Source: Hyphomicrobiales bacterium | Lineage (GTDB): Bacteria; Pseudomonadota; Alphaproteobacteria; Rhizobiales; Rhizobiaceae | Direction of reading: 5' to 3' | Length of the DNA: 64,000 nt | NCBI GenBank assembly: GCA_900468805.1 | Contig: UEIF01000004.1 | Location: 143,490-207,489, forward strand | Shown: positions 1 through 64,000 of the stretch, one piece after another | Layout: each line of letters begins with the position of its first letter | How positions within the stretch are numbered: position 1 is the first letter of the stretch | Translations under genes and position numbers: made by a program | Notes under the pieces: generated by a model | The model's database searches: none | Told to the model about the DNA's origin: nothing | Seen by the model: the letters and a program-made list of their open reading frames with translations, nothing else

Positions 1-412
1 GGCCGCCGGAGAGTGCCGCCGGACGGCGGGCGAGATAGTCCGTCAATCCGAGGATCTGCGCCGTCTCATCGATGCGCTTGTCCTTATCCGCCTGGGAGAG
101 CTTCGCGGTGTAGAGACCGAAGCCGATATTCTGGCGCACGCTCATGTGCGGATAGATGGCGTAATTCTGGAACACCATCGCGATGTTGCGTTGTTTCGGC
201 TCCCGCTCGTTCACCACCTCGCCGCCGATCTTCAGCGTGCCGCCGGAAATGTCTTCAAGGCCGGCGATCATGCGCAGCGTCGTGGACTTGCCGCAGCCGG
301 ACGGACCGACGAAGACCACGAATTCGCCATCGGCGATCGCGAGATCGATGCCGTGCACGACATCCAGCTTGCCGTAACGTTTGACGAGCCCCTGCAGTTC
401 GATATTTGCCAT
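1..412 (-). CDS. Sugar ABC transporter ATP-binding protein (UgpC/MsmK type), partial
   Basis: Only the first 137 codons are inside the window; the gene runs off the left edge. The visible part has a Walker A motif GPSGCGKST at residues 36-44, a Q-loop glutamine near residue 82 ([11 protein letters not shown]) and reaches the LSGG signature exactly at the edge. This is the pattern of the ATPases that energise CUT1 sugar importers. Its ATG shares one base with the TGA of the lyase gene upstream (TGATG), so it is the fifth gene of the leftward operon and is probably translationally coupled. The C-terminal regulatory (TOBE) domain expected in this family cannot be checked here. Confidence 0.9.
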
Positions 413-1926
413 CAGGCGGTCCCCATCAATGCCGTGAATCTGGTTTGAAGTTCCTCAGCAGCGGCGGCTTCGCGCGCTGCGTTTTCCTGCGCATCTGCGG
501 CGAATGCGGCAGCCTTTTCCTGGTAGGCTGCGAGCGCATCCGCCATCGGTGCCGGTGCGGGACCGCCGAAGCGGGCACGGACGGCAACGAAATGTTCCGG
601 CGAGACAATCTCGGCAAACTGCACCTTGTCGATGTCGGGTTTGCGGCCCGCCAGTTCCTCGAAAGCTGTGAGGAAGGGCTCGTAGCCATCATCCGAAAGA
701 CCACCGCCCTTGGCGACCACGGCACGTGCGACGGTTGCGGCAATCTCGTGCGCTTGGCGGAAGGAAAGCCCTTCGAGGCGGACCAGCGAATCCGCCAATT
801 CCGTGATGGTGATGCAGGAACGGCGGATATTGTTTGCCACGCGCTCGGGGTCGATGCTGATCTGGGAGATGAAGGCGGCCAGAAGGTCGAGTACACGCCC
901 GGCCGAGTGGAAGGCCTCATAGCCCATGCCCTGCGTTTCGCCCTCGCTATCGTTCATATCGGTGAAGGGCGTGTTGTGCATGACGTCGAGCACGGTGCGG
1001 GCACGGCCGAAGGTCTGGCTTGCCAGATGGCGCATGTGCTCGATCGGCACCGGATTGCGCTTCTGCGGCATGATCGAGGAGATCTGCACCAGCGCATTCG
1101 GCACATAGATCTGGCCAACCTCGAAGCTCGTCCAGAACTGGAAATCCTGAATCAGGCGGCCGAGATGCAGGAACATCAGTTCGATCGCGCTATAGGTCGA
1201 GGTCGTATAGTCGACCGCCGCGATGCAGCTGTAGGAATTGCGCAGCGGCGCGGCAAAGCCGAGGAGTTCGGCGACACGGGCGCGATCGATCGGGAAGCCG
1301 GACGTGGTGATCGCCGCGGCCCCCATGGGGCTCAAATTGACGATTTCGCGGGCTTCGGCAAAGCGCTCGATATCGCGGATCAGCACCTCGATCGCCGCCG
1401 AGAGATAGTGGCCGAAGGTGGTCGGCTGGGCCGGCTGGCCGTGGGTGTAGGCGACGATCAGCGTCTCCTTCTCCCAATCAGCCGTGGCGATCATCGCGTC
1501 GAGCAGCTTGCGCGCCTTGACCATCAGCGCATCGATACGCTCCTTCAGACCGAGTTTGAAAAGCGTATGGTCGATATCGTTGCGCGAGCGCGCCGTATGC
1601 AGGCGGCCGGCGATATCAACACCGATGCGGGCTTTCAACTCCTTCTCGATCAGGAAGAAGAAGTCCTCCACCTCTCCGGTATAAACGAGCTTTTCCGGGT
1701 CGATGTCGCGGTCGATCGCCTCAAGTGCACCGGCGATCTTGCCCGCCTGCTCGCGGTCGAGAATGCCGGTTTCGACCAGCATGACGAGATGAGCGCGGTC
1801 GATGCGGCGGAAGCCATCGACATGATGCGTCTTGGCGCCGTCGAAGAGCGGCTTCAGCACCGTTTCCTTATAGACCGGATCAGGAAAGACGCTTCTGTCG
1901 GCAAGGCGCGGATTGGTTTCGGTCAT
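412..1926 (-). CDS. Argininosuccinate lyase-family protein (ArgH paralog) in a sugar ABC operon
   Basis: A 504-residue member of the fumarase/aspartase superfamily, which eliminates fumarate from N-substituted aspartates or similar compounds. Visible hallmarks are HTARSRND at residues 110-117, THGQPAQP near 161-168 and the mobile catalytic loop [10 protein letters not shown] at 283-292 with its serine. It departs from housekeeping ArgH at conserved spots: HTGRSRNDQ is HTARSRNDI, and the loop is followed by V where ArgH usually has D. Housekeeping argH is normally not inside a sugar transporter operon, so this is more likely a catabolic C-N (or C-O) lyase acting on the imported compound. It lies 3 nt downstream of the permease stop. 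Substrate unknown; family assignment is firm. Confidence 0.85.
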
Positions 1927-1929
1927 GTT

Positions 1930-2787
1930 CTACCCCTTCAGACCGGCCAGCATAACGCCGCGCACGATGTAGCGTTGCAGCACCAGGAAGACGAGCAGCG
2001 TGGGCAATGTCGCGAGTGCCGCACCGGTCATGATCATTTCCCATTGGATGGATTGCTCGACGGCAAAGCTCGATAGCCCGACCGGCAGCGTGTAGAGTTC
2101 GCGGCTGGTGGTGACGATCAGCGGCCAGAAGAAGGCCGTCCAGTTGCCGAGGAAGGTGAAGATGGCCAGCGCCGAGAGTGCGGGTGTGACCAGCGGCATC
2201 GCCACTTTCCACCAGATCTGGAACTCGTTCAGGCCATCGATGCGGGCGGCTTCGAGAAAGTCGTTCGGGACCGTCTCGAAGAACTGCTTCATCAGGAAGG
2301 TCCCAAAGGCCGTCATCATGCCCGGAAACATGATGCCCCAGTAGCTATCCAGCCAACCGAGCTGCGCCGACATCAGGTACCAGGGGATGACGAGCATTTC
2401 CGTCGGGATCATCAGCGTCGAAAGGATCGCCAGGAAGATCAGGTAGCGGCCGCGGAATTCGAACTTGGCGAGCGTATAGCCGACGAGACTGTCGAAGAAG
2501 ACGTTCGAAAGCGTGACCGTGCAGGCAACGATCGTCGAGTTCAGGAACCAGCGCATGAAGCGGCCGTCGGAGAGGACGGTGATGTAGTTCTGCAGCGTCG
2601 GCTCGGCCGGAATGAGGCGCAGGTCATAGACCTGCCCTGCCGTCTTCAGCGAGGTCGAGAACATGAAGAGCAGCGGCGAGACCATGATGAGGCCGCCGAT
2701 GAAGAGCAGCGTCCAGATGATGATCGCGCCGGGACGGATATTGGCTTTCGGCAGCGGCGCCGCGGTATTGGTCGTCACGGCACTCAT
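1930..2787 (-). CDS. Sugar ABC transporter permease (UgpE/MalG-like)
   Basis: A 285-residue inner-membrane permease with about six hydrophobic segments and the cytoplasmic EAA loop EAARIDGLNEFQIWWKVAMP that docks on the ATPase. The second permease of CUT1 importers has this size and layout. The start at 2787 was chosen because its ATG overlaps the TGA of the other permease in an ATGA junction (2784-2787); a longer frame upstream only reads through that gene. It forms a heterodimeric channel with the product of 2784-3731. Confidence 0.92.
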   Translation of the reverse strand: MSAVTTNTAAPLPKANIRPGAIIIWTLLFIGGLIMVSPLLFMFSTSLKTAGQVYDLRLIPAEPTLQNYITVLSDGRFMRWFLNSTIVACTVTLSNVFFDSLVGYTLAKFEFRGRYLIFLAILSTLMIPTEMLVIPWYLMSAQLGWLDSYWGIMFPGMMTAFGTFLMKQFFETVPNDFLEAARIDGLNEFQIWWKVAMPLVTPALSALAIFTFLGNWTAFFWPLIVTTSRELYTLPVGLSSFAVEQSIQWEMIMTGAALATLPTLLVFLVLQRYIVRGVMLAGLKG

Positions 2788-3731
2788 TTGCGTTCCCTCA
2801 GGATCCAGAGCTGCAGCAGGGAAACGCAAAGCAGGATGGCGAAGAGCACCACGGTCTGCGCCGCCGCATAACCCATGTTGTAGGATGAAAAGGCCGTCTG
2901 ATAGATCATCAGAACCAGAGGCTTGGTCGATCCGAGCGGTCCGCCGGGATCGTTCGTCGTCATGTTGTAGACCTGGTCGAAGATGCGCAGGAATCCGATC
3001 GAGGAGAAGACGACGAGGAAGACGGTCGTCGGTTTCAGGAGCGGCAGCGTGATCTTCCAGAGGATCGGCCATTCGCCGAGTCCATCGATCTTCGCAGCCT
3101 CATAGAAGGTGCTTGGAATGGCGCGAAGGCCAGCCATGAAGATGATGATCTGGAAGCCGAGCCCCGCCCAGATGGAGGTCACCATGATCGACGGCAGCGC
3201 CTGGTCGACGGAGCGAATGAACTGCTGCTGCGGCAGGCCGATCATGCCGAGCACATCGTTGATGACGCCAATCGGGGCCGGCTGGTAGAACCAGCGCCAG
3301 ACCCAGGCCATGGCCGCAGCCGTCGTCAGGAACGGCAGGAAATAGAGCGCGCGGATCAGCCCGTGCAGGAAGCGCACGCGATCCAGGAAGAAGGCCACGA
3401 CGAAAGATATGATCAGGCTCAGCGGCGTGCCGATAATGAGATAGGTGAAGGTGTTACGGAAAACCTTCCAGAACTGCGGGTCGTTATAGAGCTTCACATA
3501 ATTGGCGACGCCGATGAATTTCGGCGGTTTCATCAGGTTCCAATTGGTGAAGGACAGGTAGAAGGCCTGCAGCGTCGGATAGAAGCGGATCACGCTGTAA
3601 AACAGGATCGGCAAGGCCAGGAATGTCCAGACCCAAACGAGGCGCTTTTGGCGCATCGTCAGCCGATCCCAGAACGATCCGGCGGGACGGCTGACAGCCG
3701 CCCCTTCCGTATTCGCGGGTGCGGAGCTCAT
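2784..3731 (-). CDS. Sugar ABC transporter permease (UgpA/MalF-like)
   Basis: A 315-residue permease. After a hydrophilic N-terminus of about 30 residues it has roughly six membrane segments and the EAA loop EAAKIDGLGEWPILWKITLP. It is the UgpA/MalF-type partner of the next gene. It starts 9 nt after the binding-protein stop with AAGGGACGG as a plausible ribosome site, and ends in a 4-bp ATGA overlap with the second permease. Confidence 0.92.
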   Translation of the reverse strand: MSSAPANTEGAAVSRPAGSFWDRLTMRQKRLVWVWTFLALPILFYSVIRFYPTLQAFYLSFTNWNLMKPPKFIGVANYVKLYNDPQFWKVFRNTFTYLIIGTPLSLIISFVVAFFLDRVRFLHGLIRALYFLPFLTTAAAMAWVWRWFYQPAPIGVINDVLGMIGLPQQQFIRSVDQALPSIMVTSIWAGLGFQIIIFMAGLRAIPSTFYEAAKIDGLGEWPILWKITLPLLKPTTVFLVVFSSIGFLRIFDQVYNMTTNDPGGPLGSTKPLVLMIYQTAFSSYNMGYAAAQTVVLFAILLCVSLLQLWILRERK

Positions 3732-3740
3732 GGCCGTCCC

Positions 3741-4997
3741 TTATTTGCTCTTGGCATTGTCGATGATTTCCTGCTCGGCCGTTGCGGCCTGGGCAATGGA
3801 ATCCTCGGGCGACTGTCCCTCGAGCAGCACGCGGTTGACCATGTCGATAGCATTCTGGCGCTGGCCAGCTTCATCGACGAAGAGCGAGGTGTGGGAGTAA
3901 GCGAGCGCCTTGAGGAACGGCGCATAGATCGGGTTCTTGAGGTTCTCGTCGGTCAGCGCGGCTTCGCGGCGAGCCGGCAGTTCGCCGACGGTGCCGAGCC
4001 AGACCTTCATGGCTTCCGGCGAGGTCACGTAAGCGAGAAACTTCTTGGAGGCCTCCAGCTTTTCGCCTGACACCTTGGCGCCGATACCGTTGGCAAAATA
4101 GCTTGCATAGTTGGAGCGCAGGCCGTCGGCATTGGCCGGCAGCTCGGTTACACCCCATTCGAAATCCTTGATGCTTCCGAAGGAGCCAAGGCGGAAAGTG
4201 CCGTCGATCGTCATCGCCGCCTTGCCGCCACGGAATGCGGCCTGGCCTTCATCCATGAAACCGGTCTGGCCGACCTTCTTTTCAGTCTGCAGGCTGGTGT
4301 AGAATTTCAGCGCCTTGACGCCCGCGTCGCTGTTGTAGGTCACCTTGGAATAGTCTGCCGTGTAAGGCTCGCCGCCATACTGGCGGATCAGCACTTCACG
4401 CCACCACTGGTGATCCTGGCCGCCCATGTCGAGCGTCGTGCCTTCGACGGCAATATTGCCGGCGGCATCGCGCTTTACGGTCTTTTCGGCAGCAGCCACG
4501 AATTCATCGACGGTCTGCGGCGGCTTGTTCGGGTCGAGGCCGGCTTCCTGGAAGAGCTTCTTGTTGTAGAAAAGCGCCAGCGAACGCACAGCGGTCGGCA
4601 GGCCGTAATAATCGTCACCGCGCTTCATGGCTGATACGATCGGGAAGAAATCCTTCTCGATCTGGTCATGCGGGAAGGCATCCGTCGGCAGCGGCTGCAG
4701 CAGTCCGCCGGCGATGAACTGGTCGAGCCAACCGTAGAAGAGCTGCATCACATCGGGACCGTTGCCGGCAAGATTGGCAGCAACGACGCGCGTCTGGTAG
4801 TCGGCATAAGGGAATGTCGTCTGCTTGACGGTGATGTCGGGATTGGCCTTCTCGAAATTGGCGATCAGCTGGTCCATCGCCTTGACGCGGGTGTCGTAGA
4901 CATACTGCCAATATTCGATTTCGACCGCTTGGGCGCTATTGACCGCAACCATGCTGATGCCCGCGAACAGGCCGGCAAATAAAACTCCGCGACGCAT
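3741..4997 (-). CDS. Periplasmic sugar-binding protein of CUT1 ABC transporter
   Basis: Extracytoplasmic solute-binding protein family 1 (UgpB/MalE-like), 418 residues from the chosen ATG. The first ~24 residues form a classic signal peptide (MRRGVLFAGLFAG... ending NSAQA), followed by the mature start VEIEYWQYVYD. A GGAGGG ribosome site lies about 7 nt upstream of this ATG; a longer frame back to 5042 would bury the signal peptide and is rejected. Conserved SBP features include GNGPDVMQLFYGWLDQF and a late KVWLGTVGELPARREA segment. As the first gene of the operon it delivers the unknown substrate to the two permeases. Confidence 0.93.
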   Translation of the reverse strand: MRRGVLFAGLFAGISMVAVNSAQAVEIEYWQYVYDTRVKAMDQLIANFEKANPDITVKQTTFPYADYQTRVVAANLAGNGPDVMQLFYGWLDQFIAGGLLQPLPTDAFPHDQIEKDFFPIVSAMKRGDDYYGLPTAVRSLALFYNKKLFQEAGLDPNKPPQTVDEFVAAAEKTVKRDAAGNIAVEGTTLDMGGQDHQWWREVLIRQYGGEPYTADYSKVTYNSDAGVKALKFYTSLQTEKKVGQTGFMDEGQAAFRGGKAAMTIDGTFRLGSFGSIKDFEWGVTELPANADGLRSNYASYFANGIGAKVSGEKLEASKKFLAYVTSPEAMKVWLGTVGELPARREAALTDENLKNPIYAPFLKALAYSHTSLFVDEAGQRQNAIDMVNRVLLEGQSPEDSIAQAATAEQEIIDNAKSK

Positions 4998-5182
4998 ATT
5001 ATCCCTCCATGCCGAGCCGGCCTTTATGCCGCTCGCGCTCATCTGGTTCCCCAGGGCCTTCCGCGATTTTGCCGGCGCCCCGATTTGATTCGCTCGGGAA
5101 GATGGAACTGAGGCTCCTCCTTCCTCGGCATCGCAAATGCGACCTATTCAGGCTGGTTGGGATGGAGGGCTTTGTCAATAAG

Positions 5183-5200
5183 ATAATTTAGTTTAATTAT
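5183..5200. promoter_or_regulatory. Candidate ROK-repressor operator (AT-rich inverted repeat)
   Basis: Arms ataattt / taattat (one mismatch in 7) are separated by 4 nt in a strikingly AT-rich patch of the 263-bp gap between the divergent binding-protein and ROK genes. ROK regulators such as NagC bind AT-rich inverted repeats, so this is the best operator candidate for both directions. Inferred from position and symmetry only. Confidence 0.45.
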
Positions 5201-5260
5201 TCTATTGCCCCTTTCATGATATGGGCGTTATCCATAGCGACAGAGACGGGGGGCGGAGAG

Positions 5261-6481
5261 ATGAGACGGCAATCCGGCAAGCAGCAGATCGCTATGGGCA
5301 AGAACCCTGAGCGCAGCCGCGACCACAATCGCCGTGTCGTACTGGATCTCGTGCGCATGCATGGCTCGCTCGGCCGCATGCATATCGCCAAACTCACGCA
5401 TCTGACCGCGCAGGCCGTCGCCAATATCGTCGATGAACTCGTCAGCGAAGATCTGCTGATGGAAATCGGCCGCCTGCGCTCCGGCCGGGGCCAACCGCCG
5501 ATCCAGTTTGCCGTCAACCCAGATGGTGCCGTCACGATCGGCGTCGAAATTGCCGCCGACCATATGGTGACGACGGTGCTCGACCTCTCCGGCAAGGTGC
5601 GCTCCGAGACCATAATGCCGGTGGAAAACACGAGCCCGGAGCATATCGTTCCGCTCTTTGCCGGCGAGGTGAAGAAGGTCCGCAAGCGTTTCCCCTCCAA
5701 GCTTCTCGGCATCGGCGTGGTCATGCCCGGCCCCTTCGAAATCGAGGGCATGAGCTCGGTCGGCCCGACCACCCTGCCCGGCTGGAGCAGCATCAATCCG
5801 GCCGCCATCCTCAGCGAAGCCAGCGGCGAGACCGTCATTGTCGAAAACGACGCGAACGCGGCGGCTGTCGGTGAGCGACTGTTCGGTGCGGGTCGCGCCA
5901 TTTCCAATTTCGGCATGATCTATTTCGGAGTCGGCGTCGGTCTCGGCCTCATCCATGACGGTGCGCCCTTCCGCGGCGCTTTTGGCAATGCCGGCGAAAT
6001 CGGCCATGTGGTCGTCGCCCCGCGCGGCAAACCCTGCCCCTGCGGCCAGCGCGGCTGCCTGGAGCGCTATGCCTCGCTGCATGCACTGAAGGAAAAGCTC
6101 ACCGAGGCCGGCTATGCGAATGCCGATTTCGCGGCGGTCGAGGTGCTGCACCGCAATGGTAACCCCGTTGTGAAGGAGTGGATCGCAGAGACCGCGGACT
6201 ATCTTTCACCGATGGTGGCAATGCTGGAGAACATCCTCGATCCGGAAACGGTCATCCTCGGCGGCGCCCTGCCCGATGCCGTCATCGACGAGATCGTCGC
6301 GGCCATGCAGACGCTCCCGGTCTCCGTTGCCAGCCGACGTACGCGCGCCCTGCCACGCGTCATCCGCGGTCAGACGGGCCAGCTCACCGCCGCGCTTGGC
6401 GCAGCCGCACTGCCGCTTTTCGAAGCCGTGACCCCCAAGCTCGACATTTCACCGACCGCCGTCGCCGATAACGCAGCTTAA
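5261..6481 (+). CDS. ROK-family transcriptional repressor
   Basis: A 406-residue NagC/XylR-type regulator: an N-terminal winged helix (about residues 15-75, RDHNRRVVLDLVRMHG... then TAQAVANIVDELV) fused to a sugar-kinase-like ROK domain. The ROK part has the glycine-rich VVMPGPFE segment, ENDANAAAVGE and the zinc site CPCGQRGCLE. Such proteins bind a sugar or sugar phosphate as inducer. It is divergent from the ABC operon and followed 35 bp later by the PIG-L gene, so it probably controls both. The ATG at 5261 follows a GGCGGAGAG stretch; a start at 5216 adding 15 residues is possible. Confidence 0.9.
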   Translation: MRRQSGKQQIAMGKNPERSRDHNRRVVLDLVRMHGSLGRMHIAKLTHLTAQAVANIVDELVSEDLLMEIGRLRSGRGQPPIQFAVNPDGAVTIGVEIAADHMVTTVLDLSGKVRSETIMPVENTSPEHIVPLFAGEVKKVRKRFPSKLLGIGVVMPGPFEIEGMSSVGPTTLPGWSSINPAAILSEASGETVIVENDANAAAVGERLFGAGRAISNFGMIYFGVGVGLGLIHDGAPFRGAFGNAGEIGHVVVAPRGKPCPCGQRGCLERYASLHALKEKLTEAGYANADFAAVEVLHRNGNPVVKEWIAETADYLSPMVAMLENILDPETVILGGALPDAVIDEIVAAMQTLPVSVASRRTRALPRVIRGQTGQLTAALGAAALPLFEAVTPKLDISPTAVADNAA

Positions 6482-6516
6482 GATGCGCGCCGCCGGTCTG
6501 CCCCAATGGAGGAACC

Positions 6517-8913
6517 ATGCTGACCGATCGAGACCGTATTGAGAAACAGAAGCGGAGCCTTTCGCTCACGCGGCTGCACCGGGCGCTGTCGCGCCTGACC
6601 TCGACCGTCACCATGATGAATACCGGCGCGCATCCCGACGACGAGCACAACGGCCTGCTCGCCTACCTGCGCCTCGGCCTCGGCATGCGCGTCATCGTCG
6701 CCTGCTCAACACGCGGCGAAGGCGGGCAGAATGCGCTCGGCCCGGAACGGCTCGGCGCGCTCGGCATCCTGCGCAGCCGCGAGATGGAAGAAGCTGCCCG
6801 GGAGCTCGACGGCGACGTCCACTGGCTCGGCCACGGCCCTGATGATCCGATCCACGATTTCGGCTTCTCGAAGAATGGTGACCGGACCTTCGACCGATGG
6901 GGCGAGGAGCGCATCGTGGAGCGGCTGGTGCGGGCCTACCGCGCCGAGCGTCCCGATATCGTGCTGCCGACCTTCCTTGATGTGCCAGGCCAGCATGGGC
7001 ACCACCGTGCGATGACACGGGCGGCGGAAACGGCGGTTGGACTTGCTGCCGATCCCACCGCTTTTCCCGAACATTTCGATGAGGGTCTGACGCCGTGGCA
7101 GGTCGCGAAATTCTATCTGCCCGCATGGTCGGGCGGCGGCGATACCTATGATGACGAAGTGCCGCCACCGGCCACGACGCTGCCGCTCGAAGCCACGGGT
7201 CTCGAACCTGTCAGCGGCGTCAGCTATGCCCATGTCGGCGAGTGGTCGCGCTATTACCATGCCTCTCAGGGCATGGGCCGCTGGCACGATATCGGCGACA
7301 ATGACTGGCCGCTGCATCTGAAGCTCAGCGCCGAAGGCTCGGTTAGGGAAACCTCCATTCTCGATTCCCTTCCCTCGTCGCTTGCCGGTCTGGCACGCGA
7401 AACGGAGCTGCCGCAGGCCGTTGTCGATGCATTGATGCGGGCGGATGGTGCAATCGGCAAGGCGATCGAGCGTTTTCCGGAACGATCGGCCATCGTTGAA
7501 GCGTTGCTGCAGGCGGCGCATCAGATTGAAAAGGCGCTCGAGAAAGCACCTGAAACATTCCTCGAGACGCATGGACACCGCCTGCGGCGCAAGCTGGTGG
7601 AAATCGATGCAGCGCTTTGCGAGGCCGAACAGATTTTCGTCCGGCCCGTGGCCGAACCCGCCGCGCTTTCGCCTGGTGCGTCCGGAACGCTGATCCTTCA
7701 TCTCGGCGGGAATGCGGGAACTGCCGTTGCGGACGCAGACATAAGACTGCCGGAAGGCCTTTCGGCAAACCTGAAGGAAACTTCGCCGCAGCGAATCGTC
7801 TACGCACTGACCTCGGCATCGGACGCGCCGCTCACGCGGCAGTATCAGCCGGGATGGTCGAGCCTCGGCGGCAACGGTAATGCATCAGTCGACGTCAAGG
7901 CGCAGATCGGCAGCCGTTCGGTAAGAGTGACTGTGGATCTTGAGGAGCCGCTTACAGTCGCGCCGCAGCACTCGCTGAACCTTCATCCCAATGCCATCAT
8001 CATCCCCTTGGATGGCGAGAGGTCGGAGTTGACGATCAAGGCCGCATCCGAAGGAAGCGTCGGCTTTTCCGCATCGCCCGGCTGGGCGGTCAGGCAGGCT
8101 GACGGCGCGCTTACGCTTTCACCGCCCGCCTCGATAACGCCCGGCCTCGTCACCATTTCGCCACTTGTGGACGGACAGCCGGCGATGCGCGTCTCGCCGA
8201 TCGCCTATCCGCATATCGGCCGCACGAGCTTCCGCGAGCCGGAACTGCTGCGCGTCCTGGCGCTCGATCTCAAACTGCCTGATGGCGCCAGGATCGGCTA
8301 TGTCGGCGGCGGTGCGGATCGCGTCGGGCTCTGGCTTGGCCGCATGGGGCTCGATGTCACCGAACTCGATGCGCAGGCGCTTTCCGGCGATCTCTCCCGC
8401 TTCACCACTATCGTCGTCGGCATCTTCGCCTTCGGCATCCGCAAGGATCTGGCAGCTGCAACCTCGCGCCTGCATTGCTTCGTCGAAGAGGGCGGCAATC
8501 TTCTGACGCTCTATCATCGCCCTGTTGACGGCTGGCAGCCGGACGCCACCCCGCCGAAGCGGATCGATATCGGTTCGCCCTCGGTCCGCTGGCGGGTGAC
8601 AGACCCCAAATCAGAGGTGACAATGCTGGAGCCTGCGCATCCGCTGCTGCAGGGACCGAACAGGATCACACCCGCCGATTGGGATGGGTGGGACAAGGAA
8701 CGCGGCCTCTATTTCGCCGCCCGCTGGGACGATGCCTATGTGCCGCTTCTTGCGATGCACGACCCCGAAGAGCAGCCGCTCAAGGGCGCATTGATTTCGG
8801 CTGCGATCGGCAAGGGTCGCCATACGCATACGAGCCTCGTGCTGCATCATCAACTCGACAAGCTGACATCAGGCGCGTTTCGGCTGATCGCCAATCTCGT
8901 CCAGCCTGCCTGA
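6517..8913 (+). CDS. PIG-L family zinc deacetylase with long C-terminal extension
   Basis: A 798-residue protein, far larger than a lone PIG-L/LmbE enzyme (about 230-300 residues). The N-terminal domain has the zinc motif AHPDDE at residues 38-43 and a downstream His cluster (GQHGHHRAMT), as in enzymes that remove N-acyl groups from amino sugars. The middle (about 380-560) looks beta-rich and repetitive in character. The last ~220 residues (RIGYVGGGADRVGLWLGRMGL..., then FTTIVVGIFAFG and EEGGNLLTLYH) resemble a ThuA / class-I glutamine-amidotransferase-like fold. No signal peptide, so cytoplasmic. GGAGG lies just upstream of the ATG. It probably deacylates the substrate imported by the divergent transporter. 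Confidence 0.85.
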   Translation: MLTDRDRIEKQKRSLSLTRLHRALSRLTSTVTMMNTGAHPDDEHNGLLAYLRLGLGMRVIVACSTRGEGGQNALGPERLGALGILRSREMEEAARELDGDVHWLGHGPDDPIHDFGFSKNGDRTFDRWGEERIVERLVRAYRAERPDIVLPTFLDVPGQHGHHRAMTRAAETAVGLAADPTAFPEHFDEGLTPWQVAKFYLPAWSGGGDTYDDEVPPPATTLPLEATGLEPVSGVSYAHVGEWSRYYHASQGMGRWHDIGDNDWPLHLKLSAEGSVRETSILDSLPSSLAGLARETELPQAVVDALMRADGAIGKAIERFPERSAIVEALLQAAHQIEKALEKAPETFLETHGHRLRRKLVEIDAALCEAEQIFVRPVAEPAALSPGASGTLILHLGGNAGTAVADADIRLPEGLSANLKETSPQRIVYALTSASDAPLTRQYQPGWSSLGGNGNASVDVKAQIGSRSVRVTVDLEEPLTVAPQHSLNLHPNAIIIPLDGERSELTIKAASEGSVGFSASPGWAVRQADGALTLSPPASITPGLVTISPLVDGQPAMRVSPIAYPHIGRTSFREPELLRVLALDLKLPDGARIGYVGGGADRVGLWLGRMGLDVTELDAQALSGDLSRFTTIVVGIFAFGIRKDLAAATSRLHCFVEEGGNLLTLYHRPVDGWQPDATPPKRIDIGSPSVRWRVTDPKSEVTMLEPAHPLLQGPNRITPADWDGWDKERGLYFAARWDDAYVPLLAMHDPEEQPLKGALISAAIGKGRHTHTSLVLHHQLDKLTSGAFRLIANLVQPA

Positions 8914-8923
8914 GGCGATAGGC

Positions 8924-9802
8924 ATGGATGGCAGAATGGATGGCTCTGCTGCGGCCAGAGACGGCCGTCTCGGCATTCTCTGGCTGCTTTCCGACACAAC
9001 GCTGGTGACCGGCATGACGGTGCTGGTGAAGATGCAGGGTGCATCCTATCCGGCGATCCAGCTCGTCTTCATCCGCGCGCTGATCGGGCTCGTCCTTATC
9101 CTGCCGTTGATCTGGCGGCATCGGCGGCAGCTAGCCAATTCCAGGGATCCGCTGCGCAACATCATGCGCATCAGCTGCAATGCCATTGCGCTGACCAGCA
9201 ATTTCATCGCACTCACCATGCTGCCGCTTGTCCTGGTCAATGCGCTCGGTTTCACGCGGCCACTCGTTTCGATGCTGATGGCCGTCGTCATGCTCGGAGA
9301 AAGGATCAGCCGGTGGCGGTGGATCGGCGCGGTATTCGCCTTTGTCGGCGTGCTGATCATGCTGGCACCGGATACGTTTGCCTGGAACCTCGGGCTGGTA
9401 GCTGTGCTGCTCTCCATCATCTTCGGGGCACTGGCGACGATCCAGACCCGGATGCTGCATTACGAAAACACGACCGTCATGATGGTCTTCTATACGGCCG
9501 GCCTGACGGTCATTACTTTCATCCCTGCGCTTTTCGTCTGGCAGCCGGTACGCAGCGAAGACTGGCCTGCGCTGCTCGGCATTGGCCTTCTGGCACAACT
9601 CGGGCAATTCTGCTTCCTGCGGGCCTATCAGATCGCCAGCGCCAGCCTGCTCGCTCCGTTCGGTTATCTGTCGATCGTCTTTGCGACAGCGAGCGGTTAT
9701 TTCTTCTTCGACGAAGTGCCCGATCTTCGCACGCTCATCGGCATCGTCGTCATTATCGGAACGCTGCAGGCGGTCGCCTTTCTGGAACGGCGGAAAAATT
9801 AG
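8924..9802 (+). CDS. EamA/DMT-family membrane transporter
   Basis: A 292-residue protein with about ten hydrophobic helices arranged as two EamA repeats (roughly residues 15-145 and 155-288). The second repeat carries the typical ending LAPFGYLSIVFATASGYFFFDEVPD. Members export or import small metabolites, and the substrate cannot be read from sequence. It starts 10 nt after the PIG-L stop, so it is likely co-transcribed with it and could move a product or by-product of that pathway. Confidence 0.85.
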   Translation: MDGRMDGSAAARDGRLGILWLLSDTTLVTGMTVLVKMQGASYPAIQLVFIRALIGLVLILPLIWRHRRQLANSRDPLRNIMRISCNAIALTSNFIALTMLPLVLVNALGFTRPLVSMLMAVVMLGERISRWRWIGAVFAFVGVLIMLAPDTFAWNLGLVAVLLSIIFGALATIQTRMLHYENTTVMMVFYTAGLTVITFIPALFVWQPVRSEDWPALLGIGLLAQLGQFCFLRAYQIASASLLAPFGYLSIVFATASGYFFFDEVPDLRTLIGIVVIIGTLQAVAFLERRKN

Positions 9803-10180
9803 CGCAGGGTCGGATCGACGCTGCCGCGCATCGAATCGCCGGCCACCGAGAGGACGCTGGCGCCCACCTCAGTCAACAGACGCACGAAAGGCTCTTCCAG
9901 CGGCTGGTCGGTCACGAAGGTCTTGATTTCGGAAAATGAAATGCCGGGATAGCGACCAACGCGCCGATCTGGGTGTGGTCGGCCACATAGACATTGGAAC
10001 GACTCAGCGCGGCGAGCCGGATCTTGAGCTGCATCTAGTGCTTCGTGCGCTCGACAAGCCCGTATTCGGCATCGAGGCCGTAGACGCCGATGATCGACAG
10101 GTCGAAGCTGCAGTCGCGGATCACCTCGAATACTTCATCGGCGCAAGAAATGTGCCCAGCGCCCCAATAAGCAGATTTTT
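9799..10180 (-). pseudogene. Decayed DeoR-family sugar regulator (C-terminal half)
   Basis: Read leftward, the sequence gives DeoR effector-domain pieces: IRDCSFDLSIIGVYGLDAEYGL, then an in-frame TAG (about 10036), then LKIRLAALSRSNVYVADHTQIG. The frame then breaks around ALVG/GRYPG, and the next frame ends in EVGASVLSVAGDSMRGSVDPTLR and a TAA at 9799-9801. One nonsense codon, one frameshift and no helix-turn-helix half make it non-functional. The missing 5' half is replaced by the tRNA-Lys promoter region. Its stop overlaps the stop of the convergent EamA gene by 2 bp. Confidence 0.75.
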
Positions 10181-10183
10181 CGG

Positions 10184-10212
10184 TTGACCGCGATAGGTCG
10201 CCTGCATATGTT
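10184..10212 (+). promoter_or_regulatory. Sigma-70-type promoter of tRNA-Lys
   Basis: TTGACC at 10184-10189, a 17-nt spacer, and TATGTT at 10207-10212. The predicted start is about 33 nt upstream of the mature tRNA 5' end. Good match to the rhizobial housekeeping consensus. Confidence 0.6.
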
Positions 10213-10252
10213 CCGCGCACTTCCGGCCGGGGTGCTTCGCACCGCGGAGAGT

Positions 10253-10328
10253 GAGAGCGTAGCTCAGCCGGTAGAGCAACTGACTTTTAATCAGTAGGTC
10301 TCGGGTTCGAACCCCGACGCTCTCACCA
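10253..10328 (+). tRNA. tRNA-Lys (anticodon UUU)
   Basis: A 76-nt cloverleaf. The acceptor arms gagagcg / cgctctc pair over 7 bp, and discriminator A is followed by a genome-encoded CCA. The D-arm is AGCTCAGCCGGTAGAGC, the anticodon stem ACTGA/TCAGT encloses loop CTTTTAA with anticodon TTT at 10286-10288, and the T-arm carries GGTTCGAACCC. All invariant positions look intact. Confidence 0.97.
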
Positions 10329-10451
10329 TAAACTTTTCATTTCCGAGCTTTGCGACGCATCCAGCGAGCCGATGCAGTCCATTCATCGATTAATTTCGCT
10401 CAAAATGATAACAAATCTTGCCAACCGAGAGCATCGGGCGATATTCCACCG

Positions 10452-10799
10452 ATGGACGATTTTGATCACATAACTGGCCGACAGTTGGCGGCCGCCCGTG
10501 CTTTGCTGGGGATGGGTCAGGTTGAGTTGGCCGGCAGAGCAAATGTATCTGCTCCGACCCTGCGCCGTATGGAAGCCAGTGAGGGCACCGTCGAGGGTAT
10601 TCGCAACAACGTCGCTTCAGTCGTTGCGGTTTTGGAAGCCGCCGGCATTACCTTCCTGGATGGGAACTACTCCGGTTCCGGCGGTCCAGGTGTGCGCCTG
10701 ACGCAATCCACCGGCGCGTCGATCGATGTGCAAGAACGCGAGACGATTCAGTATCGCGAGTTTTATGAGAACGATGCACCTCCTGGTGCTGGAGGTTAA
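10452..10799 (+). CDS. Small XRE-type helix-turn-helix protein
   Basis: A 115-residue protein. Residues ~8-65 form an XRE-like HTH (GRQLAAARALLGMGQVELAGRANVSAPTLRRME), followed by AVLEAAGITFLDG and a glycine-rich, polar tail containing GVRLT. This layout is common in small rhizobial regulators whose partners are encoded alongside. The ATG at 10452 begins right before the HTH; a TTG start at 10350 would add an unconserved-looking leader. Its last codons contain the GGAGG ribosome site of the next gene, so the two are coupled. Confidence 0.7.
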   Translation: MDDFDHITGRQLAAARALLGMGQVELAGRANVSAPTLRRMEASEGTVEGIRNNVASVVAVLEAAGITFLDGNYSGSGGPGVRLTQSTGASIDVQERETIQYREFYENDAPPGAGG

Positions 10800-10800
10800 A

Positions 10801-11070
10801 ATGGCGAAAACACCCAAAGAACCAAAGCTTGAGCATTCCGATTTCTCCGGCGAGTTCGAAGACGACGGCGTAACCGTGCTCGTCGACATACATCGGCCGG
10901 CGGGCACGAATGGCGATTGGACTCTCGAGGTCATTTCACAAACCGAAGTCGTGACGACCTGGGAAGATGCATTCGCCACGGATCTGGAAGCTTGGGAAGA
11001 GTTCCTGGCCACCGCAGAACGAGATGGCGTGCGAAGCTTTCTCGATGAGGATGAGCCGCTGGTGCATTGA
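10801..11070 (+). CDS. Small acidic hypothetical protein, coupled to the HTH gene
   Basis: An 89-residue acidic protein of unknown family, probably cytoplasmic (no signal or membrane segment). The central part (VTVLVDIHRPAGTNGDWTLEVI) could be a short beta sheet; the C-terminal half (DLEAWEEFLATAERDG) is predicted helical. It starts 1 nt after the HTH gene stop with GGAGG inside that gene, so the pair is a two-gene unit. A toxin-antitoxin-like or regulator/partner role is possible but not shown. Confidence 0.65.
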   Translation: MAKTPKEPKLEHSDFSGEFEDDGVTVLVDIHRPAGTNGDWTLEVISQTEVVTTWEDAFATDLEAWEEFLATAERDGVRSFLDEDEPLVH

Positions 11071-11197
11071 GGGGATCGAACCGTTCCCTAGTGTCTCGTC
11101 GCGGCATACCAATCCGCGCACTGCCACATGAAGAGACCTTGATGAGCTTCCAGCACTGGTGCCGGAAGCTCATCAATGCGAATCGCAATGCTCGCCG

Positions 11198-11377
11198 TCA
11201 GTAGCTGCAGGAGCGACCATCCCTAGGCCTGAAGCCATCCGCACAGGCGCGATTCATCGAATCTCCCGGCACGTAGCCTGAGGCGGAGCCGTACGAATTC
11301 GGGGGAGTTGCACATGCCGTGAGCAGCGAGCTGCCGATCAGCGCTCCGGCTGCTACTAATGCCCGAAATCTGCTCAT
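11198..11377 (-). CDS. Small lipoprotein (59 aa)
   Basis: A 59-codon gene: a short basic start MSRFR, a hydrophobic stretch LVAAGALIGSSLL, and a lipobox LTAC with the lipidation cysteine at residue 22. The mature part is short and polar with two further cysteines (CADGF and SCSY). A strong GAGGAG ribosome site lies about 9 nt upstream. It resembles small cell-envelope lipoproteins of rhizobia; no function can be given. It would be anchored in the outer or inner membrane after Lsp cleavage. Confidence 0.65.
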   Translation of the reverse strand: MSRFRALVAAGALIGSSLLTACATPPNSYGSASGYVPGDSMNRACADGFRPRDGRSCSY

Positions 11378-11424
11378 CGATGTTTCTCCTCGGTGGATGT
11401 TTCCGCGTCAATCTCTCACGCTAG

Positions 11425-11453
11425 CGCATACCAGCACCAAGCCGTCATCGCAA
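11425..11453 (-). promoter_or_regulatory. Candidate promoter of the 59-aa lipoprotein gene
   Basis: On the minus strand TTGCGA (11453-11448), a 17-nt spacer and TATGCG (11430-11425). This puts transcription start about 40 nt before the lipoprotein ATG. Motif match only. Confidence 0.35.
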
Positions 11454-11810
11454 CTGAACGACAGTACAAGCCTGCTCTCGGGCGCTGTAGCCGGCAGGCC
11501 GGTAAAGTAGCGGGAGATCCGGCGTCAGCCTCGTATATCCACCGGCCGGACCTCCCGACATTCGCAGTGGGGTGCCCGCAAATGCCGGGCAATACCACCG
11601 GTCACGCCCGAGTCGATCCATTCAGAGAACCAAAGATGGTTTGCGCGCGGTTAATATCCACATGCGCTGTCCCATGTTGGGATAGCGGAGCCACCTCGAG
11701 GCTGCGGCAATTTGGAGATGCGGCCGGCTGCGATCAGCGCAAAAAGGTGATTGGCAATCACCCCTTTGCGGCGCTAGGAACATCGCTCAGACTGCTGCCG
11801 GAGAGAATGC
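11454..11810. other. Non-coding gap before ccdA with a 17-nt palindrome
   Basis: No convincing gene on either strand. The only structure I see is a perfect inverted repeat at 11746-11762 (arms GGTGATT/AATCACC, loop GGC), 48 bp before the ccdA start. It is too short and lacks a T-run for a good terminator and could be an operator. Confidence 0.4.
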
Positions 11811-12560
11811 GTGTCGATTGCCGATATTTCCCTTTGGAGCGCGCTGCTTGCCGGAGCGCTTTCCTTCCTCTCGCCTTGCGTGCTTCCACTCGTTCCGCCC
11901 TATCTCTGTTATATGGCGGGCGTTTCCGTCGAGCAGTTCCGCGGTGGCGGCACGGTCGCCGCAGCACCGAATGTACGGCGCGGCGTGCTCTTTTCGGCGC
12001 TTTTCTTCACCCTCGGCTTTGCGACCGTCTTTGTGGCTCTCGGCGCAGGTGCCTCGACGATCGGCATGGTGTTGCGTCAGCATCTCGATCTGCTCTCGAA
12101 GATCGGCGGCCTGATCATCATCATCATGGGGCTGAATTTTCTCGGACTTTTCCGGATCGGCCTGCTGGCACGGGAAGCCCGCTTCCAGGGCAATGGAAAA
12201 CCGGCAACGCTGACGGGCGCCTATATCATGGGACTGGCCTTCGCGTTCGGCTGGACGCCTTGCATCGGGCCGGTACTCGGGGCAATCCTTGGCGTTGCCG
12301 CATCGCGTGAAACGGTTGGCTCCGGCGCAGGCCTGCTTGCCGTCTATTCTCTGGGGCTTGCTGTTCCCTTCTGGATAGCCGCCGGGTTCTCCGGAGCGTT
12401 TATGCGCTTCCTGTCGCGCTTCCGCCGCCACCTCGGCACGGTGGAGAAGATCATGGGCGTCTTCCTCGTGCTGACCGGTCTCGCCTTCCTGCTCGGATGG
12501 GTCAGCAATGTCGCGATCTGGTTCCAGCAGACCTTTCCAATCCTGATGCAGATCGGCTAA
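11811..12560 (+). CDS. ccdA: Cytochrome c biogenesis protein CcdA
   Basis: A 249-residue polytopic protein of the CcdA/DsbD family that passes electrons from cytoplasmic thioredoxin across the membrane to keep apocytochrome c or other periplasmic thiols reduced. The two redox cysteines are in conserved settings: SFLSPCVLPLVPPYLCYMAG near residue 22 and FGWTPCIGPVLG near residue 147. Six membrane helices are visible. Translation starts at GTG, with GGAGAG 6-11 nt upstream. No partner thioredoxin or cytochrome gene is adjacent, so it is probably a stand-alone gene. Confidence 0.9.
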   Translation: MSIADISLWSALLAGALSFLSPCVLPLVPPYLCYMAGVSVEQFRGGGTVAAAPNVRRGVLFSALFFTLGFATVFVALGAGASTIGMVLRQHLDLLSKIGGLIIIIMGLNFLGLFRIGLLAREARFQGNGKPATLTGAYIMGLAFAFGWTPCIGPVLGAILGVAASRETVGSGAGLLAVYSLGLAVPFWIAAGFSGAFMRFLSRFRRHLGTVEKIMGVFLVLTGLAFLLGWVSNVAIWFQQTFPILMQIG

Positions 12561-12709
12561 ACGAAAGCTTCACCTGCGGCAGTATCACTTGCGATGCCTC
12601 GAGCTTGTTCGATCGGAATCGTCAAGACGGTTAAATCTTTACAGATTTCCTTGCCGAACGGTTGAAGGGATCTATGCGACTAACTCGACAACACGGATTG
12701 GAGTTGTCG

Positions 12710-12850
12710 ATGTCTCGCCGCTTGAAAAATCTTATTTTTGTAGTTGGCGTTTCCATGGCGATGTGGGTTGTCGTCCTACAGGCCGGCTTTTCGGCCTATA
12801 ATCTGGCCGTCGCGCCGGACAACGAATCGGTTACCGGAAGCGTCCGCTAG
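12710..12850 (+). CDS. Small single-pass membrane peptide (46 aa)
   Basis: A 46-codon frame: basic MSRRLKN, then a hydrophobic segment LIFVVGVSMAMWVVVLQAGF and a short polar tail. GGAG ends 6 nt before the ATG, and the frame ends at TAG. It resembles uncharacterised small inner-membrane proteins. An ATG at 12662 would add 16 residues but lacks a comparable ribosome site. Function unknown; could be spurious given its size. Confidence 0.45.
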   Translation: MSRRLKNLIFVVGVSMAMWVVVLQAGFSAYNLAVAPDNESVTGSVR

Positions 12851-12981
12851 TCATCGTTCGCCTGGAGCCAATCTCAAGCTCGATGGATGCTCAATAATTA
12901 CAGCCAACGTTTTGAAGCGGTGGGCTCTCGATCCATTTCCCGTACAAAATGGAATGCCCCCCGGTAAGGGCTGATCCCGGC

Positions 12982-13006
12982 GGAACAATTAGGCTTTCCG
13001 AAAGTT
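12982..13006 (+). promoter_or_regulatory. EcfG-type (general stress) promoter candidate of the yidB-like gene
   Basis: GGAAC at 12982-12986, 16 nt, then AGTT at 13003-13006. The alphaproteobacterial general-stress sigma factor EcfG recognises GGAAC-N16/17-CGTT, so only the first base of the -10 half differs. It sits 40 bp before the gene start. Confidence 0.45.
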
Positions 13007-13045
13007 GACGGTTGCTGTGTCCACGACCCTACGAGGAGAACCGAC

Positions 13046-13567
13046 ATGATGAGCGGACCGTTGAAGGCGCTTCTTGGTGTGCTTGCAATTGCGGGATATC
13101 AGAACCGAGACAAGATTGGCGAACTGCTGCGAGGAATTCAGAATCCGCAGCGCACTGGTGCAGGAGGCGAGCAGGCTGGCAATGCCGGAGGCGTGTTCGG
13201 CGGTTCGGGTGGTTTCGGCGATCTTTTGGGCGGCCTTACGACGGGCGGAATCCTCAGTGGCGGCTTGGGCGATCTGCTCAAAACTTTTCAGCAAAACGGG
13301 CACGGCGACAAGGCCGAGTCATGGGTCAAGCCTGGCCCCAACGCCAACATCGATGGCGGCCAGCTAGAGGAGGCTTTGGGCCCGGATGTGCTGAATGAGC
13401 TCGCGGCGAAAACAGGGTTGTCCCGTGAAGAAATCCTGGGCCGTCTTGCCAACGACCTGCCCAAAGCCGTCGACGATCTCACGCCCAATGGAAAGATTCC
13501 AAGCGCGGAGGATGATTTCCTCTCCTCCGCCAGCAATGCCACATCCGGCGGCCGAACTTCAGTTTAA
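13046..13567 (+). CDS. YidB-family (DUF937) protein
   Basis: A 173-residue YidB-like protein. A glycine-rich central part (residues ~40-80, GGSGGFGDLLGGLTTGG) is followed by the conserved helical block (about 105-150) LEEALGPDVLNELAAKTGLS, then REEILGRLANDLPKAVDDLTPNG. The biochemical role of the family is not established. GGAG lies 9 nt upstream of the first ATG; a second ATG follows at once. A stress promoter candidate upstream suggests induction in stationary phase or stress. Confidence 0.85.
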   Translation: MMSGPLKALLGVLAIAGYQNRDKIGELLRGIQNPQRTGAGGEQAGNAGGVFGGSGGFGDLLGGLTTGGILSGGLGDLLKTFQQNGHGDKAESWVKPGPNANIDGGQLEEALGPDVLNELAAKTGLSREEILGRLANDLPKAVDDLTPNGKIPSAEDDFLSSASNATSGGRTSV

Positions 13568-13607
13568 CGGCTATAGGCAAATCCGGCAGCGCGGGGTTTG
13601 AACACGA

Positions 13608-13625
13608 GCCCCGTGTGAACGGGGC
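13608..13625. other. Short GC-rich hairpin between yidB-like gene and ubiH-like gene
   Basis: GCCCCGT / ACGGGGC with a GTGA loop between the two convergent genes. No T-run follows on either strand, so it is only a weak terminator candidate. Confidence 0.3.
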
Positions 13626-13663
13626 CAGATACGACGGTCCCGCTCTCTGCTGGCTACGATAGA

Positions 13664-14875
13664 TCAGGCTTTCTTCCGCTTTAAGCGTTCCTTGATCGCG
13701 TCCGGAATATCGCGGACGCCGCGGCCCGGCTCGATGCCTTCGCGCATGACGATGTTGCGTAACGGCGGAATCGCCGACAAGACATGCAGGCCTGCGGCGC
13801 GCAGCATCTGAACGGGAAGAAAATCGGACAACAGCGAGCGGTTCAGCAGATCGACGCTTGCGGTGCGCGTCATGATATCGGCGCGGCGCTTGCGGTCGAA
13901 ACTGGTGCCGGCATCGGCGGGAATAGGCAATTCCGCGCGCGAGCACAGAAGATCCGTCAGCGCCATGATATCGCGGAGGCTGAGATTGAGGCCCTGCGCA
14001 CCAATCGGCGGGAAGACGTGGGCGGCCTCGCCGATCAGCGCGATGCGGCCCTTGCCGAAGCGATGCGCCATCATGCCAGACAGCGGCCAGATCTGGACGC
14101 CCTCCTCCACACTGACCTCGCCAAGCAGGGACTGCATACGCTCTTCCACGACATTGCCGAGCTCAGTGAGCGAAAGCTCGATGCGGGCTGCTGCATCGGA
14201 AGGATTCTGCACCCAGACGAGGCTGGAGCGATTGCCCGGCAGCGGCACCTGCGTGAATGGGCCATGCTCCGTGTGGAACTCTGTGGAGATATTCTGGTGC
14301 GGCAGCGTGTGCGCGAAATTCAGCACCATGGCCGATTGCGGATAGGACCAGGTGCGCACGTCGATACCGGCAGTCTCCCGCAGCTTGGATTTGCGGCCGT
14401 CGGCACCGATAGCAAAATCGGCACTGATCTCTTCGCCGCCGGCGAGCGTGATCGACACGGCCTCTGACATGATCCCGATCGTTTCAGCCATGGCGGTGAA
14501 ACGGGTGATGTTGCCTTCGGCGGCGACGGCAGCCTCGAGCACATCCATCAGCGCCTTGTTCGGGAAATTGTAGCCAAAGGCGCCCAGCCCGACTTCGGCG
14601 GAGCGGAAGGTCGTGGTCGGCGCACGCAGCAGACGGTTGGTGCCGTCGATGATGCGCATGCTGGTGAGCGGTGCGGCTGCCGGGCGCAGTTTTTCCCAAA
14701 GTGTCAGCCGATCCAGAAAGCGAATCGACTGGTCCATCAGGGCCGTGGTGCGGCGGTCTTCCTTGGGGGATGGAGGGGCGACCAGCGCCACATTGCGACC
14801 GCCTCGCGCCAAGGCGACAGAGGCGATCATGCCGGCGAGACCGCCGCCGATCACCGCCACTTCGAATTTGCTCAT
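13664..14875 (-). CDS. UbiH/UbiF/Coq6-family FAD monooxygenase
   Basis: A 403-residue flavoprotein hydroxylase, the family that adds ring hydroxyls in ubiquinone synthesis. The N-terminal Rossmann motif is VAVIGGGLAGMIASVAL (residues ~5-21), the DG motif is GADGRKSKLRE (~158-168), and the second FAD motif GEAAHVFPPIGAQGLNLSLRD lies near 280-300. It is 41 nt downstream of the DUF934 gene of the sulfite reduction operon and on the same strand, so it may be read as its last gene. Which ring carbon it hydroxylates cannot be told. Read rightward, the stretch shows no better frame. Confidence 0.85.
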   Translation of the reverse strand: MSKFEVAVIGGGLAGMIASVALARGGRNVALVAPPSPKEDRRTTALMDQSIRFLDRLTLWEKLRPAAAPLTSMRIIDGTNRLLRAPTTTFRSAEVGLGAFGYNFPNKALMDVLEAAVAAEGNITRFTAMAETIGIMSEAVSITLAGGEEISADFAIGADGRKSKLRETAGIDVRTWSYPQSAMVLNFAHTLPHQNISTEFHTEHGPFTQVPLPGNRSSLVWVQNPSDAAARIELSLTELGNVVEERMQSLLGEVSVEEGVQIWPLSGMMAHRFGKGRIALIGEAAHVFPPIGAQGLNLSLRDIMALTDLLCSRAELPIPADAGTSFDRKRRADIMTRTASVDLLNRSLLSDFLPVQMLRAAGLHVLSAIPPLRNIVMREGIEPGRGVRDIPDAIKERLKRKKA

Positions 14876-14916
14876 GCTATCGTTCCGTCATCAAAAAGAC
14901 GGCAGAACCGGCAGCA

Positions 14917-15429
14917 TCAGGCGGCCGGCTTTGCCTGACGGCGCCAACTATAGCCCTTGCCGGCTTCGGCGTCACGCACCGCCGGCTGATAATGATGCGG
15001 AATGGACGGCAGGCGCTTTTCCGACAGGCGGCGGATCGCCGTCTCGTTGGTGACGGCGAAACTGTCGATGCCGACGCGCAGCATCAGCGGCACTTGGTCG
15101 ATCAACACGTCGCCGACTGCACGCAGTTCGTTGGTAAAGCCGAGACGCTGGCGCAGCAGCGAAGCATGGCTGAAGGCACGGCCATCGTTGAAGGCCGGGA
15201 ATGCCACAGCCACGATCTCCAGACGATAGAGATATGGCTCCAGCTTCAGGACATCGTCCGCCGGCTTGATCAGCACGCCGAAGCCGACATCATTGCTCTC
15301 GTCGGCTTTAGCAATCAGCTCGTCGAGGGTCAAAAGCGGCTTCTGATCGCCAGATGCCTTCACCTCGTCGGTCTCGATCACCCAGGGATCGTTTTCGACA
15401 AAACCGGTCTCTCTCCAAATCTTCGTCAT
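14917..15429 (-). CDS. DUF934-family protein of the sulfite reduction operon
   Basis: A 170-residue protein of the DUF934 family, whose genes regularly follow siroheme sulfite reductase genes in proteobacteria. The start is the second of two adjacent ATGs (15432, 15429), chosen for its 6-nt spacing from GGAG. Conserved-looking stretches are FPAFNDGRAFSHASLLRQRLGF and GDVLIDQVPLMLRVGIDSF. No cofactor motif is visible. Its position 10 nt after cysI suggests an accessory role in sulfite reduction, perhaps electron delivery or protein stability; that is inference. Confidence 0.8.
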   Translation of the reverse strand: MTKIWRETGFVENDPWVIETDEVKASGDQKPLLTLDELIAKADESNDVGFGVLIKPADDVLKLEPYLYRLEIVAVAFPAFNDGRAFSHASLLRQRLGFTNELRAVGDVLIDQVPLMLRVGIDSFAVTNETAIRRLSEKRLPSIPHHYQPAVRDAEAGKGYSWRRQAKPAA

Positions 15430-15439
15430 CATCCTCTCC

Positions 15440-17110
15440 TTAAGCCGCTTCCGCCGCCGAGCCGTAGAGCGCTTCCTTGAAAGGTTGCGGACCAACGCGA
15501 CGATAGGCTGCGAGGAAGATTTCGGACGCATCAAGGCGCAGGCGCAGATAGGTCTCGACGATCGTCTCGATCGCATCCGTCACCTTATCCGGCTCGAAGC
15601 CGCGGCCGATGATTTCACCAATCGAGGTGTGTTCGTCGCCGGAGCCGCCAAGCGTGATCTGGTAGAGTTCTGCACCCTTCTTTTCCACACCCAGAAGACC
15701 GATATGGCCGACATGGTGATGGCCACAGGCATTGATGCAGCCGGAGATCTTGATCTTCAGCTCGCCGATCTCAGCCTGACGCGCCGCATCGCCGAAACGG
15801 CGGGAGATTTCCTGGGCGAGCGGAATGGAGCGCGCATTGGCGAGCGCGCAATAGTCCAGCCCCGGACAGGCGATGATATCGGTAATCAGGCCGGCATTGG
15901 CTTCAGCCAGATTGATCGCCACGAGCCCGCGATAGACGGCTTCGAGGTCGGCAAGTGCGACATGCGGCAGGATGAGGTTCTGTTCGTGGCTGACGCGGAT
16001 TTCGTCGAAGGCATATTCTTCGGCAATATCGGCAATGGCATCCATCTGTGAATCGGACGCATCACCCGGAATGCCGCCGATCGGCTTCAGCGAAATCGTT
16101 ACCATGCCGTAATCGGGGTTCTTGTGCGGCTGGACATTCTGCTGCACCCAGCGCGAAAAAGCTGGATCGGCCTTCTTCCAGCGAGCAAGGTTTTCCCAGC
16201 CCTCGGCACGTTCCGGCAGGGCTGGCGGCGCGAAGTAGGCGGCAATCGCCTGTACGTCCTGTTCCGGCAGCTTCAGCTCGGAATCCTTCAGCTGCGCAAA
16301 TTCAGCCTCGACCTGGCGGGCAAGCTCTTCAGCGCCGGTCTCGTGCACGAGGATCTTGATGCGCGCCTTGTACTTGTTATCGCGGCGGCCATGCAGATTG
16401 TACACGCGCACGATGGCGGTCGTGTAAGAAAGCAGGTCTTCCTCGGGCAGGAAATCTCGGATCAGCTTGGCGATCATCGGCGTGCGGCCCTGACCACCAC
16501 CAACATAAACGGCAAAGCCGATCTCGCCCTTGTCGTTCTTTTTCAGATGCAGACCGATATCGTGGACCTGGATTGCGGCGCGGTCGCGCTCGGCACCGGT
16601 GACGGCAATCTTGAACTTGCGCGGCAGGAAGGAAAATTCCGGATGAACCGACGACCATTGGCGCAGAATTTCGGCGTAGGGGCGCGGATCGGCAACCTCG
16701 TCGGCGGCGGCGCCTGCGAAGTGATCGGCGGTTACGTTTCGGATGCAGTTGCCCGAGGTCTGCAACGCGTGCATCTCAACGCTCGCAAGGTCGGCTAGCG
16801 CATCGGGAATATCTGACAGTTTCGGCCAGTTGAACTGCAGGTTCTGACGGGTGGTGAAATGGCCATAGCCGCGGTCATAGGTACGGGCGATATGGGCGAG
16901 CATGCGCACCTGGCGCGAGCTCAGCGTGCCGTAGGGAATGGCGATGCGCAGCATGTAGGCGTGAAGCTGCAGGTAGACGCCGTTCATCAGGCGCAGCGGC
17001 TTGAATGCGTCCTCGGCCAGTTCGCCGGAAAGGCGGCGCTGGACCTGGTCGCGAAACTGCTCGACGCGCTCGGCGACAAAGGCGTGGTCAAATTCGTCGT
17101 AACGGTACAT
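15440..17110 (-). CDS. cysI: Assimilatory sulfite reductase hemoprotein (CysI type)
   Basis: A 556-residue sulfite/nitrite reductase of the siroheme [4Fe-4S] family, reducing sulfite to sulfide for cysteine synthesis. The N-terminal ferredoxin-like half-domain has YGTLSSRQVRMLAHIARTYDRG and HFTTRQNLQFNW. Cluster and siroheme ligands are seen as CPGLDYC near residue 414-420 and CINACGHHHVGHIG near 453-466. No CysJ flavoprotein gene is adjacent, as expected for a ferredoxin- or other-donor-dependent enzyme. A nitrite reductase function is possible by family, but the cysG-linked operon favours sulfite. Confidence 0.88.
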   Translation of the reverse strand: MYRYDEFDHAFVAERVEQFRDQVQRRLSGELAEDAFKPLRLMNGVYLQLHAYMLRIAIPYGTLSSRQVRMLAHIARTYDRGYGHFTTRQNLQFNWPKLSDIPDALADLASVEMHALQTSGNCIRNVTADHFAGAAADEVADPRPYAEILRQWSSVHPEFSFLPRKFKIAVTGAERDRAAIQVHDIGLHLKKNDKGEIGFAVYVGGGQGRTPMIAKLIRDFLPEEDLLSYTTAIVRVYNLHGRRDNKYKARIKILVHETGAEELARQVEAEFAQLKDSELKLPEQDVQAIAAYFAPPALPERAEGWENLARWKKADPAFSRWVQQNVQPHKNPDYGMVTISLKPIGGIPGDASDSQMDAIADIAEEYAFDEIRVSHEQNLILPHVALADLEAVYRGLVAINLAEANAGLITDIIACPGLDYCALANARSIPLAQEISRRFGDAARQAEIGELKIKISGCINACGHHHVGHIGLLGVEKKGAELYQITLGGSGDEHTSIGEIIGRGFEPDKVTDAIETIVETYLRLRLDASEIFLAAYRRVGPQPFKEALYGSAAEAA

Positions 17111-17118
17111 CGTCTTCC

Positions 17119-17433
17119 TCAGACTGCAATGAATTCGGGATCGGCCGGCTTGTAGCCAGGCGCATATTCCATGGTCGGGCCCTGAGCGCGGATGCGCTCG
17201 CGCAGGCGCAACGGCCAGAGCTGACCGTTGGTTTCCTGAACGTCGACGACAGCAACGTCAACGACCTTGTTGTCGGCATAGGATTTCTTGCCGATCTCCT
17301 CGAGTGCGGCGACGGCTTCGGCATGGCGGGCGACGAGGGCCTCCTGCAGCGAGGTCACCCATTCGCCATTGGCGTTCAGCCAGACGGCGATGCCGTCGGT
17401 CAGGCGATTGGCGGTCAGAACCTTGTCTACCAT
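17119..17433 (-). CDS. DUF2849-family small protein
   Basis: A 104-residue cytoplasmic protein of a family found between cysG and cysI in rhizobia. It opens KVLTANRLTDGIAVWLNANGEWV and ends EYAPGYKPADPEFIAV. No catalytic or metal motif stands out. It starts 1 nt after the cysG stop and ends 8 nt before cysI, so all three are co-translated closely. A chaperone or coupling role for siroheme transfer is conceivable but not shown. Confidence 0.8.
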   Translation of the reverse strand: MVDKVLTANRLTDGIAVWLNANGEWVTSLQEALVARHAEAVAALEEIGKKSYADNKVVDVAVVDVQETNGQLWPLRLRERIRAQGPTMEYAPGYKPADPEFIAV

Positions 17434-17434
17434 G

Positions 17435-18871
17435 TCAGCTCCTTACAAGTTCATCGAACCTGATACGCTCGCGCACCAGCGGTTCGGACAGTTCGAAATT
17501 GGCGCCTGCGACCGCATCGCCGATAATGACCATAACCGGCCCGGTCAACTCATCACGATGCTGCAGATCAGGAAGATCGCGTAAGATTCCATGCAAAAGT
17601 CGGCGGTCAGCCCTGCTGGCATTCTCGATCACGGCGACGGTGGTTTCCGGGGGAATACCGGCCTGCATCAGGCGTTCTGCGACGGAGGCTGCGACCGTGC
17701 GGCCCATATAGACGGCGATCGTGGCACCCGAGACCGCAAGGCTCGCCCAGTCTGGCAGAACGTCACCCGTCAGATCATGTCCGGTCGTGAAGACCAGCGA
17801 CGAGGCAACACCGCGCAGCGTCAGCGGCAACTCGAAATCGGCAGCCGCGGCAAAGGCGGAGGTGATGCCGGGCACGATCTCATAGGAGATGCCTGCGGCG
17901 CGTAGCGCTGCCATCTCTTCCCCTGCCCGGCCATAGACCAGCGGATCGCCGCTCTTCAGGCGCACGACGCGTTTTCCCTGGCGGCCGAGATCTACCAAGA
18001 GATCGTTGATCTCTTCCTGAGACTTCGAATGGCAGCCCTTGCGCTTGCCGACCGAGAGACGCTCGGCATCGCGGCGGCCCATATCGACGATTACCTGCGG
18101 CACGAGCGCGTCATAGACGATGACATCGGCTTCCATCATCACGCGTTGGGCGCGCAAGGTCAGGAGATCTTCGGCACCGGGACCGGCACCCACGAGCCAG
18201 ACCCGGCCTTCGACGCGATCGAGGGAGTCCAACAGGCCGTTGGCGGCGCGACGGGCCTGCGGAATGTTGCCGTTGGCAACGGCAGCGGCAACCGGGCCGG
18301 AGAAGAAGCGCCGCCAGAAGATGCGGCGGGCAGCGCCACGGGGAACGACGTGTTCCACGGCCTTGCGATAGCTGGTCGCGAAAGCAGCGAGACGGCCGAG
18401 CGAGGGCGACAGGAGCTGATCGATCTGGGCGCGGATCATCTGCGCCAGCACCGGCCCTGCTCCTTCGGTGCCGATCGCAACGGCGACGGGCGCACGATTG
18501 ACGAGAGCGGGCGTGAAGAAATCGCAATAGTCGGGCTGGTCGACGGCATTGGCCGGGATCTTTGCGGCACGGGCTGAGTCAACGATACGGCGATCCTGTT
18601 CCGCGTCACCGGTTGCCGCAAACACCAGCACGGCACCCTCGACCTGTTCGGGCGCAAAAGCTTCGCGGACAGTTTCGATGCGATTGGCAATCAGAAAAGC
18701 ATGGTAATCGGCTTCCGGGCGATCGGCATGCGCAATGATGCGCACCTGCGTGTTCAAGAGCAGGCGGACCTTGGCGAAAGCTTCATCGCCATTGCCGAAA
18801 ACGGCAGCAACCCGACCTTCCACGCGAAAGAAGGCGGGAAATACCGAAAGCTGTTCAGTCCTGGGAGGCAT
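17435..18871 (-). CDS. cysG: Siroheme synthase CysG
   Basis: A 478-residue fusion that makes siroheme from uroporphyrinogen III. The N-terminal Rossmann domain (about 1-115; VAAVFGNGDEAFAKVRLLL) acts as precorrin-2 dehydrogenase/ferrochelatase. The C-terminal SUMT methyltransferase domain (about 215-460) has VWLVGAGPGAEDLLTLRA, VVRLKSGDPLVYGR and YMGRTVA. The dinucleotide loop reads GNG rather than the usual GGG. The start at 18871 gives family length; the longer frame upstream has no ribosome site. It supplies the cofactor for the CysI enzyme of the same operon. Confidence 0.9.
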   Translation of the reverse strand: MPPRTEQLSVFPAFFRVEGRVAAVFGNGDEAFAKVRLLLNTQVRIIAHADRPEADYHAFLIANRIETVREAFAPEQVEGAVLVFAATGDAEQDRRIVDSARAAKIPANAVDQPDYCDFFTPALVNRAPVAVAIGTEGAGPVLAQMIRAQIDQLLSPSLGRLAAFATSYRKAVEHVVPRGAARRIFWRRFFSGPVAAAVANGNIPQARRAANGLLDSLDRVEGRVWLVGAGPGAEDLLTLRAQRVMMEADVIVYDALVPQVIVDMGRRDAERLSVGKRKGCHSKSQEEINDLLVDLGRQGKRVVRLKSGDPLVYGRAGEEMAALRAAGISYEIVPGITSAFAAAADFELPLTLRGVASSLVFTTGHDLTGDVLPDWASLAVSGATIAVYMGRTVAASVAERLMQAGIPPETTVAVIENASRADRRLLHGILRDLPDLQHRDELTGPVMVIIGDAVAGANFELSEPLVRERIRFDELVRS

Positions 18872-19158
18872 TCTCAATCCACTTCGAAGTTGCCTGAATA
18901 TGCATTCTCCGAATAGCCGAATGAAGAAACAGAATTCCAAAGGCCGGCCAGCGGCGTATTCTTTTACCCGGTTGATCAATGATTTGAGAAAACTGACCCG
19001 TGCGGCGCAAAAACCACATATCTTGAGCCATTATCGCAGCTTTTGACCCGAGGCCAAAATGATCAAGCGATAAAGCCTGTGGCAAAGTCCCGAGCGCCGG
19101 ACTTATGCATTCCGCTTCATTCCGCGGGGCGATAGGATAGCTGAAACAGGAGATTTTC

Positions 19159-19746
19159 ATGCCGGAAAAGACAATCGCCTCCCGCCTTCTGCAGGTCATG
19201 GAGGACAATGTCCTGCCGATGACGGAGCTCGGCGTCGCCTCCGGCAACAAGGTGTTTGGCGCGGCGATCCTGCGTAAATCCGATCTGTCGCTTATCGTTG
19301 CCGAAACCAATAACGAGCTCGAAAACCCGCTCTGGCACGGCGAAGTGCACACGCTGAAACGCTTTTACGAGCTCAACGACAAGCCGGCGACGAAAGACCT
19401 GATCTTTCTCTCCACGCATGAACCCTGCACCATGTGCATGTCGGCGATCACCTGGGCCGGTTTCGACAATTTCTATTATTTTTTCAGCCACGAAGATTCG
19501 CGCGACAGCTTTGCCATCCCGCACGATCTGAAGATTCTGAAGGAAGTCTTCGGGCTCGAGCCTGGCGGCTACAGACCGCAGAATGCCTTCTGGAAGAGCT
19601 TCTCAATCGCCGATCTCGTCGAGACTGAGGATTCTGCGCTGAAGGCTGAACTCAAGGCGCAGACAGCGCGGATCAAATCGCGCTATGCCGCCCTTTCCAA
19701 TTCCTATCAGGCCACCAAAAGCGCCAACGACATTCCGCTGAGCTGA
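19159..19746 (+). CDS. CMP/dCMP-type zinc deaminase family protein
   Basis: A 195-residue nucleoside/cytosine deaminase-fold protein. The zinc-binding and catalytic residues are seen as HGE (WHGEVHTLKRF, near residue 60) and PCTMC (HEPCTMCMSAITW, near 91-95). The C-terminal third (SFSIADLVETEDSALKAELKAQ) is longer than in TadA, so tRNA editing is unlikely; a guanine or pyrimidine derivative substrate is more plausible. It is transcribed divergently from cysG across a 287-bp gap and 6 nt before mazG, forming a small nucleotide-metabolism pair. Confidence 0.82.
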   Translation: MPEKTIASRLLQVMEDNVLPMTELGVASGNKVFGAAILRKSDLSLIVAETNNELENPLWHGEVHTLKRFYELNDKPATKDLIFLSTHEPCTMCMSAITWAGFDNFYYFFSHEDSRDSFAIPHDLKILKEVFGLEPGGYRPQNAFWKSFSIADLVETEDSALKAELKAQTARIKSRYAALSNSYQATKSANDIPLS

Positions 19747-19752
19747 GAGACC

Positions 19753-20598
19753 ATGGAACCTTCGAAAGACATTTCGCGCCTGATCGAGATCATGGCCGCG
19801 CTTCGCAATCCCGAGACCGGCTGCCCGTGGGACATCGAGCAGAATTTCGAGAGCATCAAGCCTTATACGATCGAGGAAGCCTACGAAGTCGCCGATGCGA
19901 TCGAGCGCAAGGACATGGACGATCTCTGCGACGAGCTCGGCGATCTTTTGCTGCAGGTGGTCTTTCATGCGCGCATGGCCGAAGAAGCGGGCGAATTCTC
20001 CTTCGGCGACGTCGTGGAAGCAATCACCCGCAAGATGATCCGCCGTCACCCGCATGTCTTTGCCCGCTCGGATGCGGATACGCCTGACGCCGTCAAGAAG
20101 CAGTGGGACGACATAAAACAGGCCGAAAAACGCGAGCGCGCCGAACGCCGGGCGCTGCGCGGAACTACGGAAGATTTCAAGGCCGGTTTCCTCGGCTCAG
20201 TGCAGCGCAGCTTTCCGGCGCTGACGGAGGCATTGAAGCTGCAGGAACGCGCCGCCAAGGTCGGCTTCGACTGGTCGGCACCCGAACCGATCCTGGACAA
20301 GATCGAGGAAGAGGTCGACGAATTGCGCGTTGCGCTGCGGGACGGCGATAAATCGAAGGTCAGCGACGAACTCGGAGACCTGATCTTCGCCGTCGTCAAT
20401 ATCGGCCGGCATGTGAAGGCTGATCCGGAACAGGCACTGCGCGGAACGAATACGAAGTTCCGACGCAGATTCAATCACATCGAACGGGTTCTTGATGCGG
20501 AAGGCGAGACGCTGGAGGCGGCCACCCTGGAGCGCATGGAAGAGATCTGGCAGGCGGCCAAGGCTATCGAACGGGCTGTGGTAGCTGGAGCAGAGTGA
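19753..20598 (+). CDS. mazG: Nucleoside triphosphate pyrophosphohydrolase MazG
   Basis: A 281-residue protein with two MazG repeats. The first (about 15-115) has GCPWDIEQNF, EEAYEVADAIE and DLCDELGDLLLQVVFHA; the second (about 165-255) has EEEVDELRVALRDGDKSKVSDELGDLIFAVVN. The acidic EExx(E)/ExxD motifs bind magnesium. MazG cleaves non-canonical or excess NTPs to NMPs and can lower ppGpp in some species. It follows the deaminase gene by 6 nt and converges on hflX 20 nt downstream. Confidence 0.93.
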   Translation: MEPSKDISRLIEIMAALRNPETGCPWDIEQNFESIKPYTIEEAYEVADAIERKDMDDLCDELGDLLLQVVFHARMAEEAGEFSFGDVVEAITRKMIRRHPHVFARSDADTPDAVKKQWDDIKQAEKRERAERRALRGTTEDFKAGFLGSVQRSFPALTEALKLQERAAKVGFDWSAPEPILDKIEEEVDELRVALRDGDKSKVSDELGDLIFAVVNIGRHVKADPEQALRGTNTKFRRRFNHIERVLDAEGETLEAATLERMEEIWQAAKAIERAVVAGAE

Positions 20599-20618
20599 GG
20601 CATCGAACTAACGCTGCC

Positions 20619-21944
20619 TTACCGGTCCCAGTCTTCCTTTGCAGGCTTGGGGCCATGCCCGACGCGGCGCTCAAGCTCGGCGGCTTCCGTCTCAGACAGA
20701 CGCAGTTCCAGTGTCACCGAGCCATCGTCATTGTCTTCGCGGCTATCGACGATGGCATGGTCGTAAAGCCAAGGCAGCAGCGCCAGCTTGTCGACCGGCA
20801 GCGTGACAGTCGTTTCCGTCATGACGCCGGATAAACGGCGGCTGATTTCATCCATCAGCCTGTCCACGCCCTCACCGCTGATGGCGGAAACAGCGATGAC
20901 GTTCTTCATGCCAGAGGACTTCTGCACCATCGCGTCATGGGCTTCGGGCTCGAGCCGGTCGATCTTGTTCCAGACTTCGAGAATGCGACGCTCGCCCTCT
21001 GCCTCGTCGATACCGAGATCGTTGAGGATGCGCAGCACGTCGGCGCTCTGGGCCTGATTGTCCACGTCAGACATGTCGCGGACATGCAAAACGAGGTCGG
21101 CTTCCAGCACCTCTTCCAGCGTCGCGCGGAAGGCCGCGACCAGATGGGTCGGCAGGTCGGAGATGAAGCCGACGGTATCGGAGAGGATGACGGTGCGGCC
21201 ATGCGGCAGCTTCATCCGGCGCAGCGTCGGGTCGAGCGTCGCGAAGAGCATATCTTCGGCCAGAACCCCTGCCCCGGTGATGCGATTGAACAGCGTCGAT
21301 TTGCCGGCGTTGGTGTAACCGACGAGCGCCACGATCGGATGCGGCACCTTCCGGCGCTTGGCGCGATGCAGCTGGCGGGTACGCACCACCTGCTCCAGTT
21401 CGCGCTCGAGCTTGATAATACGGTCCTGCAGCATGCGCCGGTCGGCTTCGATCTGGGTTTCACCCGGACCACCCATGAAGCCGCCACCGCCGCGCTGACG
21501 CTCAAGGTGGGTCCAGCTTCGAACCAGCCTGCCCTTCTGGTAGTTCAAGTGCGCGAGATCGACCTGCAGCGTGCCTTCCTTGGTGGAGGCGCGGCGGCCG
21601 AAGATTTCCAGGATCAGGCCCGTCCGATCGATGACCTTGGCGTTCCATTCCTTTTCGAGATTGCGCTGCTGCACAGGGGTCAGCGGATGATCGACAATGA
21701 CGAGGCCGGAATCGCTCTCATCGAGCTTGTTCTTGATTTCCTCGATCTTGCCCGTGCCGAGCAGCGTTGCCGGGCGCGGATCGTTGACCGAGACAACGGA
21801 GGCGTTCACGACATCAAGATCAATCGCCTGGGCCAGACCGGTCGCCTCATCAAGCCGACTTTCCGGGGTGCGGGTCGAAGCCGACTCAGTCTGACCGCCG
21901 CGCGAACGCGACTTCAGCACCGGCACGACGACGGTCGCGCGCAT
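20619..21944 (-). CDS. hflX: Ribosome-associated GTPase HflX
   Basis: A 441-residue HflX. The N-terminal domain (about 15-190) includes the glycine-rich RQRGGGGFMGGPGETQIE linker and a coiled-coil helix; the G domain has GYTNAGKSTLFNRITG (G1), DTVGFISDLP (G3) and NKIDRL (G4). HflX splits stalled 70S ribosomes. It lies directly downstream of hfq, the usual order in proteobacteria, with AGGGATGAC just before the ATG. Confidence 0.93.
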   Translation of the reverse strand: MRATVVVPVLKSRSRGGQTESASTRTPESRLDEATGLAQAIDLDVVNASVVSVNDPRPATLLGTGKIEEIKNKLDESDSGLVIVDHPLTPVQQRNLEKEWNAKVIDRTGLILEIFGRRASTKEGTLQVDLAHLNYQKGRLVRSWTHLERQRGGGGFMGGPGETQIEADRRMLQDRIIKLERELEQVVRTRQLHRAKRRKVPHPIVALVGYTNAGKSTLFNRITGAGVLAEDMLFATLDPTLRRMKLPHGRTVILSDTVGFISDLPTHLVAAFRATLEEVLEADLVLHVRDMSDVDNQAQSADVLRILNDLGIDEAEGERRILEVWNKIDRLEPEAHDAMVQKSSGMKNVIAVSAISGEGVDRLMDEISRRLSGVMTETTVTLPVDKLALLPWLYDHAIVDSREDNDDGSVTLELRLSETEAAELERRVGHGPKPAKEDWDR

Positions 21945-22022
21945 GTCATCCCTGTGCTTGGCTGCCTCAGGGATGATGGAATCGTTCTTTGTATCGCGTG
22001 TCGAAATGACGGCTGGCCTTGG

Positions 22023-22265
22023 TTAGGACGCTGCTTCTTCGCTCTCGAACATCTGCATTGGCTGACCAGGCATGATGGTCGAGATCGCGTGTTTATACAC
22101 GAGCTGCGAATGGCCGTCACGGCGAAGAAGAACACAGAAATTGTCAAAAGAGGTGACAACACCCGTGAGTTTCACGCCGTTAATCAGAAAGATTGTCAGG
22201 GAAATCTTTTGCTTGCGTACAGTATTGAGAAATAAGTCCTGCAGATTCTGAGAACGTTCCGCCAT
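22023..22265 (-). CDS. hfq: RNA chaperone Hfq
   Basis: An 80-residue Sm-like protein. Sm1 is seen as [23 protein letters not shown] and [24 protein letters not shown] forms Sm2. The C-terminal tail is short ([13 protein letters not shown]), typical for Rhizobiales. The start at 22265 gives the canonical [14 protein letters not shown]. Hfq hexamers anneal small RNAs to mRNAs and in rhizobia affect nitrogen-fixation gene control. It sits between the D-amino acid aminotransferase gene and hflX. Confidence 0.97.
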
Positions 22266-22332
22266 CGCGCCGCTTCTTTCTTTATTGCCGGCCTGATCAA
22301 GCCGGTAGAATATCAATCAACCTCACCAGCAA

Positions 22333-22360
22333 GGCAGGTGGCACCCTCATTCCACCTGCC
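22333..22360 (-). terminator. Stem-loop between dat and hfq
   Basis: A perfect 9-bp stem GGCAGGTGG / CCACCTGCC with a 10-nt loop lies 16 nt after the aminotransferase stop and 68 nt before the hfq start. On the minus strand the following bases (TTGCTGG) are not a proper U-run. It may be a weak terminator or a leader structure of hfq. Confidence 0.4.
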
Positions 22361-22375
22361 CAGCAAATCTTGGTA

Positions 22376-23239
22376 TCAAATCGTAATCTTTTCCGCAACG
22401 TCGAAAAAGGCTTCCCGAATATTCTGCGAGAGGCTTCCCGGATGACCATTCGCAATCGCCTGTCCGTTAATGGAAACCACTGGAAAACAAATGCTTGTAG
22501 CCGCGGTGATGAAAACCTCACGGGCGGCCATCATCTCCGAAACGGAGAATTTCCGCTCGACGATATCAACCCCCAATTTGGCTGCGACGTCGATCAGAGT
22601 CGTGCGGGTGATGCCGCGCAAGATGCCATGTTCGGCAGGTCGCGTTACCAGTGTACCGTCGGCATCGACGATCCAGACGTTGGTCGCGGCCCCCTCTTTC
22701 ACCATGCCGTCCGCGTCGATATAGATTGCTTCCTGAGCGCCGGCTTCCTTCGCCTGCTGGCGCGCGAGAGCGTTCGACAGCAGTCCGACCGTCTTGATGT
22801 CGACCCGGTCCCATCGGTTGTCGGGAATGGTAATCGCCTTGATGCCGGTCGTATTCTTTTTCGCGATAACAGACGGATCCGTGCTCTTGGCAGTGATGAC
22901 GATGGATGGCGGCGTCCCTTCGGCGGGAAAGACATGGTCGCGGCGGGCAACGCCGCGCGTTACCTGCAAGTAGAAAAGGCCGTTGCGGACATGGTTGCGG
23001 CGCAACGTCTCGCGAATCACCTGAGTCAACGCCGCACGGCTCATCGGCCAGGCGATGCGCAGTTCCCCCAGCGAACGGTCGAGCCGGTTCAGATGCCGGG
23101 TAAGGTCGACAATCAGGCCGTGACGGACTTCGCAGACTTCATAGACGCCATCAGCGAACTGATAGCCTCTGTCCTCTATATGCACCGCGGCGTCGGAATG
23201 CGGCACGTAGCGTCCATTCACATAGGCGATTCTTGGCAT
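22376..23239 (-). CDS. dat: D-amino acid aminotransferase (class IV PLP)
   Basis: A 287-residue fold-type IV aminotransferase. It starts MPRIAYVNGRYVPHSDAAVHIEDRG and contains YQFADGVYEVCEV, FYLQVTRGVARRDH, and the signature KEGAATNVWIVDADGTLVT. The internal lysine in VTRG-proximal and SNALARQQAKEAGAQEAI regions fits the family, though D-amino acid versus branched-chain specificity cannot be proven from sequence. The start at 23239 was preferred over one 14 codons earlier because of AGG 8 nt upstream and family length. It follows ntrX by 63 nt and could be the last gene of the ntr cluster. Confidence 0.85.
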   Translation of the reverse strand: MPRIAYVNGRYVPHSDAAVHIEDRGYQFADGVYEVCEVRHGLIVDLTRHLNRLDRSLGELRIAWPMSRAALTQVIRETLRRNHVRNGLFYLQVTRGVARRDHVFPAEGTPPSIVITAKSTDPSVIAKKNTTGIKAITIPDNRWDRVDIKTVGLLSNALARQQAKEAGAQEAIYIDADGMVKEGAATNVWIVDADGTLVTRPAEHGILRGITRTTLIDVAAKLGVDIVERKFSVSEMMAAREVFITAATSICFPVVSINGQAIANGHPGSLSQNIREAFFDVAEKITI

Positions 23240-23302
23240 TGAAAACCTGCTTGGGGGGCAAAAGGTAGGAGCCTGCGCCACATGAGCCGCGCCGGAAAAA
23301 AG

Positions 23303-24667
23303 TCAGACGCCGAGCGACTTCAGCTTGCGGTGCAGCGCCGAGCGCTCCATGCCCACGAATTCGGCCGTGCGGGAGATGTTGCCGCCGAAGCGGTTGATCT
23401 GGGCGATCAGGTAATCCTTCTCGAACATCTCGCGGGCTTCGCGCAGCGGCAGCGTCATGATGTGATAATCGTTCTTCGCCGAAACCTTCGGCAGCATGTC
23501 ACCGAGATCGGTCGGCAGCATATCCGCCGTGATCGGCGCATCCGGACCGTCGGTACGGGCAAGAATCATCAGCCGCTCGATATTGTTGCGGAGCTGGCGG
23601 ATATTGCCCGGCCAGTCGTGGGCCTGCAGCACGGCCATGGCGTCATCGCCGATGCGGCGCGGCCGGATGCCTGCCTGTTCGGAAATCTGGCGCATGAGCT
23701 GGTCGACAAGGAACGGAATGTCCTCACGGCGCTCGGCAAGCTGCGGGACGCGCACCGGCACCACGGCAAGGCGATGATAGAGATCCTCGCGGAACCAGCC
23801 TTCGGCAATGCGGCTTTCCAGATTGTAGGCGGTCGAGGAGATGATACGCACATCGACCTTCACGCGCTTGGAGCCGCCGACACGCTCGAACTGCTGGTCG
23901 ACCAGCACGCGCAGGATCTTGTTCTGCGTCTCGCGCGGCATTTCGCCAACTTCGTCGAGATAGAGGATGCCGCGATGGGCCTCTTCCAGCGCGCCGATCT
24001 TGCGCGCCTGCCCCGGTGCGCCCTCTGTGCCGAACAGCGCCACTTCCATGCGGTCCGGCGTGATGTTGGCGGCGTTGATGGCGACGAAGGGACCGTTGGC
24101 GCGGGCCGACTTCTTATGGATCATCCGTGCCACCAGCTCCTTGCCGGAACCGGATGCGCCGAGGATCATGATGCGGCTGTTGGTGGGCGAGACCTTTTCG
24201 ATCGTCTGGCGCAACTGCGAAACGGCGACCGACGTGCCGATCAACTCAAGCGCATCGCCGGCGCGGCGCTTCAGCTCGATGTTCTCGCGCTTCAACTTGG
24301 AATTTTCCAGCGCGCGCTCGGCAATCAGAATCAGGCGGTCGGCCTTGAACGGCTTTTCGATGAAGTCGAAGGCCCCGCGCTTGATGGCAGAGACAGCCGT
24401 CTCGATATTGCCGTGGCCGGAGATCATTACCACCGGAAGCTCGGGATGGCGCGTCCTGATCTCGTCCAGCAGCGAGAGGCCGTCGAGCTTGCTGCCCTGC
24501 ATCCAGATATCGAGGAAGACGAGACGCGGCACGCGATCTGAAATCGCTGCGAGCGCGCTATCGCTGTCATGGGCCATGCGGGTTTCGTGGCCCTCGTCCG
24601 ACAGGATACCGGCGACGATCTCACGAATGTCATGCTCATCGTCGACGACGAGAATATCAGAGGCCAT
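23303..24667 (-). CDS. ntrX: Nitrogen/redox response regulator NtrX
   Basis: A 454-residue NtrC-class regulator: receiver domain (1-120; phospho-acceptor Asp in LVFLDIWMQG), AAA+ domain (Walker A GASGSGKE, Walker B GILYLDEV) and Fis-type HTH (NISRTAEFVGMERSALHRKLKSLG). The sigma-54 contact loop GAFTGA is absent; the equivalent stretch reads FGTEGAPGQARKIGALEEA. NtrX in alphaproteobacteria typically lacks this loop and may act with sigma-70. The ATG at 24667 overlaps ntrY by 11 bp. Confidence 0.95.
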   Translation of the reverse strand: MASDILVVDDEHDIREIVAGILSDEGHETRMAHDSDSALAAISDRVPRLVFLDIWMQGSKLDGLSLLDEIRTRHPELPVVMISGHGNIETAVSAIKRGAFDFIEKPFKADRLILIAERALENSKLKRENIELKRRAGDALELIGTSVAVSQLRQTIEKVSPTNSRIMILGASGSGKELVARMIHKKSARANGPFVAINAANITPDRMEVALFGTEGAPGQARKIGALEEAHRGILYLDEVGEMPRETQNKILRVLVDQQFERVGGSKRVKVDVRIISSTAYNLESRIAEGWFREDLYHRLAVVPVRVPQLAERREDIPFLVDQLMRQISEQAGIRPRRIGDDAMAVLQAHDWPGNIRQLRNNIERLMILARTDGPDAPITADMLPTDLGDMLPKVSAKNDYHIMTLPLREAREMFEKDYLIAQINRFGGNISRTAEFVGMERSALHRKLKSLGV

Positions 24668-26924
24668 AAACGCTTTCCTTGTCATTGGCTGCCAAGGCTG
24701 TGGCCACATCCCGGCGTGGCAAATGCACGCGGATCATGGCTCCTCTTCCCTGGTCGAAATCTGCGGGCGCATCATGCAGTTCGAGCTGCCCGCCATGTTC
24801 CTCGATGATCTTCTTGACGATGGCGAGGCCGAGGCCGGTGCCCTTCTCGCGCATCGTCATATAGGGTTCCAGAATGCTGTGGCGGTTCTCGACCGGCAGG
24901 CCGCGGCCATTGTCGATGATATCGACCGTAAAGCGGTCGCGCGCCTCGTCCAGGGAGGTGCGCACGAGTATCTTGCGCTCTTCACGCTCCTCGCTCGGCA
25001 CGGCCTCGATCGCTTCCACGGCGTTCTTGATGAGATTGCCGAAGGCCTGCCCCAGCATGCGGCTGTCGAACATGCCCTCCAGCCGCTCCTCGCCGAGGTC
25101 CTGCAGGAAGGCGATATGGTTGTTGCCCATCTCCCGCAGGAAAATCGCGTCGTGGAGGATGGAGCGCAGATCGCTCGGCTCCTTCGTCGGCTTCGGCATG
25201 CGGGCAAATGCGGAGAACTCGTCGACCATGCGACCGATATCGCCTACCTGGCGGATGATCGTATCCGTGCACTGGTCGAAGACGGCGCGATCATTCTCGT
25301 CGATCTGCTTGCCGTAGCGACGCTGGATACGCTCGGCCGACAGTTGGATCGGCGTCAGCGGATTCTTGATCTCGTGAGCGATTCGGCGGGCGACATCGCC
25401 CCAGGCGGTGGAGCGCTGAGCAATGACGAGATCGGTGATGTCATCCAGCGTGATGACATAGGATTCGCTCAAATCGCGCACTTCCTCGCGGGTCACCTGG
25501 ACGCTCAGCGTGCGCACCGTGCCGCTACGCACCAGCGCGATTTGCTTGCGGAAATCGCCACGGTGGCGTGAGGCCGCCTCCGTCAGCACCTGATCCACTT
25601 CAGGCGCGACTTCCGACAGCTGCCTTCCAAGCATCTCGTCAGCGTGCAGTGCCATCAGCGTTTCGGCCGAACTGTTGACGATGGTGACGCGCCGGTCCTG
25701 CTCGACACCGATGACAGCCGCGGTGACACCCGACAGAACGGCCTCGATGAAGCGGCGGCGGTCATCTACCTCGTCCTTCGCCTCAAGGATCTCGTCGCGC
25801 TGCGTGCGGATTTCCGAGATCATCTTGTTGAAGGTGCGCGAAAGACTGGCGACGTCGCCATCGACCGCATGAACGGGTACGACGATATCCATATTGCCGG
25901 ATGCGACGCTGTCGGCAGCGGTAATCAGCAGGCGAATCGGTCGCACGATACGATCGGCCACGGCAATTGCGGTCCAGATCGCCGCAAGCAGCACGATCAG
26001 CGCAAAACCGATATAGAGAACCGCAAAGGCGATCTGCAGCGAAACGCGGCCAGCCTCCATGGATCGGTATTCGGTGGCGTTCTCCTCCATCATGCGCATG
26101 GCATTCATGACCTTGGGGTCGACCGCGCGCACCGTATAGAGGAAGGTTCCGGGTATCGTCTCAAGCCGGATGATCGCGCCAACAAGGTTCGTTACGCCAG
26201 GCGGAATGAGCGTCGGCTGGCCGGCGGCCGCCTTCTCCAGTGCATCCTGCGGGATGGCGGGCAGCGGCTTTTCTGTGGTGATATCGGCCTGGACGATCAC
26301 CGAGCCGTCACGCTCGACAAGGAAGGCGCCGAGAAGACCGCGGCCCCTTGCCTGACGGGTCATCAACTCGCCGAAGCCAGTCTTGTCCAGGCTGTAGAGC
26401 GCGCGGTTACGCTCGAGATCATTTGCCATCGAAACCGTCTGGCCCTGCAGATAGCTGGCGTTTTCCAGCATGTAGGCCTGGCCGATGTTGCGGGACGAAC
26501 TGACGATCGCCTGGGTTCGGAGTGCAAACCAGCGGTCGAGGCCTGCGTTCAGCGTGATACTGGCAAAGATCGCAACAAGGATCGCCGGCGTGATTGCGAC
26601 GATCGAGAAGAGCACGACGATACGGATATGCAGGCGTGCGGCGGCGCGGCCGCGTGTACGGGCCTTGAAAAGCCGCGCAAACTCGCGGCCGATTAGCGCG
26701 ATAAGCCCGAGCACGAAGAAAGAATTGATGACGACGGAGCCGATGACGACGTGCGAGGTCGGGGCGATCGGCGTCACGCCGAGCAGCACGAAGAGCGTTA
26801 CGGTCGCGCAGACAAGCGCGCCGCCGGCAAGCACCAGGCCGGGCACGGCAAACAGGGCACGACGGTCGGTCACCATTGTCACCGCCTCGTTCGCCGTTTC
26901 CGCCGACACCCCTTCCTCGTTCAT
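24657..26924 (-). CDS. ntrY: Membrane sensor histidine kinase NtrY
   Basis: A 755-residue kinase. Membrane helices lie near residues 25-45, 58-78, 100-122 and 300-325, with a periplasmic loop between the last two. HAMP (~327-380), PAS (~395-500), H-box [20 protein letters not shown] (~515), N-box NLIKNAVEAIEAV and G boxes DNGRGLP and GTGLGLAIVKKI follow. NtrY phosphorylates NtrX in response to redox or nitrogen signals. It is separated from ntrC by 172 bp that hold an inverted repeat, so ntrYX may have its own promoter. Confidence 0.95.
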   Translation of the reverse strand: MNEEGVSAETANEAVTMVTDRRALFAVPGLVLAGGALVCATVTLFVLLGVTPIAPTSHVVIGSVVINSFFVLGLIALIGREFARLFKARTRGRAAARLHIRIVVLFSIVAITPAILVAIFASITLNAGLDRWFALRTQAIVSSSRNIGQAYMLENASYLQGQTVSMANDLERNRALYSLDKTGFGELMTRQARGRGLLGAFLVERDGSVIVQADITTEKPLPAIPQDALEKAAAGQPTLIPPGVTNLVGAIIRLETIPGTFLYTVRAVDPKVMNAMRMMEENATEYRSMEAGRVSLQIAFAVLYIGFALIVLLAAIWTAIAVADRIVRPIRLLITAADSVASGNMDIVVPVHAVDGDVASLSRTFNKMISEIRTQRDEILEAKDEVDDRRRFIEAVLSGVTAAVIGVEQDRRVTIVNSSAETLMALHADEMLGRQLSEVAPEVDQVLTEAASRHRGDFRKQIALVRSGTVRTLSVQVTREEVRDLSESYVITLDDITDLVIAQRSTAWGDVARRIAHEIKNPLTPIQLSAERIQRRYGKQIDENDRAVFDQCTDTIIRQVGDIGRMVDEFSAFARMPKPTKEPSDLRSILHDAIFLREMGNNHIAFLQDLGEERLEGMFDSRMLGQAFGNLIKNAVEAIEAVPSEEREERKILVRTSLDEARDRFTVDIIDNGRGLPVENRHSILEPYMTMREKGTGLGLAIVKKIIEEHGGQLELHDAPADFDQGRGAMIRVHLPRRDVATALAANDKESVYGL

Positions 26925-27047
26925 CCAGCCTCTCTTCGATTGCCGCGTTCGATAGAAACCGAAAGCCGCCGGTTTGCGAAAAACCGGCGTTCAAACGACT
27001 CGATCGTGGGCGAATGTCCAAACCCTATGCGTGACCTTTAAGCAACG

Positions 27048-27083
27048 CATTGTGGCGAAAATGCAACGCACTTTGCCACAATG
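27048..27083. promoter_or_regulatory. Inverted repeat in the ntrC-ntrY gap
   Basis: Perfect 9-bp arms CATTGTGGC (27048-27056) and GCCACAATG (27075-27083) with an 18-nt spacer. A CAA-N4-TTG element at 27043-27052, the type reported for NtrX, overlaps the left arm, and GCAACGCA occurs twice (27042, 27063). This is a candidate autoregulatory site upstream of ntrYX, or a transcript stem. Confidence 0.4.
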
Positions 27084-27096
27084 TCAAGGTCGAAGG

Positions 27097-28548
27097 TCAA
27101 GCCGTACGCGAGCTTCTGTAGACGGAAACGCCGAGTTCGCGGATCTTTTTGCGCAGCGTATTACGGTTCAGACCCAGCAAATCGGCAGCCTTGATCTGGT
27201 TGCCACGGGTAGCAGTCAATGCCGCAAGTATTAACGGATATTCCATTTCCGTCAGTACGCGGTCATACAGGCCGGGCGGCGGCAGGTTCTCGCCGAAGCT
27301 CGCGAAATACGTGCGCATGTTTTCTTCGACCGCCTGGGCGATCGTCATCGTGCCGCTGCGGATCGGCCCCTTCTCGATCGGGCTGTCTGGAACATCGGAG
27401 CGAAGCTCGGCATCGATGATTTCGCGGGTGATGACATCCTGTGGATAAAGCGCCATCAGGCGGCGGATGAGGTTTTCCAGCTCGCGCACGTTGCCCGGCC
27501 AGGCATAGGCCTTCATCAGTTCCAGCGCCTCCTGATCGAAACGCTTGGAGCCGAGACCCTCCTTTTCAGCCTGCTGGACGAAATGGCGGACGAGGTCGGG
27601 GATATCCTCCGCGCGGTCGCGCAACGGCGGCAGGCGGAGCGGCACGACGTTGAGGCGATAATAGAGATCCTCGCGGAAGAGGCCCTGGTTGATCGCCTGC
27701 TTCAGGTCCTTGTTGGTCGCCGCGACGATGCGCACATCAGTGCGGATCGGCGTGCGGCCACCGACAGTCGTATATTCGCCCTGCTGCAGCACGCGCAGAA
27801 GGCGTGTCTGAGCATCCATCGGCATATCGCCGATTTCATCAAGGAACAGCGTGCCGCCTTCCGCCTGTTCGAAACGGCCGGTGGAGCGGGTCTGCGCGCC
27901 GGTGAATGCGCCTTTCTCGTGGCCGAAAAGCTCGGATTCGATAAGATCGCGCGGGATGGCCGCCATGTTGATGGCGACGAAGGGGCCGTTGCGGCGCTTG
28001 CCGTAGTCATGCAGTGCGCGGGCGACCAATTCCTTGCCGGTGCCGGATTCGCCGGTGATCATCAGCGTCAGGTCCGTCAGCATGAGACGAGCGAGAACGC
28101 GGTAGATTTCCTGCATCGCCGCCGAACGGCCGACGAGCGGCATGCCATCCTGTGTGTCGTCGTCGAGCTTGGCGGGTTTTCTCTTCGGTTCGGCGAGCGC
28201 CCGGCTGATAATGCCGATCAGTTCGGTCAGGTCGAAAGGCTTCGGCAGATAGTCATAGGCGCCTTTTTCCGATGCCTTGATCGCCGTCATAAAGGTGTTC
28301 TGCGCGCTCATGACGAGAACTGGAAGGTCCGGCCGCGCCTTCTTGATGCGGGGCAGAAGATCGAAGGCGTTTTCATCAGGCATGACCACGTCGGTCACGA
28401 CGAGATCGCCCTCGCCGGCCGACACCCAGCGCCACAGCGTTGCGGCATTGGAGGTAATGCGCACATCATAACCGGCGCGGCTCAAGGCCTGATTGAGCAC
28501 CGTGCGGATGGCCGCATCGTCATCTGCAACGAGGATCGTAGCTGTCAT
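27097..28548 (-). CDS. ntrC: Nitrogen regulator NtrC
   Basis: A 483-residue sigma-54 activator. The receiver domain has the phospho-acceptor Asp in [13 protein letters not shown]. The AAA+ domain has GESGTGKE, the sigma-54 loop GAFTGA ([20 protein letters not shown]) and [13 protein letters not shown]. The C-terminal Fis HTH is [21 protein letters not shown]. When phosphorylated by NtrB under nitrogen limitation it turns on glutamine synthetase, transporter and assimilation genes. Its ATG overlaps the ntrB stop by 4 bp. Confidence 0.97.
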
Positions 28549-29699
28549 CTATTGGGTCCTGTCGAGCTTGCAATACCGGCATCATCAAGCGAGGCATCCT
28601 TGGAGGCCGGCATGAGGACGCGAAAAATCGTGCGGTTGTTCTGACTGTCGCATTCGATGATGCCGCCATGATCGCCGATGATCTTGGCAACGAGGGCAAG
28701 GCCGAGACCGCTGCCATTCGTCTTGGTGGTGATGAAGGGGTCGAAAAGATGCGGCAGCAGGTCCGTCGGCACGCCGGGACCATTGTCGATAACGCAGAAT
28801 TCCAGCGGCAGCGAGATTTTCTCGCGCGTGCCGGCGACAGACAGCCGGATGCCGGGACGATAGGCCGTCGTCAGGATGATCTCGCCATCCTGGCGATCGC
28901 CGACGGCCTCGGCGGCATTCTTCACGAGATTGAGGAAGATCTGAACGAGCTGATCGCGATTGGCGTAAACGGCCGGCAGCGACGGGTCGTAATTCTCGGT
29001 CACGCGGATATTGCGAGCAAAGCCTGCCTTGGCGACGGCCTTGACGTGGTCGAGCACGGAATGGATGTTGACGGGCACGCGGTCGACCGGCCGTTCGTCG
29101 GAAAACACTTCCATGCGATCGACAAGCGAGACGATGCGGTCCGTCTCGTCGCAGATCAGCCGGGTCAGCGCGCGGTCGTCATCGATGACGGACTGTTCGA
29201 GAAGCTGGGCGGCGCCACGAATGCCGGAGAGCGGGTTCTTGATCTCATGCGCGAGCATGGAGGCGAGACCCGTGACCGAACGCGCAGCAGCACGATGCGT
29301 CAGCTGCCTGTCGATCTTGTCTGCCATCGACCGTTCCTGGAAGACGATGACCACCGAACCCGGCTCGGTCACGACGGGGGCCACATAGAGATCGACGAGC
29401 TTGTCCTGACCGAGGCGGGGCGAGCTCAGGTCCACCCGGTATTCGTTGACCGGCGCCTTGCGTTCGCGCACCTGATCGATGAGCGCCAGAAGCGGGCTGC
29501 CGAAGGGAATGAAAGTCGAGATGCGATAGCGGGAAAGATGAGCAGCACTGGCGCCGAAGAAGGCTTCCGCCTCCCAGTTCGCAAAGACCATGAAGCCGCC
29601 CTCATCCACCATGACGACCGGGTTCTGGATGGCGTTCAGCACTGCCATGGCGACAGCATTGACCGCATTCTCGGATGAAGGTGTGACGTCTGCGCTCAT
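28545..29699 (-). CDS. ntrB: Nitrogen sensor kinase/phosphatase NtrB
   Basis: A 384-residue soluble histidine kinase: a PAS domain at the N-terminus (about 15-120), the H-box [20 protein letters not shown] near 150, N-box [12 protein letters not shown], and G boxes DNGPGVP and [12 protein letters not shown]. NtrB reads PII protein state and sets NtrC phosphorylation. It overlaps both neighbours by 4 bp (dusB upstream, ntrC downstream), so the three are strictly coupled. Confidence 0.96.
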
Positions 29700-30715
29700 G
29701 CCGCCTCCCGCCGTTCAAATGCATCTGCGGCCATCGCATCGCCGAAGCGGGCGATGACATCGTCAGGATCGCGCGATGTCATGATCGCACCCTTTTGTTC
29801 GCTGGGCAGATCCGGCGCAAAGCGCTGCAGATACCAGCCGAGATGTTTGCGGGCATGCCTGACGGCAACGGCCTCGCCATAGAATTCCAGCATCATGCGA
29901 TAATGCTCGACGGCAATTGCGGCGATCTCCTCGCGCGATGGTTCCGAAGCGCCGGCAAGAACGCCGGCGTGCCAAGGCCTGCCCTGGGAGCCTCGGCCGA
30001 TCATGACGGCATCGGCGCCGGAGCGGCGCAGAATCTCCTGCGCATCTTCAGACGTCTCGACATCGCCATTGGCAATCAACGGCACGGAAATGACATCGCG
30101 TACGGGCCGGATCGCATCCCAATCCGCCCTGCCCTCATAGAACTGCATGCGGGTACGGCCGTGGATGGTGACGAGCTGTATGCCTGCCTCTTCGGCACGG
30201 CTGGCAATGTGAGGGGCGTTGATGGAGTTCTCATCCCAGCCGAGGCGCATCTTCAGCGTCACGGGGATATCGACTGCCTTGACGGTCGCCTCGATGAGCT
30301 CAAGCGCGTGATCGGGATCACGCATCAGCGCCGAACCGGAATAGCCGCCAATGACCTTCTTGGCCGGGCAGCCCATGTTGATGTCGATGATATCGGCGCC
30401 ATGATCGGCCGCGATCTTGGCGGCTTCAGCCATCCAGTGTGCCTCGCGGCCGGCGAGCTGAACCATGTGCGGACGAAAGCCGGCAGCCTGCAGGCGCGAC
30501 CAGGATTCGGCGGTATCGTTCACCAGTTCCCGGCTTGCCACCATTTCGGTGACGACGAGGCCCGCGCCATAACGCCAGGCCAGCTCGCGGAACGGCATGT
30601 CCGTCACACCCGACATGGGCGCAAGCACAACGCGGTTCCGCACGGACACGGGTCCGATTCGGAAAGGCGCTGCGAGATCCTTGGAAATCAAATGATTATC
30701 TTTCAGGCACACCAT
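29696..30715 (-). CDS. dusB: tRNA-dihydrouridine synthase (DusB/NifR3)
   Basis: A 339-residue FMN TIM-barrel enzyme that reduces uridines in tRNA. Substrate-binding and catalytic motifs are [36 protein letters not shown] with the catalytic Cys, LKMRLGW, and [13 protein letters not shown]. In rhizobia this gene (nifR3) leads the ntrBC operon, as here. The start at 30715 has no strong ribosome site; a shorter start a few codons later is possible. It is divergent from ispDF, with 141 bp between. Confidence 0.95.
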
Positions 30716-30856
30716 GTAACTGCATTATTTTTAGCCATAGTTCTGCGGCTTGCCAAGAGGGTCGAGACCGAATTGATATTTTTTGGGCAAATGCTGGAAA
30801 AGGTCCGAGCAAGACGATAGAGCAACTGACATCCATTCCGCGTATTTCAGGGATTT

Positions 30857-32077
30857 ATGCTGCAAATGCATACTAAGCAACCGATATCGGCTGGAATTGT
30901 CGTCGTTGCGGCGGGCCGCGGCGAACGCGCCGGATCGTCAGAGGAAGGCCCCAAGCAGTACCGGATGGTCGGCGGCAAGCCGGTTATCGTTCATACGCTT
31001 GAAAACTTTATGACATGGGAATCAGCGACGCACATCGTCGTCGTCATCCACCCCGATGACGAAGCACTCTTTGCAAGAGCGTTCCGGCACATCATCTCCG
31101 CAACGCCGATCGAGACGGTTCATGGCGGTTCCACAAGGCAGCAATCCGTGCTGGCCGGCCTGCGGCACCTCAAGGACAAGGGCGTCAGCCATGTGCTGAT
31201 CCATGATGCGGTGCGCCCCTTCTTCGATCACCAGCTTCTCGACCGGATCGCCGATACGCTTTCGGCGGGTGCGCCCGCAGTCCTTCCGGCAACGCCGGTC
31301 GCCGACACGCTGAAGCAGGCAGGAAGCGATGGGATCGTGGTCAAGACCATCCCGCGCGACCAGCTCTATGCGGCTCAGACGCCGCAATCCTTCGACTTTG
31401 CCACCATCCTCAACGCGCATGAGAAGGCCGCCGCCAGCGGCAGGACGGATTTCACCGACGATGCGTCGATCGTCGAGTGGCTCGATATCCCCGTGACCGT
31501 CATCGAAGGCGCACCTACCAACGTCAAGCTGACAGTCCGGAGCGATATAGCCATGGCCGACGACAAGCTGTCGGGCGAGCGTGTTCCCGATGTGCGCACC
31601 GGTAACGGCTATGACGTGCATCAACTCGAGCCCGGCGATGGCGTGACGCTCTGCGGCGTTTTCATTCCGCATGACCAGAAGCTCAAGGGCCATTCGGATG
31701 CCGACGTCGCGTTGCATGCGCTGACGGATGCGCTGCTGGCCACTTGCGGTGCCGGCGATATCGGCGATCATTTCCCGCCGTCCGATCCGCAATGGAAGGG
31801 TGCGGCCTCCCGCATCTTCATCGAACATGCCGCAAAGATCGTGCGCGATCACGGCGGCACCATTACCAATGCGGATGTCTCACTGATTGCCGAAGCGCCG
31901 AAGGTCGGGCCGCATCGCGAGGTCATGCGCGCCAATCTCTCCGAATTCCTCGGCATCGACATCGAGCGCTGCTCGGTGAAAGCCACCACCAATGAGACGA
32001 TCGGTTTCGTCGGCCGCCGCGAAGGTATCGCGGCGATCGCAACCGCGACCGTCGTCTATGGAGGCAGAAAGCGATGA
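30857..32077 (+). CDS. ispDF: Bifunctional IspD/IspF enzyme of the MEP isoprenoid pathway
   Basis: A 406-residue fusion. The IspD cytidylyltransferase part (about 10-235) has [29 protein letters not shown] and DDASIVEW. The IspF cyclodiphosphate synthase part (about 245-406) has [17 protein letters not shown] with the metal ligands D and [18 protein letters not shown], and [17 protein letters not shown]. It makes CDP-methylerythritol and later the cyclic diphosphate; the fusion is typical for alphaproteobacteria. It overlaps pncC by 4 bp. Confidence 0.96.
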
Positions 32078-32568
32078 GCCTGTTTCCTGCTGACATCACT
32101 GCGATGGCGGAAAGCATCATCCGCGATTTCACGCATGCCGGCCTGATGGTCTCGACGGCGGAATCCTGCACCGGCGGCCTGATTGCCGGTGCGCTCACGG
32201 AAATCTCCGGATCGTCGGCCGTCATCGACCGTGGTTTCGTGACCTATACCAACATTGCCAAGATGCAGATGCTCGGTGTGCAGGACAAAACGCTCGGCGA
32301 CTTCGGCGCGGTTTCTGAGGAGACGGCGCTGCAGATGGTGCATGGCGCCCTCTTCCGCTCGCGCGCCGAGCTGGCGGTAGCCGTGACAGGCATTGCCGGC
32401 CCCGGCGGCGGATCGCCGGAAAAGCCTGTCGGGTTGGTACATCTTGCGGCGAAATCACGTTCGGGTAAGCTCGTCCATCGTAAGATGCTTTACGGCGACA
32501 TTGGCCGCACGGAAATCCGCCTGGCAACAATCCGGACTGCACTTCAAATGGTTATTGAAATTGCGTGA
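32074..32568 (+). CDS. pncC: CinA-family nicotinamide-nucleotide amidohydrolase (PncC)
   Basis: A 164-residue stand-alone CinA C-terminal domain. It carries [23 protein letters not shown] with the catalytic Ser, [15 protein letters not shown], and [20 protein letters not shown]. It deamidates NMN to NaMN in NAD recycling. The ATG overlaps the ispDF stop by 4 bp, a conserved coupling in rhizobia without an obvious metabolic reason. Confidence 0.93.
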
Positions 32569-32579
32569 TATTGAGTGAA

Positions 32580-32604
32580 GGAACAAAAGGCAGGAATTTC
32601 GGTT
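32580..32604 (+). promoter_or_regulatory. EcfG-type promoter candidate before the small exported protein
   Basis: GGAAC at 32580-32584, 16 nt, GGTT at 32601-32604, which differs from the GGAAC-N16/17-CGTT stress consensus by one base. It would start transcription about 35 nt before the gene at 32648. Confidence 0.4.
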
Positions 32605-32647
32605 TCTGCCGCGTGTAGGCAAGAGCCGATTTTGAAGGAACGGTCAA

Positions 32648-32953
32648 ATGAGATACTTGGCATGCATCGGTGTCGTCTTGAGCCTCGCCTGCGTTTCGGC
32701 GGCTGAAGCACCATCCAACTATCAGGTTTATGGTGGTGTGCGGGTGGATTCCGACCCCGTTCTCCTGCGCAAATACGACCATGCGCTCCGCCGCTGCCAG
32801 CCGGAAGCGCTGGGCTATCGCGGATCGCCTGATACCACCAGTCTGATTTACAATGCGGCGCTCAGAGGCTGCCTCTATCGCTACAGCTTCACCGACCGTG
32901 GCTCCTACGCCTATCCCGCGACGCAGATTTTCGACCATTTCTTCGATCGCTGA
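32648..32953 (+). CDS. Small exported protein of unknown function
   Basis: A 101-residue protein with a signal peptide (MRYLACIGVVLSLACVSAAEA, cleavage after about residue 20). The mature part of about 80 residues is rich in Tyr and Arg and has two cysteines (RRCQPEAL and RGCLYRYS) that could form a disulfide in the periplasm. I do not recognise the family. GAAGGAACGG precedes the ATG. It stands alone between pncC and the convergent Coq10-like gene. Confidence 0.75.
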   Translation: MRYLACIGVVLSLACVSAAEAPSNYQVYGGVRVDSDPVLLRKYDHALRRCQPEALGYRGSPDTTSLIYNAALRGCLYRYSFTDRGSYAYPATQIFDHFFDR

Positions 32954-32970
32954 GTTAAAGCCTTTCCTGG

Positions 32971-33417
32971 TCAGCTGTAGATCGTCGTCGCCCGTTTTTC
33001 GAAGGCGTCCGTGAACATGCGGAAGGCCCTGTCGAACATTGACCCCATGAGCGCGCCGAGAATGCGGCTCTTGAACTCATAGTCGATGAAGAAATCGACC
33101 GTACAGCCGCCTCCATCAGCCTCGACGAACCGCCAGCGGTTGTCGAGGTAGCGGAACGGACCGTCAATATATTTGACGTCGATGACGCGCTCGGGCCTGT
33201 TGAGCAGGACCTGGGTCGTGAACGTTTCTCGGATCGCCTTGTAGCCGACCGTCATGTCGGCGATCAGCAGCTCCTTGCCGTCACGCTCCTTGCGGTTCTT
33301 CACCGAGAGGGCTTCGCAGAGCGGCAGGAATTGCGGATAGCGCTCGACATCTGCGACGAGGTCGAACATTTGGTCGGGCGTGTGCGGCACAGGGCGATGC
33401 GTTTCGAATTGCGGCAT
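32971..33417 (-). CDS. Coq10/RatA-like START-domain protein
   Basis: A 148-residue SRPBCC-fold protein of the Coq10/RatA family. It starts MPQFETHRPVPHTPDQMFDLVADVERYPQFLPLCE and contains FKSRILGALMGSMFDRAFRMFTDAFEKRA at its C-terminal helix. Family members bind a hydrophobic ligand; the mitochondrial Coq10 chaperones ubiquinone, whereas E. coli RatA was reported to affect ribosome association. The ubiquinone role is more likely here, given its closeness to lipA in rhizobia; that is inference. Confidence 0.85.
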   Translation of the reverse strand: MPQFETHRPVPHTPDQMFDLVADVERYPQFLPLCEALSVKNRKERDGKELLIADMTVGYKAIRETFTTQVLLNRPERVIDVKYIDGPFRYLDNRWRFVEADGGGCTVDFFIDYEFKSRILGALMGSMFDRAFRMFTDAFEKRATTIYS

Positions 33418-33426
33418 GAAGCGCAG

Positions 33427-34014
33427 TTAAGCCGGCACACCGAGAAGATCAAGAAGCGCCCGCATCTGGCGGCGGGATTTCACCTGCAAAACGGGCACAT
33501 GCGGTCCGTGGGCAGCAATCGCTGATGTCACGCGCGGCGAGAACTTCTTCTCGAAAGTCCAGATGAATTCCAGAAACTGCCAATCGACCTTCTCGATGCA
33601 GCCGGGTGCCATTTCCGGGCGTGTGCGGCCGATGTGCTTCAGCCAGCGGGTCACGACTCCCCAGACGCACAGCAGGCGCGGCATCCGGACCCAGATGACG
33701 ATATCGGTGCGCGGCAGGCGGATATCGAACGTGGAGGGATTGGTGCCATCCATGATCCAGCGCTCGCCGGCAATCCTTTCGACGATCCGCCCACGCTGCT
33801 CCTCCCTGCTGCGCTCCACCCAACCCGGCAGCCAGAGAATATCGCGGTCGATCGAGAAATAAGTCAGGTCGAAACTGTGCGCCAGCTTCTGTGCAAGCGT
33901 CGACTTGCCGCCGCCCGAACAGCCGATGACCATGATGCGCCTTGCATTGCGGATATGCCCGGCGCCAAAGGCGTCGTCCACATAGTGGATTGCATCGTCG
34001 GTTTGCCGTTCCAT
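33427..34014 (-). CDS. P-loop kinase-like protein, paralog A
   Basis: A 195-residue adenylate-kinase-like ATPase. The Walker A is GCSGGGKSTLAQKLA near residues 32-46, followed by FSIDRDILWLPGWVERSREEQ and the conserved WIMDGTNPSTFDIRLPRTDIVIWVRMPR. The set GxSGxGKST, DxxxWxPGW and MDG..ST defines a family of small AAA/topology-modulation-like proteins. Substrate unknown. It starts 21 nt after the stop of its paralog; the two are a tandem duplication. Confidence 0.75.
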   Translation of the reverse strand: MERQTDDAIHYVDDAFGAGHIRNARRIMVIGCSGGGKSTLAQKLAHSFDLTYFSIDRDILWLPGWVERSREEQRGRIVERIAGERWIMDGTNPSTFDIRLPRTDIVIWVRMPRLLCVWGVVTRWLKHIGRTRPEMAPGCIEKVDWQFLEFIWTFEKKFSPRVTSAIAAHGPHVPVLQVKSRRQMRALLDLLGVPA

Positions 34015-34035
34015 TGCGAGTACCTTCTTACCCGT

Positions 34036-34623
34036 TTAAGCAGGCAGCAGGGAAAGCAGTTCGTCGCTCTCCCTGAAGGACTCGAGCGTCAGAACCGGGA
34101 TGCCACGGCCGTGGCTTGCCAGCATCGCCTCGAATTGCGGCGCCTCTCGCTTTTCGAACGTCCAGATATATTGCAGGAATTGCAGATCGATCTGCTCAGG
34201 GCAGCCTGGCGCCATTTCCGGTCGGGTCTGGCCGCGATATTTCCACCAACGACCGAGCACGCCGCGCACTGCAACGCTGCGCGGCGGCCGCCGCCAGAGC
34301 ACCATATCGGCGCGCGCCAGTCGGATTGGCCATGTGCTCGGGCTGTTGCCGTCCATGATCCAGCGTTCACCTGCCACGGCGTCGCGGATCCGTTGAACGG
34401 ATTCTTCGCGTGGTCGCAACTTCCAACCGGGCAGCCAGAAGATGTCGCGGTCCATGGACACGTAAGTCAGCTTTAGACGGCTTGCGAGCGCCTGGGCAAG
34501 TGTCGACTTACCAGTGCCGGAGCAACCAAAAATCAGGATGCGTTCGGCACGGGGAATGATGGCTGTAGCCTCGGCAATAGAGACCGCACGAATGGGTTCA
34601 GGCGACGTCGTCACTTGATGCAT
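34036..34623 (-). CDS. P-loop kinase-like protein, paralog B
   Basis: A 195-residue sister of the preceding gene. The Walker A is GCSGTGKSTLAQALA, with VSMDRDIFWLPGWKLRPREES, WIMDGNSPSTWPIRLARADMVLWRRPPR and a shared tail feature FLQYIWTFEKR. Both end with a short beta/helix element (IPVLTLESF versus VPVLQVKSR). The identical length and shared motifs argue for duplication followed by divergence. It is on the same strand as lipA, downstream of its terminator, so it likely has its own promoter. Confidence 0.75.
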   Translation of the reverse strand: MHQVTTSPEPIRAVSIAEATAIIPRAERILIFGCSGTGKSTLAQALASRLKLTYVSMDRDIFWLPGWKLRPREESVQRIRDAVAGERWIMDGNSPSTWPIRLARADMVLWRRPPRSVAVRGVLGRWWKYRGQTRPEMAPGCPEQIDLQFLQYIWTFEKREAPQFEAMLASHGRGIPVLTLESFRESDELLSLLPA

Positions 34624-34730
34624 GGCAAACTCGCTTTAGACAGGATCGCCTTCGCACGCAGGCTCGACCGCGAAGAACGGCGTGCTTGCTAACTGCTTCG
34701 CGTGAACTGGTGATGACAGTCAACCGCACA

Positions 34731-34760
34731 AAGAAAAACCGCGGCGAAAAGCGCCGCGGT
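34731..34760 (-). terminator. Rho-independent terminator of lipA
   Basis: On the minus strand a 9-bp stem ACCGCGGCG/CGCCGCGGT with a 5-nt loop (34738-34760) is followed by TTTTTCTT. It is 26 nt past the lipA stop. Strong intrinsic terminator. Confidence 0.85.
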
Positions 34761-34785
34761 CCCATCAAAAACAAGGGGTAGGCTC

Positions 34786-35757
34786 TTACTCCGCTGCCAT
34801 CAGCAGCTTCTTCTCGCGGGCAGCCCTCAGCCGGGCGAAGTCGTCGCCGGCATGGTGGGAAGAACGGGTCAGGGGGCTGGAGGCAACCATCAGGAAGCCC
34901 TTGGTATAGGCGACCGTCTCATAGGATTTGAATTCCTCCGGCGTAACGAAGCTCATGACCGCGTGATGTTTGCGGGTCGGCTGCAGATACTGGCCGATCG
35001 TCAGGAAGTCGACATCAGCGGTGCGCAGGTCGTCCATGAGCTGGAGCACTTCATTGCGCTCTTCGCCGAGCCCGACCATGATGCCTGACTTGGTGAACAT
35101 GGTCGGGTCGAGTTCCTTCACGCGCTGCAGCAGGCGGATGGAGTGGAAGTAGCGGGCGCCGGGCCGGACTGTCAGGTAGTTGCCGGGCACCGTTTCCATG
35201 TTGTGGTTGAAGACGTCGGGCTTGGCGGCGACGACGCGCTCCAGGGCACCGGGCTTCTTCAGGAAGTCGGGTGTCAGGATCTCGATCGTCGTCAGCGGTG
35301 AAGCGGCGCGGATTGCCCAGATCACCTTTTCGAAATGCTCGGCGCCACCGTCTTCCAGATCGTCACGATCGACAGAGGTGATGACGACGTGGCTCAGGCC
35401 CATCTGCTTGACGGCTTTGGCGACGTTTTCCGGCTCCGCCATGTCGAGTGCGTTCGGCTTGCCGGTCGCGACGTTGCAGAAGGCGCAGGCGCGCGTACAG
35501 ATCTCGCCCATGATCATGAAGGTGGCGTGCTTCTTGTCCCAGCATTCGCCGATATTCGGGCAGCCCGCTTCTTCGCAGACGGTGACGAGCTTGTTTTCCT
35601 TCACGATCGAGCGGGTTTCGGCGTAACCTTTCGAGGTCGGCGCCTTCACGCGGATCCATTCCGGCTTGCGCAGGACTTCCGTATCCGGGCGATGCGCCTT
35701 TTCCGGATGCCGCACACGCTTTACGTCAGGATTGATCGTGTCGAGAATGGTGACCAT
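34786..35757 (-). CDS. lipA: Lipoyl synthase LipA
   Basis: A 323-residue radical-SAM enzyme that inserts two sulfurs into octanoyl groups on lipoyl domains. The auxiliary cluster motif [12 protein letters not shown] and the radical-SAM motif [13 protein letters not shown] are both intact, and the C-terminal [10 protein letters not shown] contains the conserved serine. Its targets are the lipoyl domains of PdhB and PdhC encoded a few kilobases to the right. Confidence 0.97.
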
Positions 35758-35864
35758 GTCAGTTCAACTTTCCGCCGCTCCATGCGGCCCGGATTGTCAT
35801 ATTGCGCATCACGCCGTAATTCAAATCTTTCGATCTCAACGGTGATGCGCCTTGTCTTCGCGCC

Positions 35865-36113
35865 CTATCTTCGAACCAGCCGCGCGAAGAATATCAGCAG
35901 GCAGGCGCCGATGAAGCCCGTCACGAAGTAGCCGAACCTTCCGCCGGCTACCTCGATATGGAACTGCGCCAGGATGGCGGTGGCGACGACCGAGCCGACA
36001 ATGCCGAGCACGATGTTCAGCAGAATGCCGTATCGCGCCTCCATCAGCTTGCCTGCGAGCCAGCCCGCAAGTCCGCCGACGATGATTGCCGAAATCCAGC
36101 CGATGCCTTCCAT
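35865..36113 (-). CDS. GlsB/YeaQ/YmgE-family membrane protein A
   Basis: An 82-residue protein with three hydrophobic segments and glycine-zipper-like spacing (WISAIIVGGLAGWLAGKLM, NIVLGIVGSVVATAIL, FVTGFIGACLLIFFARLV). The family is linked to stress response in other bacteria. It is the downstream copy of a tandem pair, 13 nt after the next gene. Confidence 0.85.
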   Translation of the reverse strand: MEGIGWISAIIVGGLAGWLAGKLMEARYGILLNIVLGIVGSVVATAILAQFHIEVAGGRFGYFVTGFIGACLLIFFARLVRR

Positions 36114-36126
36114 ATTTCTTAATGCC

Positions 36127-36381
36127 CTACGCTATCGCCCTTGCGATCAGCACCACAACGATGGCGCCGACAGTGGCGTGGATGATCTGAACCACCAATG
36201 CATTTTCAATGCCCAGCGAAATCCCCAGAGCATTGAACAGAAACCCGCCCACGAACGCGCCGATGATGCCGCTCAGGAGGCACCGTATCAACCCACCCCC
36301 GCCGACGACCAGGCTCGCAAGGAAGCCCGCGACCAGACCGATCAGCAGAAAGATGAGAAGCGACTGCGTGCTCATAGACAT
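36127..36381 (-). CDS. GlsB/YeaQ/YmgE-family membrane protein B
   Basis: An 84-residue membrane protein with three hydrophobic helices (LLIFLLIGLVAGFLASLVVG, LLSGIIGAFVGGFLFNALG, IIHATVGAIVVVLIARAI). It is the upstream member of the tandem GlsB pair. AAGGA lies 7 nt before the ATG. Its leader contains a bulged stem with CCCGGG arms (36407-36436). Confidence 0.85.
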   Translation of the reverse strand: MSMSTQSLLIFLLIGLVAGFLASLVVGGGGLIRCLLSGIIGAFVGGFLFNALGISLGIENALVVQIIHATVGAIVVVLIARAIA

Positions 36382-36406
36382 GATGATTTCCTTTCGTTTT
36401 TTCCAC

Positions 36407-36436
36407 CCCGGGAGGGAATGGATTTTCCATCCCGGG
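36407..36436. other. Bulged hairpin between lpdA and the GlsB pair
   Basis: Two CCCGGG arms enclose an inner ATGGA/TCCAT stem with a TTT loop and a 5-nt bulge. No T-run follows on the minus strand. It could be an mRNA leader element for the GlsB gene or a weak lpdA terminator. Confidence 0.35.
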
Positions 36437-36482
36437 CGATAGCGTTACGCCACGCCGGGATAGAGGGCGCACGAGGAAATTA

Positions 36483-37928
36483 TCAAGCGTTCAAAACGCG
36501 GCCGTAAGCATCGAGCACGCTTTCCTTCATCGTCTCCGAAATGGTCGGATGCGGGAAGATCGTATGCATCAGTTCTTCTTCCGTCGTCTCCAGGTTCATG
36601 GCGACGACGAAGCCCTGGATGAGTTCGGTGACTTCGGCGCCAACCATATGGGCACCGAGCAGTTCACCGGTCTTTTTGTCGAAAATCGTCTTGACGAGGC
36701 CCTGGTCTTCGCCGAGTGCGACGGCCTTGCCGTTGGCGCTGAAGGGGAAGCGACCGACGCGGATATCGCGGCCCTGCTCCTTGGCCCTGGCTTCGGTGAG
36801 ACCGACGGAGGCGACCTGCGGGTTGCAATAGGTGCAGCCCGGGATCTTCAGCCTGTCCATCGGATGAACGTTCGGGAGGCCGGCAATCTTCTCGACGCAG
36901 ACGACGCCTTCATGCTCCGCCTTGTGGGCAAGAAGGGGCGCACCGGCGACGTCACCGATTGCGTAGATGCCGGGCACGTTGGTCTTGCCGTAGCCATCGA
37001 TGACGATGAAGCCGCGGTCGATCTTGACGCCGACAGCCTCAAGGCCGATGCCTTCGACATTGGCCTGCACGCCGACGGCCGAAATCATGCGGTCCGCGGT
37101 GATCGTCTCGGTCGTGCCGTCCTTCTTTTCGATGGTGGCGGTGATCGAGTTGGCACCCTTCTCCACCTTGGCGACCTTGGCCTCGAGGTGGATCTTCATA
37201 CCCTGACGCTCGAACTGCTTCTTGGCGAGCGCAGAGATTTCCGCATCCTCGACCGGCATGACCTGGCTCATGATTTCGACAACGGTGACGTCGACGCCCA
37301 TGGTGCGGTAGAAGCTTGCGAATTCGATGCCGATTGCGCCCGAGCCCATGACGAGCAGAGACTTCGGAAGTTCGTCAGCCTTCATCGCTTCGAAATAGGT
37401 CCAGATGAGCTTGCCATCCGGCTCGATGCCCGGCAGCGCACGTGGACGGGCACCGGTCGCGACAATGATGTGTTTGGCGGTGTAGGTGCCCTCGCCCAGC
37501 GCGTTCTTCGGCACCGGACCCATCGGCTCCATCGGCTTCTTCGTCGTCTTGGAAACGAGAATTTCGCCGGGCTTGGTGATCTTTGCCTCACCCCAGATGA
37601 CATCGACCTTGTTCTTCTTGAACAGGAAGCCGACGCCGTTGTTCATGCGGTGTGCGATGCCGCGCGAGCGGGTGACGATCGCCTTGATATCTGGCTTGAT
37701 CGTGCCTTCCAGCACCAGGCCGTAATCCTTGCCGTGCTGGGCGGTATGCAGGACGTCAGCCGAGCGCAGCAGCGCCTTGGTCGGAATGCAGCCCCAGTTG
37801 GAGCAGATGCCGGCGAGATGCTCGCGCTCGACGCAAGCGACCTTGAGGCCGAGCTGAGCGGCGCGGATGGCGGCGATATATCCGCCGGGACCGGAACCGA
37901 TGACGATGACGTCGTAGGATTGAGCCAT
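36483..37928 (-). CDS. lpdA: Dihydrolipoamide dehydrogenase (E3)
   Basis: A 481-residue flavoprotein that reoxidises dihydrolipoyl groups of the pyruvate dehydrogenase complex. It has the FAD motif VIVIGSGPGGYIAAIRAAQLG, the redox pair CSNWGC (with IPTKALL), the NAD-binding LVMGSGAIGIEFASFY, and the C-terminal HPTISETMKE with the catalytic His. AGGAAAGCA precedes the ATG. It is the last PDH-linked gene, after the GNAT gene with 16 nt between. Confidence 0.95.
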   Translation of the reverse strand: MAQSYDVIVIGSGPGGYIAAIRAAQLGLKVACVEREHLAGICSNWGCIPTKALLRSADVLHTAQHGKDYGLVLEGTIKPDIKAIVTRSRGIAHRMNNGVGFLFKKNKVDVIWGEAKITKPGEILVSKTTKKPMEPMGPVPKNALGEGTYTAKHIIVATGARPRALPGIEPDGKLIWTYFEAMKADELPKSLLVMGSGAIGIEFASFYRTMGVDVTVVEIMSQVMPVEDAEISALAKKQFERQGMKIHLEAKVAKVEKGANSITATIEKKDGTTETITADRMISAVGVQANVEGIGLEAVGVKIDRGFIVIDGYGKTNVPGIYAIGDVAGAPLLAHKAEHEGVVCVEKIAGLPNVHPMDRLKIPGCTYCNPQVASVGLTEARAKEQGRDIRVGRFPFSANGKAVALGEDQGLVKTIFDKKTGELLGAHMVGAEVTELIQGFVVAMNLETTEEELMHTIFPHPTISETMKESVLDAYGRVLNA

Positions 37929-37944
37929 TGCTTTCCTGCCTTTG

Positions 37945-38523
37945 TTACGCTCCCGCGCGGGTCATGAGAACCCATGCGTGCTTCTTGCTGTTGTCGAAGA
38001 GCGGCACGGCATTCATGCGCGCCGCTTCGGAAAACCCATTTCTTCCGTAAAGCGACAGAGCCGCTTCGTTATTATCAGCTGTGATCAGGCTGGCCGGTAG
38101 CCCAGCTGCCCTTGCGAGCTGATCTTCCAGCAGCCTCTTGCCGATGCCGATACCGCGCATATGGCGATAGACCGCGAGACTGCCAATAAACCAGTGTCCG
38201 ATCACCGATCTCTGCATCGCCAGCATCGGCTCTATGGCCGGATGTCGTGCTTCGAGATCGCGTATGCCTTCATCCACTTCATAGCCGATCGCCATTCCGG
38301 CGATCTCGTCATAGGCCTCGCCGATGACGGCGTTCTTCCAGCCGCCGAGCGCCTCGTCGCTCATCTTCAACCGGCCCCGCTCCAGCGGCGTATCGCTCAT
38401 GCCGCTGGCGACATCGGCAAACCAGAGCCACGAGGCGAAGCCATGCGAGGCGATATCCGCGAGGATCGCCAGCTCCGAAGCATCCCGACGGGAGGCTTCC
38501 CGGAGGGCGAGAAAGGCGGCCAT
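37945..38523 (-). CDS. GNAT-family N-acetyltransferase
   Basis: A 192-residue acetyltransferase with the acetyl-CoA P-loop MRGIGIGKRLLEDQLARAAG near residues 125-143, followed by NNEAALSLYGRNGFSE. Substrate unknown. It sits in the PDH cluster, 2 nt after the SGNH hydrolase gene and 16 nt before lpdA, so it is co-transcribed with them. It would use acetyl-CoA, the PDH product, but a functional link is only suggestive. Confidence 0.85.
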   Translation of the reverse strand: MAAFLALREASRRDASELAILADIASHGFASWLWFADVASGMSDTPLERGRLKMSDEALGGWKNAVIGEAYDEIAGMAIGYEVDEGIRDLEARHPAIEPMLAMQRSVIGHWFIGSLAVYRHMRGIGIGKRLLEDQLARAAGLPASLITADNNEAALSLYGRNGFSEAARMNAVPLFDNSKKHAWVLMTRAGA

Positions 38524-38525
38524 CG

Positions 38526-39167
38526 TCAGAGACCCAGCATCATCCGCACGATGGGCTCCAGACCTCGACCGAGCGCGCGGGTATTCTCCGCATCGAGGTG
38601 AATGCCGTCGATCGGCGTGGTCCTGGCGACGGAATTGCCGTCGAAGAAGCCGCAGCCGAGTTCATCGGCAAGGTCCCGGAAAAGCGTCGGAAGCTTCGCC
38701 GATTCCTCGATGCCTCCAGGGAACGAGGCGGCGAAGGGCACATTGCCCGTCGCGCAGATCGCCGGCGGCGCCACGATCAGGATCTCTGGCCCGTCGAATT
38801 CAAAGGGCCAGGCATGACTGCGGATCAGCCGCACCAGACGACCAATGCCCTGGCATGCTGCAAAGGCCGAGCCGGCAACCACCGGCTTCATGTCGTTGGT
38901 GCCGAGCAACAGGATGACAAGATCGAGCGGCGCATGTGTCTGCAGGACGGTCGGCAGAATGCGTGCGCCGTTGCGATCGCAATCTGCCAGATGGTCGTCA
39001 AAGGCGGTGGTGCGGCCGTTAAGGCCTTCCGCAATGACGCGAGCTCCGCTTCCGAGCGTTGCCTGAAGCACGCTCGGCCAGCGGTTCTCATAGGCATGAC
39101 GGCCGATCGTGTCGGCGTCATAGCCCCAGGTAAGCGAGTCACCATAGCAAAGAACAGTCTTCGTCAT
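38526..39167 (-). CDS. SGNH/GDSL-family hydrolase
   Basis: A 213-residue SGNH esterase/arylesterase-like enzyme. Block I is CYGDSLTWGYDA with the nucleophile Ser, block III GTNDMKP, and block V DGIHLDAE with the catalytic Asp and His. No signal peptide, so probably cytoplasmic. A GGAGG site 5 nt upstream fixes the start at 39167; a longer reading frame extends into pdhC. It lies 19 nt after pdhC. Confidence 0.88.
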   Translation of the reverse strand: MTKTVLCYGDSLTWGYDADTIGRHAYENRWPSVLQATLGSGARVIAEGLNGRTTAFDDHLADCDRNGARILPTVLQTHAPLDLVILLLGTNDMKPVVAGSAFAACQGIGRLVRLIRSHAWPFEFDGPEILIVAPPAICATGNVPFAASFPGGIEESAKLPTLFRDLADELGCGFFDGNSVARTTPIDGIHLDAENTRALGRGLEPIVRMMLGL

Positions 39168-39186
39168 GTCCGCCTCCCGCGTCTGC

Positions 39187-40536
39187 TCAGACCAGCATGC
39201 CCATCGGATTTTCGATGTAGCCCTTGAAGGCCTGCAGCAGCGCGGCGCCGAGAGCGCCATCGACGCAGCGATGGTCGGTCGAGAGCGTCACGGTCATGAC
39301 CGTCGCAATCGCCATCTCACCATTTTTGACGATGACACGCTGCTCGCCCGCGCCGACTGCGAGGATCGTCGCATGCGGTGGGTTGATGACGGCTGCGAAA
39401 TTCTTCACGCCCATCATGCCCATGTTCGAGACCGAGGTCGTGCCGCCCAGATATTCCTCGGGCTTCAGCTTGCGATCCTTCGCACGCTTGCCGAGATCAC
39501 GCATCTCGTTGGAGATGGTCGACAGCGTCTTCTCCTCGGCCTTGCGGACGATCGGCGTGATCAGGCCGCCGGGGATCGAGACAGCCACGCCGACATCGGC
39601 ATGTTTGTGCTTGACCATGGCACTCTCGGTCCAGGAGACGTTGGCATCCGGAACATCGCGAAGCGCCAGAGCCAGGGCCTTGATGACCATGTCGTTGACC
39701 GACAGCTTGTAAGCCGGAGCGCTGTCCTTGCGGGGTGCGGCGTCGTTCAACTGGGCACGCAGCGCCATCAGCGCATCGAGTTCGCAATCGACCGAAACGT
39801 AGAAGTGCGGAACGGTCTGCTTGGATTCGACGAGGCGACGGGCGATCGTCTTGCGCATGCCGTCATGCGGCACGAGCTCGTAGGAACCCTGCTCGAAGAG
39901 CTTGAGCACGGCCTCGTCCGAAGCGCCCTTCGGAGCGGCAGCGGCCGGAGTCGGTGCAGCAGCCTGCGGGGCAGCAGCGGCCGGAGCGGCCTTGGCAGCA
40001 CCGCCGGCAGCGGCAGCTTCGATATCGCTCTTGACGATGCGGCCATGCGGACCAGTGCCGGCAACGGCGGAAATATCGATACCGGCTTCCTTGGCCAGAC
40101 GACGAGCAAGCGGCGAAGAGAAGGCACGCGCGCCGCCTGAGGAAACCGCAGCCGGTGCCGGAGCGGCGGCCGGAGCCGACGGTGCCGGAGCAGCTGCTGC
40201 CTCAGCCTTCGTTTCGGCCTGAGCCGGAGCAGCGGCAGCCTTCGGAGCCGGGGCGGCGGAGCCAGCGCCGCTTGCGGCAGCGGCGACATCCTCGCCCTCG
40301 CCGGCCAGAACGGCGATCAGGGCATTGACCTTCACGCCTTCGGTACCGGCCGCAACGACGATCTTGGCAACCGTGCCTTCGTCGACGGCTTCGACTTCCA
40401 TCGTCGCCTTGTCGGTTTCGATCTCGGCGATCACATCGCCGGACTTGACCTTATCGCCTTCCTTGACCAGCCACTTGGCAAGATTGCCTTCTTCCATGGT
40501 CGGAGAGAGGGCGGGCATCGTGATATTGATCGGCAT
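39187..40536 (-). CDS. pdhC: PDH complex dihydrolipoamide acetyltransferase (E2)
   Basis: A 449-residue E2. The N-terminal lipoyl domain has the modified lysine in [17 protein letters not shown] (~43). An Ala/Pro-rich linker (~85-135), a peripheral-subunit binding domain ([18 protein letters not shown], ~140) and another Ala/Pro linker follow. The catalytic domain ends with [11 protein letters not shown], holding the active His and Asp. It forms the core of the complex. It follows pdhB by 15 nt. Confidence 0.96.
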
Positions 40537-40551
40537 CGAAAGGCCCTCCCC

Positions 40552-41949
<1,398 letters not shown>

Positions 41950-41964
41950 GGGTTCCCTCCCCGA

Positions 41965-43011
41965 TTAGAGCAGAATGTCGGTGTAGAGCTCGGACGCATC
42001 CGGCTCCGGATCGGACTGTGCAAAATCGGCGCTATCGGCGACGATATCGCGGACTTCCTTGTCGATCGCCTTCAGATCGTCTTCAGTCGCCCAGCCCTTT
42101 TCCATTACACGCAGACGGACCTGCTCGATCGGGTCCTGCTCGGAGCGCATCTTCTGCACTTCTTCCTTGGTGCGGTACTTCGCCGGGTCCGACATGGAGT
42201 GGCCGCGATAGCGATATGTCAGCATTTCCAGGATGATCGGCCCCTTGCCGGAGCGGCAATGTTCGAGCGCCTCATCGGCCGCAGCCTTGACGGCACGAAC
42301 ATCCATGCCGTCGACCTGGATGCCGGGGATGCCGAAGCCGGAACCGCGCAGCGAATAGTTCGACTGCGCGGTAGCGCGTGCCGTCGAGGTGCCCATGGCA
42401 TAACGGTTGTTCTCGACGATATAGATGATCGGCAGCTTCCAGAGAGCAGCCATGTTGAAGCTCTCGTAAACCTGGCCCTGGTTGGCCGCGCCATCACCGA
42501 AATAGGCGATGGATACGCTGTCATTGCCACGGTAACGGTTTGCAAAGGCAAGGCCTGTTCCAAGCGAAACCTGGGCACCAACGATGCCGTGGCCGCCGTA
42601 GAAATGCTTCTCCTTGGAGAACATATGCATGGAGCCGCCCTTCCCGTGGGAATAGCCGTTGCGGCGCCCGGTCAGCTCAGCCATGACGCCGCGCGCTTCC
42701 ATGCCGGTAGCCAGCATATGGCCGTGGTCGCGATAGGCGGTGATAACCTGATCACCTTCCTTCTGCGCCATCTGCATGCCGACGACGACAGCTTCCTGGC
42801 CGATGTAAAGGTGACAGAAACCACCAATGAAGCCCATGCCGTAAAGCTGGCCCGCCTTTTCCTCGAAACGACGGATAAGCAGCATCTCGCGATATGCCTT
42901 GAGCTCCTCGTCCCGATCGAAATCGGCGATAGGACCGCCGTTCGATATCTTGCCTGCGGATTTCGCACTGTTTTTGCGGCTGGAAACGGTCGCGGTTTTG
43001 CGCAACGCCAT
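41965..43011 (-). CDS. pdhA: Pyruvate dehydrogenase E1 alpha
   Basis: A 348-residue E1-alpha. The thiamine pyrophosphate motif GDGAANQGQVYESFNMAALW...VENN is intact, as are the RGHSMSDPAKYRTKEE loop with phosphorylatable serine position and KGGSMHMFSKEKHFYGGHGIVG. It decarboxylates pyruvate and passes the acetyl group to lipoyl domains. First gene of the pdhABC operon; AGGGAGGG precedes the ATG and the 146-bp gap before it holds a palindrome. Confidence 0.96.
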   Translation of the reverse strand: MALRKTATVSSRKNSAKSAGKISNGGPIADFDRDEELKAYREMLLIRRFEEKAGQLYGMGFIGGFCHLYIGQEAVVVGMQMAQKEGDQVITAYRDHGHMLATGMEARGVMAELTGRRNGYSHGKGGSMHMFSKEKHFYGGHGIVGAQVSLGTGLAFANRYRGNDSVSIAYFGDGAANQGQVYESFNMAALWKLPIIYIVENNRYAMGTSTARATAQSNYSLRGSGFGIPGIQVDGMDVRAVKAAADEALEHCRSGKGPIILEMLTYRYRGHSMSDPAKYRTKEEVQKMRSEQDPIEQVRLRVMEKGWATEDDLKAIDKEVRDIVADSADFAQSDPEPDASELYTDILL

Positions 43012-43141
43012 TCAACCCTCCCTATGGGTTTATCGGTTCTCAGGTGGCGCGTACCATAGGGAAGAAAAATGACCACAGCAATGCCATAATTGCATGGCTC
43101 ATATTCGCAGGTAAATTATTGATAAAAAACGAGAATTCTAG

Positions 43142-43162
43142 ATTAACCTAAATTCGGTTAAT
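43142..43162. promoter_or_regulatory. Inverted repeat between ftsB and pdhA
   Basis: Perfect arms ATTAACC / GGTTAAT separated by 7 nt; the right arm contains the ftsB stop codon (43158-43160). It lies 131 bp before the pdhA start. AT-rich and without a T-run, so an operator for pdhA is more likely than a terminator. Confidence 0.4.
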
Positions 43163-43478
43163 TGCGGTAGTGATTGTAAATTACAATCTCGTCTGCGCGC
43201 GACATATTGAGCTGATACCGCGCCTTTTCGTCGAGCATATCCTTGTCCAGCGAGCCGTCGCTAAGAAGTGCAACCTGCGCTTCGAGATGCTCGCGCCTGG
43301 TCTTCAGCACAACCAATTCCTTCTCGCGCGCGATACGTTGACGCTCGAACGCCTCCGTCGCACGCAGACCATAATCACCATGGATGCAATGATAGCCGAA
43401 ATAGGAGAGGAAGGCGACCGCCATGGCCGGAATGACGAAGCGACCGGTCTTTCTCTTCTTATGATGCTTTGTCCACAT
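43158..43478 (-). CDS. ftsB: Septum formation initiator (FtsB/DivIC family)
   Basis: A 106-residue bitopic protein: a basic cytoplasmic tip, a membrane helix FVIPAMAVAFLSYFGYHCIHG (about 14-34), a periplasmic coiled coil (RQRIAREKELVVLKTRREHLEAQ) and a C-terminal DKDMLDEKARYQLNMSRADEIVI. FtsB-type proteins link FtsL/FtsQ to the divisome. Its location just before pdhA and after eno is standard in rhizobia. Confidence 0.88.
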   Translation of the reverse strand: MWTKHHKKRKTGRFVIPAMAVAFLSYFGYHCIHGDYGLRATEAFERQRIAREKELVVLKTRREHLEAQVALLSDGSLDKDMLDEKARYQLNMSRADEIVIYNHYRN

Positions 43479-43562
43479 ACACGCATGCTCTGTAACGCAT
43501 TACCAATCCCTTCAATTTACCGCGCAGAGATTAACCGTTCATTGACTCAGACTTGACGCAAC

Positions 43563-43588
43563 AAAAAACCCGCGCCAAGGCGCGGGTT
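43563..43588 (-). terminator. Rho-independent terminator of eno
   Basis: A near-perfect stem AACCCGCGCC/GGCGCGGGTT (43567-43588), with a T-run on the minus strand formed by 43563-43568. It is 27 nt past the eno stop. Strong. Confidence 0.88.
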
Positions 43589-43614
43589 CCAAATGCCTGA
43601 TTCATAAGATCGTA

Positions 43615-44980
<1,366 letters not shown>

Positions 44981-45031
44981 GCATGCAGTTCCACTCGTCG
45001 CTATATTACGATCATGTCAGGCTTTTGACTG

Positions 45032-45877
45032 TCAGCCTTTAGCGATCGCGTCGAAAGCCAGCAGCTTTTCCAGAAGCCGCGGCATATCCTTGAGATAGAC
45101 CATGTTCGGGCCGTCGCAGGGCGCGTTATCTGGGTCCTGATGAGTCTCGATAAAGACCCCGGCAACACCGACCGCCACGGCAGCGCGCGCAAGCGTCTCC
45201 ACGAATTGCCGTTCTCCGCCGGAGGTTTCCCCCTGCCCGCCCGGCTGCTGGACCGAATGAGTGGCGTCGAAGATAACTGGCGCACCGGTGGCTGCCATGA
45301 TCGGCAGGGAGCGCATGTCGGAGACCAGCGTGTTGTAGCCGAAAGAAGCGCCGCGCTCGCACAGCAGAATGTTCGGATTGCCACTCTGGTTCAGCTTGCC
45401 GAGCACATTCTTCATGTCCCAAGGCGCCAGGAACTGGCCCTTCTTGACGTTGATGACGCGGCCCGTCTTGGCAGCAGCCACCAGAAGATCCGTCTGGCGA
45501 GACAGGAAGGCCGGTATCTGCAGGATATCAACGACCTTCGCTACTTCGGCGCATTGTTCTTCGCTGTGAATGTCGGTGAGAACCGGAATGCCGAGTTCCT
45601 TCTTGAGATCAGCGAATACTTCCAGCCCCTTCTCAAGGCCGACACCGCGTTTGCTCGACAACGAAGAGCGATTGGCCTTGTCGAAAGACGTCTTGTAGAC
45701 AAGCCCGATGCCGAGCTTGGCGCACAGTTCCTTCAATGTGCCGGCCACCATGAACGCATGGTCGCGGCTTTCCATTTCGCAGGCGCCGGCGATCAGCGAC
45801 AAGCGGCCGGTATTGGAGAAGGTGACCTTACCGGCGCCCTCGCCGACCGTCACCTGGGAATTGGTATTGGAGATCAT
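45032..45877 (-). CDS. kdsA: KDO-8-phosphate synthase
   Basis: A 281-residue class-I DAHP/KDO8P synthase family enzyme that condenses arabinose-5-phosphate with PEP for lipopolysaccharide core. It contains [42 protein letters not shown] and [11 protein letters not shown]. Its ATG overlaps the VOC-protein stop by 4 bp. Confidence 0.95.
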
Positions 45878-46761
45878 GATGTTTCCTCGAAGGCGAAGAG
45901 CACGCCCTGGCCGGGCGCGGGCTTCACCAGAATACGGTTGCCCTTGCGTGTATAGGTCACCCCGTTAGCAGCCAAATGCGCTTCTGTCACGGCAAGATCG
46001 CCCGCATGGAAAAGGATCGCCCGCCCGCGCAGGCCGCGATCGGTGTCCGGCGTCGCCAGATCGAAATAGGCCTCCAGACCCGCCGGGTTCATCAGACTGA
46101 TCTTTGTGTTTGCCAGAGGAACTCTCACCCCAAAACCGGTCTCATCTGCGGCGTCGGCTCTTGCCACGCCACGGACGAATTCGCCGAAGGCCGAAGGCTC
46201 GGGCGCGGCTAGAACTATCTCGGCAATTCCGGTTACGCCGTTGACGTGAGCTTCGAGCGCGCTGCGGTCAGCAGGGAGCGGATTGACGCGCTCGACGGCG
46301 AAGAGAAAGAAATCCGGTGCCCGGAGGTCACCGGCGAAGGCGAGCCGGAAGCCGGCAATGTTCTCCGTGCCATCCGGCATTTTCACGGGACGTTCGAACT
46401 GCAACAGAGAACCAGCGCTAATGCCGCCTTTAACGAATCGAGCATGTTCATGCTTTGCATCCGCGGCACTGAAGGCGATAGCAGACAGGCCCTCGCTGCC
46501 GCAGCGAAAACGAAAGGCCTGATCGCGGGCTGTGAAGACATTGCCATCACGCGCCGTCCTGTCGCTCTCCTCGACACTGGCGACGCCGAGCGGCTCGAGA
46601 TAGCTCCTGTCGGCGAAGAAAACGCAGGCATTTTCCGTACCGAAGGGATGGCGCGCATCCGGAGCGACGGTGAAGCCCAGCTTGCCTAACCTCTCGCGTG
46701 CAAGGGCGATATCGGTAACCGGCAAAACGAGATGATCGATCGCAAGCGTGTCTTGGGTCAT
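45874..46761 (-). CDS. VOC-family protein coupled to kdsA
   Basis: A 295-residue glyoxalase-like (vicinal oxygen chelate) protein with two halves. The N-terminal half begins [23 protein letters not shown] with the metal-ligand His, [21 protein letters not shown]; the second half has [15 protein letters not shown]. The substrate is unknown. It is the first gene of a two-gene unit with kdsA (4-bp ATGA overlap) and divergent from lexA. Confidence 0.82.
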
Positions 46762-46896
46762 CAGCTACTCTCCAGCAATCACAAGGAGATGTGCTTCAAC
46801 AAGCCTTACGAAGCAAGGCCGGACGGGCCGGGCGCCGACAAAAATAAAATTCTCAACACAATGGAGAGAAATTTTACGAAAATTTAGCCACTTGCG

Positions 46897-46911
46897 GAAC
46901 ACATATGGAAC
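46897..46911. promoter_or_regulatory. SOS box (LexA operator) upstream of lexA
   Basis: GAAC-ACATATG-GAAC, the exact reverse complement of the alphaproteobacterial GTTC-N7-GTTC LexA operator, 48 bp before the lexA start. A -10-like TATAGT at 46913-46918 is next to it. LexA should repress its own gene here. Confidence 0.85.
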
Positions 46912-46922
46912 ATATAGTGTCC

Positions 46923-46937
46923 GTTCTGGATTTGTTT
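46923..46937. promoter_or_regulatory. Second, degenerate SOS box
   Basis: GTTC-TGGATTT-GTTT, one base off the operator consensus, 12 bp downstream of the perfect box and just before the lexA start. Could give cooperative repression. Confidence 0.45.
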
Positions 46938-46958
46938 CAATACTGGGGTCACACGCCG

Positions 46959-47684
46959 ATGCTCACGCGCAAACAACAGGAACTTCTTCTTTTCATTCAT
47001 GAAAGGATGAAGGAATCCGGCGTTCCGCCGTCTTTCGACGAGATGAAGGACGCCCTGGATCTGGCCTCGAAATCCGGCATTCATCGGCTGATCACGGCGC
47101 TCGAAGAACGCGGCTTCATTCGCCGGCTTCCGAACCGGGCGCGTGCGCTCGAAGTCATCAAGCTGCCGGAAGCCTACAGCTCGAGCCTGCAGCCAAGGCG
47201 CGGCTTTTCACCAAGCGTCATCGAAGGCAGCCTCGGCAAGCCGCAACCTGTTGCGCCTCTCGCCGCGGCAAAGTCAGCACCTGCGGCCGACAACGGCAAT
47301 TCGGTTTCCGTGCCGGTCATGGGGCGCATCGCTGCCGGCGTGCCGATTTCTGCAATCCAGAACAACACCCATGACATCACCGTTCCCGCCGATATGCTTG
47401 GCTCCGGCGAACATTATGCGCTCGAAGTTCGTGGCGACTCTATGATCGAAGCCGGCATCTTCGATGGCGATACCGTCATCATCCGCAACGGTAGCACGGC
47501 CAATCCGGGTGACATCGTCGTCGCACTCGTCGATGAAGAGGAAGCGACGCTCAAGCGCTTCCGCCGCAAGGGCGCATCGATTGCGCTCGAAGCCGCAAAC
47601 CCCGCTTACGAGACTCGCATTTTCCCGCCGGATCGTGTCAAGGTCCAGGGCAAGCTCGTCGGCCTCATTCGTCGCTATCACTGA
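46959..47684 (+). CDS. lexA: SOS repressor LexA
   Basis: A 241-residue LexA: N-terminal winged helix [29 protein letters not shown], a hinge, then the S24 self-cleavage domain with the Ala-Gly site in [11 protein letters not shown], catalytic Ser in [14 protein letters not shown] and Lys in EEATLKRF. Its frame could start 18 codons earlier, inside the SOS-box region, but MLTRKQQ is the standard N-terminus. It converges on comEC with a 20-bp overlap. Confidence 0.96.
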
Positions 47685-50151
47685 CCGGTGACGGGCCAAC
47701 ATCTGCGAATGTGTCACTACGCCAGTCATAGGCACGGTGGCGCATCCAGGGCCGTGGCAATGCGTCGAATGTAGCGGCAACCGCAATTCCGCCATCTGTG
47801 AAACGAAGCTCGATCGAGCCTGTCTTGCGTAATGTTTCGCCGGTAAAGAGCAGAGCTCCGGATCGGCAGCCGTCAAAACGCAGACGGACAGGGGTGACGA
47901 CGATATCGGCCGTATCGCAGGCAGGGCCCAGATAGGCTGCATTGTCGATAACCGTCAGTTTCTTTCCATTGCCGAGCATGATGGCGCACCAGGCACCTTT
48001 CAGGCACGAGAACCGTGACGGCGACCCGATCGCGACACGTCTCATCGATTCTCTGGCTTCATTCTGTTGATCCCGCGAGAGCTGCAGTCTTTTGCCTTCG
48101 GGCGCAGTGGGCCTGTTGGCAGCTTCCAGCATGACTGGCTTCACGTGCTCTTCGATGGTAAGCGCCCGCTGCCATTGTTCGAAAATGAAGGCGGGTGGCT
48201 TTTCGCGGTTCGAAGCTATCGCCTCTCCATCGACAACTGCAACGAGGCTACCGTCTTCGGCAATGGCGATGTCGGGCATTGCCTCTGATGGCAGCGCCGC
48301 GACAGCAAGCGTGGAGAGAGCGACGATTGCCGTTCCGATATGCCGCAGTCGAGTTCTGAGGAGGGTCAGCAGCAGAAAACCGAAAACGGCCGTCGGGAAG
48401 TACCAACCCGGCAAACGGCCCACATCGATATTGCCACCCCAGCTCGATACCGTCTTTGCGATTGTAATCACCAGATCCAGCCCGAAGCCTGCCACATGCC
48501 ATGCCCAGCCGTCCAGGCCAAAGGGCATCAGCAGCATCGCCAGCATCCCAGCCGGCATGACGATGAAGGAAATCACCGGCATGGCCGCGAGATTTGCCGG
48601 CAGGCCATAGGCTGTCAGCCGGTGGAAATGCTCGATCGAAAACAGCGCGGTAGAGAAGCCGCCAATCAGCGACGTCAGGAAAATGCCACCAAAGAAACCG
48701 CCGACCACGAAGAGGGGCTTCATGACCGGCAGGTTGGCAAAGACATTCTCCCACATCGGCCGGCCTTTCCAGAGATCGTAGCCGGCGACCAGGGCAAGTG
48801 TTGCGGCAAAGGACATCTGGAAGCTCGGCCCCAGCACCTCCGATGGCGAGATCGCAAGGATCACAAGAGCGGATAGCGCCACGTTTCTGAGGCTGATCGA
48901 TGGCCGGTCAAAGAAGACGGCAACCAGCATGATGGCCATCATGATGAAGGCACGTTCGGCGGAGACGGCAAAGCCGGAGATCAGATAGTAGGCCGTCACC
49001 GCCGCGAGCGCACCGGCCGCCGCGATTTTCTTGGTCGGCCACGCCTGGGCAATGCCGGGAAAAAGGCTAAGGACGACGCGCAGGCCGACAAAAAAGATGC
49101 CGGCGGAAAGCGCCATATTGAGACCGGAGATCGCGACGATATGGGCAAGGCCGGACTGCCGCAGCGCGTCCGTCGTGTCATCCGAGATCGCCCGTCTCTC
49201 GTCGGTGACAAGCGAAGCGGCAAAGGCGCCGGTATCGCCCGGCAGGGTGGAGCGTATGCGATCGCCGATGCCACTCCTGAGGCGATAGAGCCATTCGAGT
49301 GTCGCCTCACCGACCGAGCCCGCTTGCTGTGGCTGCAAGGCAAGCTTTTTCGGCGCGCCATAGAAAAAGCCGTTGGCGCCGATGCCGTCAAAATAGGCAC
49401 TGAAAGCAAAATCATTCAGGTGGGGAAGTGCGGGGCCTGCCGGAGGCGTGAGACGCGCCCTGCCCTCGATGACGTCGCCAAGCTCGAAAGGCTGCGCGGC
49501 GCCTCTCACGAGCACTGTAATGCGTTTAGGCGGACGCTTGATCTGCGGCGCGTCTGTTCCGGTGACGTCAAGAATGTAACGCCAGCGCCCCCGCCCGTCG
49601 CCTTCGCGGCGCTCGATCCTGCCTGTTACCGTTGTCGTTACGGCTGAATCGAGGATCAGGGTCTGCGCCCGCCATGTTTCGACCTGTGCCGAAAGCATTC
49701 CGCCGGCAAAGAGAAGCAGAGCAGAGAGCGTCGCCCGCAATTTCGGCCGGCCATACCCGCAAAGTACGACGGCACCGAGGACGACAAAAAGGCAGAGACC
49801 AAGCGAGACAGCCGGAAAATCCGAAGCTGCCAGAAACCAGGTCGCGGCACCCGCACCAAGGAAGACCGGCGAAAAAAGAATGAGGCGACCGTAGCCAGCC
49901 TCTTCGACCGCCATGCGGACAGACGATCGGATGTGTCGTTTCGCAACGGCGATCAGCCGCCACTGAAACGGAACCGTAGCCTGCGTCCTTGCCAGTTGCG
50001 TCACAATGGCGCGCGGTGCGGCATCGGCAAAATCCATCTTTGCATCAATGGATTGCACATGCCGTTCTGCTGTATCGAACCCCGTCATATTCGCTTGGAC
50101 CCGCCCCCGGAGATCGGCAGAATGCAACCTCAGATCAAAACGCGCAAACAA
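47665..50151 (-). CDS. comEC: ComEC/Rec2-family membrane protein
   Basis: An 828-residue DNA-uptake channel family protein. An N-terminal DUF4131-like region (~80-260) is followed by the Competence domain (~290-580; [39 protein letters not shown], then [20 protein letters not shown]) with many membrane helices. The C-terminal third is short and lacks the HxHxDH motif of the metallo-beta-lactamase domain of classic ComEC. The start is uncertain; up to about 90 residues at the N-terminus may be excess. Natural competence is not established in rhizobia. Its end overlaps lexA by 20 bp. Confidence 0.85.
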
Positions 50152-50377
50152 TAATCGATTGAAATACGAGGAAAATTTGCGGCAGCAAAAATCCAGTCAA
50201 ATCATGGTGTTCTGATATGCGTGAGGCTCATCGCTGCACTGCCTAAAAGATGATGCCGCGATGCACAAAATGGCGTCACGGTAACTTGGCATTAGCTTCG
50301 CGATCATATAGCTATCGCTTAGGACGCTTAACCCTTATGGCGCTTTTGCGGCGCCACCGCCACCCCGGAGGATCAGC

Positions 50378-51667
50378 ATGACGGATCAAAGCGCTACAAT
50401 CAAAATCGGTGACAAATCAGTCGACCTCGCCGTGCGAAAAGGCACGGTCGGACCAGACGTGATCGATATCGGTGCACTCTACAAAAACACGGCTTCCTTC
50501 ACGTACGACCCCGGGTTTACGTCGACCGCATCCTGTGAATCGAAGATCACCTATATCGACGGCGACGAGGGCGTTCTGCTGCATCGCGGTTACCCGATCG
50601 AGCAGCTTGCCGAGCACGGCGACTTTCTGGAAGCCTGCTACCTGCTGCTCTACGGCGAACTGCCGACCGCCGCTCAGAAGAAGGATTTCGACTATCGCGT
50701 CACGCACCACACCATGGTGCATGAGCAGATGAGCCGCTTCTTCACCGGCTTCCGCCGCGACGCACATCCGATGGCCGTCATGTGTGGCTGCGTCGGTGCG
50801 CTTTCGGCATTTTATCACGACTCCACCGACATTACCGATCCTCACCAGCGCATGGTCGCCAGCCTGCGCATGATCGCCAAAATGCCGACGCTTGCCGCCA
50901 TGGCCTACAAGTACCATATCGGCCAGCCCTTCGTTTACCCGAAGAACGACCTGGACTACGCGTCCAACTTCCTGCGCATGTGCTTTGCCGTTCCTTGCGA
51001 AGAATATGTCGTCAATCCGGTGCTCGCACGCGCCATGGACCGTATCTTCATCCTGCATGCCGATCACGAGCAGAATGCTTCGACCTCGACGGTTCGTCTC
51101 GCCGGCTCCTCGGGCGCAAACCCGTTCGCCTGCATCGCCGCCGGCATCGCCTGCCTCTGGGGCCCCGCTCACGGCGGCGCTAACGAAGCAGCCCTCAACA
51201 TGCTGACGGAAATCGGCACTGTCGACCGCATTCCGGAATATATCGCCCGCGCCAAGGACAAGAACGATCCGTTCCGCCTGATGGGCTTTGGTCACCGCGT
51301 CTACAAGAACTATGACCCGCGCGCCAAGATCATGCAAAAAACCACGCATGAAGTTCTCGGCGAACTCGGTATCAAGGACGATCCGCTTCTCGAAGTCGCC
51401 ATGGAACTGGAGCGCATTGCGCTGACCGACTCGTACTTCATCGAGAAGAAGCTCTATCCGAACATCGACTTCTACTCCGGCATCACGCTAAAGGCCCTGG
51501 GCTTCCCCACGACCATGTTCACCGTGCTCTTCGCTCTCGCCCGCACCGTCGGCTGGATCGCGCAGTGGAACGAAATGATCGAAGATCCGGAACAGCGTAT
51601 CGGCCGTCCGCGCCAGCTCTATATCGGCGAACCGAAGCGCGACTACGTGCCGGTTTCCAAGCGCTAA
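50378..51667 (+). CDS. gltA: Citrate synthase
   Basis: A 429-residue type-II (hexameric, NADH-sensitive class) citrate synthase. It has [25 protein letters not shown], catalytic His in [43 protein letters not shown], and [16 protein letters not shown] with the second His; the catalytic Asp lies in [21 protein letters not shown] precedes the ATG. The 226-bp gap before it has no gene. It ends at a strong terminator shared with lpxB. Confidence 0.96.
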
Positions 51668-51689
51668 GCGCTGACTTCATAGACAAAAG

Positions 51690-51719
51690 AAAACCCGGTC
51701 AGGAATGGCCGGGTTTTTT
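51690..51719 (+). terminator. Terminator of gltA overlapping the 3' end of lpxB
   Basis: AAAACCCGG (51690-51698) and CCGGGTTTT (51709-51717) around a 10-nt loop with a T-run on the plus strand; the A-rich left side also gives a minus-strand T-run, so it can serve both convergent genes. The lpxB stop TGA (51701-51699) lies in the loop. Confidence 0.85.
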
Positions 51720-52868
51720 GTTGGCTAGAACATCAAGCAATATTTGCGCCGCATGCTCGCCAGGCGGCCTTTCCGTCTGCATACGCTGCCAGATGAGATC
51801 GTAGCCTTCCTTCACCGCCTTGAGCTGGTAGGTGTCGGCTGACAGCCTCTCCATCCAGCGCGCGAGGCTTGCGCCGCGAACGATGTCGTTCAGATATTCG
51901 GGCACGACCGCGTAGTCGGCGATCAGATTGGGCAGTGCGCCGCTCCAGGTCTTGATGCCTGATGTCAGCATGCGCATGATCCAGTCGACCTTGTAGGCGG
52001 AAACGACGGGGACATCGGCAAGCGCCAGCTCCAGGATCACGGTGCCGGACGCCGCCATCGCCGCATCGGCTTCGGTGAAAGCTTTCCATTTCGCTTCAGC
52101 GCCGACGACGATGTCAGGCTTTACCGCCCAGCCTGCTGTCATTTCTCGCACGAGGGTTTCCCTGTGCGCCACAGTCGGCAGAATGAAGCGCTTCGCACCA
52201 TTGCGGGCAACGAACTCGTTCGCGGCGGCTTCGAAATAAGGCAGAAGCTTCCTGATTTCGGACGAACGCGAACCAGGGAGGAGCAGGATCGCACCGTTAC
52301 CGGGCTGCCGGCCAGCACGCAGGCGTCGGGTCTCCAGAAGTGTTGCATCGGCGACGAGACGGTGGCCTACATAGGTGGTCGCAGGTCCGTTGAGACGCCG
52401 CATCACCGCCGGCTCGAAAGGAAGCACCGCTAGCACATGATCGACATAGGCGAGCATGCGTTGCGCGCGATATTCCTTCCATGCCCAGACACTCGGACAG
52501 ACATAGTTGACGACAGGCAGATCAGGCAGCGCGGTACGCACGCGCTTGGCGACGCGGTGTGTGAAATCCGGGCTATCAATGATGAGCAGGATATCGGGCT
52601 TTGCCGCAATGATCGCCGCTGTTGATTGCCGAATACGGGAAAACAGCGTCGGCAGCGTCGCCAGGACCTGCGTGATGCCCATGACCGAGAGTTCGGAGAA
52701 ATCGAAGAGCGACGTCAATCCTTCGGCCTGCAAGCCCTCGCCGCCGACACCGACGAGTTCGATAGGGCCGGAATGGATTTTCTTGAGACCCACGATGAGA
52801 TCGGCGCCAAGCAGATCGCCAGATACTTCGCCGGCTACGACGGCAATTTTCAACGGCCTGTCGCTCAT
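51699..52868 (-). CDS. lpxB: Lipid-A-disaccharide synthase
   Basis: A 389-residue GT19 glycosyltransferase that joins 2,3-diacyl-GlcN-1-P with UDP-2,3-diacylglucosamine to give the lipid A disaccharide. It starts MSDRPLKIAVVAGEVSGDLLGADLI and contains VNYVCPSVWAWKEYRAQRM, LLLPGSRSSEIRKLLP and ELALADVPVVSAYKV. The ATG at 52868 overlaps the lpxI stop by 4 bp. Its last codons sit inside the gltA terminator. Confidence 0.95.
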   Translation of the reverse strand: MSDRPLKIAVVAGEVSGDLLGADLIVGLKKIHSGPIELVGVGGEGLQAEGLTSLFDFSELSVMGITQVLATLPTLFSRIRQSTAAIIAAKPDILLIIDSPDFTHRVAKRVRTALPDLPVVNYVCPSVWAWKEYRAQRMLAYVDHVLAVLPFEPAVMRRLNGPATTYVGHRLVADATLLETRRLRAGRQPGNGAILLLPGSRSSEIRKLLPYFEAAANEFVARNGAKRFILPTVAHRETLVREMTAGWAVKPDIVVGAEAKWKAFTEADAAMAASGTVILELALADVPVVSAYKVDWIMRMLTSGIKTWSGALPNLIADYAVVPEYLNDIVRGASLARWMERLSADTYQLKAVKEGYDLIWQRMQTERPPGEHAAQILLDVLANKKPGHS

Positions 52869-53746
52869 GCAAGCCCCCATCCAGGCAAGCCTTTGTCGAT
52901 ACCGCAGACAAAAAGACCATTCTCGTCTGCCGCCTTGATGAGCGCGTCGCGATCAAGCACCAGCGAGCGGCCGGCTTCGATGGCCACTCCTGCAAGCCCG
53001 GCGGCTTTGGCGTTGAGCACGGTGGACACGCCAATCGCCGGCAGATCAGCGCGGATATCCTGCTGTGGCTTGCAAAGCTTGACCAGCACGCCGCGCCGGC
53101 GTGGCGAAATACGGCCTGCTGATCTCAGGGCCGCCACGCGGTCGAGCATGCTGTCCGTGCCCTCAACGCCCTCAACAGCGACAACGCGTCCGCCGATCGA
53201 GACCGCACCCTGCCCGATATCCAGACTGCCAAGCACCTCCGCCGCCTTGCCTGCGCGCGCTATATCACGACGATCCTCTTCATTGGGCGAAACAGCACCA
53301 ACAGGACCTGCGGTTGCCAGAAGATCCGGGGCAATCTCATGGGCACCCACGACACGCAGACCTCGCCCTTCGATCAGCTTGATCACCATCTGCAGAACGG
53401 TATCGTCGCCGCCCGAAAGCAACGTACGGATGGCGGCGGGTACCTTGGTCAGAATGCGCAGCGTCGGCCGCACTTCACGCCACTCCGGCCGGCGGCGCAC
53501 GCTGCCCGACATGACGACACGATCGATGTGATATTTCTTGAAAAGCCTGTCGAGGGAAGCGAAATCACCGATACCGATCGTGGCGTGATCGAAGCCGTCC
53601 CAGCGACGGTCGCCCTCATCCTTCAGGATCACGATAACAGGATTTTCACCAGCCGAACGCGCAGCCTCGGCAACATAGGACGGCAGAAGGCCGCCACCGG
53701 CAATGATCGCCAGCCGGCCTTCAGCGGTGTCGCCAGCGGAAACCAC
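52865..53746 (-). CDS. lpxI: UDP-2,3-diacylglucosamine pyrophosphatase LpxI
   Basis: A 293-residue LpxI (DUF1009) protein that cleaves UDP-2,3-diacylglucosamine to lipid X; it is the alphaproteobacterial replacement for LpxH. Landmarks are RLAIIAGGGLLPSYVAEAA near the start, MSGSVRRRPEW, GAHEIAPDLLATAGPVG and KLCKPQQDIRADLPAIGVSTV. It is between lpxA (3 nt) and lpxB (4-bp overlap), which supports the role. Confidence 0.93.
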   Translation of the reverse strand: MVSAGDTAEGRLAIIAGGGLLPSYVAEAARSAGENPVIVILKDEGDRRWDGFDHATIGIGDFASLDRLFKKYHIDRVVMSGSVRRRPEWREVRPTLRILTKVPAAIRTLLSGGDDTVLQMVIKLIEGRGLRVVGAHEIAPDLLATAGPVGAVSPNEEDRRDIARAGKAAEVLGSLDIGQGAVSIGGRVVAVEGVEGTDSMLDRVAALRSAGRISPRRRGVLVKLCKPQQDIRADLPAIGVSTVLNAKAAGLAGVAIEAGRSLVLDRDALIKAADENGLFVCGIDKGLPGWGLA

Positions 53747-53749
53747 AGA

Positions 53750-54568
53750 TCAGCCCTTCTGTCCCCGGCTCGGCGAAGACAGCGCGCGATCGCTCTCGGC
53801 GGCGATAAAATCGAGGATCTCGACTACCTGCTCGCAATCGGCATATTCGTCGCGAATCTGGGCCGCATTCTCGCGGATCGAGCCGGCACCCTCGAAGATC
53901 GCCTTATAGGCACGGCGAACCGTGTGAATGACGGCGCGATCGACGCCGGCGCGCGTCATGCCGACGACATTCAGGCCGCTCAGAATGCCGGGATTGCCGT
54001 TCAGCATGCCGTAGGGAATGACATCGTAACTCACGGCCGAGAGCCCCCCGACGAAGGCAAATTTGCCGACTCGGGTAAACTGATGCACTGCCGCGCCGCC
54101 GCTGATGATTGCGTGATCGCCGACGGAAACATGGCCGGCCAGCATGACATTGTTCGACATGATGACATGGTCGCCGACCCGGCAATCATGGGCGACATGC
54201 GAATAGGCCAGGAAGAGACTGTTGTCGCCGATGACAGTCGAGCCGCCATGTTCGACGGTGCCGGTGTTCATCGTAACGCCCTCGCGAATGGTGCAGTTGC
54301 GCCCGATGATCAGCGACGTGTCGACGGCGCTGTGACGGGCGCTCTGCGAGTCGCCACCGATAACGGCCGAAGGAAATATACGCGTACCGGCGCCGACGGT
54401 CGTCAGACCAAGAACAACCACGTGACTGATCAGTTCCACATTGTCGTGAAGCGTGACCTTGGGGCCAACATGGCAAAACGGGCCGACCACCACGCCTTCA
54501 CCGACCGTGGCGCCGTCTTCGACCACGGCCGTCGGATGGATCCTGGCGCTTTCGGCGATCATGCTCAT
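53750..54568 (-). CDS. lpxA: UDP-GlcNAc acyltransferase LpxA
   Basis: A 272-residue left-handed beta-helix acyltransferase, first step of lipid A synthesis. Hexapeptide repeats run from [20 protein letters not shown] on; the catalytic His is in [17 protein letters not shown]; the C-terminal helical part starts [15 protein letters not shown]. The start at 54568 makes an ATGA overlap with fabZ. Confidence 0.95.
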
Positions 54569-55032
54569 GCGTTGTCCTTGCGTACGATCATCGCGCCGAT
54601 ATCGGCCTCGGCGACAAGCGCGCCGTCGACCTTTGCGTCGCAATGGAATTTCCAGATATTGCCGCGTTGTTTTATTTTCTGCACGTGAAATTCAACACGG
54701 TCGCCCGGCACGACCGGCTTGCGGAAGCGGGCATTGTCGATCGTCATGAAATAGACGAGGTTGCCGGTCTGGCCTTCTTTCTTGGCGCAGATCGCACCCG
54801 CCGTCTGTGCCATGCCTTCGACCAGCAAAACGCCCGGCATGATCGGCGCGTCAGGGAAGTGGCCGGAAAAATGCGGCTCGTTGACCGTCACATTCTTGAT
54901 GCCCACGGCGGCGTTGTCACCATCGATATTGACTATCTTGTCGACCATCAAAAATGGATAGCGATGCGGCAGCAGCTTCATGATTTCCATGATGTCGGCC
55001 GAAGAAAGCGTGGCGGCTGTAGCTTCAGTCAT
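54565..55032 (-). CDS. fabZ: (3R)-hydroxyacyl-ACP dehydratase FabZ
   Basis: A 155-residue hot-dog-fold dehydratase of fatty acid elongation. The active-site His is in [27 protein letters not shown], with the catalytic Glu in the same helix. The start at 55032 overlaps lpxD by 8 bp; GGGAGGCAAG just before it, inside lpxD, is the ribosome site. It supplies the acyl chains competing with LpxA/LpxD substrates. Confidence 0.95.
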
Positions 55033-56086
55033 TCTTGCCTCCCTTTTTTCCGCGCGCTCCCGATTTTGCCAAGAGCTGTGTAGCATATTTCAGGTAGTCA
55101 TTTAGCGGACGTGCCGGTATTCCGCCATAGCGGCCGCCAGCAGCAAGATCGGTCATGACACCACTTTTTGCAGCGATCTGCGCGCCATCGCCAATGGTGA
55201 TATGTCCCTTGAGGCCAACCTGTCCACCGATCTGCACACCATCGCCGATGATGGTGCTGCCGGCCATGCCGACCTGCGAAACGATGGCGCAATGGCGACC
55301 GATACGGACGTTGTGGCCGATCTGCACCTGATTGTCGATCTTGGTTCCTTCGCCGATGACGGTATCGTCCATGGCGCCGCGATCGATGGTCGTATTGGCG
55401 CCGATCTCGACGTTGTCCTGGATGATGACGCGACCGATCTGCACGATCTTGATCATGCCGCGCGGGCCTGGTGCATAACCGAATCCATCCTGGCCGATAC
55501 GGACACCATTATGGATGATGACGCCGTTACCGATGAGCGCACAAAGAATGCTCGCGCCCGTCGCGATCGAACCATTGCGGCCGATCTTGACGTTGGGACC
55601 GATGACCGAGTGAGCGCCGATACGCGTGCCCTCGCCGATCTCCGCGCCGGGGCCGATGATCGCCAGCGGCTCGACGATTACACCCTTCTCAAGCCGCGCC
55701 GTCGGATCGATGACGGCGCTCGGCGCTATCTCGGTCTCGCCGGACGAAAACGTCACCGGCTTGAGAGCCGCGGGATAGAGAAACCCACCGGCCATCGCGA
55801 AGGCAGCATGCGGATTGGAGGAGATCACCACAGGGATATGCGGCGGCACCAGCTCAGAGAGCGCCTTGTCGCAAATTACGGCCGAAGCCTCGCAGGTCAG
55901 GAACTCGTCCCTGTTCCGGCGAGAGAGGATATAACAGATATCCCCGGCCTGCGCCCTGGCAATAGGTGAAACCGACCGGATGATGACATCGCCATCAGCG
56001 GAATTGCCAAGCTCTGCCCCAAGAAATTGCGCCAACTCAACGAGTCTCACGCCTTCATGGGGCAGAAAAAAAGTATTTTGCTCCAT
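55025..56086 (-). CDS. lpxD: UDP-3-O-acylglucosamine N-acyltransferase LpxD
   Basis: A 353-residue LpxD: an N-terminal substrate-binding domain (about 1-110; [30 protein letters not shown]) and a left-handed beta-helix with hexapeptide repeats (about 115-320). The catalytic His lies in [29 protein letters not shown]. The ATG at 56086 has GGAG 9 nt upstream; a TTG two codons earlier is less likely. It follows bamA by 50 nt. Confidence 0.94.
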
Positions 56087-56136
56087 CGGCAAAACTCCAG
56101 AACGGAATTGAAATTTACAGTTCCGGACTGCCGATA

Positions 56137-58485
56137 TCAGAATTGGTTGTTAATGCCAAACTTGAAGCGTTGAGTCTTGTCGAAGTCTTCCTTCACGACC
56201 GGGATCGCATAGTCGACGCGGAGGGCGCCGAAGGGCGACTGCCAGATCAGACCGAGACCGACCGACGCACGCAGAGAGGAACCGTCACCTTCTTCAGTAT
56301 CCGAACCGAGAAGCTCGACATCATTGCCGAACAGCGTGCCGGCATCTGCGAAGACTGCGCCGCGCAGGTTGAAGTCGCGCGGGAAGCCCGGCATCGGGAA
56401 TGTCGCTTCAGCAGAAGCGGTGAAATAGGTCGTACCACCGAGCGGATCGTCCGGGTTGGTGATGCGCGGGCCGATACCCTTGTTTTCAAAGCCGCGAATA
56501 TCGGAATTGGTCAATGTGAACTGGTCGAAGACGTTCAGGTGATCGCCGAAGCCGACAACATAACCTGCCGATGCCGAGAGCGAACCGATGATATCGGCAT
56601 CGTCAGCAAGCAGATGGTAGTAACGAGCCTTACCGTAGATCTTGTAATACTGCGAGTCGCCACCGAGACCGGCAATTTCCTGCGTTGCGGTCGCGTAGAT
56701 ACCTTCACGCGGCAGGACGGTGTCGTCCAGCGTGTTGTACGTCAGCGTCTGCGAAATGGAAGAGCGAGTCCACGGGCTTTCATCGACGAGATTTTGATAG
56801 GTAGCCGACAAATCACTCAGATTGCTTCCGCTGGAATCGTACTTCATCTGCTTGTAATTGTAGCGGAAAGTGGTCGCCAGATCTTCCGTGATCGGCGCAG
56901 TAACGCGCAGAACGCCGCTGGTTTCTTCGTAATCGTAGTTGTCGTTGCTCGACGTCTCGCTGTGATTGACATCGAAACCGGCGGCAAGACGATAGCCGAG
57001 GAAGTAGGGCTCGGTGAAGTTGATGCCGTAAGCGCGCGAGCCTTCCTGACCGCCACCAGCCGAAACGCGGATGTACTGACCGCGGCCGAGGAAGTTCTTT
57101 TCTTCGATCGAGGCTTCGAGCAGCAGGCCGTCGCCGCCAGCAGCATAACCGGCGCCGATACCGAACGAACCGGTCGACTGATCCTGCACGTCGACAACGA
57201 TGACGACGCGGTCAGCAGAACTGCCCGGCTGGGTCGAGATATTGACGGCGGAGAAGTAGCCGAGCGCTTCAAGACGGCGCTTTGCGCGGGTGATCATCTG
57301 CTGATTGAAGGCGTCGCCTTCGCTGAGATCGAATTCGCGGCGGATAACGTAATCGCGCGTGCGGCTGTTGCCGCGGATTTCGATACGCTCGACATAGGCG
57401 CGCTCGCCCTGGTCGACGAGGTATTCGACGCCGATCGTGTTGTTGTTCAGGTCGCGGTTACCGCGCGGGGTAACGCGCGCAAAGGGATAACCGGCCGAAG
57501 CAACCTGATCCGAAATCGCTTCGATGGACTTCTGAACTTCCTTCGCGTTGTAGACCTGGCCTTCGTGGGTTCTGACCAGCCCCTGCAGCTGCTGGGCATC
57601 GACGCCTTCAACGGTCGACTGGACGGTAACCGCACCAAAGTCGTAGCGCGGACCTTCCTCGATGTTGAAGGTCAGCGTGTACTTGTTCGTCGATTCGTCG
57701 AAAGCCGCATCGGAAGAAACGATGCGCATGTCGGCATAACCGCGATTGTAATAGAACTGGCGCAGCGCGTCTTCGTCAGCGTGCAGCTTGTCTTCGTTGT
57801 AGACATCCTTGCGGGTCAGGAACGAGAGGAAGTTCGAACGCTTTGTCTGAATGACCGCGGCGAGACGGCCGGCGCTATAGGCTTGGTTGCCAACGAAATT
57901 GATGGCATCGATCTTGGTACGGTCGCCTTCATTGATAACGAAAGCGAGATTGACGCGGCCTTCGCCGAGCGGAACGACCTGCGTCGTCACTTCGACTTCG
58001 CTGCGGCCAGTAGCGGCATAGGCTTGCTTGATCGCCTGGATATCAGCCTGGATCTGCGCGTCGCTGTAAGGACCAGCGGCATGCGTCTGGACGACGGCTG
58101 CCAGCTTGTCATCCTTGACCTTGCGGTTGCCGTTGAAGACCACCTGGTTGACGAGTTTCGCTTCCTGGACGTCGACGACGAGGGTGCTGCCCGAAACCGA
58201 GATCTTGACGTCGGAAAAATAACCGGTGCCGTAAAGCTGCTTTACGGAGTCGTCGATATCGGTGTTGGAGAAGCTCTTGCCGGGAGCAATGGTGATGTTC
58301 GACCGTACAGCCTCAGCACCGACGCGGCTTGCACCACGGACATCTATCCGCTGAATGACAGCAGCTTCCGCAGCCGTAGCCGAAACGAAAGTCAAAGCAC
58401 CTGCGCCAGAAGCAACAACACCAGCAGACAGCGCAATCGCCGATACTGCGTTCAAAAACCTTGAACCAGCCTTCATTTCACCCAT
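56137..58485 (-). CDS. bamA: Outer membrane assembly factor BamA
   Basis: A 782-residue Omp85 protein: signal peptide ending near ATAAEAA, five POTRA repeats (about 40-430) and a C-terminal beta-barrel (about 440-782) ending in Phe (FGINNQF), the outer-membrane insertion signal. Barrel landmarks include [23 protein letters not shown] and the strand pairs of [13 protein letters not shown]. It inserts beta-barrels into the outer membrane. The start may be this ATG or one three codons later. The 190-bp gap before it, toward rseP, contains no gene. Confidence 0.95.
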
Positions 58486-58675
58486 TACCTTTGTTTCCCT
58501 CGTCTCCGGCCCCGGGAGCCCCCGATTCCGGCCACGTGTGTCGTTTTACCCGCTTTTGACATACAAGCAAGGGAGCTCGTTAATTTCTGTTTACTTCATT
58601 TCCAAGCGTGACCCATTCGCCACTACAGCTTTGAAACATCGTAAATAAACAGTAATTTTTCCTCACTTTTACGCG

Positions 58676-59809
58676 CTAGCCAATGAGCGCGCTAATGTCA
58701 TTCCAGGTGGCAAAAACCATTAATGTAAGTACCATGGCCAGACCAATGCGAAACGCAATTTCCTGAGCCGAAGAACCCAGCGGCCTTCCCCTAATCGCTT
58801 CCACCGCATAGAACATCAGGTGGCCGCCATCAAGTACCGGAACCGGCATCAAATTCAGCAATCCAATCGAAACTGACAAAACCGCAGCGAGCTGCAGCAA
58901 CGCACCTATTCCAAGCGTAGCCATCTGGCCCGAAGCTTGCGCCACGCGGATCGGACCACCCAATTGGTCGGCTTTCATCGATCCATTGAGCAGATTGCCG
59001 ATATATTTGAAGGTGCCGGTGACGATATGCCAGGTCTGGGTCACGCCTTCATGCAGCGCTTGCAGGGGCGTATAGGTCTGCAGGCGGAAGTGGCCGACCT
59101 CTTCGTTCGTGACGATACCGATCAGGCCGATCTCGATCTTGTTGCCAAACTGGTCGGTGATGTCGGTGCGCTGCGGCACCATCGGCAGGTCCATCTTTTC
59201 GCCGTTACGCTCGACGCTCACGACAATATTCTGGTTCGGACGGATGCTGACATAGCGGCGCACGTCGTCGAAGGTCTGGACCTTGGTGCCATCGATGGAG
59301 ACGAGCAGGTCGCCGGGCAGTACGCCGGCTGCGGCGGCAGCGCTATCAGGCTTCACTTCGGCAACGACGGGATCGGACACCGTGCGGCCATAGATCGCGA
59401 AAAGAACAGTGAAGATGGCAATGGCCAGGATAAAATTGGCGATCGGGCCGGCTGCGACGGTTGCGGCACGCTTCCACAGCTTTGCGCCTGCAAAGGAACG
59501 CTCCCGCTCTTCGTCCGTCATCGCGGCAAGCCTGTCGGTATCGGGCTTGCTGGATGCATCCTCATCGCCGAAAAAGCGCACATAGCCGCCGAGCGGGATC
59601 GCCGAGATCTTCCAGCGTGTTCCGTGGCGATCGGTGAAACCGGCAATCTCCGGGCCGAAGCCGACGGAAAAGGCGAGAATACGGATACCGCTCCAGCGCC
59701 CCACCAGATAGTGGCCCATCTCATGCACGAAGACGAGCAGCGACAGCACGATGACGAAGGGGACGATATAGCCCGTCAAAAAACCGAATATGCCGGTCAC
59801 CGCTTCCAT
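58676..59809 (-). CDS. rseP: Site-2 protease RseP
   Basis: A 377-residue intramembrane zinc protease. It has HEMGHYLVGRW (the HExxH site) near residue 29, a PDZ domain about residues 130-215 (VLPGDLLVSIDGTKVQTFDDV), and the second zinc ligand motif LNLMPVPVLDGGHL near 315. It cleaves anti-sigma factors or signal peptide remnants. It is 29 nt after cdsA and part of the envelope operon. Confidence 0.94.
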   Translation of the reverse strand: MEAVTGIFGFLTGYIVPFVIVLSLLVFVHEMGHYLVGRWSGIRILAFSVGFGPEIAGFTDRHGTRWKISAIPLGGYVRFFGDEDASSKPDTDRLAAMTDEERERSFAGAKLWKRAATVAAGPIANFILAIAIFTVLFAIYGRTVSDPVVAEVKPDSAAAAAGVLPGDLLVSIDGTKVQTFDDVRRYVSIRPNQNIVVSVERNGEKMDLPMVPQRTDITDQFGNKIEIGLIGIVTNEEVGHFRLQTYTPLQALHEGVTQTWHIVTGTFKYIGNLLNGSMKADQLGGPIRVAQASGQMATLGIGALLQLAAVLSVSIGLLNLMPVPVLDGGHLMFYAVEAIRGRPLGSSAQEIAFRIGLAMVLTLMVFATWNDISALIG

Positions 59810-59838
59810 GATTTCTTTCTTCTATCTGGCCGTAATGA

Positions 59839-60669
59839 TCAAAGGCCGAACAATGCCGCACCGAGCGACGTCGTTCCGCCGCCCTTTATCAGCGAAAAAA
59901 GGCCAGCAAGCAAGAACGCTGAAAAACAGGCGAAAATCAGTCCATCGACACGGTCCATGACGCCACCATGCCCCGGAATGAGACGGCTGGAGTCCTTCAC
60001 ACCGAATTTTCGCTTGATGAAACTTTCGAAAAGATCGCCTGACTGGCTGAAAACGGACAGGACGAGCGCAATCACCGCGGCGCGATCCAGGGCTTCCGGA
60101 ATCAGAAAGTGGACAATGACGGCTCCGGCAATGACGGCCGAAATGGCCCCGCCGACCGCCCCCGACCAGGTCTTGCCGGGCGATATGCGGGGAGCAAGCT
60201 TTGGACCGCCAACCGCACGCCCAATGAAATAGGCGAGAATATCGGTCGCCCAGACGACGGCGAAGATGAAGAGCATCGCGTAGAGGCCAAACGTCTCATC
60301 GCCGCGAATCGCCGCAAGCGCCAGCCCGGTGCCGCCGGCATATAAAAGCCCCGGCGCGAACCACCGGCTGGCACGATGCAGGAAGATCATGGCAATGCCG
60401 ACCGCGGTCAGGGCGATCAGCATTCCGAGCGCATATTCGAAGGCCCCGGCGAGAACGAGCACCACAACCAGCACCTCGCCGACCCAGCCGAGCACGTTGG
60501 TGACGGGGTCGCGCACGATACCCGTAATCGTCGACCATTCGTAATAGATCAGAAGCGCGATTGCCGCCGCCAGGATGCGGAAGATGAAGCCGCCATACCA
60601 GGTGGCGGCAAGAACGATGATTGCGAGAATCAGACCTGAAACGATGCGGAGCTTCAGTTCCTGCTTCAT
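59839..60669 (-). CDS. cdsA: Phosphatidate cytidylyltransferase
   Basis: A 276-residue integral membrane enzyme that makes CDP-diacylglycerol. It has about seven hydrophobic helices and the C-terminal signature SFIKRKFGVKDSSRLIPGHGGVMDRVDGL. The ATG shares one base with the uppS stop (TGATG). Confidence 0.95.
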   Translation of the reverse strand: MKQELKLRIVSGLILAIIVLAATWYGGFIFRILAAAIALLIYYEWSTITGIVRDPVTNVLGWVGEVLVVVLVLAGAFEYALGMLIALTAVGIAMIFLHRASRWFAPGLLYAGGTGLALAAIRGDETFGLYAMLFIFAVVWATDILAYFIGRAVGGPKLAPRISPGKTWSGAVGGAISAVIAGAVIVHFLIPEALDRAAVIALVLSVFSQSGDLFESFIKRKFGVKDSSRLIPGHGGVMDRVDGLIFACFSAFLLAGLFSLIKGGGTTSLGAALFGL

Positions 60670-61412
60670 CAGGTGTTCACAGCCGCAGCCTGCGCGGAGA
60701 GACCGCCGAAGCGGCGATCACGCGAAGCAAATTTCTCAAGCGCCGACAGGAAGAGCTCGCGGCTGAAATCCGGCCAGTATTCCGGCAGGAAAACGAACTC
60801 CGAATATGCGGCCTGCCACAAAAGGAAGTTGGACAACCGCTCCTCGCCGCTGGTGCGGATGATGAGATCGGGGTCGGGGATGCCGGCTGTGTCCAGCCGG
60901 GCGTTGATCAGCGCCGGCGTGATATCCTGCGACCTTAAGCGCCCCTCCTCCACATCCTTGGCGAGGCTCATCGCAGCGCGGGCGATCTCGTCGCGAGAGC
61001 CATAGTTGAAGGCGATGACGAGTGTCAGCGCCGTATTGGCCCTGGTCGTCTCTTCGGCTTCAAGCAGAAGCTTGAGAATATCGCTACGCAGGTTGACGCG
61101 GTCGCCGATCACCCTGATGCGCACATTCTGCCGATGGAGTTCGGCGAGATCGCTGCGGATGAAGGCCTTCAGCAGGCCGAGGAGATCGGTAACCTCGGCC
61201 TCCGGGCGACGCCAGTTCTCCGACGAGAAGGCAAAGAGCGTCAGGTATTTGATGCCCAGATCGCCGGCAGCGCGCACAGTCTGGCGAACGGTCTCGACCG
61301 CCCTGCGGTGTCCCATCGTCCGCGGCAGGCCGCGCTGCTTTGCCCAACGACCGTTGCCATCCATGATGATGGCAACATGTTCTGGCGCAGTCAAAAATGA
61401 AGTTTCCGACAT
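60669..61412 (-). CDS. uppS: Undecaprenyl diphosphate synthase
   Basis: A 247-residue cis-prenyltransferase that makes the carrier lipid for cell-wall and O-antigen. Motifs: [26 protein letters not shown] with catalytic Asp, [13 protein letters not shown], and [24 protein letters not shown]. The start at 61412 ([13 protein letters not shown]) gives normal length; upstream codons are unlike the family. It is 37 nt after frr. Confidence 0.95.
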
Positions 61413-61449
61413 TTTCCGTCCGGTCTTTCTTGGCGAGGACGCAAGTATA

Positions 61450-62010
61450 CTAAACTTGCATGATTTCCTTTTCTTTCTCGCCAAGCAAGCGGTCGATTTC
61501 CAAAATCGTCTCGTCCGTCATTTTCTGAACGCGTTCCGACTGTGCCCGGCTTTCATCCTGGCCGATTACGCCATCCTTTTCGGCTTTCTTAAGGCCGTCC
61601 ATACCGTCGCGGCGAACATGGCGAATCGCAACCTTGCTCTTTTCCGAATATTCGTGCGCCACCTTGACGAGCGACTTGCGGCGCTCCTCATTGAGTTCCG
61701 GCAGCGGAATACGCAGGTTCTGGCCATCGACGATCGGGTTGAGGCCGAGATTGGATTCGCGAATCGAACGATCCACGGCGCTGACCATGGTCTTATCCCA
61801 GACGGAGACGGATAGCATGCGCGGCTCGGGCACGGTGATGTTGGCGACCTGGTTCAGCGGCATGCGCGAACCATAGGCTTCAACCATCACCGGATCGAGA
61901 ATGTTGGCCGAAGCTCGGCCCGTGCGCAGCGATGCAATGTCGCTCTTGAACGCGGAAATGGCACCGTCCATGCGGCGCTTCAGTTCCTTGATATCGATGC
62001 CTTCACTCAT
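61450..62010 (-). CDS. frr: Ribosome recycling factor
   Basis: A 186-residue RRF that dissociates post-termination ribosomes with EF-G. It starts [30 protein letters not shown] and contains [38 protein letters not shown], all conserved. It is the gene after pyrH (50 nt). Confidence 0.97.
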
Positions 62011-62060
62011 GTCTATGCTCCCGTCTCAGAAGATTTGCGCCGGCAACGGCGCAGCTCCCA

Positions 62061-62783
62061 TCAGTTGTCGGATACGATGGTCTTGAGACCACCACCCGTC
62101 AAGATTTCAGCGAAACGTCCCTTCTCGTGTATCGAGAAAACAACGATCGGAATGGAATTCTCACGTGCGAGCGCAACAGCGGCGACGTCCATAACGGCGA
62201 GGCCTCGATCCAGCACCTCTTTATGGGTCAGATGATCGAAACGCGTTGCGGTCGGATCCTTCTTCGGATCGGCGGTGTAGATGCCGTCTACCTGCGTACC
62301 CTTGAAAATTGCCTGAGCGCCCATTTCAGCGGCGCGCAGTGCTGCAGCAGAATCTGTGGTGAAGAAGGGATTGCCGGTGCCGCCGGCAAAAATCACCACC
62401 CTGCCCAGCGACAGATGGTAGAGGGTTGCGCGCTGCGAAAAGCTTTCGCAGATTTCCGGCATGGAAATGGCCGACAAAACCACCGTGTCGATGTTCAGCT
62501 TGCGCAGCGATGTCGCCAGAGCCAGCGCATTGATGACGGTACCGAGCATGCCCATGTGGTCGCCGGTGACGCGGTCGCCGCCCTTGGACGCAACCGCCAC
62601 GCCGCGGAAGATGTTACCGCCGCCGATGACGACGCCAACTTCGACACCCATCTGCCGTGCATCGGCGATGTCGGACGCGATGCGGTCCGCCACCGCAACG
62701 TCTATCCCGAAGCCCTGAGAACCCATCATGGCTTCCCCGGAAGCCTTGAGTAGAACGCGTTTGTAGATTGGTTCCGACGTCAT
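62061..62783 (-). CDS. pyrH: UMP kinase
   Basis: A 240-residue bacterial UMP kinase of the amino-acid kinase fold. It has KRVLLKASGEAMMG near the start, VVIGGGNIFRG, DHMGMLGTVINALAL and FAGGTGNPFFTTDSAAALRA. Its neighbours tsf, frr and rpsB-side are the universal gene order. A 15-bp hairpin lies in the gap to tsf. Confidence 0.97.
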   Translation of the reverse strand: MTSEPIYKRVLLKASGEAMMGSQGFGIDVAVADRIASDIADARQMGVEVGVVIGGGNIFRGVAVASKGGDRVTGDHMGMLGTVINALALATSLRKLNIDTVVLSAISMPEICESFSQRATLYHLSLGRVVIFAGGTGNPFFTTDSAAALRAAEMGAQAIFKGTQVDGIYTADPKKDPTATRFDHLTHKEVLDRGLAVMDVAAVALARENSIPIVVFSIHEKGRFAEILTGGGLKTIVSDN

Positions 62784-62820
62784 GTTGGCTCCTCGTATAT
62801 TGCCGCAGTTGCCCGATACA

Positions 62821-62854
62821 CGAAGGGCATCGCGTTGTCACGCGATGCCCTTCG
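62821..62854. terminator. 15-bp hairpin between tsf and pyrH
   Basis: A perfect 15-bp stem CGAAGGGCATCGCGT / ACGCGATGCCCTTCG with a TGTC loop. It lies 24 nt after the tsf stop and 38 nt before pyrH. On the minus strand the next bases (TGTATCGGG) are not a T-run, so it may act as a pausing, attenuation or RNA-processing site instead. Confidence 0.55.
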
Positions 62855-62878
62855 GTTTTCCCAAATATGGCTGAAAGA

Positions 62879-63805
62879 TCAGCCCTTGGCGACAGCAGCA
62901 ACTTCGGCTGCGAAGTCGGTTTCTTCCTTCTCGACGCCTTCGCCGAGGAGCAGGCGAGCCATACCGGTGACTTCGATCGGGGCACCGGCTTCCTTTTCAG
63001 CGGCCTTGATGGCAGCGCCGACCGTCAGGTCCGGATTGATGACGAAAGCCTGCGATAGAAGAGCGACTTCCTCGAAGAACTTGCGCATGCGGCCTTCCAC
63101 CATCTTTTCGATGATGGCTTCCGGCTTGCCGGATTCGCGGGACTGCTCGATGAAGACGTTGCGTTCGCGCTCGGCGACTGCGGCATCGACTTCTTCGGCG
63201 CGGATAGCCAGCGGATTGGTCGCGGCAATGTGCATGGCAACCTGGCGGCCGATCGACGTCAGAACGGCCTTGTCACCGACCGACTTCAGCGCAACGAGAA
63301 CGCCGAGCTTGCCGATGCCGTCGCCGGCAGCGTTGTGGACGTAGGTCGCAACGACGCCGTGCTCGACTTCGAGCTTGGCGGCACGACGGAGGGTCATGTT
63401 CTCGCCGATGGTTGCGATCGCTTCCTTGATGGTGTCGGCGACCGGCTTGCCGGATGCCGGATAGGTCGCAGCCGAAACGGCTTCGACCGTGCCGTCGGTG
63501 GAGAGCGCAACTTCGGCGATGCCGCGTGCGAGATCCTGGAAGGCATCGTTACGGGCAACGAAGTCGGTTTCGGAATTGAGTTCGACGACGACAGCCTTGT
63601 GACCGGCGCCGGCGATGGCGACCAGGCCCTCAGCGGCGGCGCGGCCGGACTTCTTGTCGGCCTTGGAGATGCCCTTGGCGCGCAGCCAGTCGATCGCGGC
63701 TTCGATATCGCCGTTGGTTTCGGTCAGCGCCTTCTTGCAGTCCATCATGCCTGCGCCGGACTTTTCGCGCAGTTCCTTCACCAGTGCAGCCGTAATCTCG
63801 GTCAT
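62879..63805 (-). CDS. tsf: Elongation factor Ts
   Basis: A 308-residue EF-Ts, the nucleotide exchange factor for EF-Tu. It has [25 protein letters not shown] at the N-terminus and [16 protein letters not shown] near residue 80, plus the long coiled-coil dimer region in the second half. It is preceded by a 195-bp stretch to the window edge. Confidence 0.97.
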
Positions 63806-63962
63806 AAGCTTCCTCTTGTCGGTTCAAGCGGTGGCCCGCAGTACGCGGCGCGGCACCGGATTGAGGCACGAAATGTACCTGTATGTATGACAGCGTTATG
63901 AAGACGCGTCCTAACAGAATTCATAGGGGCAAAAGCAGTCGTAGCTTCCGCCTGAAAAGGGC

Positions 63963-63998
63963 AAGGCCGCCGAACTTCTGAGAGTCGCGAGCGGCCTT
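63963..63998 (-). terminator. Candidate terminator of the gene beyond the right edge (rpsB expected)
   Basis: AAGGCCGC / GCGGCCTT arms, 20-nt loop, with GCCCTTTT following on the minus strand. It would fit the end of rpsB, which normally precedes tsf. Most of the loop is unpaired, so confidence is limited. Confidence 0.45.
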
Positions 63999-64000
63999 TC

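Follow-up and report, generated by a model that had tools for sequence, protein, structure and literature searches.

A PIG-L/ThuA-like fusion protein encoded beside a sugar importer and an argH-annotated lyase in Alphaproteobacteria, and its likely role as an amidase

The closest described counterparts of the protein reported here are MshB, Mca, BshB and Bca, which have in common with it the fold, the zinc-site residues and a predicted action on N-acyl glucosamine. Bacillithiol is described in PMC8945050 as a glycoside of Cys-GlcN with L-malic acid, and in PMC4101496 Bca and Mca are presented as PIG-L amidases acting on conjugates of such thiols. The bacillithiol passages of PMC5270733 are not on its degradation, and a search of titles and abstract beginnings in open-licence PMC (subscription journals and preprints being outside this scope) found, among the papers listed, no description of the present cluster or of bacillithiol as a nutrient. 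The window analysed here is a stretch of 64,000 nucleotides from a contig of a Hyphomicrobiales bacterium, and the features of interest lie at one end of it.

1..411, minus strand: N-terminal part of a UgpC-type ATPase gene that continues beyond the edge of the window (locus L109; probable start)
412..1926, minus strand: argininosuccinate-lyase-superfamily lyase (argH in the relatives' annotation), predicted to release fumarate (profile and alignment)
1930..2787, minus strand: ABC permease, UgpE/MalG type (probable start at the internal ATG 2787, from the overlap with the next gene)
2784..3731, minus strand: ABC permease, UgpA/MalF type (profile matches)
3741..5042, minus strand: sugar ABC substrate-binding protein, CUT1 type (profile matches)
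5183..5200, no strand: predicted ROK operator ATAATTTAGTTTAATTAT between the divergent arms (pattern counts)
5216..6481, plus strand: ROK-family repressor (PF00480; the start may be ATG 5261)
6517..8913, plus strand: PIG-L protein of 798 aa, with zinc hydrolase 1-290, linker 300-370, beta-sandwiches 373-474 and 488-583, and ThuA/GATase1-like part 589-798
6517..7386, plus strand: its PIG-L/LmbE catalytic domain, residues ~1-290 (PF02585, LnmX alignment, motifs, fold)
8281..8910, plus strand: its C-terminal ThuA/GATase1-like domain, residues 589-798, with no conserved cysteine (model pLDDT 93.5, fold search)
8924..9802, plus strand: EamA/DMT transporter, found directly after the PIG-L gene in 51 of 76 relatives' loci

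The PIG-L/ThuA-like fusion protein

The PIG-L protein is encoded by an intact open reading frame with an ATG start, preceded by a GGAGG-type ribosome-binding site as judged by eye. In 13 other genomes of the order, fifteen homologues aligned with it end to end at 42-58% identity, in a set that leaves out the G172 and G026 matches (late start or broken). Some PIG-L fusion relative (E<=1e-3) is encoded on at least 304 genome contig stretches; among the best 80, which are 51-89% identical and include close, non-independent species, the match runs from residue 8 or earlier to residue 795 or later in 77 loci, and one end is missing in the other three (L034, L095 and L100). This full-length conservation rules out a chance reading frame or frame fusion and marks the PIG-L/ThuA-like architecture as an established and widespread unit; the fusion protein is confirmed as real. 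Plasmid records with a full-length match name it only 'PIG-L (family) deacetylase', near genes named argH.

The domain reading of the initial annotation, which had proposed a PIG-L domain with some 500 extra residues, was borne out. PF02585 matches residues 36-173 at 59.8 bits (cut-off 28.2), which places the protein in the PIG-L/LmbE superfamily, and the extra part amounts to about 510 residues. The predicted zinc ligands are H39, D42 and H163, with D41 as the base and H160 and R66 also at the site, all mapped by hand. The zinc-site motifs are intact in the relatives, AHPDDE and RGEGGQ in 95/95 sequences and GQHGHH in 94/95. Among solved structures the domain has MshB, LnmX and BshB as fold neighbours (Z 18.8 to 5bmo and 18.5 to MshB). 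The sole NCBIfam matches of the whole protein were to enzymes of glucosamine amides, all far from the equivalog cut-offs (Mca 30.8 vs 277.15 bits, MshB 28.9 vs 224.35, BshB2 17.6 vs 195.25).

Several features set the protein apart from these enzymes. Its 798 residues compare with the 217-284 positions of the matched LmbE-like models, and it sits in a catabolic-looking cluster, not one of thiol biosynthesis. Arg109 of BshB, described as a substrate contact (PMC4101496), corresponds to Gln159 and Asp112 to His162 in our hand mapping, so the active site differs from that of BshB. No signal peptide was seen by eye at the N-terminus.

The AlphaFold model (pLDDT 87.1, pTM 0.85) has three helices in the linker, followed by the two beta-sandwiches, which agrees with the long beta-rich part first noted, with Ig-like matches that are weak (Z about 8). 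The Rossmann-like, ThuA/amidotransferase-like end was likewise recovered by fold: STM3548 (Z 17.3), the GATase1-like 3rht (Z 16.4), the ThuA-like 1t0b (Z 15.3) and STM1381, within the same Z range, all have this fold, with 190-195 residues aligned at an rmsd of 3.0-3.3 in the four best rows. The domain differs from them in its 13-17% identity, its fusion to PIG-L and its want of a conserved cysteine and of a Pfam match; residues 292-798 and 552-798 matched no Pfam family, ThuA included, up to E=10, and a PDB sequence search of the tail gave nothing useful. When the C-terminal domain alone was searched against plasmids by tblastn (E<=0.01), all 21 records found coincided in organism and position with matches to the full-length PIG-L protein, so that the domain was not seen there on its own or in another fusion.

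The catalytic cysteine suggested for this end was looked for and did not appear. After residue 290 no alignment column holds cysteine in more than 7/16 (A1) or 3/37 (A2) sequences, and the nucleophile elbow, placed by eye at ~666-667 (Tyr-His), falls in no column that holds it. A working class I glutamine amidotransferase is therefore unlikely and was rejected, and a second hydrolytic step by a cysteine nucleophile is equally unlikely. The ThuA/GATase-like domain and the beta-sandwiches would instead be non-hydrolytic, with a role in substrate gating, binding or oligomerisation; carbohydrate binding by the protein is possible. The initial annotation also spoke of a multi-step enzyme, which seems to hold for the pathway, where other steps fall to neighbouring genes, and not for the protein itself.

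The gene cluster and its lyase

In the relatives examined, the divergent cluster around the PIG-L gene combines a sugar ABC importer with an argininosuccinate-lyase-superfamily enzyme. The lyase, both permeases, the ATPase and the substrate-binding protein (which carries a signal peptide, by eye) occur in all 77 loci with more than 6 kb of left flank, the ROK regulator in 76, and all seven core genes together in 76/77; these counts, drawn from the best 80 relatives, were made from stop-to-stop reading frames with BLAST labels, which may confuse paralogues. A PfkB-type sugar kinase lies beyond the ATPase gene, outside the window. A sugar kinase was present in 71/77 loci; in the six without one, the 8-kb flank may end before the kinase gene is reached. 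The operator pattern was found with at most two mismatches in 80/86 divergent regions, the same regions from which it was derived, compared with 7/86 for the reversed pattern and none in another stretch of the same loci. Site 5183..5200 is the only perfect one in the 7.6-Mb genome (control 0). Rfam returned only a tRNA at the gathering threshold on positions 1-12000.

Among 297 genomes of the order, the lyase was present in all 16 with PIG-L and in 24 altogether (P=6e-21, ignoring kinship). Counted by genus, all nine PIG-L genera fall within the 12 lyase genera of 122 (P=2e-11). Eight of the 24 lyase genomes have no PIG-L, nor was it found in the plasmid lyase stretches shown for Roseomonas, Bosea, Terrarubrum, Shinella and Paroceanicella; at a further locus without PIG-L (L153) the lyase stands next to lactate/glycolate oxidase genes. 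Within the window's own genus, three genomes had neither gene at the thresholds used, which indicates a patchy cluster.

The cluster lyase exceeds the TIGR00838 cut-off for argininosuccinate lyase (310 vs 279.5 bits), which is probably why its relatives are annotated argH. It was rejected as the cell's ArgH, as a separate gene of the same genome scores 615 bits. It belongs to the superfamily of ArgH and EDDS lyase and has their SSIMPQK loop, and their HT/HI-A/G-RSRND motif was found in 79/85 cluster lyases. It differs from ArgH at the substrate site, where the GLPLAYSKDMQEDKE stretch of ArgH (ArgH-type GLPLAY.KD.QEDKE), which presumably binds the arginine part of the substrate, is replaced by HNxPFxDxND in 85/85 lyases, and in being co-inherited with a sugar importer. 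Neither the ArgH-type segment nor an arginine-pathway role thus applies to it.

Some Deinococcus plasmids assemble like parts around different PIG-L proteins. Their clusters (ROK, lyase, large PIG-L, ABC importer, MshB-like PIG-L and PfkB) repeat the functional parts list of the window, and the HNxPFxDxND motif was present in all four lyases checked. However, these lyases are only 33-36% identical and the PIG-L architecture is another one, with NEW3 and CBM9-like domains after the PIG-L domain in the two proteins scanned. Three of seven Deinococcus lyase loci had no PIG-L alongside. The Deinococcus clusters were possibly assembled separately.

A possible route and its alternatives

Six related clusters, the window's own not among them, contain a glucosamine-6-phosphate deaminase gene or have one no more than 4 kb away. 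NagB-I follows PIG-L in Loktanella and shares one Paroceanicella operon with the lyase, importer and a ROK kinase; NagB-II accompanies these same three parts in Roseomonas, occurs in two further clusters (L072 and L080) and, in G598, is found some 4 kb away from the lyase. A BLAST search with one NagB-I and one NagB-II query found a deaminase in 3/88 loci, the query locus L105 included. The window's own genome had no NagB-I over the cut-off and one NagB-II-like protein on another contig, below it (282 vs 430 bits), and 6/19 cluster genomes had no NagB-II at E<=1e-60. The cluster kinases reach no equivalog cut-off, their best matches being ribokinase, IolC-like, glucokinase-like and fructokinase models. 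BshC was absent from all 19 cluster genomes searched (G026, 67% complete, was left out); the cluster is thus not part of bacillithiol synthesis in those genomes, and such synthesis was rejected.

The PIG-L protein is probably an amidase in a cluster for amino-sugar and fumarate catabolism. We infer every substrate, the order of reactions, the direction of transport and the regulation of the following route. The protein would be a cytosolic, Zn2+-dependent amidase and the second step after ABC import. Its most likely substrate would be an N-acyl-glucosaminyl-L-malate from Firmicutes or Deinococcus, that is, bacillithiol (Cys-GlcN-malate), its S-conjugates or the precursor GlcNAc-malate; we know of no other natural acyl-GlcN-malates. 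Cleavage of the amide on C2 of the glucosamine would be followed by elimination of the sugar from the L-malyl group by the 'argH' lyase, giving fumarate and glucosamine. A PfkB or ROK kinase would then form GlcN-6-P, and a NagB-type deaminase fructose-6-P and NH3. Relatives of EamA include cysteine exporters, and EamA may export cysteine or a cysteine conjugate here. The ROK protein would repress the divergent cluster until its ligand arrives. This sequence of import, amide cleavage, fumarate release, phosphorylation and deamination is plausible, if at somewhat less than even chances. The fuller proposal is more doubtful and is offered tentatively: that Alphaproteobacteria without bacillithiol synthesis import and dismantle the bacillithiol or conjugates of others, with the fusion amidase, a new C-O lyase (glucosaminyl-malate to glucosamine and fumarate) that goes unrecognised as argH, a kinase for amino sugars and EamA as exporter of the cysteine part. 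If true, it would give the PIG-L/ThuA fusion a function, correct an ArgH misannotation, bring a sugar-malate eliminating enzyme into the ASL/fumarase superfamily and point to cross-feeding on bacterial redox thiols.

The same cluster logic could serve another compound, an N-acylated amino sugar bearing an aspartyl (C-N) and not a malyl (C-O) group, such as an Amadori-type or aspartyl-sugar adduct, which PIG-L would deacylate and the lyase break at C-N to fumarate. Enzymes of the ASL type mostly break C-N, not C-O, bonds, the C-N lyase 6g3d (which we take to be EDDS lyase) is among the solved relatives of the cluster lyase, and the PfkB kinases are weakly similar to fructoselysine 6-kinase (59.6 vs 247 bits). 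However, the linked deaminases are NagB types that score far lower as fructoselysine-6-P deglycase (37.8 vs 274 and 26.9 vs 313 bits), and we know of no acylated aspartyl-GlcN in nature; we regard this compound as an unlikely substrate.

Rather improbable is a plain deacetylase of GlcNAc oligosaccharides or glycosides in an amino-sugar uptake operon, with the lyase acting on some unrelated side chain or in the salvage of nitrogen. The fold search did place diacetylchitobiose deacetylases among the nearest matches to PIG-L (Z about 17), and an ABC importer, ROK regulator and kinase would suit any sugar, but the lyase is as faithful to the cluster as the importer and lies inside the transporter operon, and it is therefore probably part of the main route. 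Mycothiol and opine- or EDDS-type compounds are further candidate substrates.

It is very improbable that the C-terminal domain catalyses a second reaction through a Tyr/His-rich site in place of cysteine, for although it is highly conserved (mean column identity 77% in A3; the full protein reaches 65% in A2, where the rows differ slightly) and contains numerous invariant polar residues (W673, R691, K727, E728, R729, H769, H777 and H778), it has no cysteine nucleophile, and the NEW3/CBM9-bearing or bare PIG-L proteins of the Deinococcus clusters make a second catalytic domain look dispensable there.

By annotation only, no inositol gene appears in the listed cluster stretches. The bacterial hosts of the PIG-L/ThuA-like fusion enzyme come from both soil and sea.

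Domain architecture and predicted active site

6517-8913, + strand: open reading frame of the PIG-L protein, 798 residues, with a ribosome-binding site clear by eye

PF02585 (PIG-L) was the sole Pfam family recognised in this protein (residues 36-173, 59.8 bits); its tail of about 510 residues matched no Pfam family at E-values of up to 10, and a sequence search of the PDB returned a single match, LnmX, covering the PIG-L part. The protein aligned end to end with 15 homologues, which come from 13 genomes belonging to its order, and the genome_contigs scan found at least 304 relatives, the best 80 of which were retained for locus analysis. A genome that is 67% complete has a split match (G026:C173; L018, L021), covering query residues 2-328, with one internal TAA, and 349-789, which reflects either decay or assembly error.

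An AlphaFold2 model of the whole protein, built on 37 aligned sequences (pLDDT 87.1, pTM 0.85), was compared with known folds by VIA-align. In this predicted model, residues 28-288 matched LnmX (Z 18.8) and MshB (Z 18.5), as well as diacetylchitobiose deacetylases (Z about 17) and BshB (Z about 16); residues 371-583 gave weak matches to Ig-like modules (Z about 8); and residues 589-798 matched STM3548 (Z 17.7), STM1381 (17.2) and the ThuA-like 1t0b (15.6). Modelled alone, the C-terminal domain (pLDDT 93.5) again matched STM3548 (Z 17.3), STM1381 (16.7), the GATase1-like 3rht (16.4) and 1t0b (15.3), with class I amidotransferases ranking next (Z 13-14). Given these fold matches, the initial annotation of a PIG-L domain fused to a beta-rich part and a ThuA/amidotransferase-like end is correct. 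A second catalytic cysteine in the C-terminal domain is not supported, since no conserved cysteine after residue 290 was found in the family alignments. The accompanying guess of a multi-step or carbohydrate-binding enzyme was borne out in part, the domain interpretation being right.

All 95 of the PIG-L sequences inspected contain AHPDDE and RGEGGQ; 94 of them also contain GQHGHH. Mapping by hand, based on the LnmX alignment and on residues given in passages of an LmbE review (PMC4101496), predicts H39, D42 and H163 as zinc ligands and D41 as the base, together with H160 and R66. The same mapping places Gln159 and His162 where BshB has Arg109 and Asp112.

Conserved gene neighbourhood and candidate operator

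A ROK repressor gene lies upstream of the PIG-L gene on the + strand and an EamA transporter gene downstream. The divergent - strand arm encodes a substrate-binding protein (SBP), two permeases, an argininosuccinate-lyase-superfamily enzyme (the lyase), an ATPase, whose gene lies mostly outside the window, and a PfkB kinase, whose gene lies wholly outside it. A tRNA gene (10253-10325; Rfam RF00005, 75.9 bits) is located downstream of the cluster.

Neighbourhoods were counted in the 77 of the 80 retained loci with more than 6 kb left of PIG-L. The SBP, both permeases, the lyase and the ATPase were encoded in all 77, the ROK regulator in 76 and a sugar kinase in 71 (PfkB in 66, ROK in five); EamA directly follows PIG-L in 51 of the 76 loci with sufficient right flank. 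Identical gene order was found on annotated plasmids of Aminobacter, Rhizobium, Loktanella, Thalassospira, Qingshengfaniella and Parasedimentitalea; a Neorhizobium record is unannotated at the cluster, and its ORFs nonetheless match. These are known superfamilies in a conserved arrangement, of which no description was found among the titles and abstracts listed from the open-licence PMC library. Eight of the 77 loci bear a second PIG-L copy nearby (43-45% identical), possibly a paralogue that acts on a related substrate. Such copies (L066, L085, L089-L092, L096, L101; also G202/G259: L019, L020, L159) lie a few kb off in opposite orientation; that of L159 adjoins an amino-oxidase (DAO) gene, with another sugar-binding protein gene near.

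The divergent region of the cluster contains an AT-rich palindrome. The pattern ATAATYTASTTKARTTAW, derived from the same divergent regions in which it was counted, occurred with at most two mismatches in 80 of 86 of them, compared with seven of 86 for the reversed pattern, and in none of 85 stretches taken from elsewhere in these loci. The source genome has one perfect site (5183-5200) and one two-mismatch site elsewhere (reversed control, none); the single perfect site suggests that the regulon there would probably be the PIG-L cluster alone.

The lyase as partner of PIG-L

Of 297 genomes from the order, 16 encode PIG-L (E<=1e-20) and 24 encode the lyase (E<=1e-120), the lyase set including every PIG-L genome (overlap probability 6e-21, kinship ignored); by genera, all nine with PIG-L fall within the 12 with the lyase, out of 122 (P=2e-11). 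Among 398 genomes of the phylum, all five with PIG-L are shared with the six bearing the lyase (E<=1e-90). Every count includes the source genome. Since PIG-L genomes lie entirely within lyase genomes, the lyase is the constant partner of PIG-L and is distributed more widely.

Eight genomes of the order encode the lyase without PIG-L. Six of these loci were fetched: four (L154, L155, L156, L158) carry a sugar importer and a ROK kinase, and two (L153, L157) have another gene context. The latter two carry this lyase at 66-68% identity, unaccompanied by importer or PIG-L, and in L153 its neighbours are genes for DUF3422, L-lactate dehydrogenase and glycolate oxidase; a second role for the lyase family is possible. 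A metallo-beta-lactamase-fold hydrolase gene adjoins the SBP gene in two PIG-L-less lyase clusters (L155, 12790-13632; L128, 6178-7026), and its product perhaps substitutes for the PIG-L amidase.

Public records name the lyase argH or 'argininosuccinate lyase' (412-1926, - strand, in the window; e.g. L103, L105, L106, L107, L108, L125, L174). This label is likely a misannotation, because the source genome encodes, at another place, an ArgH with a higher score (615 bits on model TIGR00838); it probably arises from the lyase just passing that model (310 bits, cut-off 279.5). Of 85 cluster lyases, 84 have a different 14-residue segment in place of the stretch GLPLAYSKDMQEDKE of the genome's own ArgH. 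All 85 contain HNxPFxDxND, as do the four Deinococcus lyases checked and those of Roseomonas and Terrarubrum; it is absent from the haloarchaeal relative, and the Bosea, L153 and L157 lyases have another 10-residue segment in its place. The SSIMPQK loop is retained (SSVMPQK in three Deinococcus lyases). The sequence is read as that of an enzyme that would release fumarate with a non-arginine leaving group.

Leaving group, substrate and Deinococcus clusters

Glucosamine-6-phosphate deaminases in, or within 4 kb of, six related clusters
Loktanella salsilacus: NagB-I, after PIG-L
Paroceanicella profunda: NagB-I, its gene overlapping that of the ROK kinase in the lyase operon
Roseomonas haemaphysalidis: NagB-II, after the ROK kinase
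Salinarimonas rosea (L080): NagB-II, after EamA
Rhodobacter MAG (L072): NagB-II, after EamA, opposite strand
Genome G598: NagB-II, about 4 kb from the lyase

These neighbouring deaminases suggest that glucosamine and fumarate are most probably what the lyase releases. The NagB-I proteins score above their cut-off (251 and 242 against 236.9) and the NagB-II proteins below the strict equivalog cut-off (274-313 against 430). No PIG-L was found in the stretches examined of the Roseomonas and Paroceanicella clusters. Deaminase-linked loci are a minority (three of 88, including the query's own locus, by BLAST with one NagB-I and one NagB-II query). The source genome has no NagB-I over the cut-off and one NagB-II-like protein, encoded on a different contig; a protein of this kind is encoded somewhere in 13 of the 19 cluster genomes (E<=1e-60).

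The PIG-L protein is probably an amidase within an amino-sugar/fumarate catabolic cluster. We know of no natural compounds combining N-acyl-GlcN with an L-malyl group other than bacillithiol and its precursors. With a bacillithiol-type substrate, every cluster gene would have one use in the chemistry, and a substrate of the glucosaminyl-malate/bacillithiol type is proposed tentatively, as the weakest step of the argument, at somewhat less than an even chance. Passages of PMC8945050 describe bacillithiol as an alpha-glycoside formed between Cys-GlcN and L-malic acid; passages of PMC4101496 present Mca and Bca as PIG-L amidases acting on thiol conjugates.

The lyase was also found in seven Deinococcus plasmid records (33-36% identity). 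A large PIG-L, a small PIG-L and a kinase are clustered with it in D. wulumuqiensis, D. ficus and D. actinosclerus; the large protein consists of PIG-L, NEW3 and CBM9 in D. wulumuqiensis, where it was scanned, and is annotated as NEW3 in D. ficus and as a hypothetical protein in D. actinosclerus. The D. deserti cluster has the small PIG-L and kinase without the large PIG-L, and no PIG-L was found alongside the lyase in D. aetherius, KNUC1210 or plasmid 1 of D. psychrotolerans. The small PIG-L proteins of D. wulumuqiensis, D. deserti and D. ficus best match MshB and Mca, below cut-off. A large PIG-L with CBM9 is encoded on another plasmid of D. psychrotolerans.
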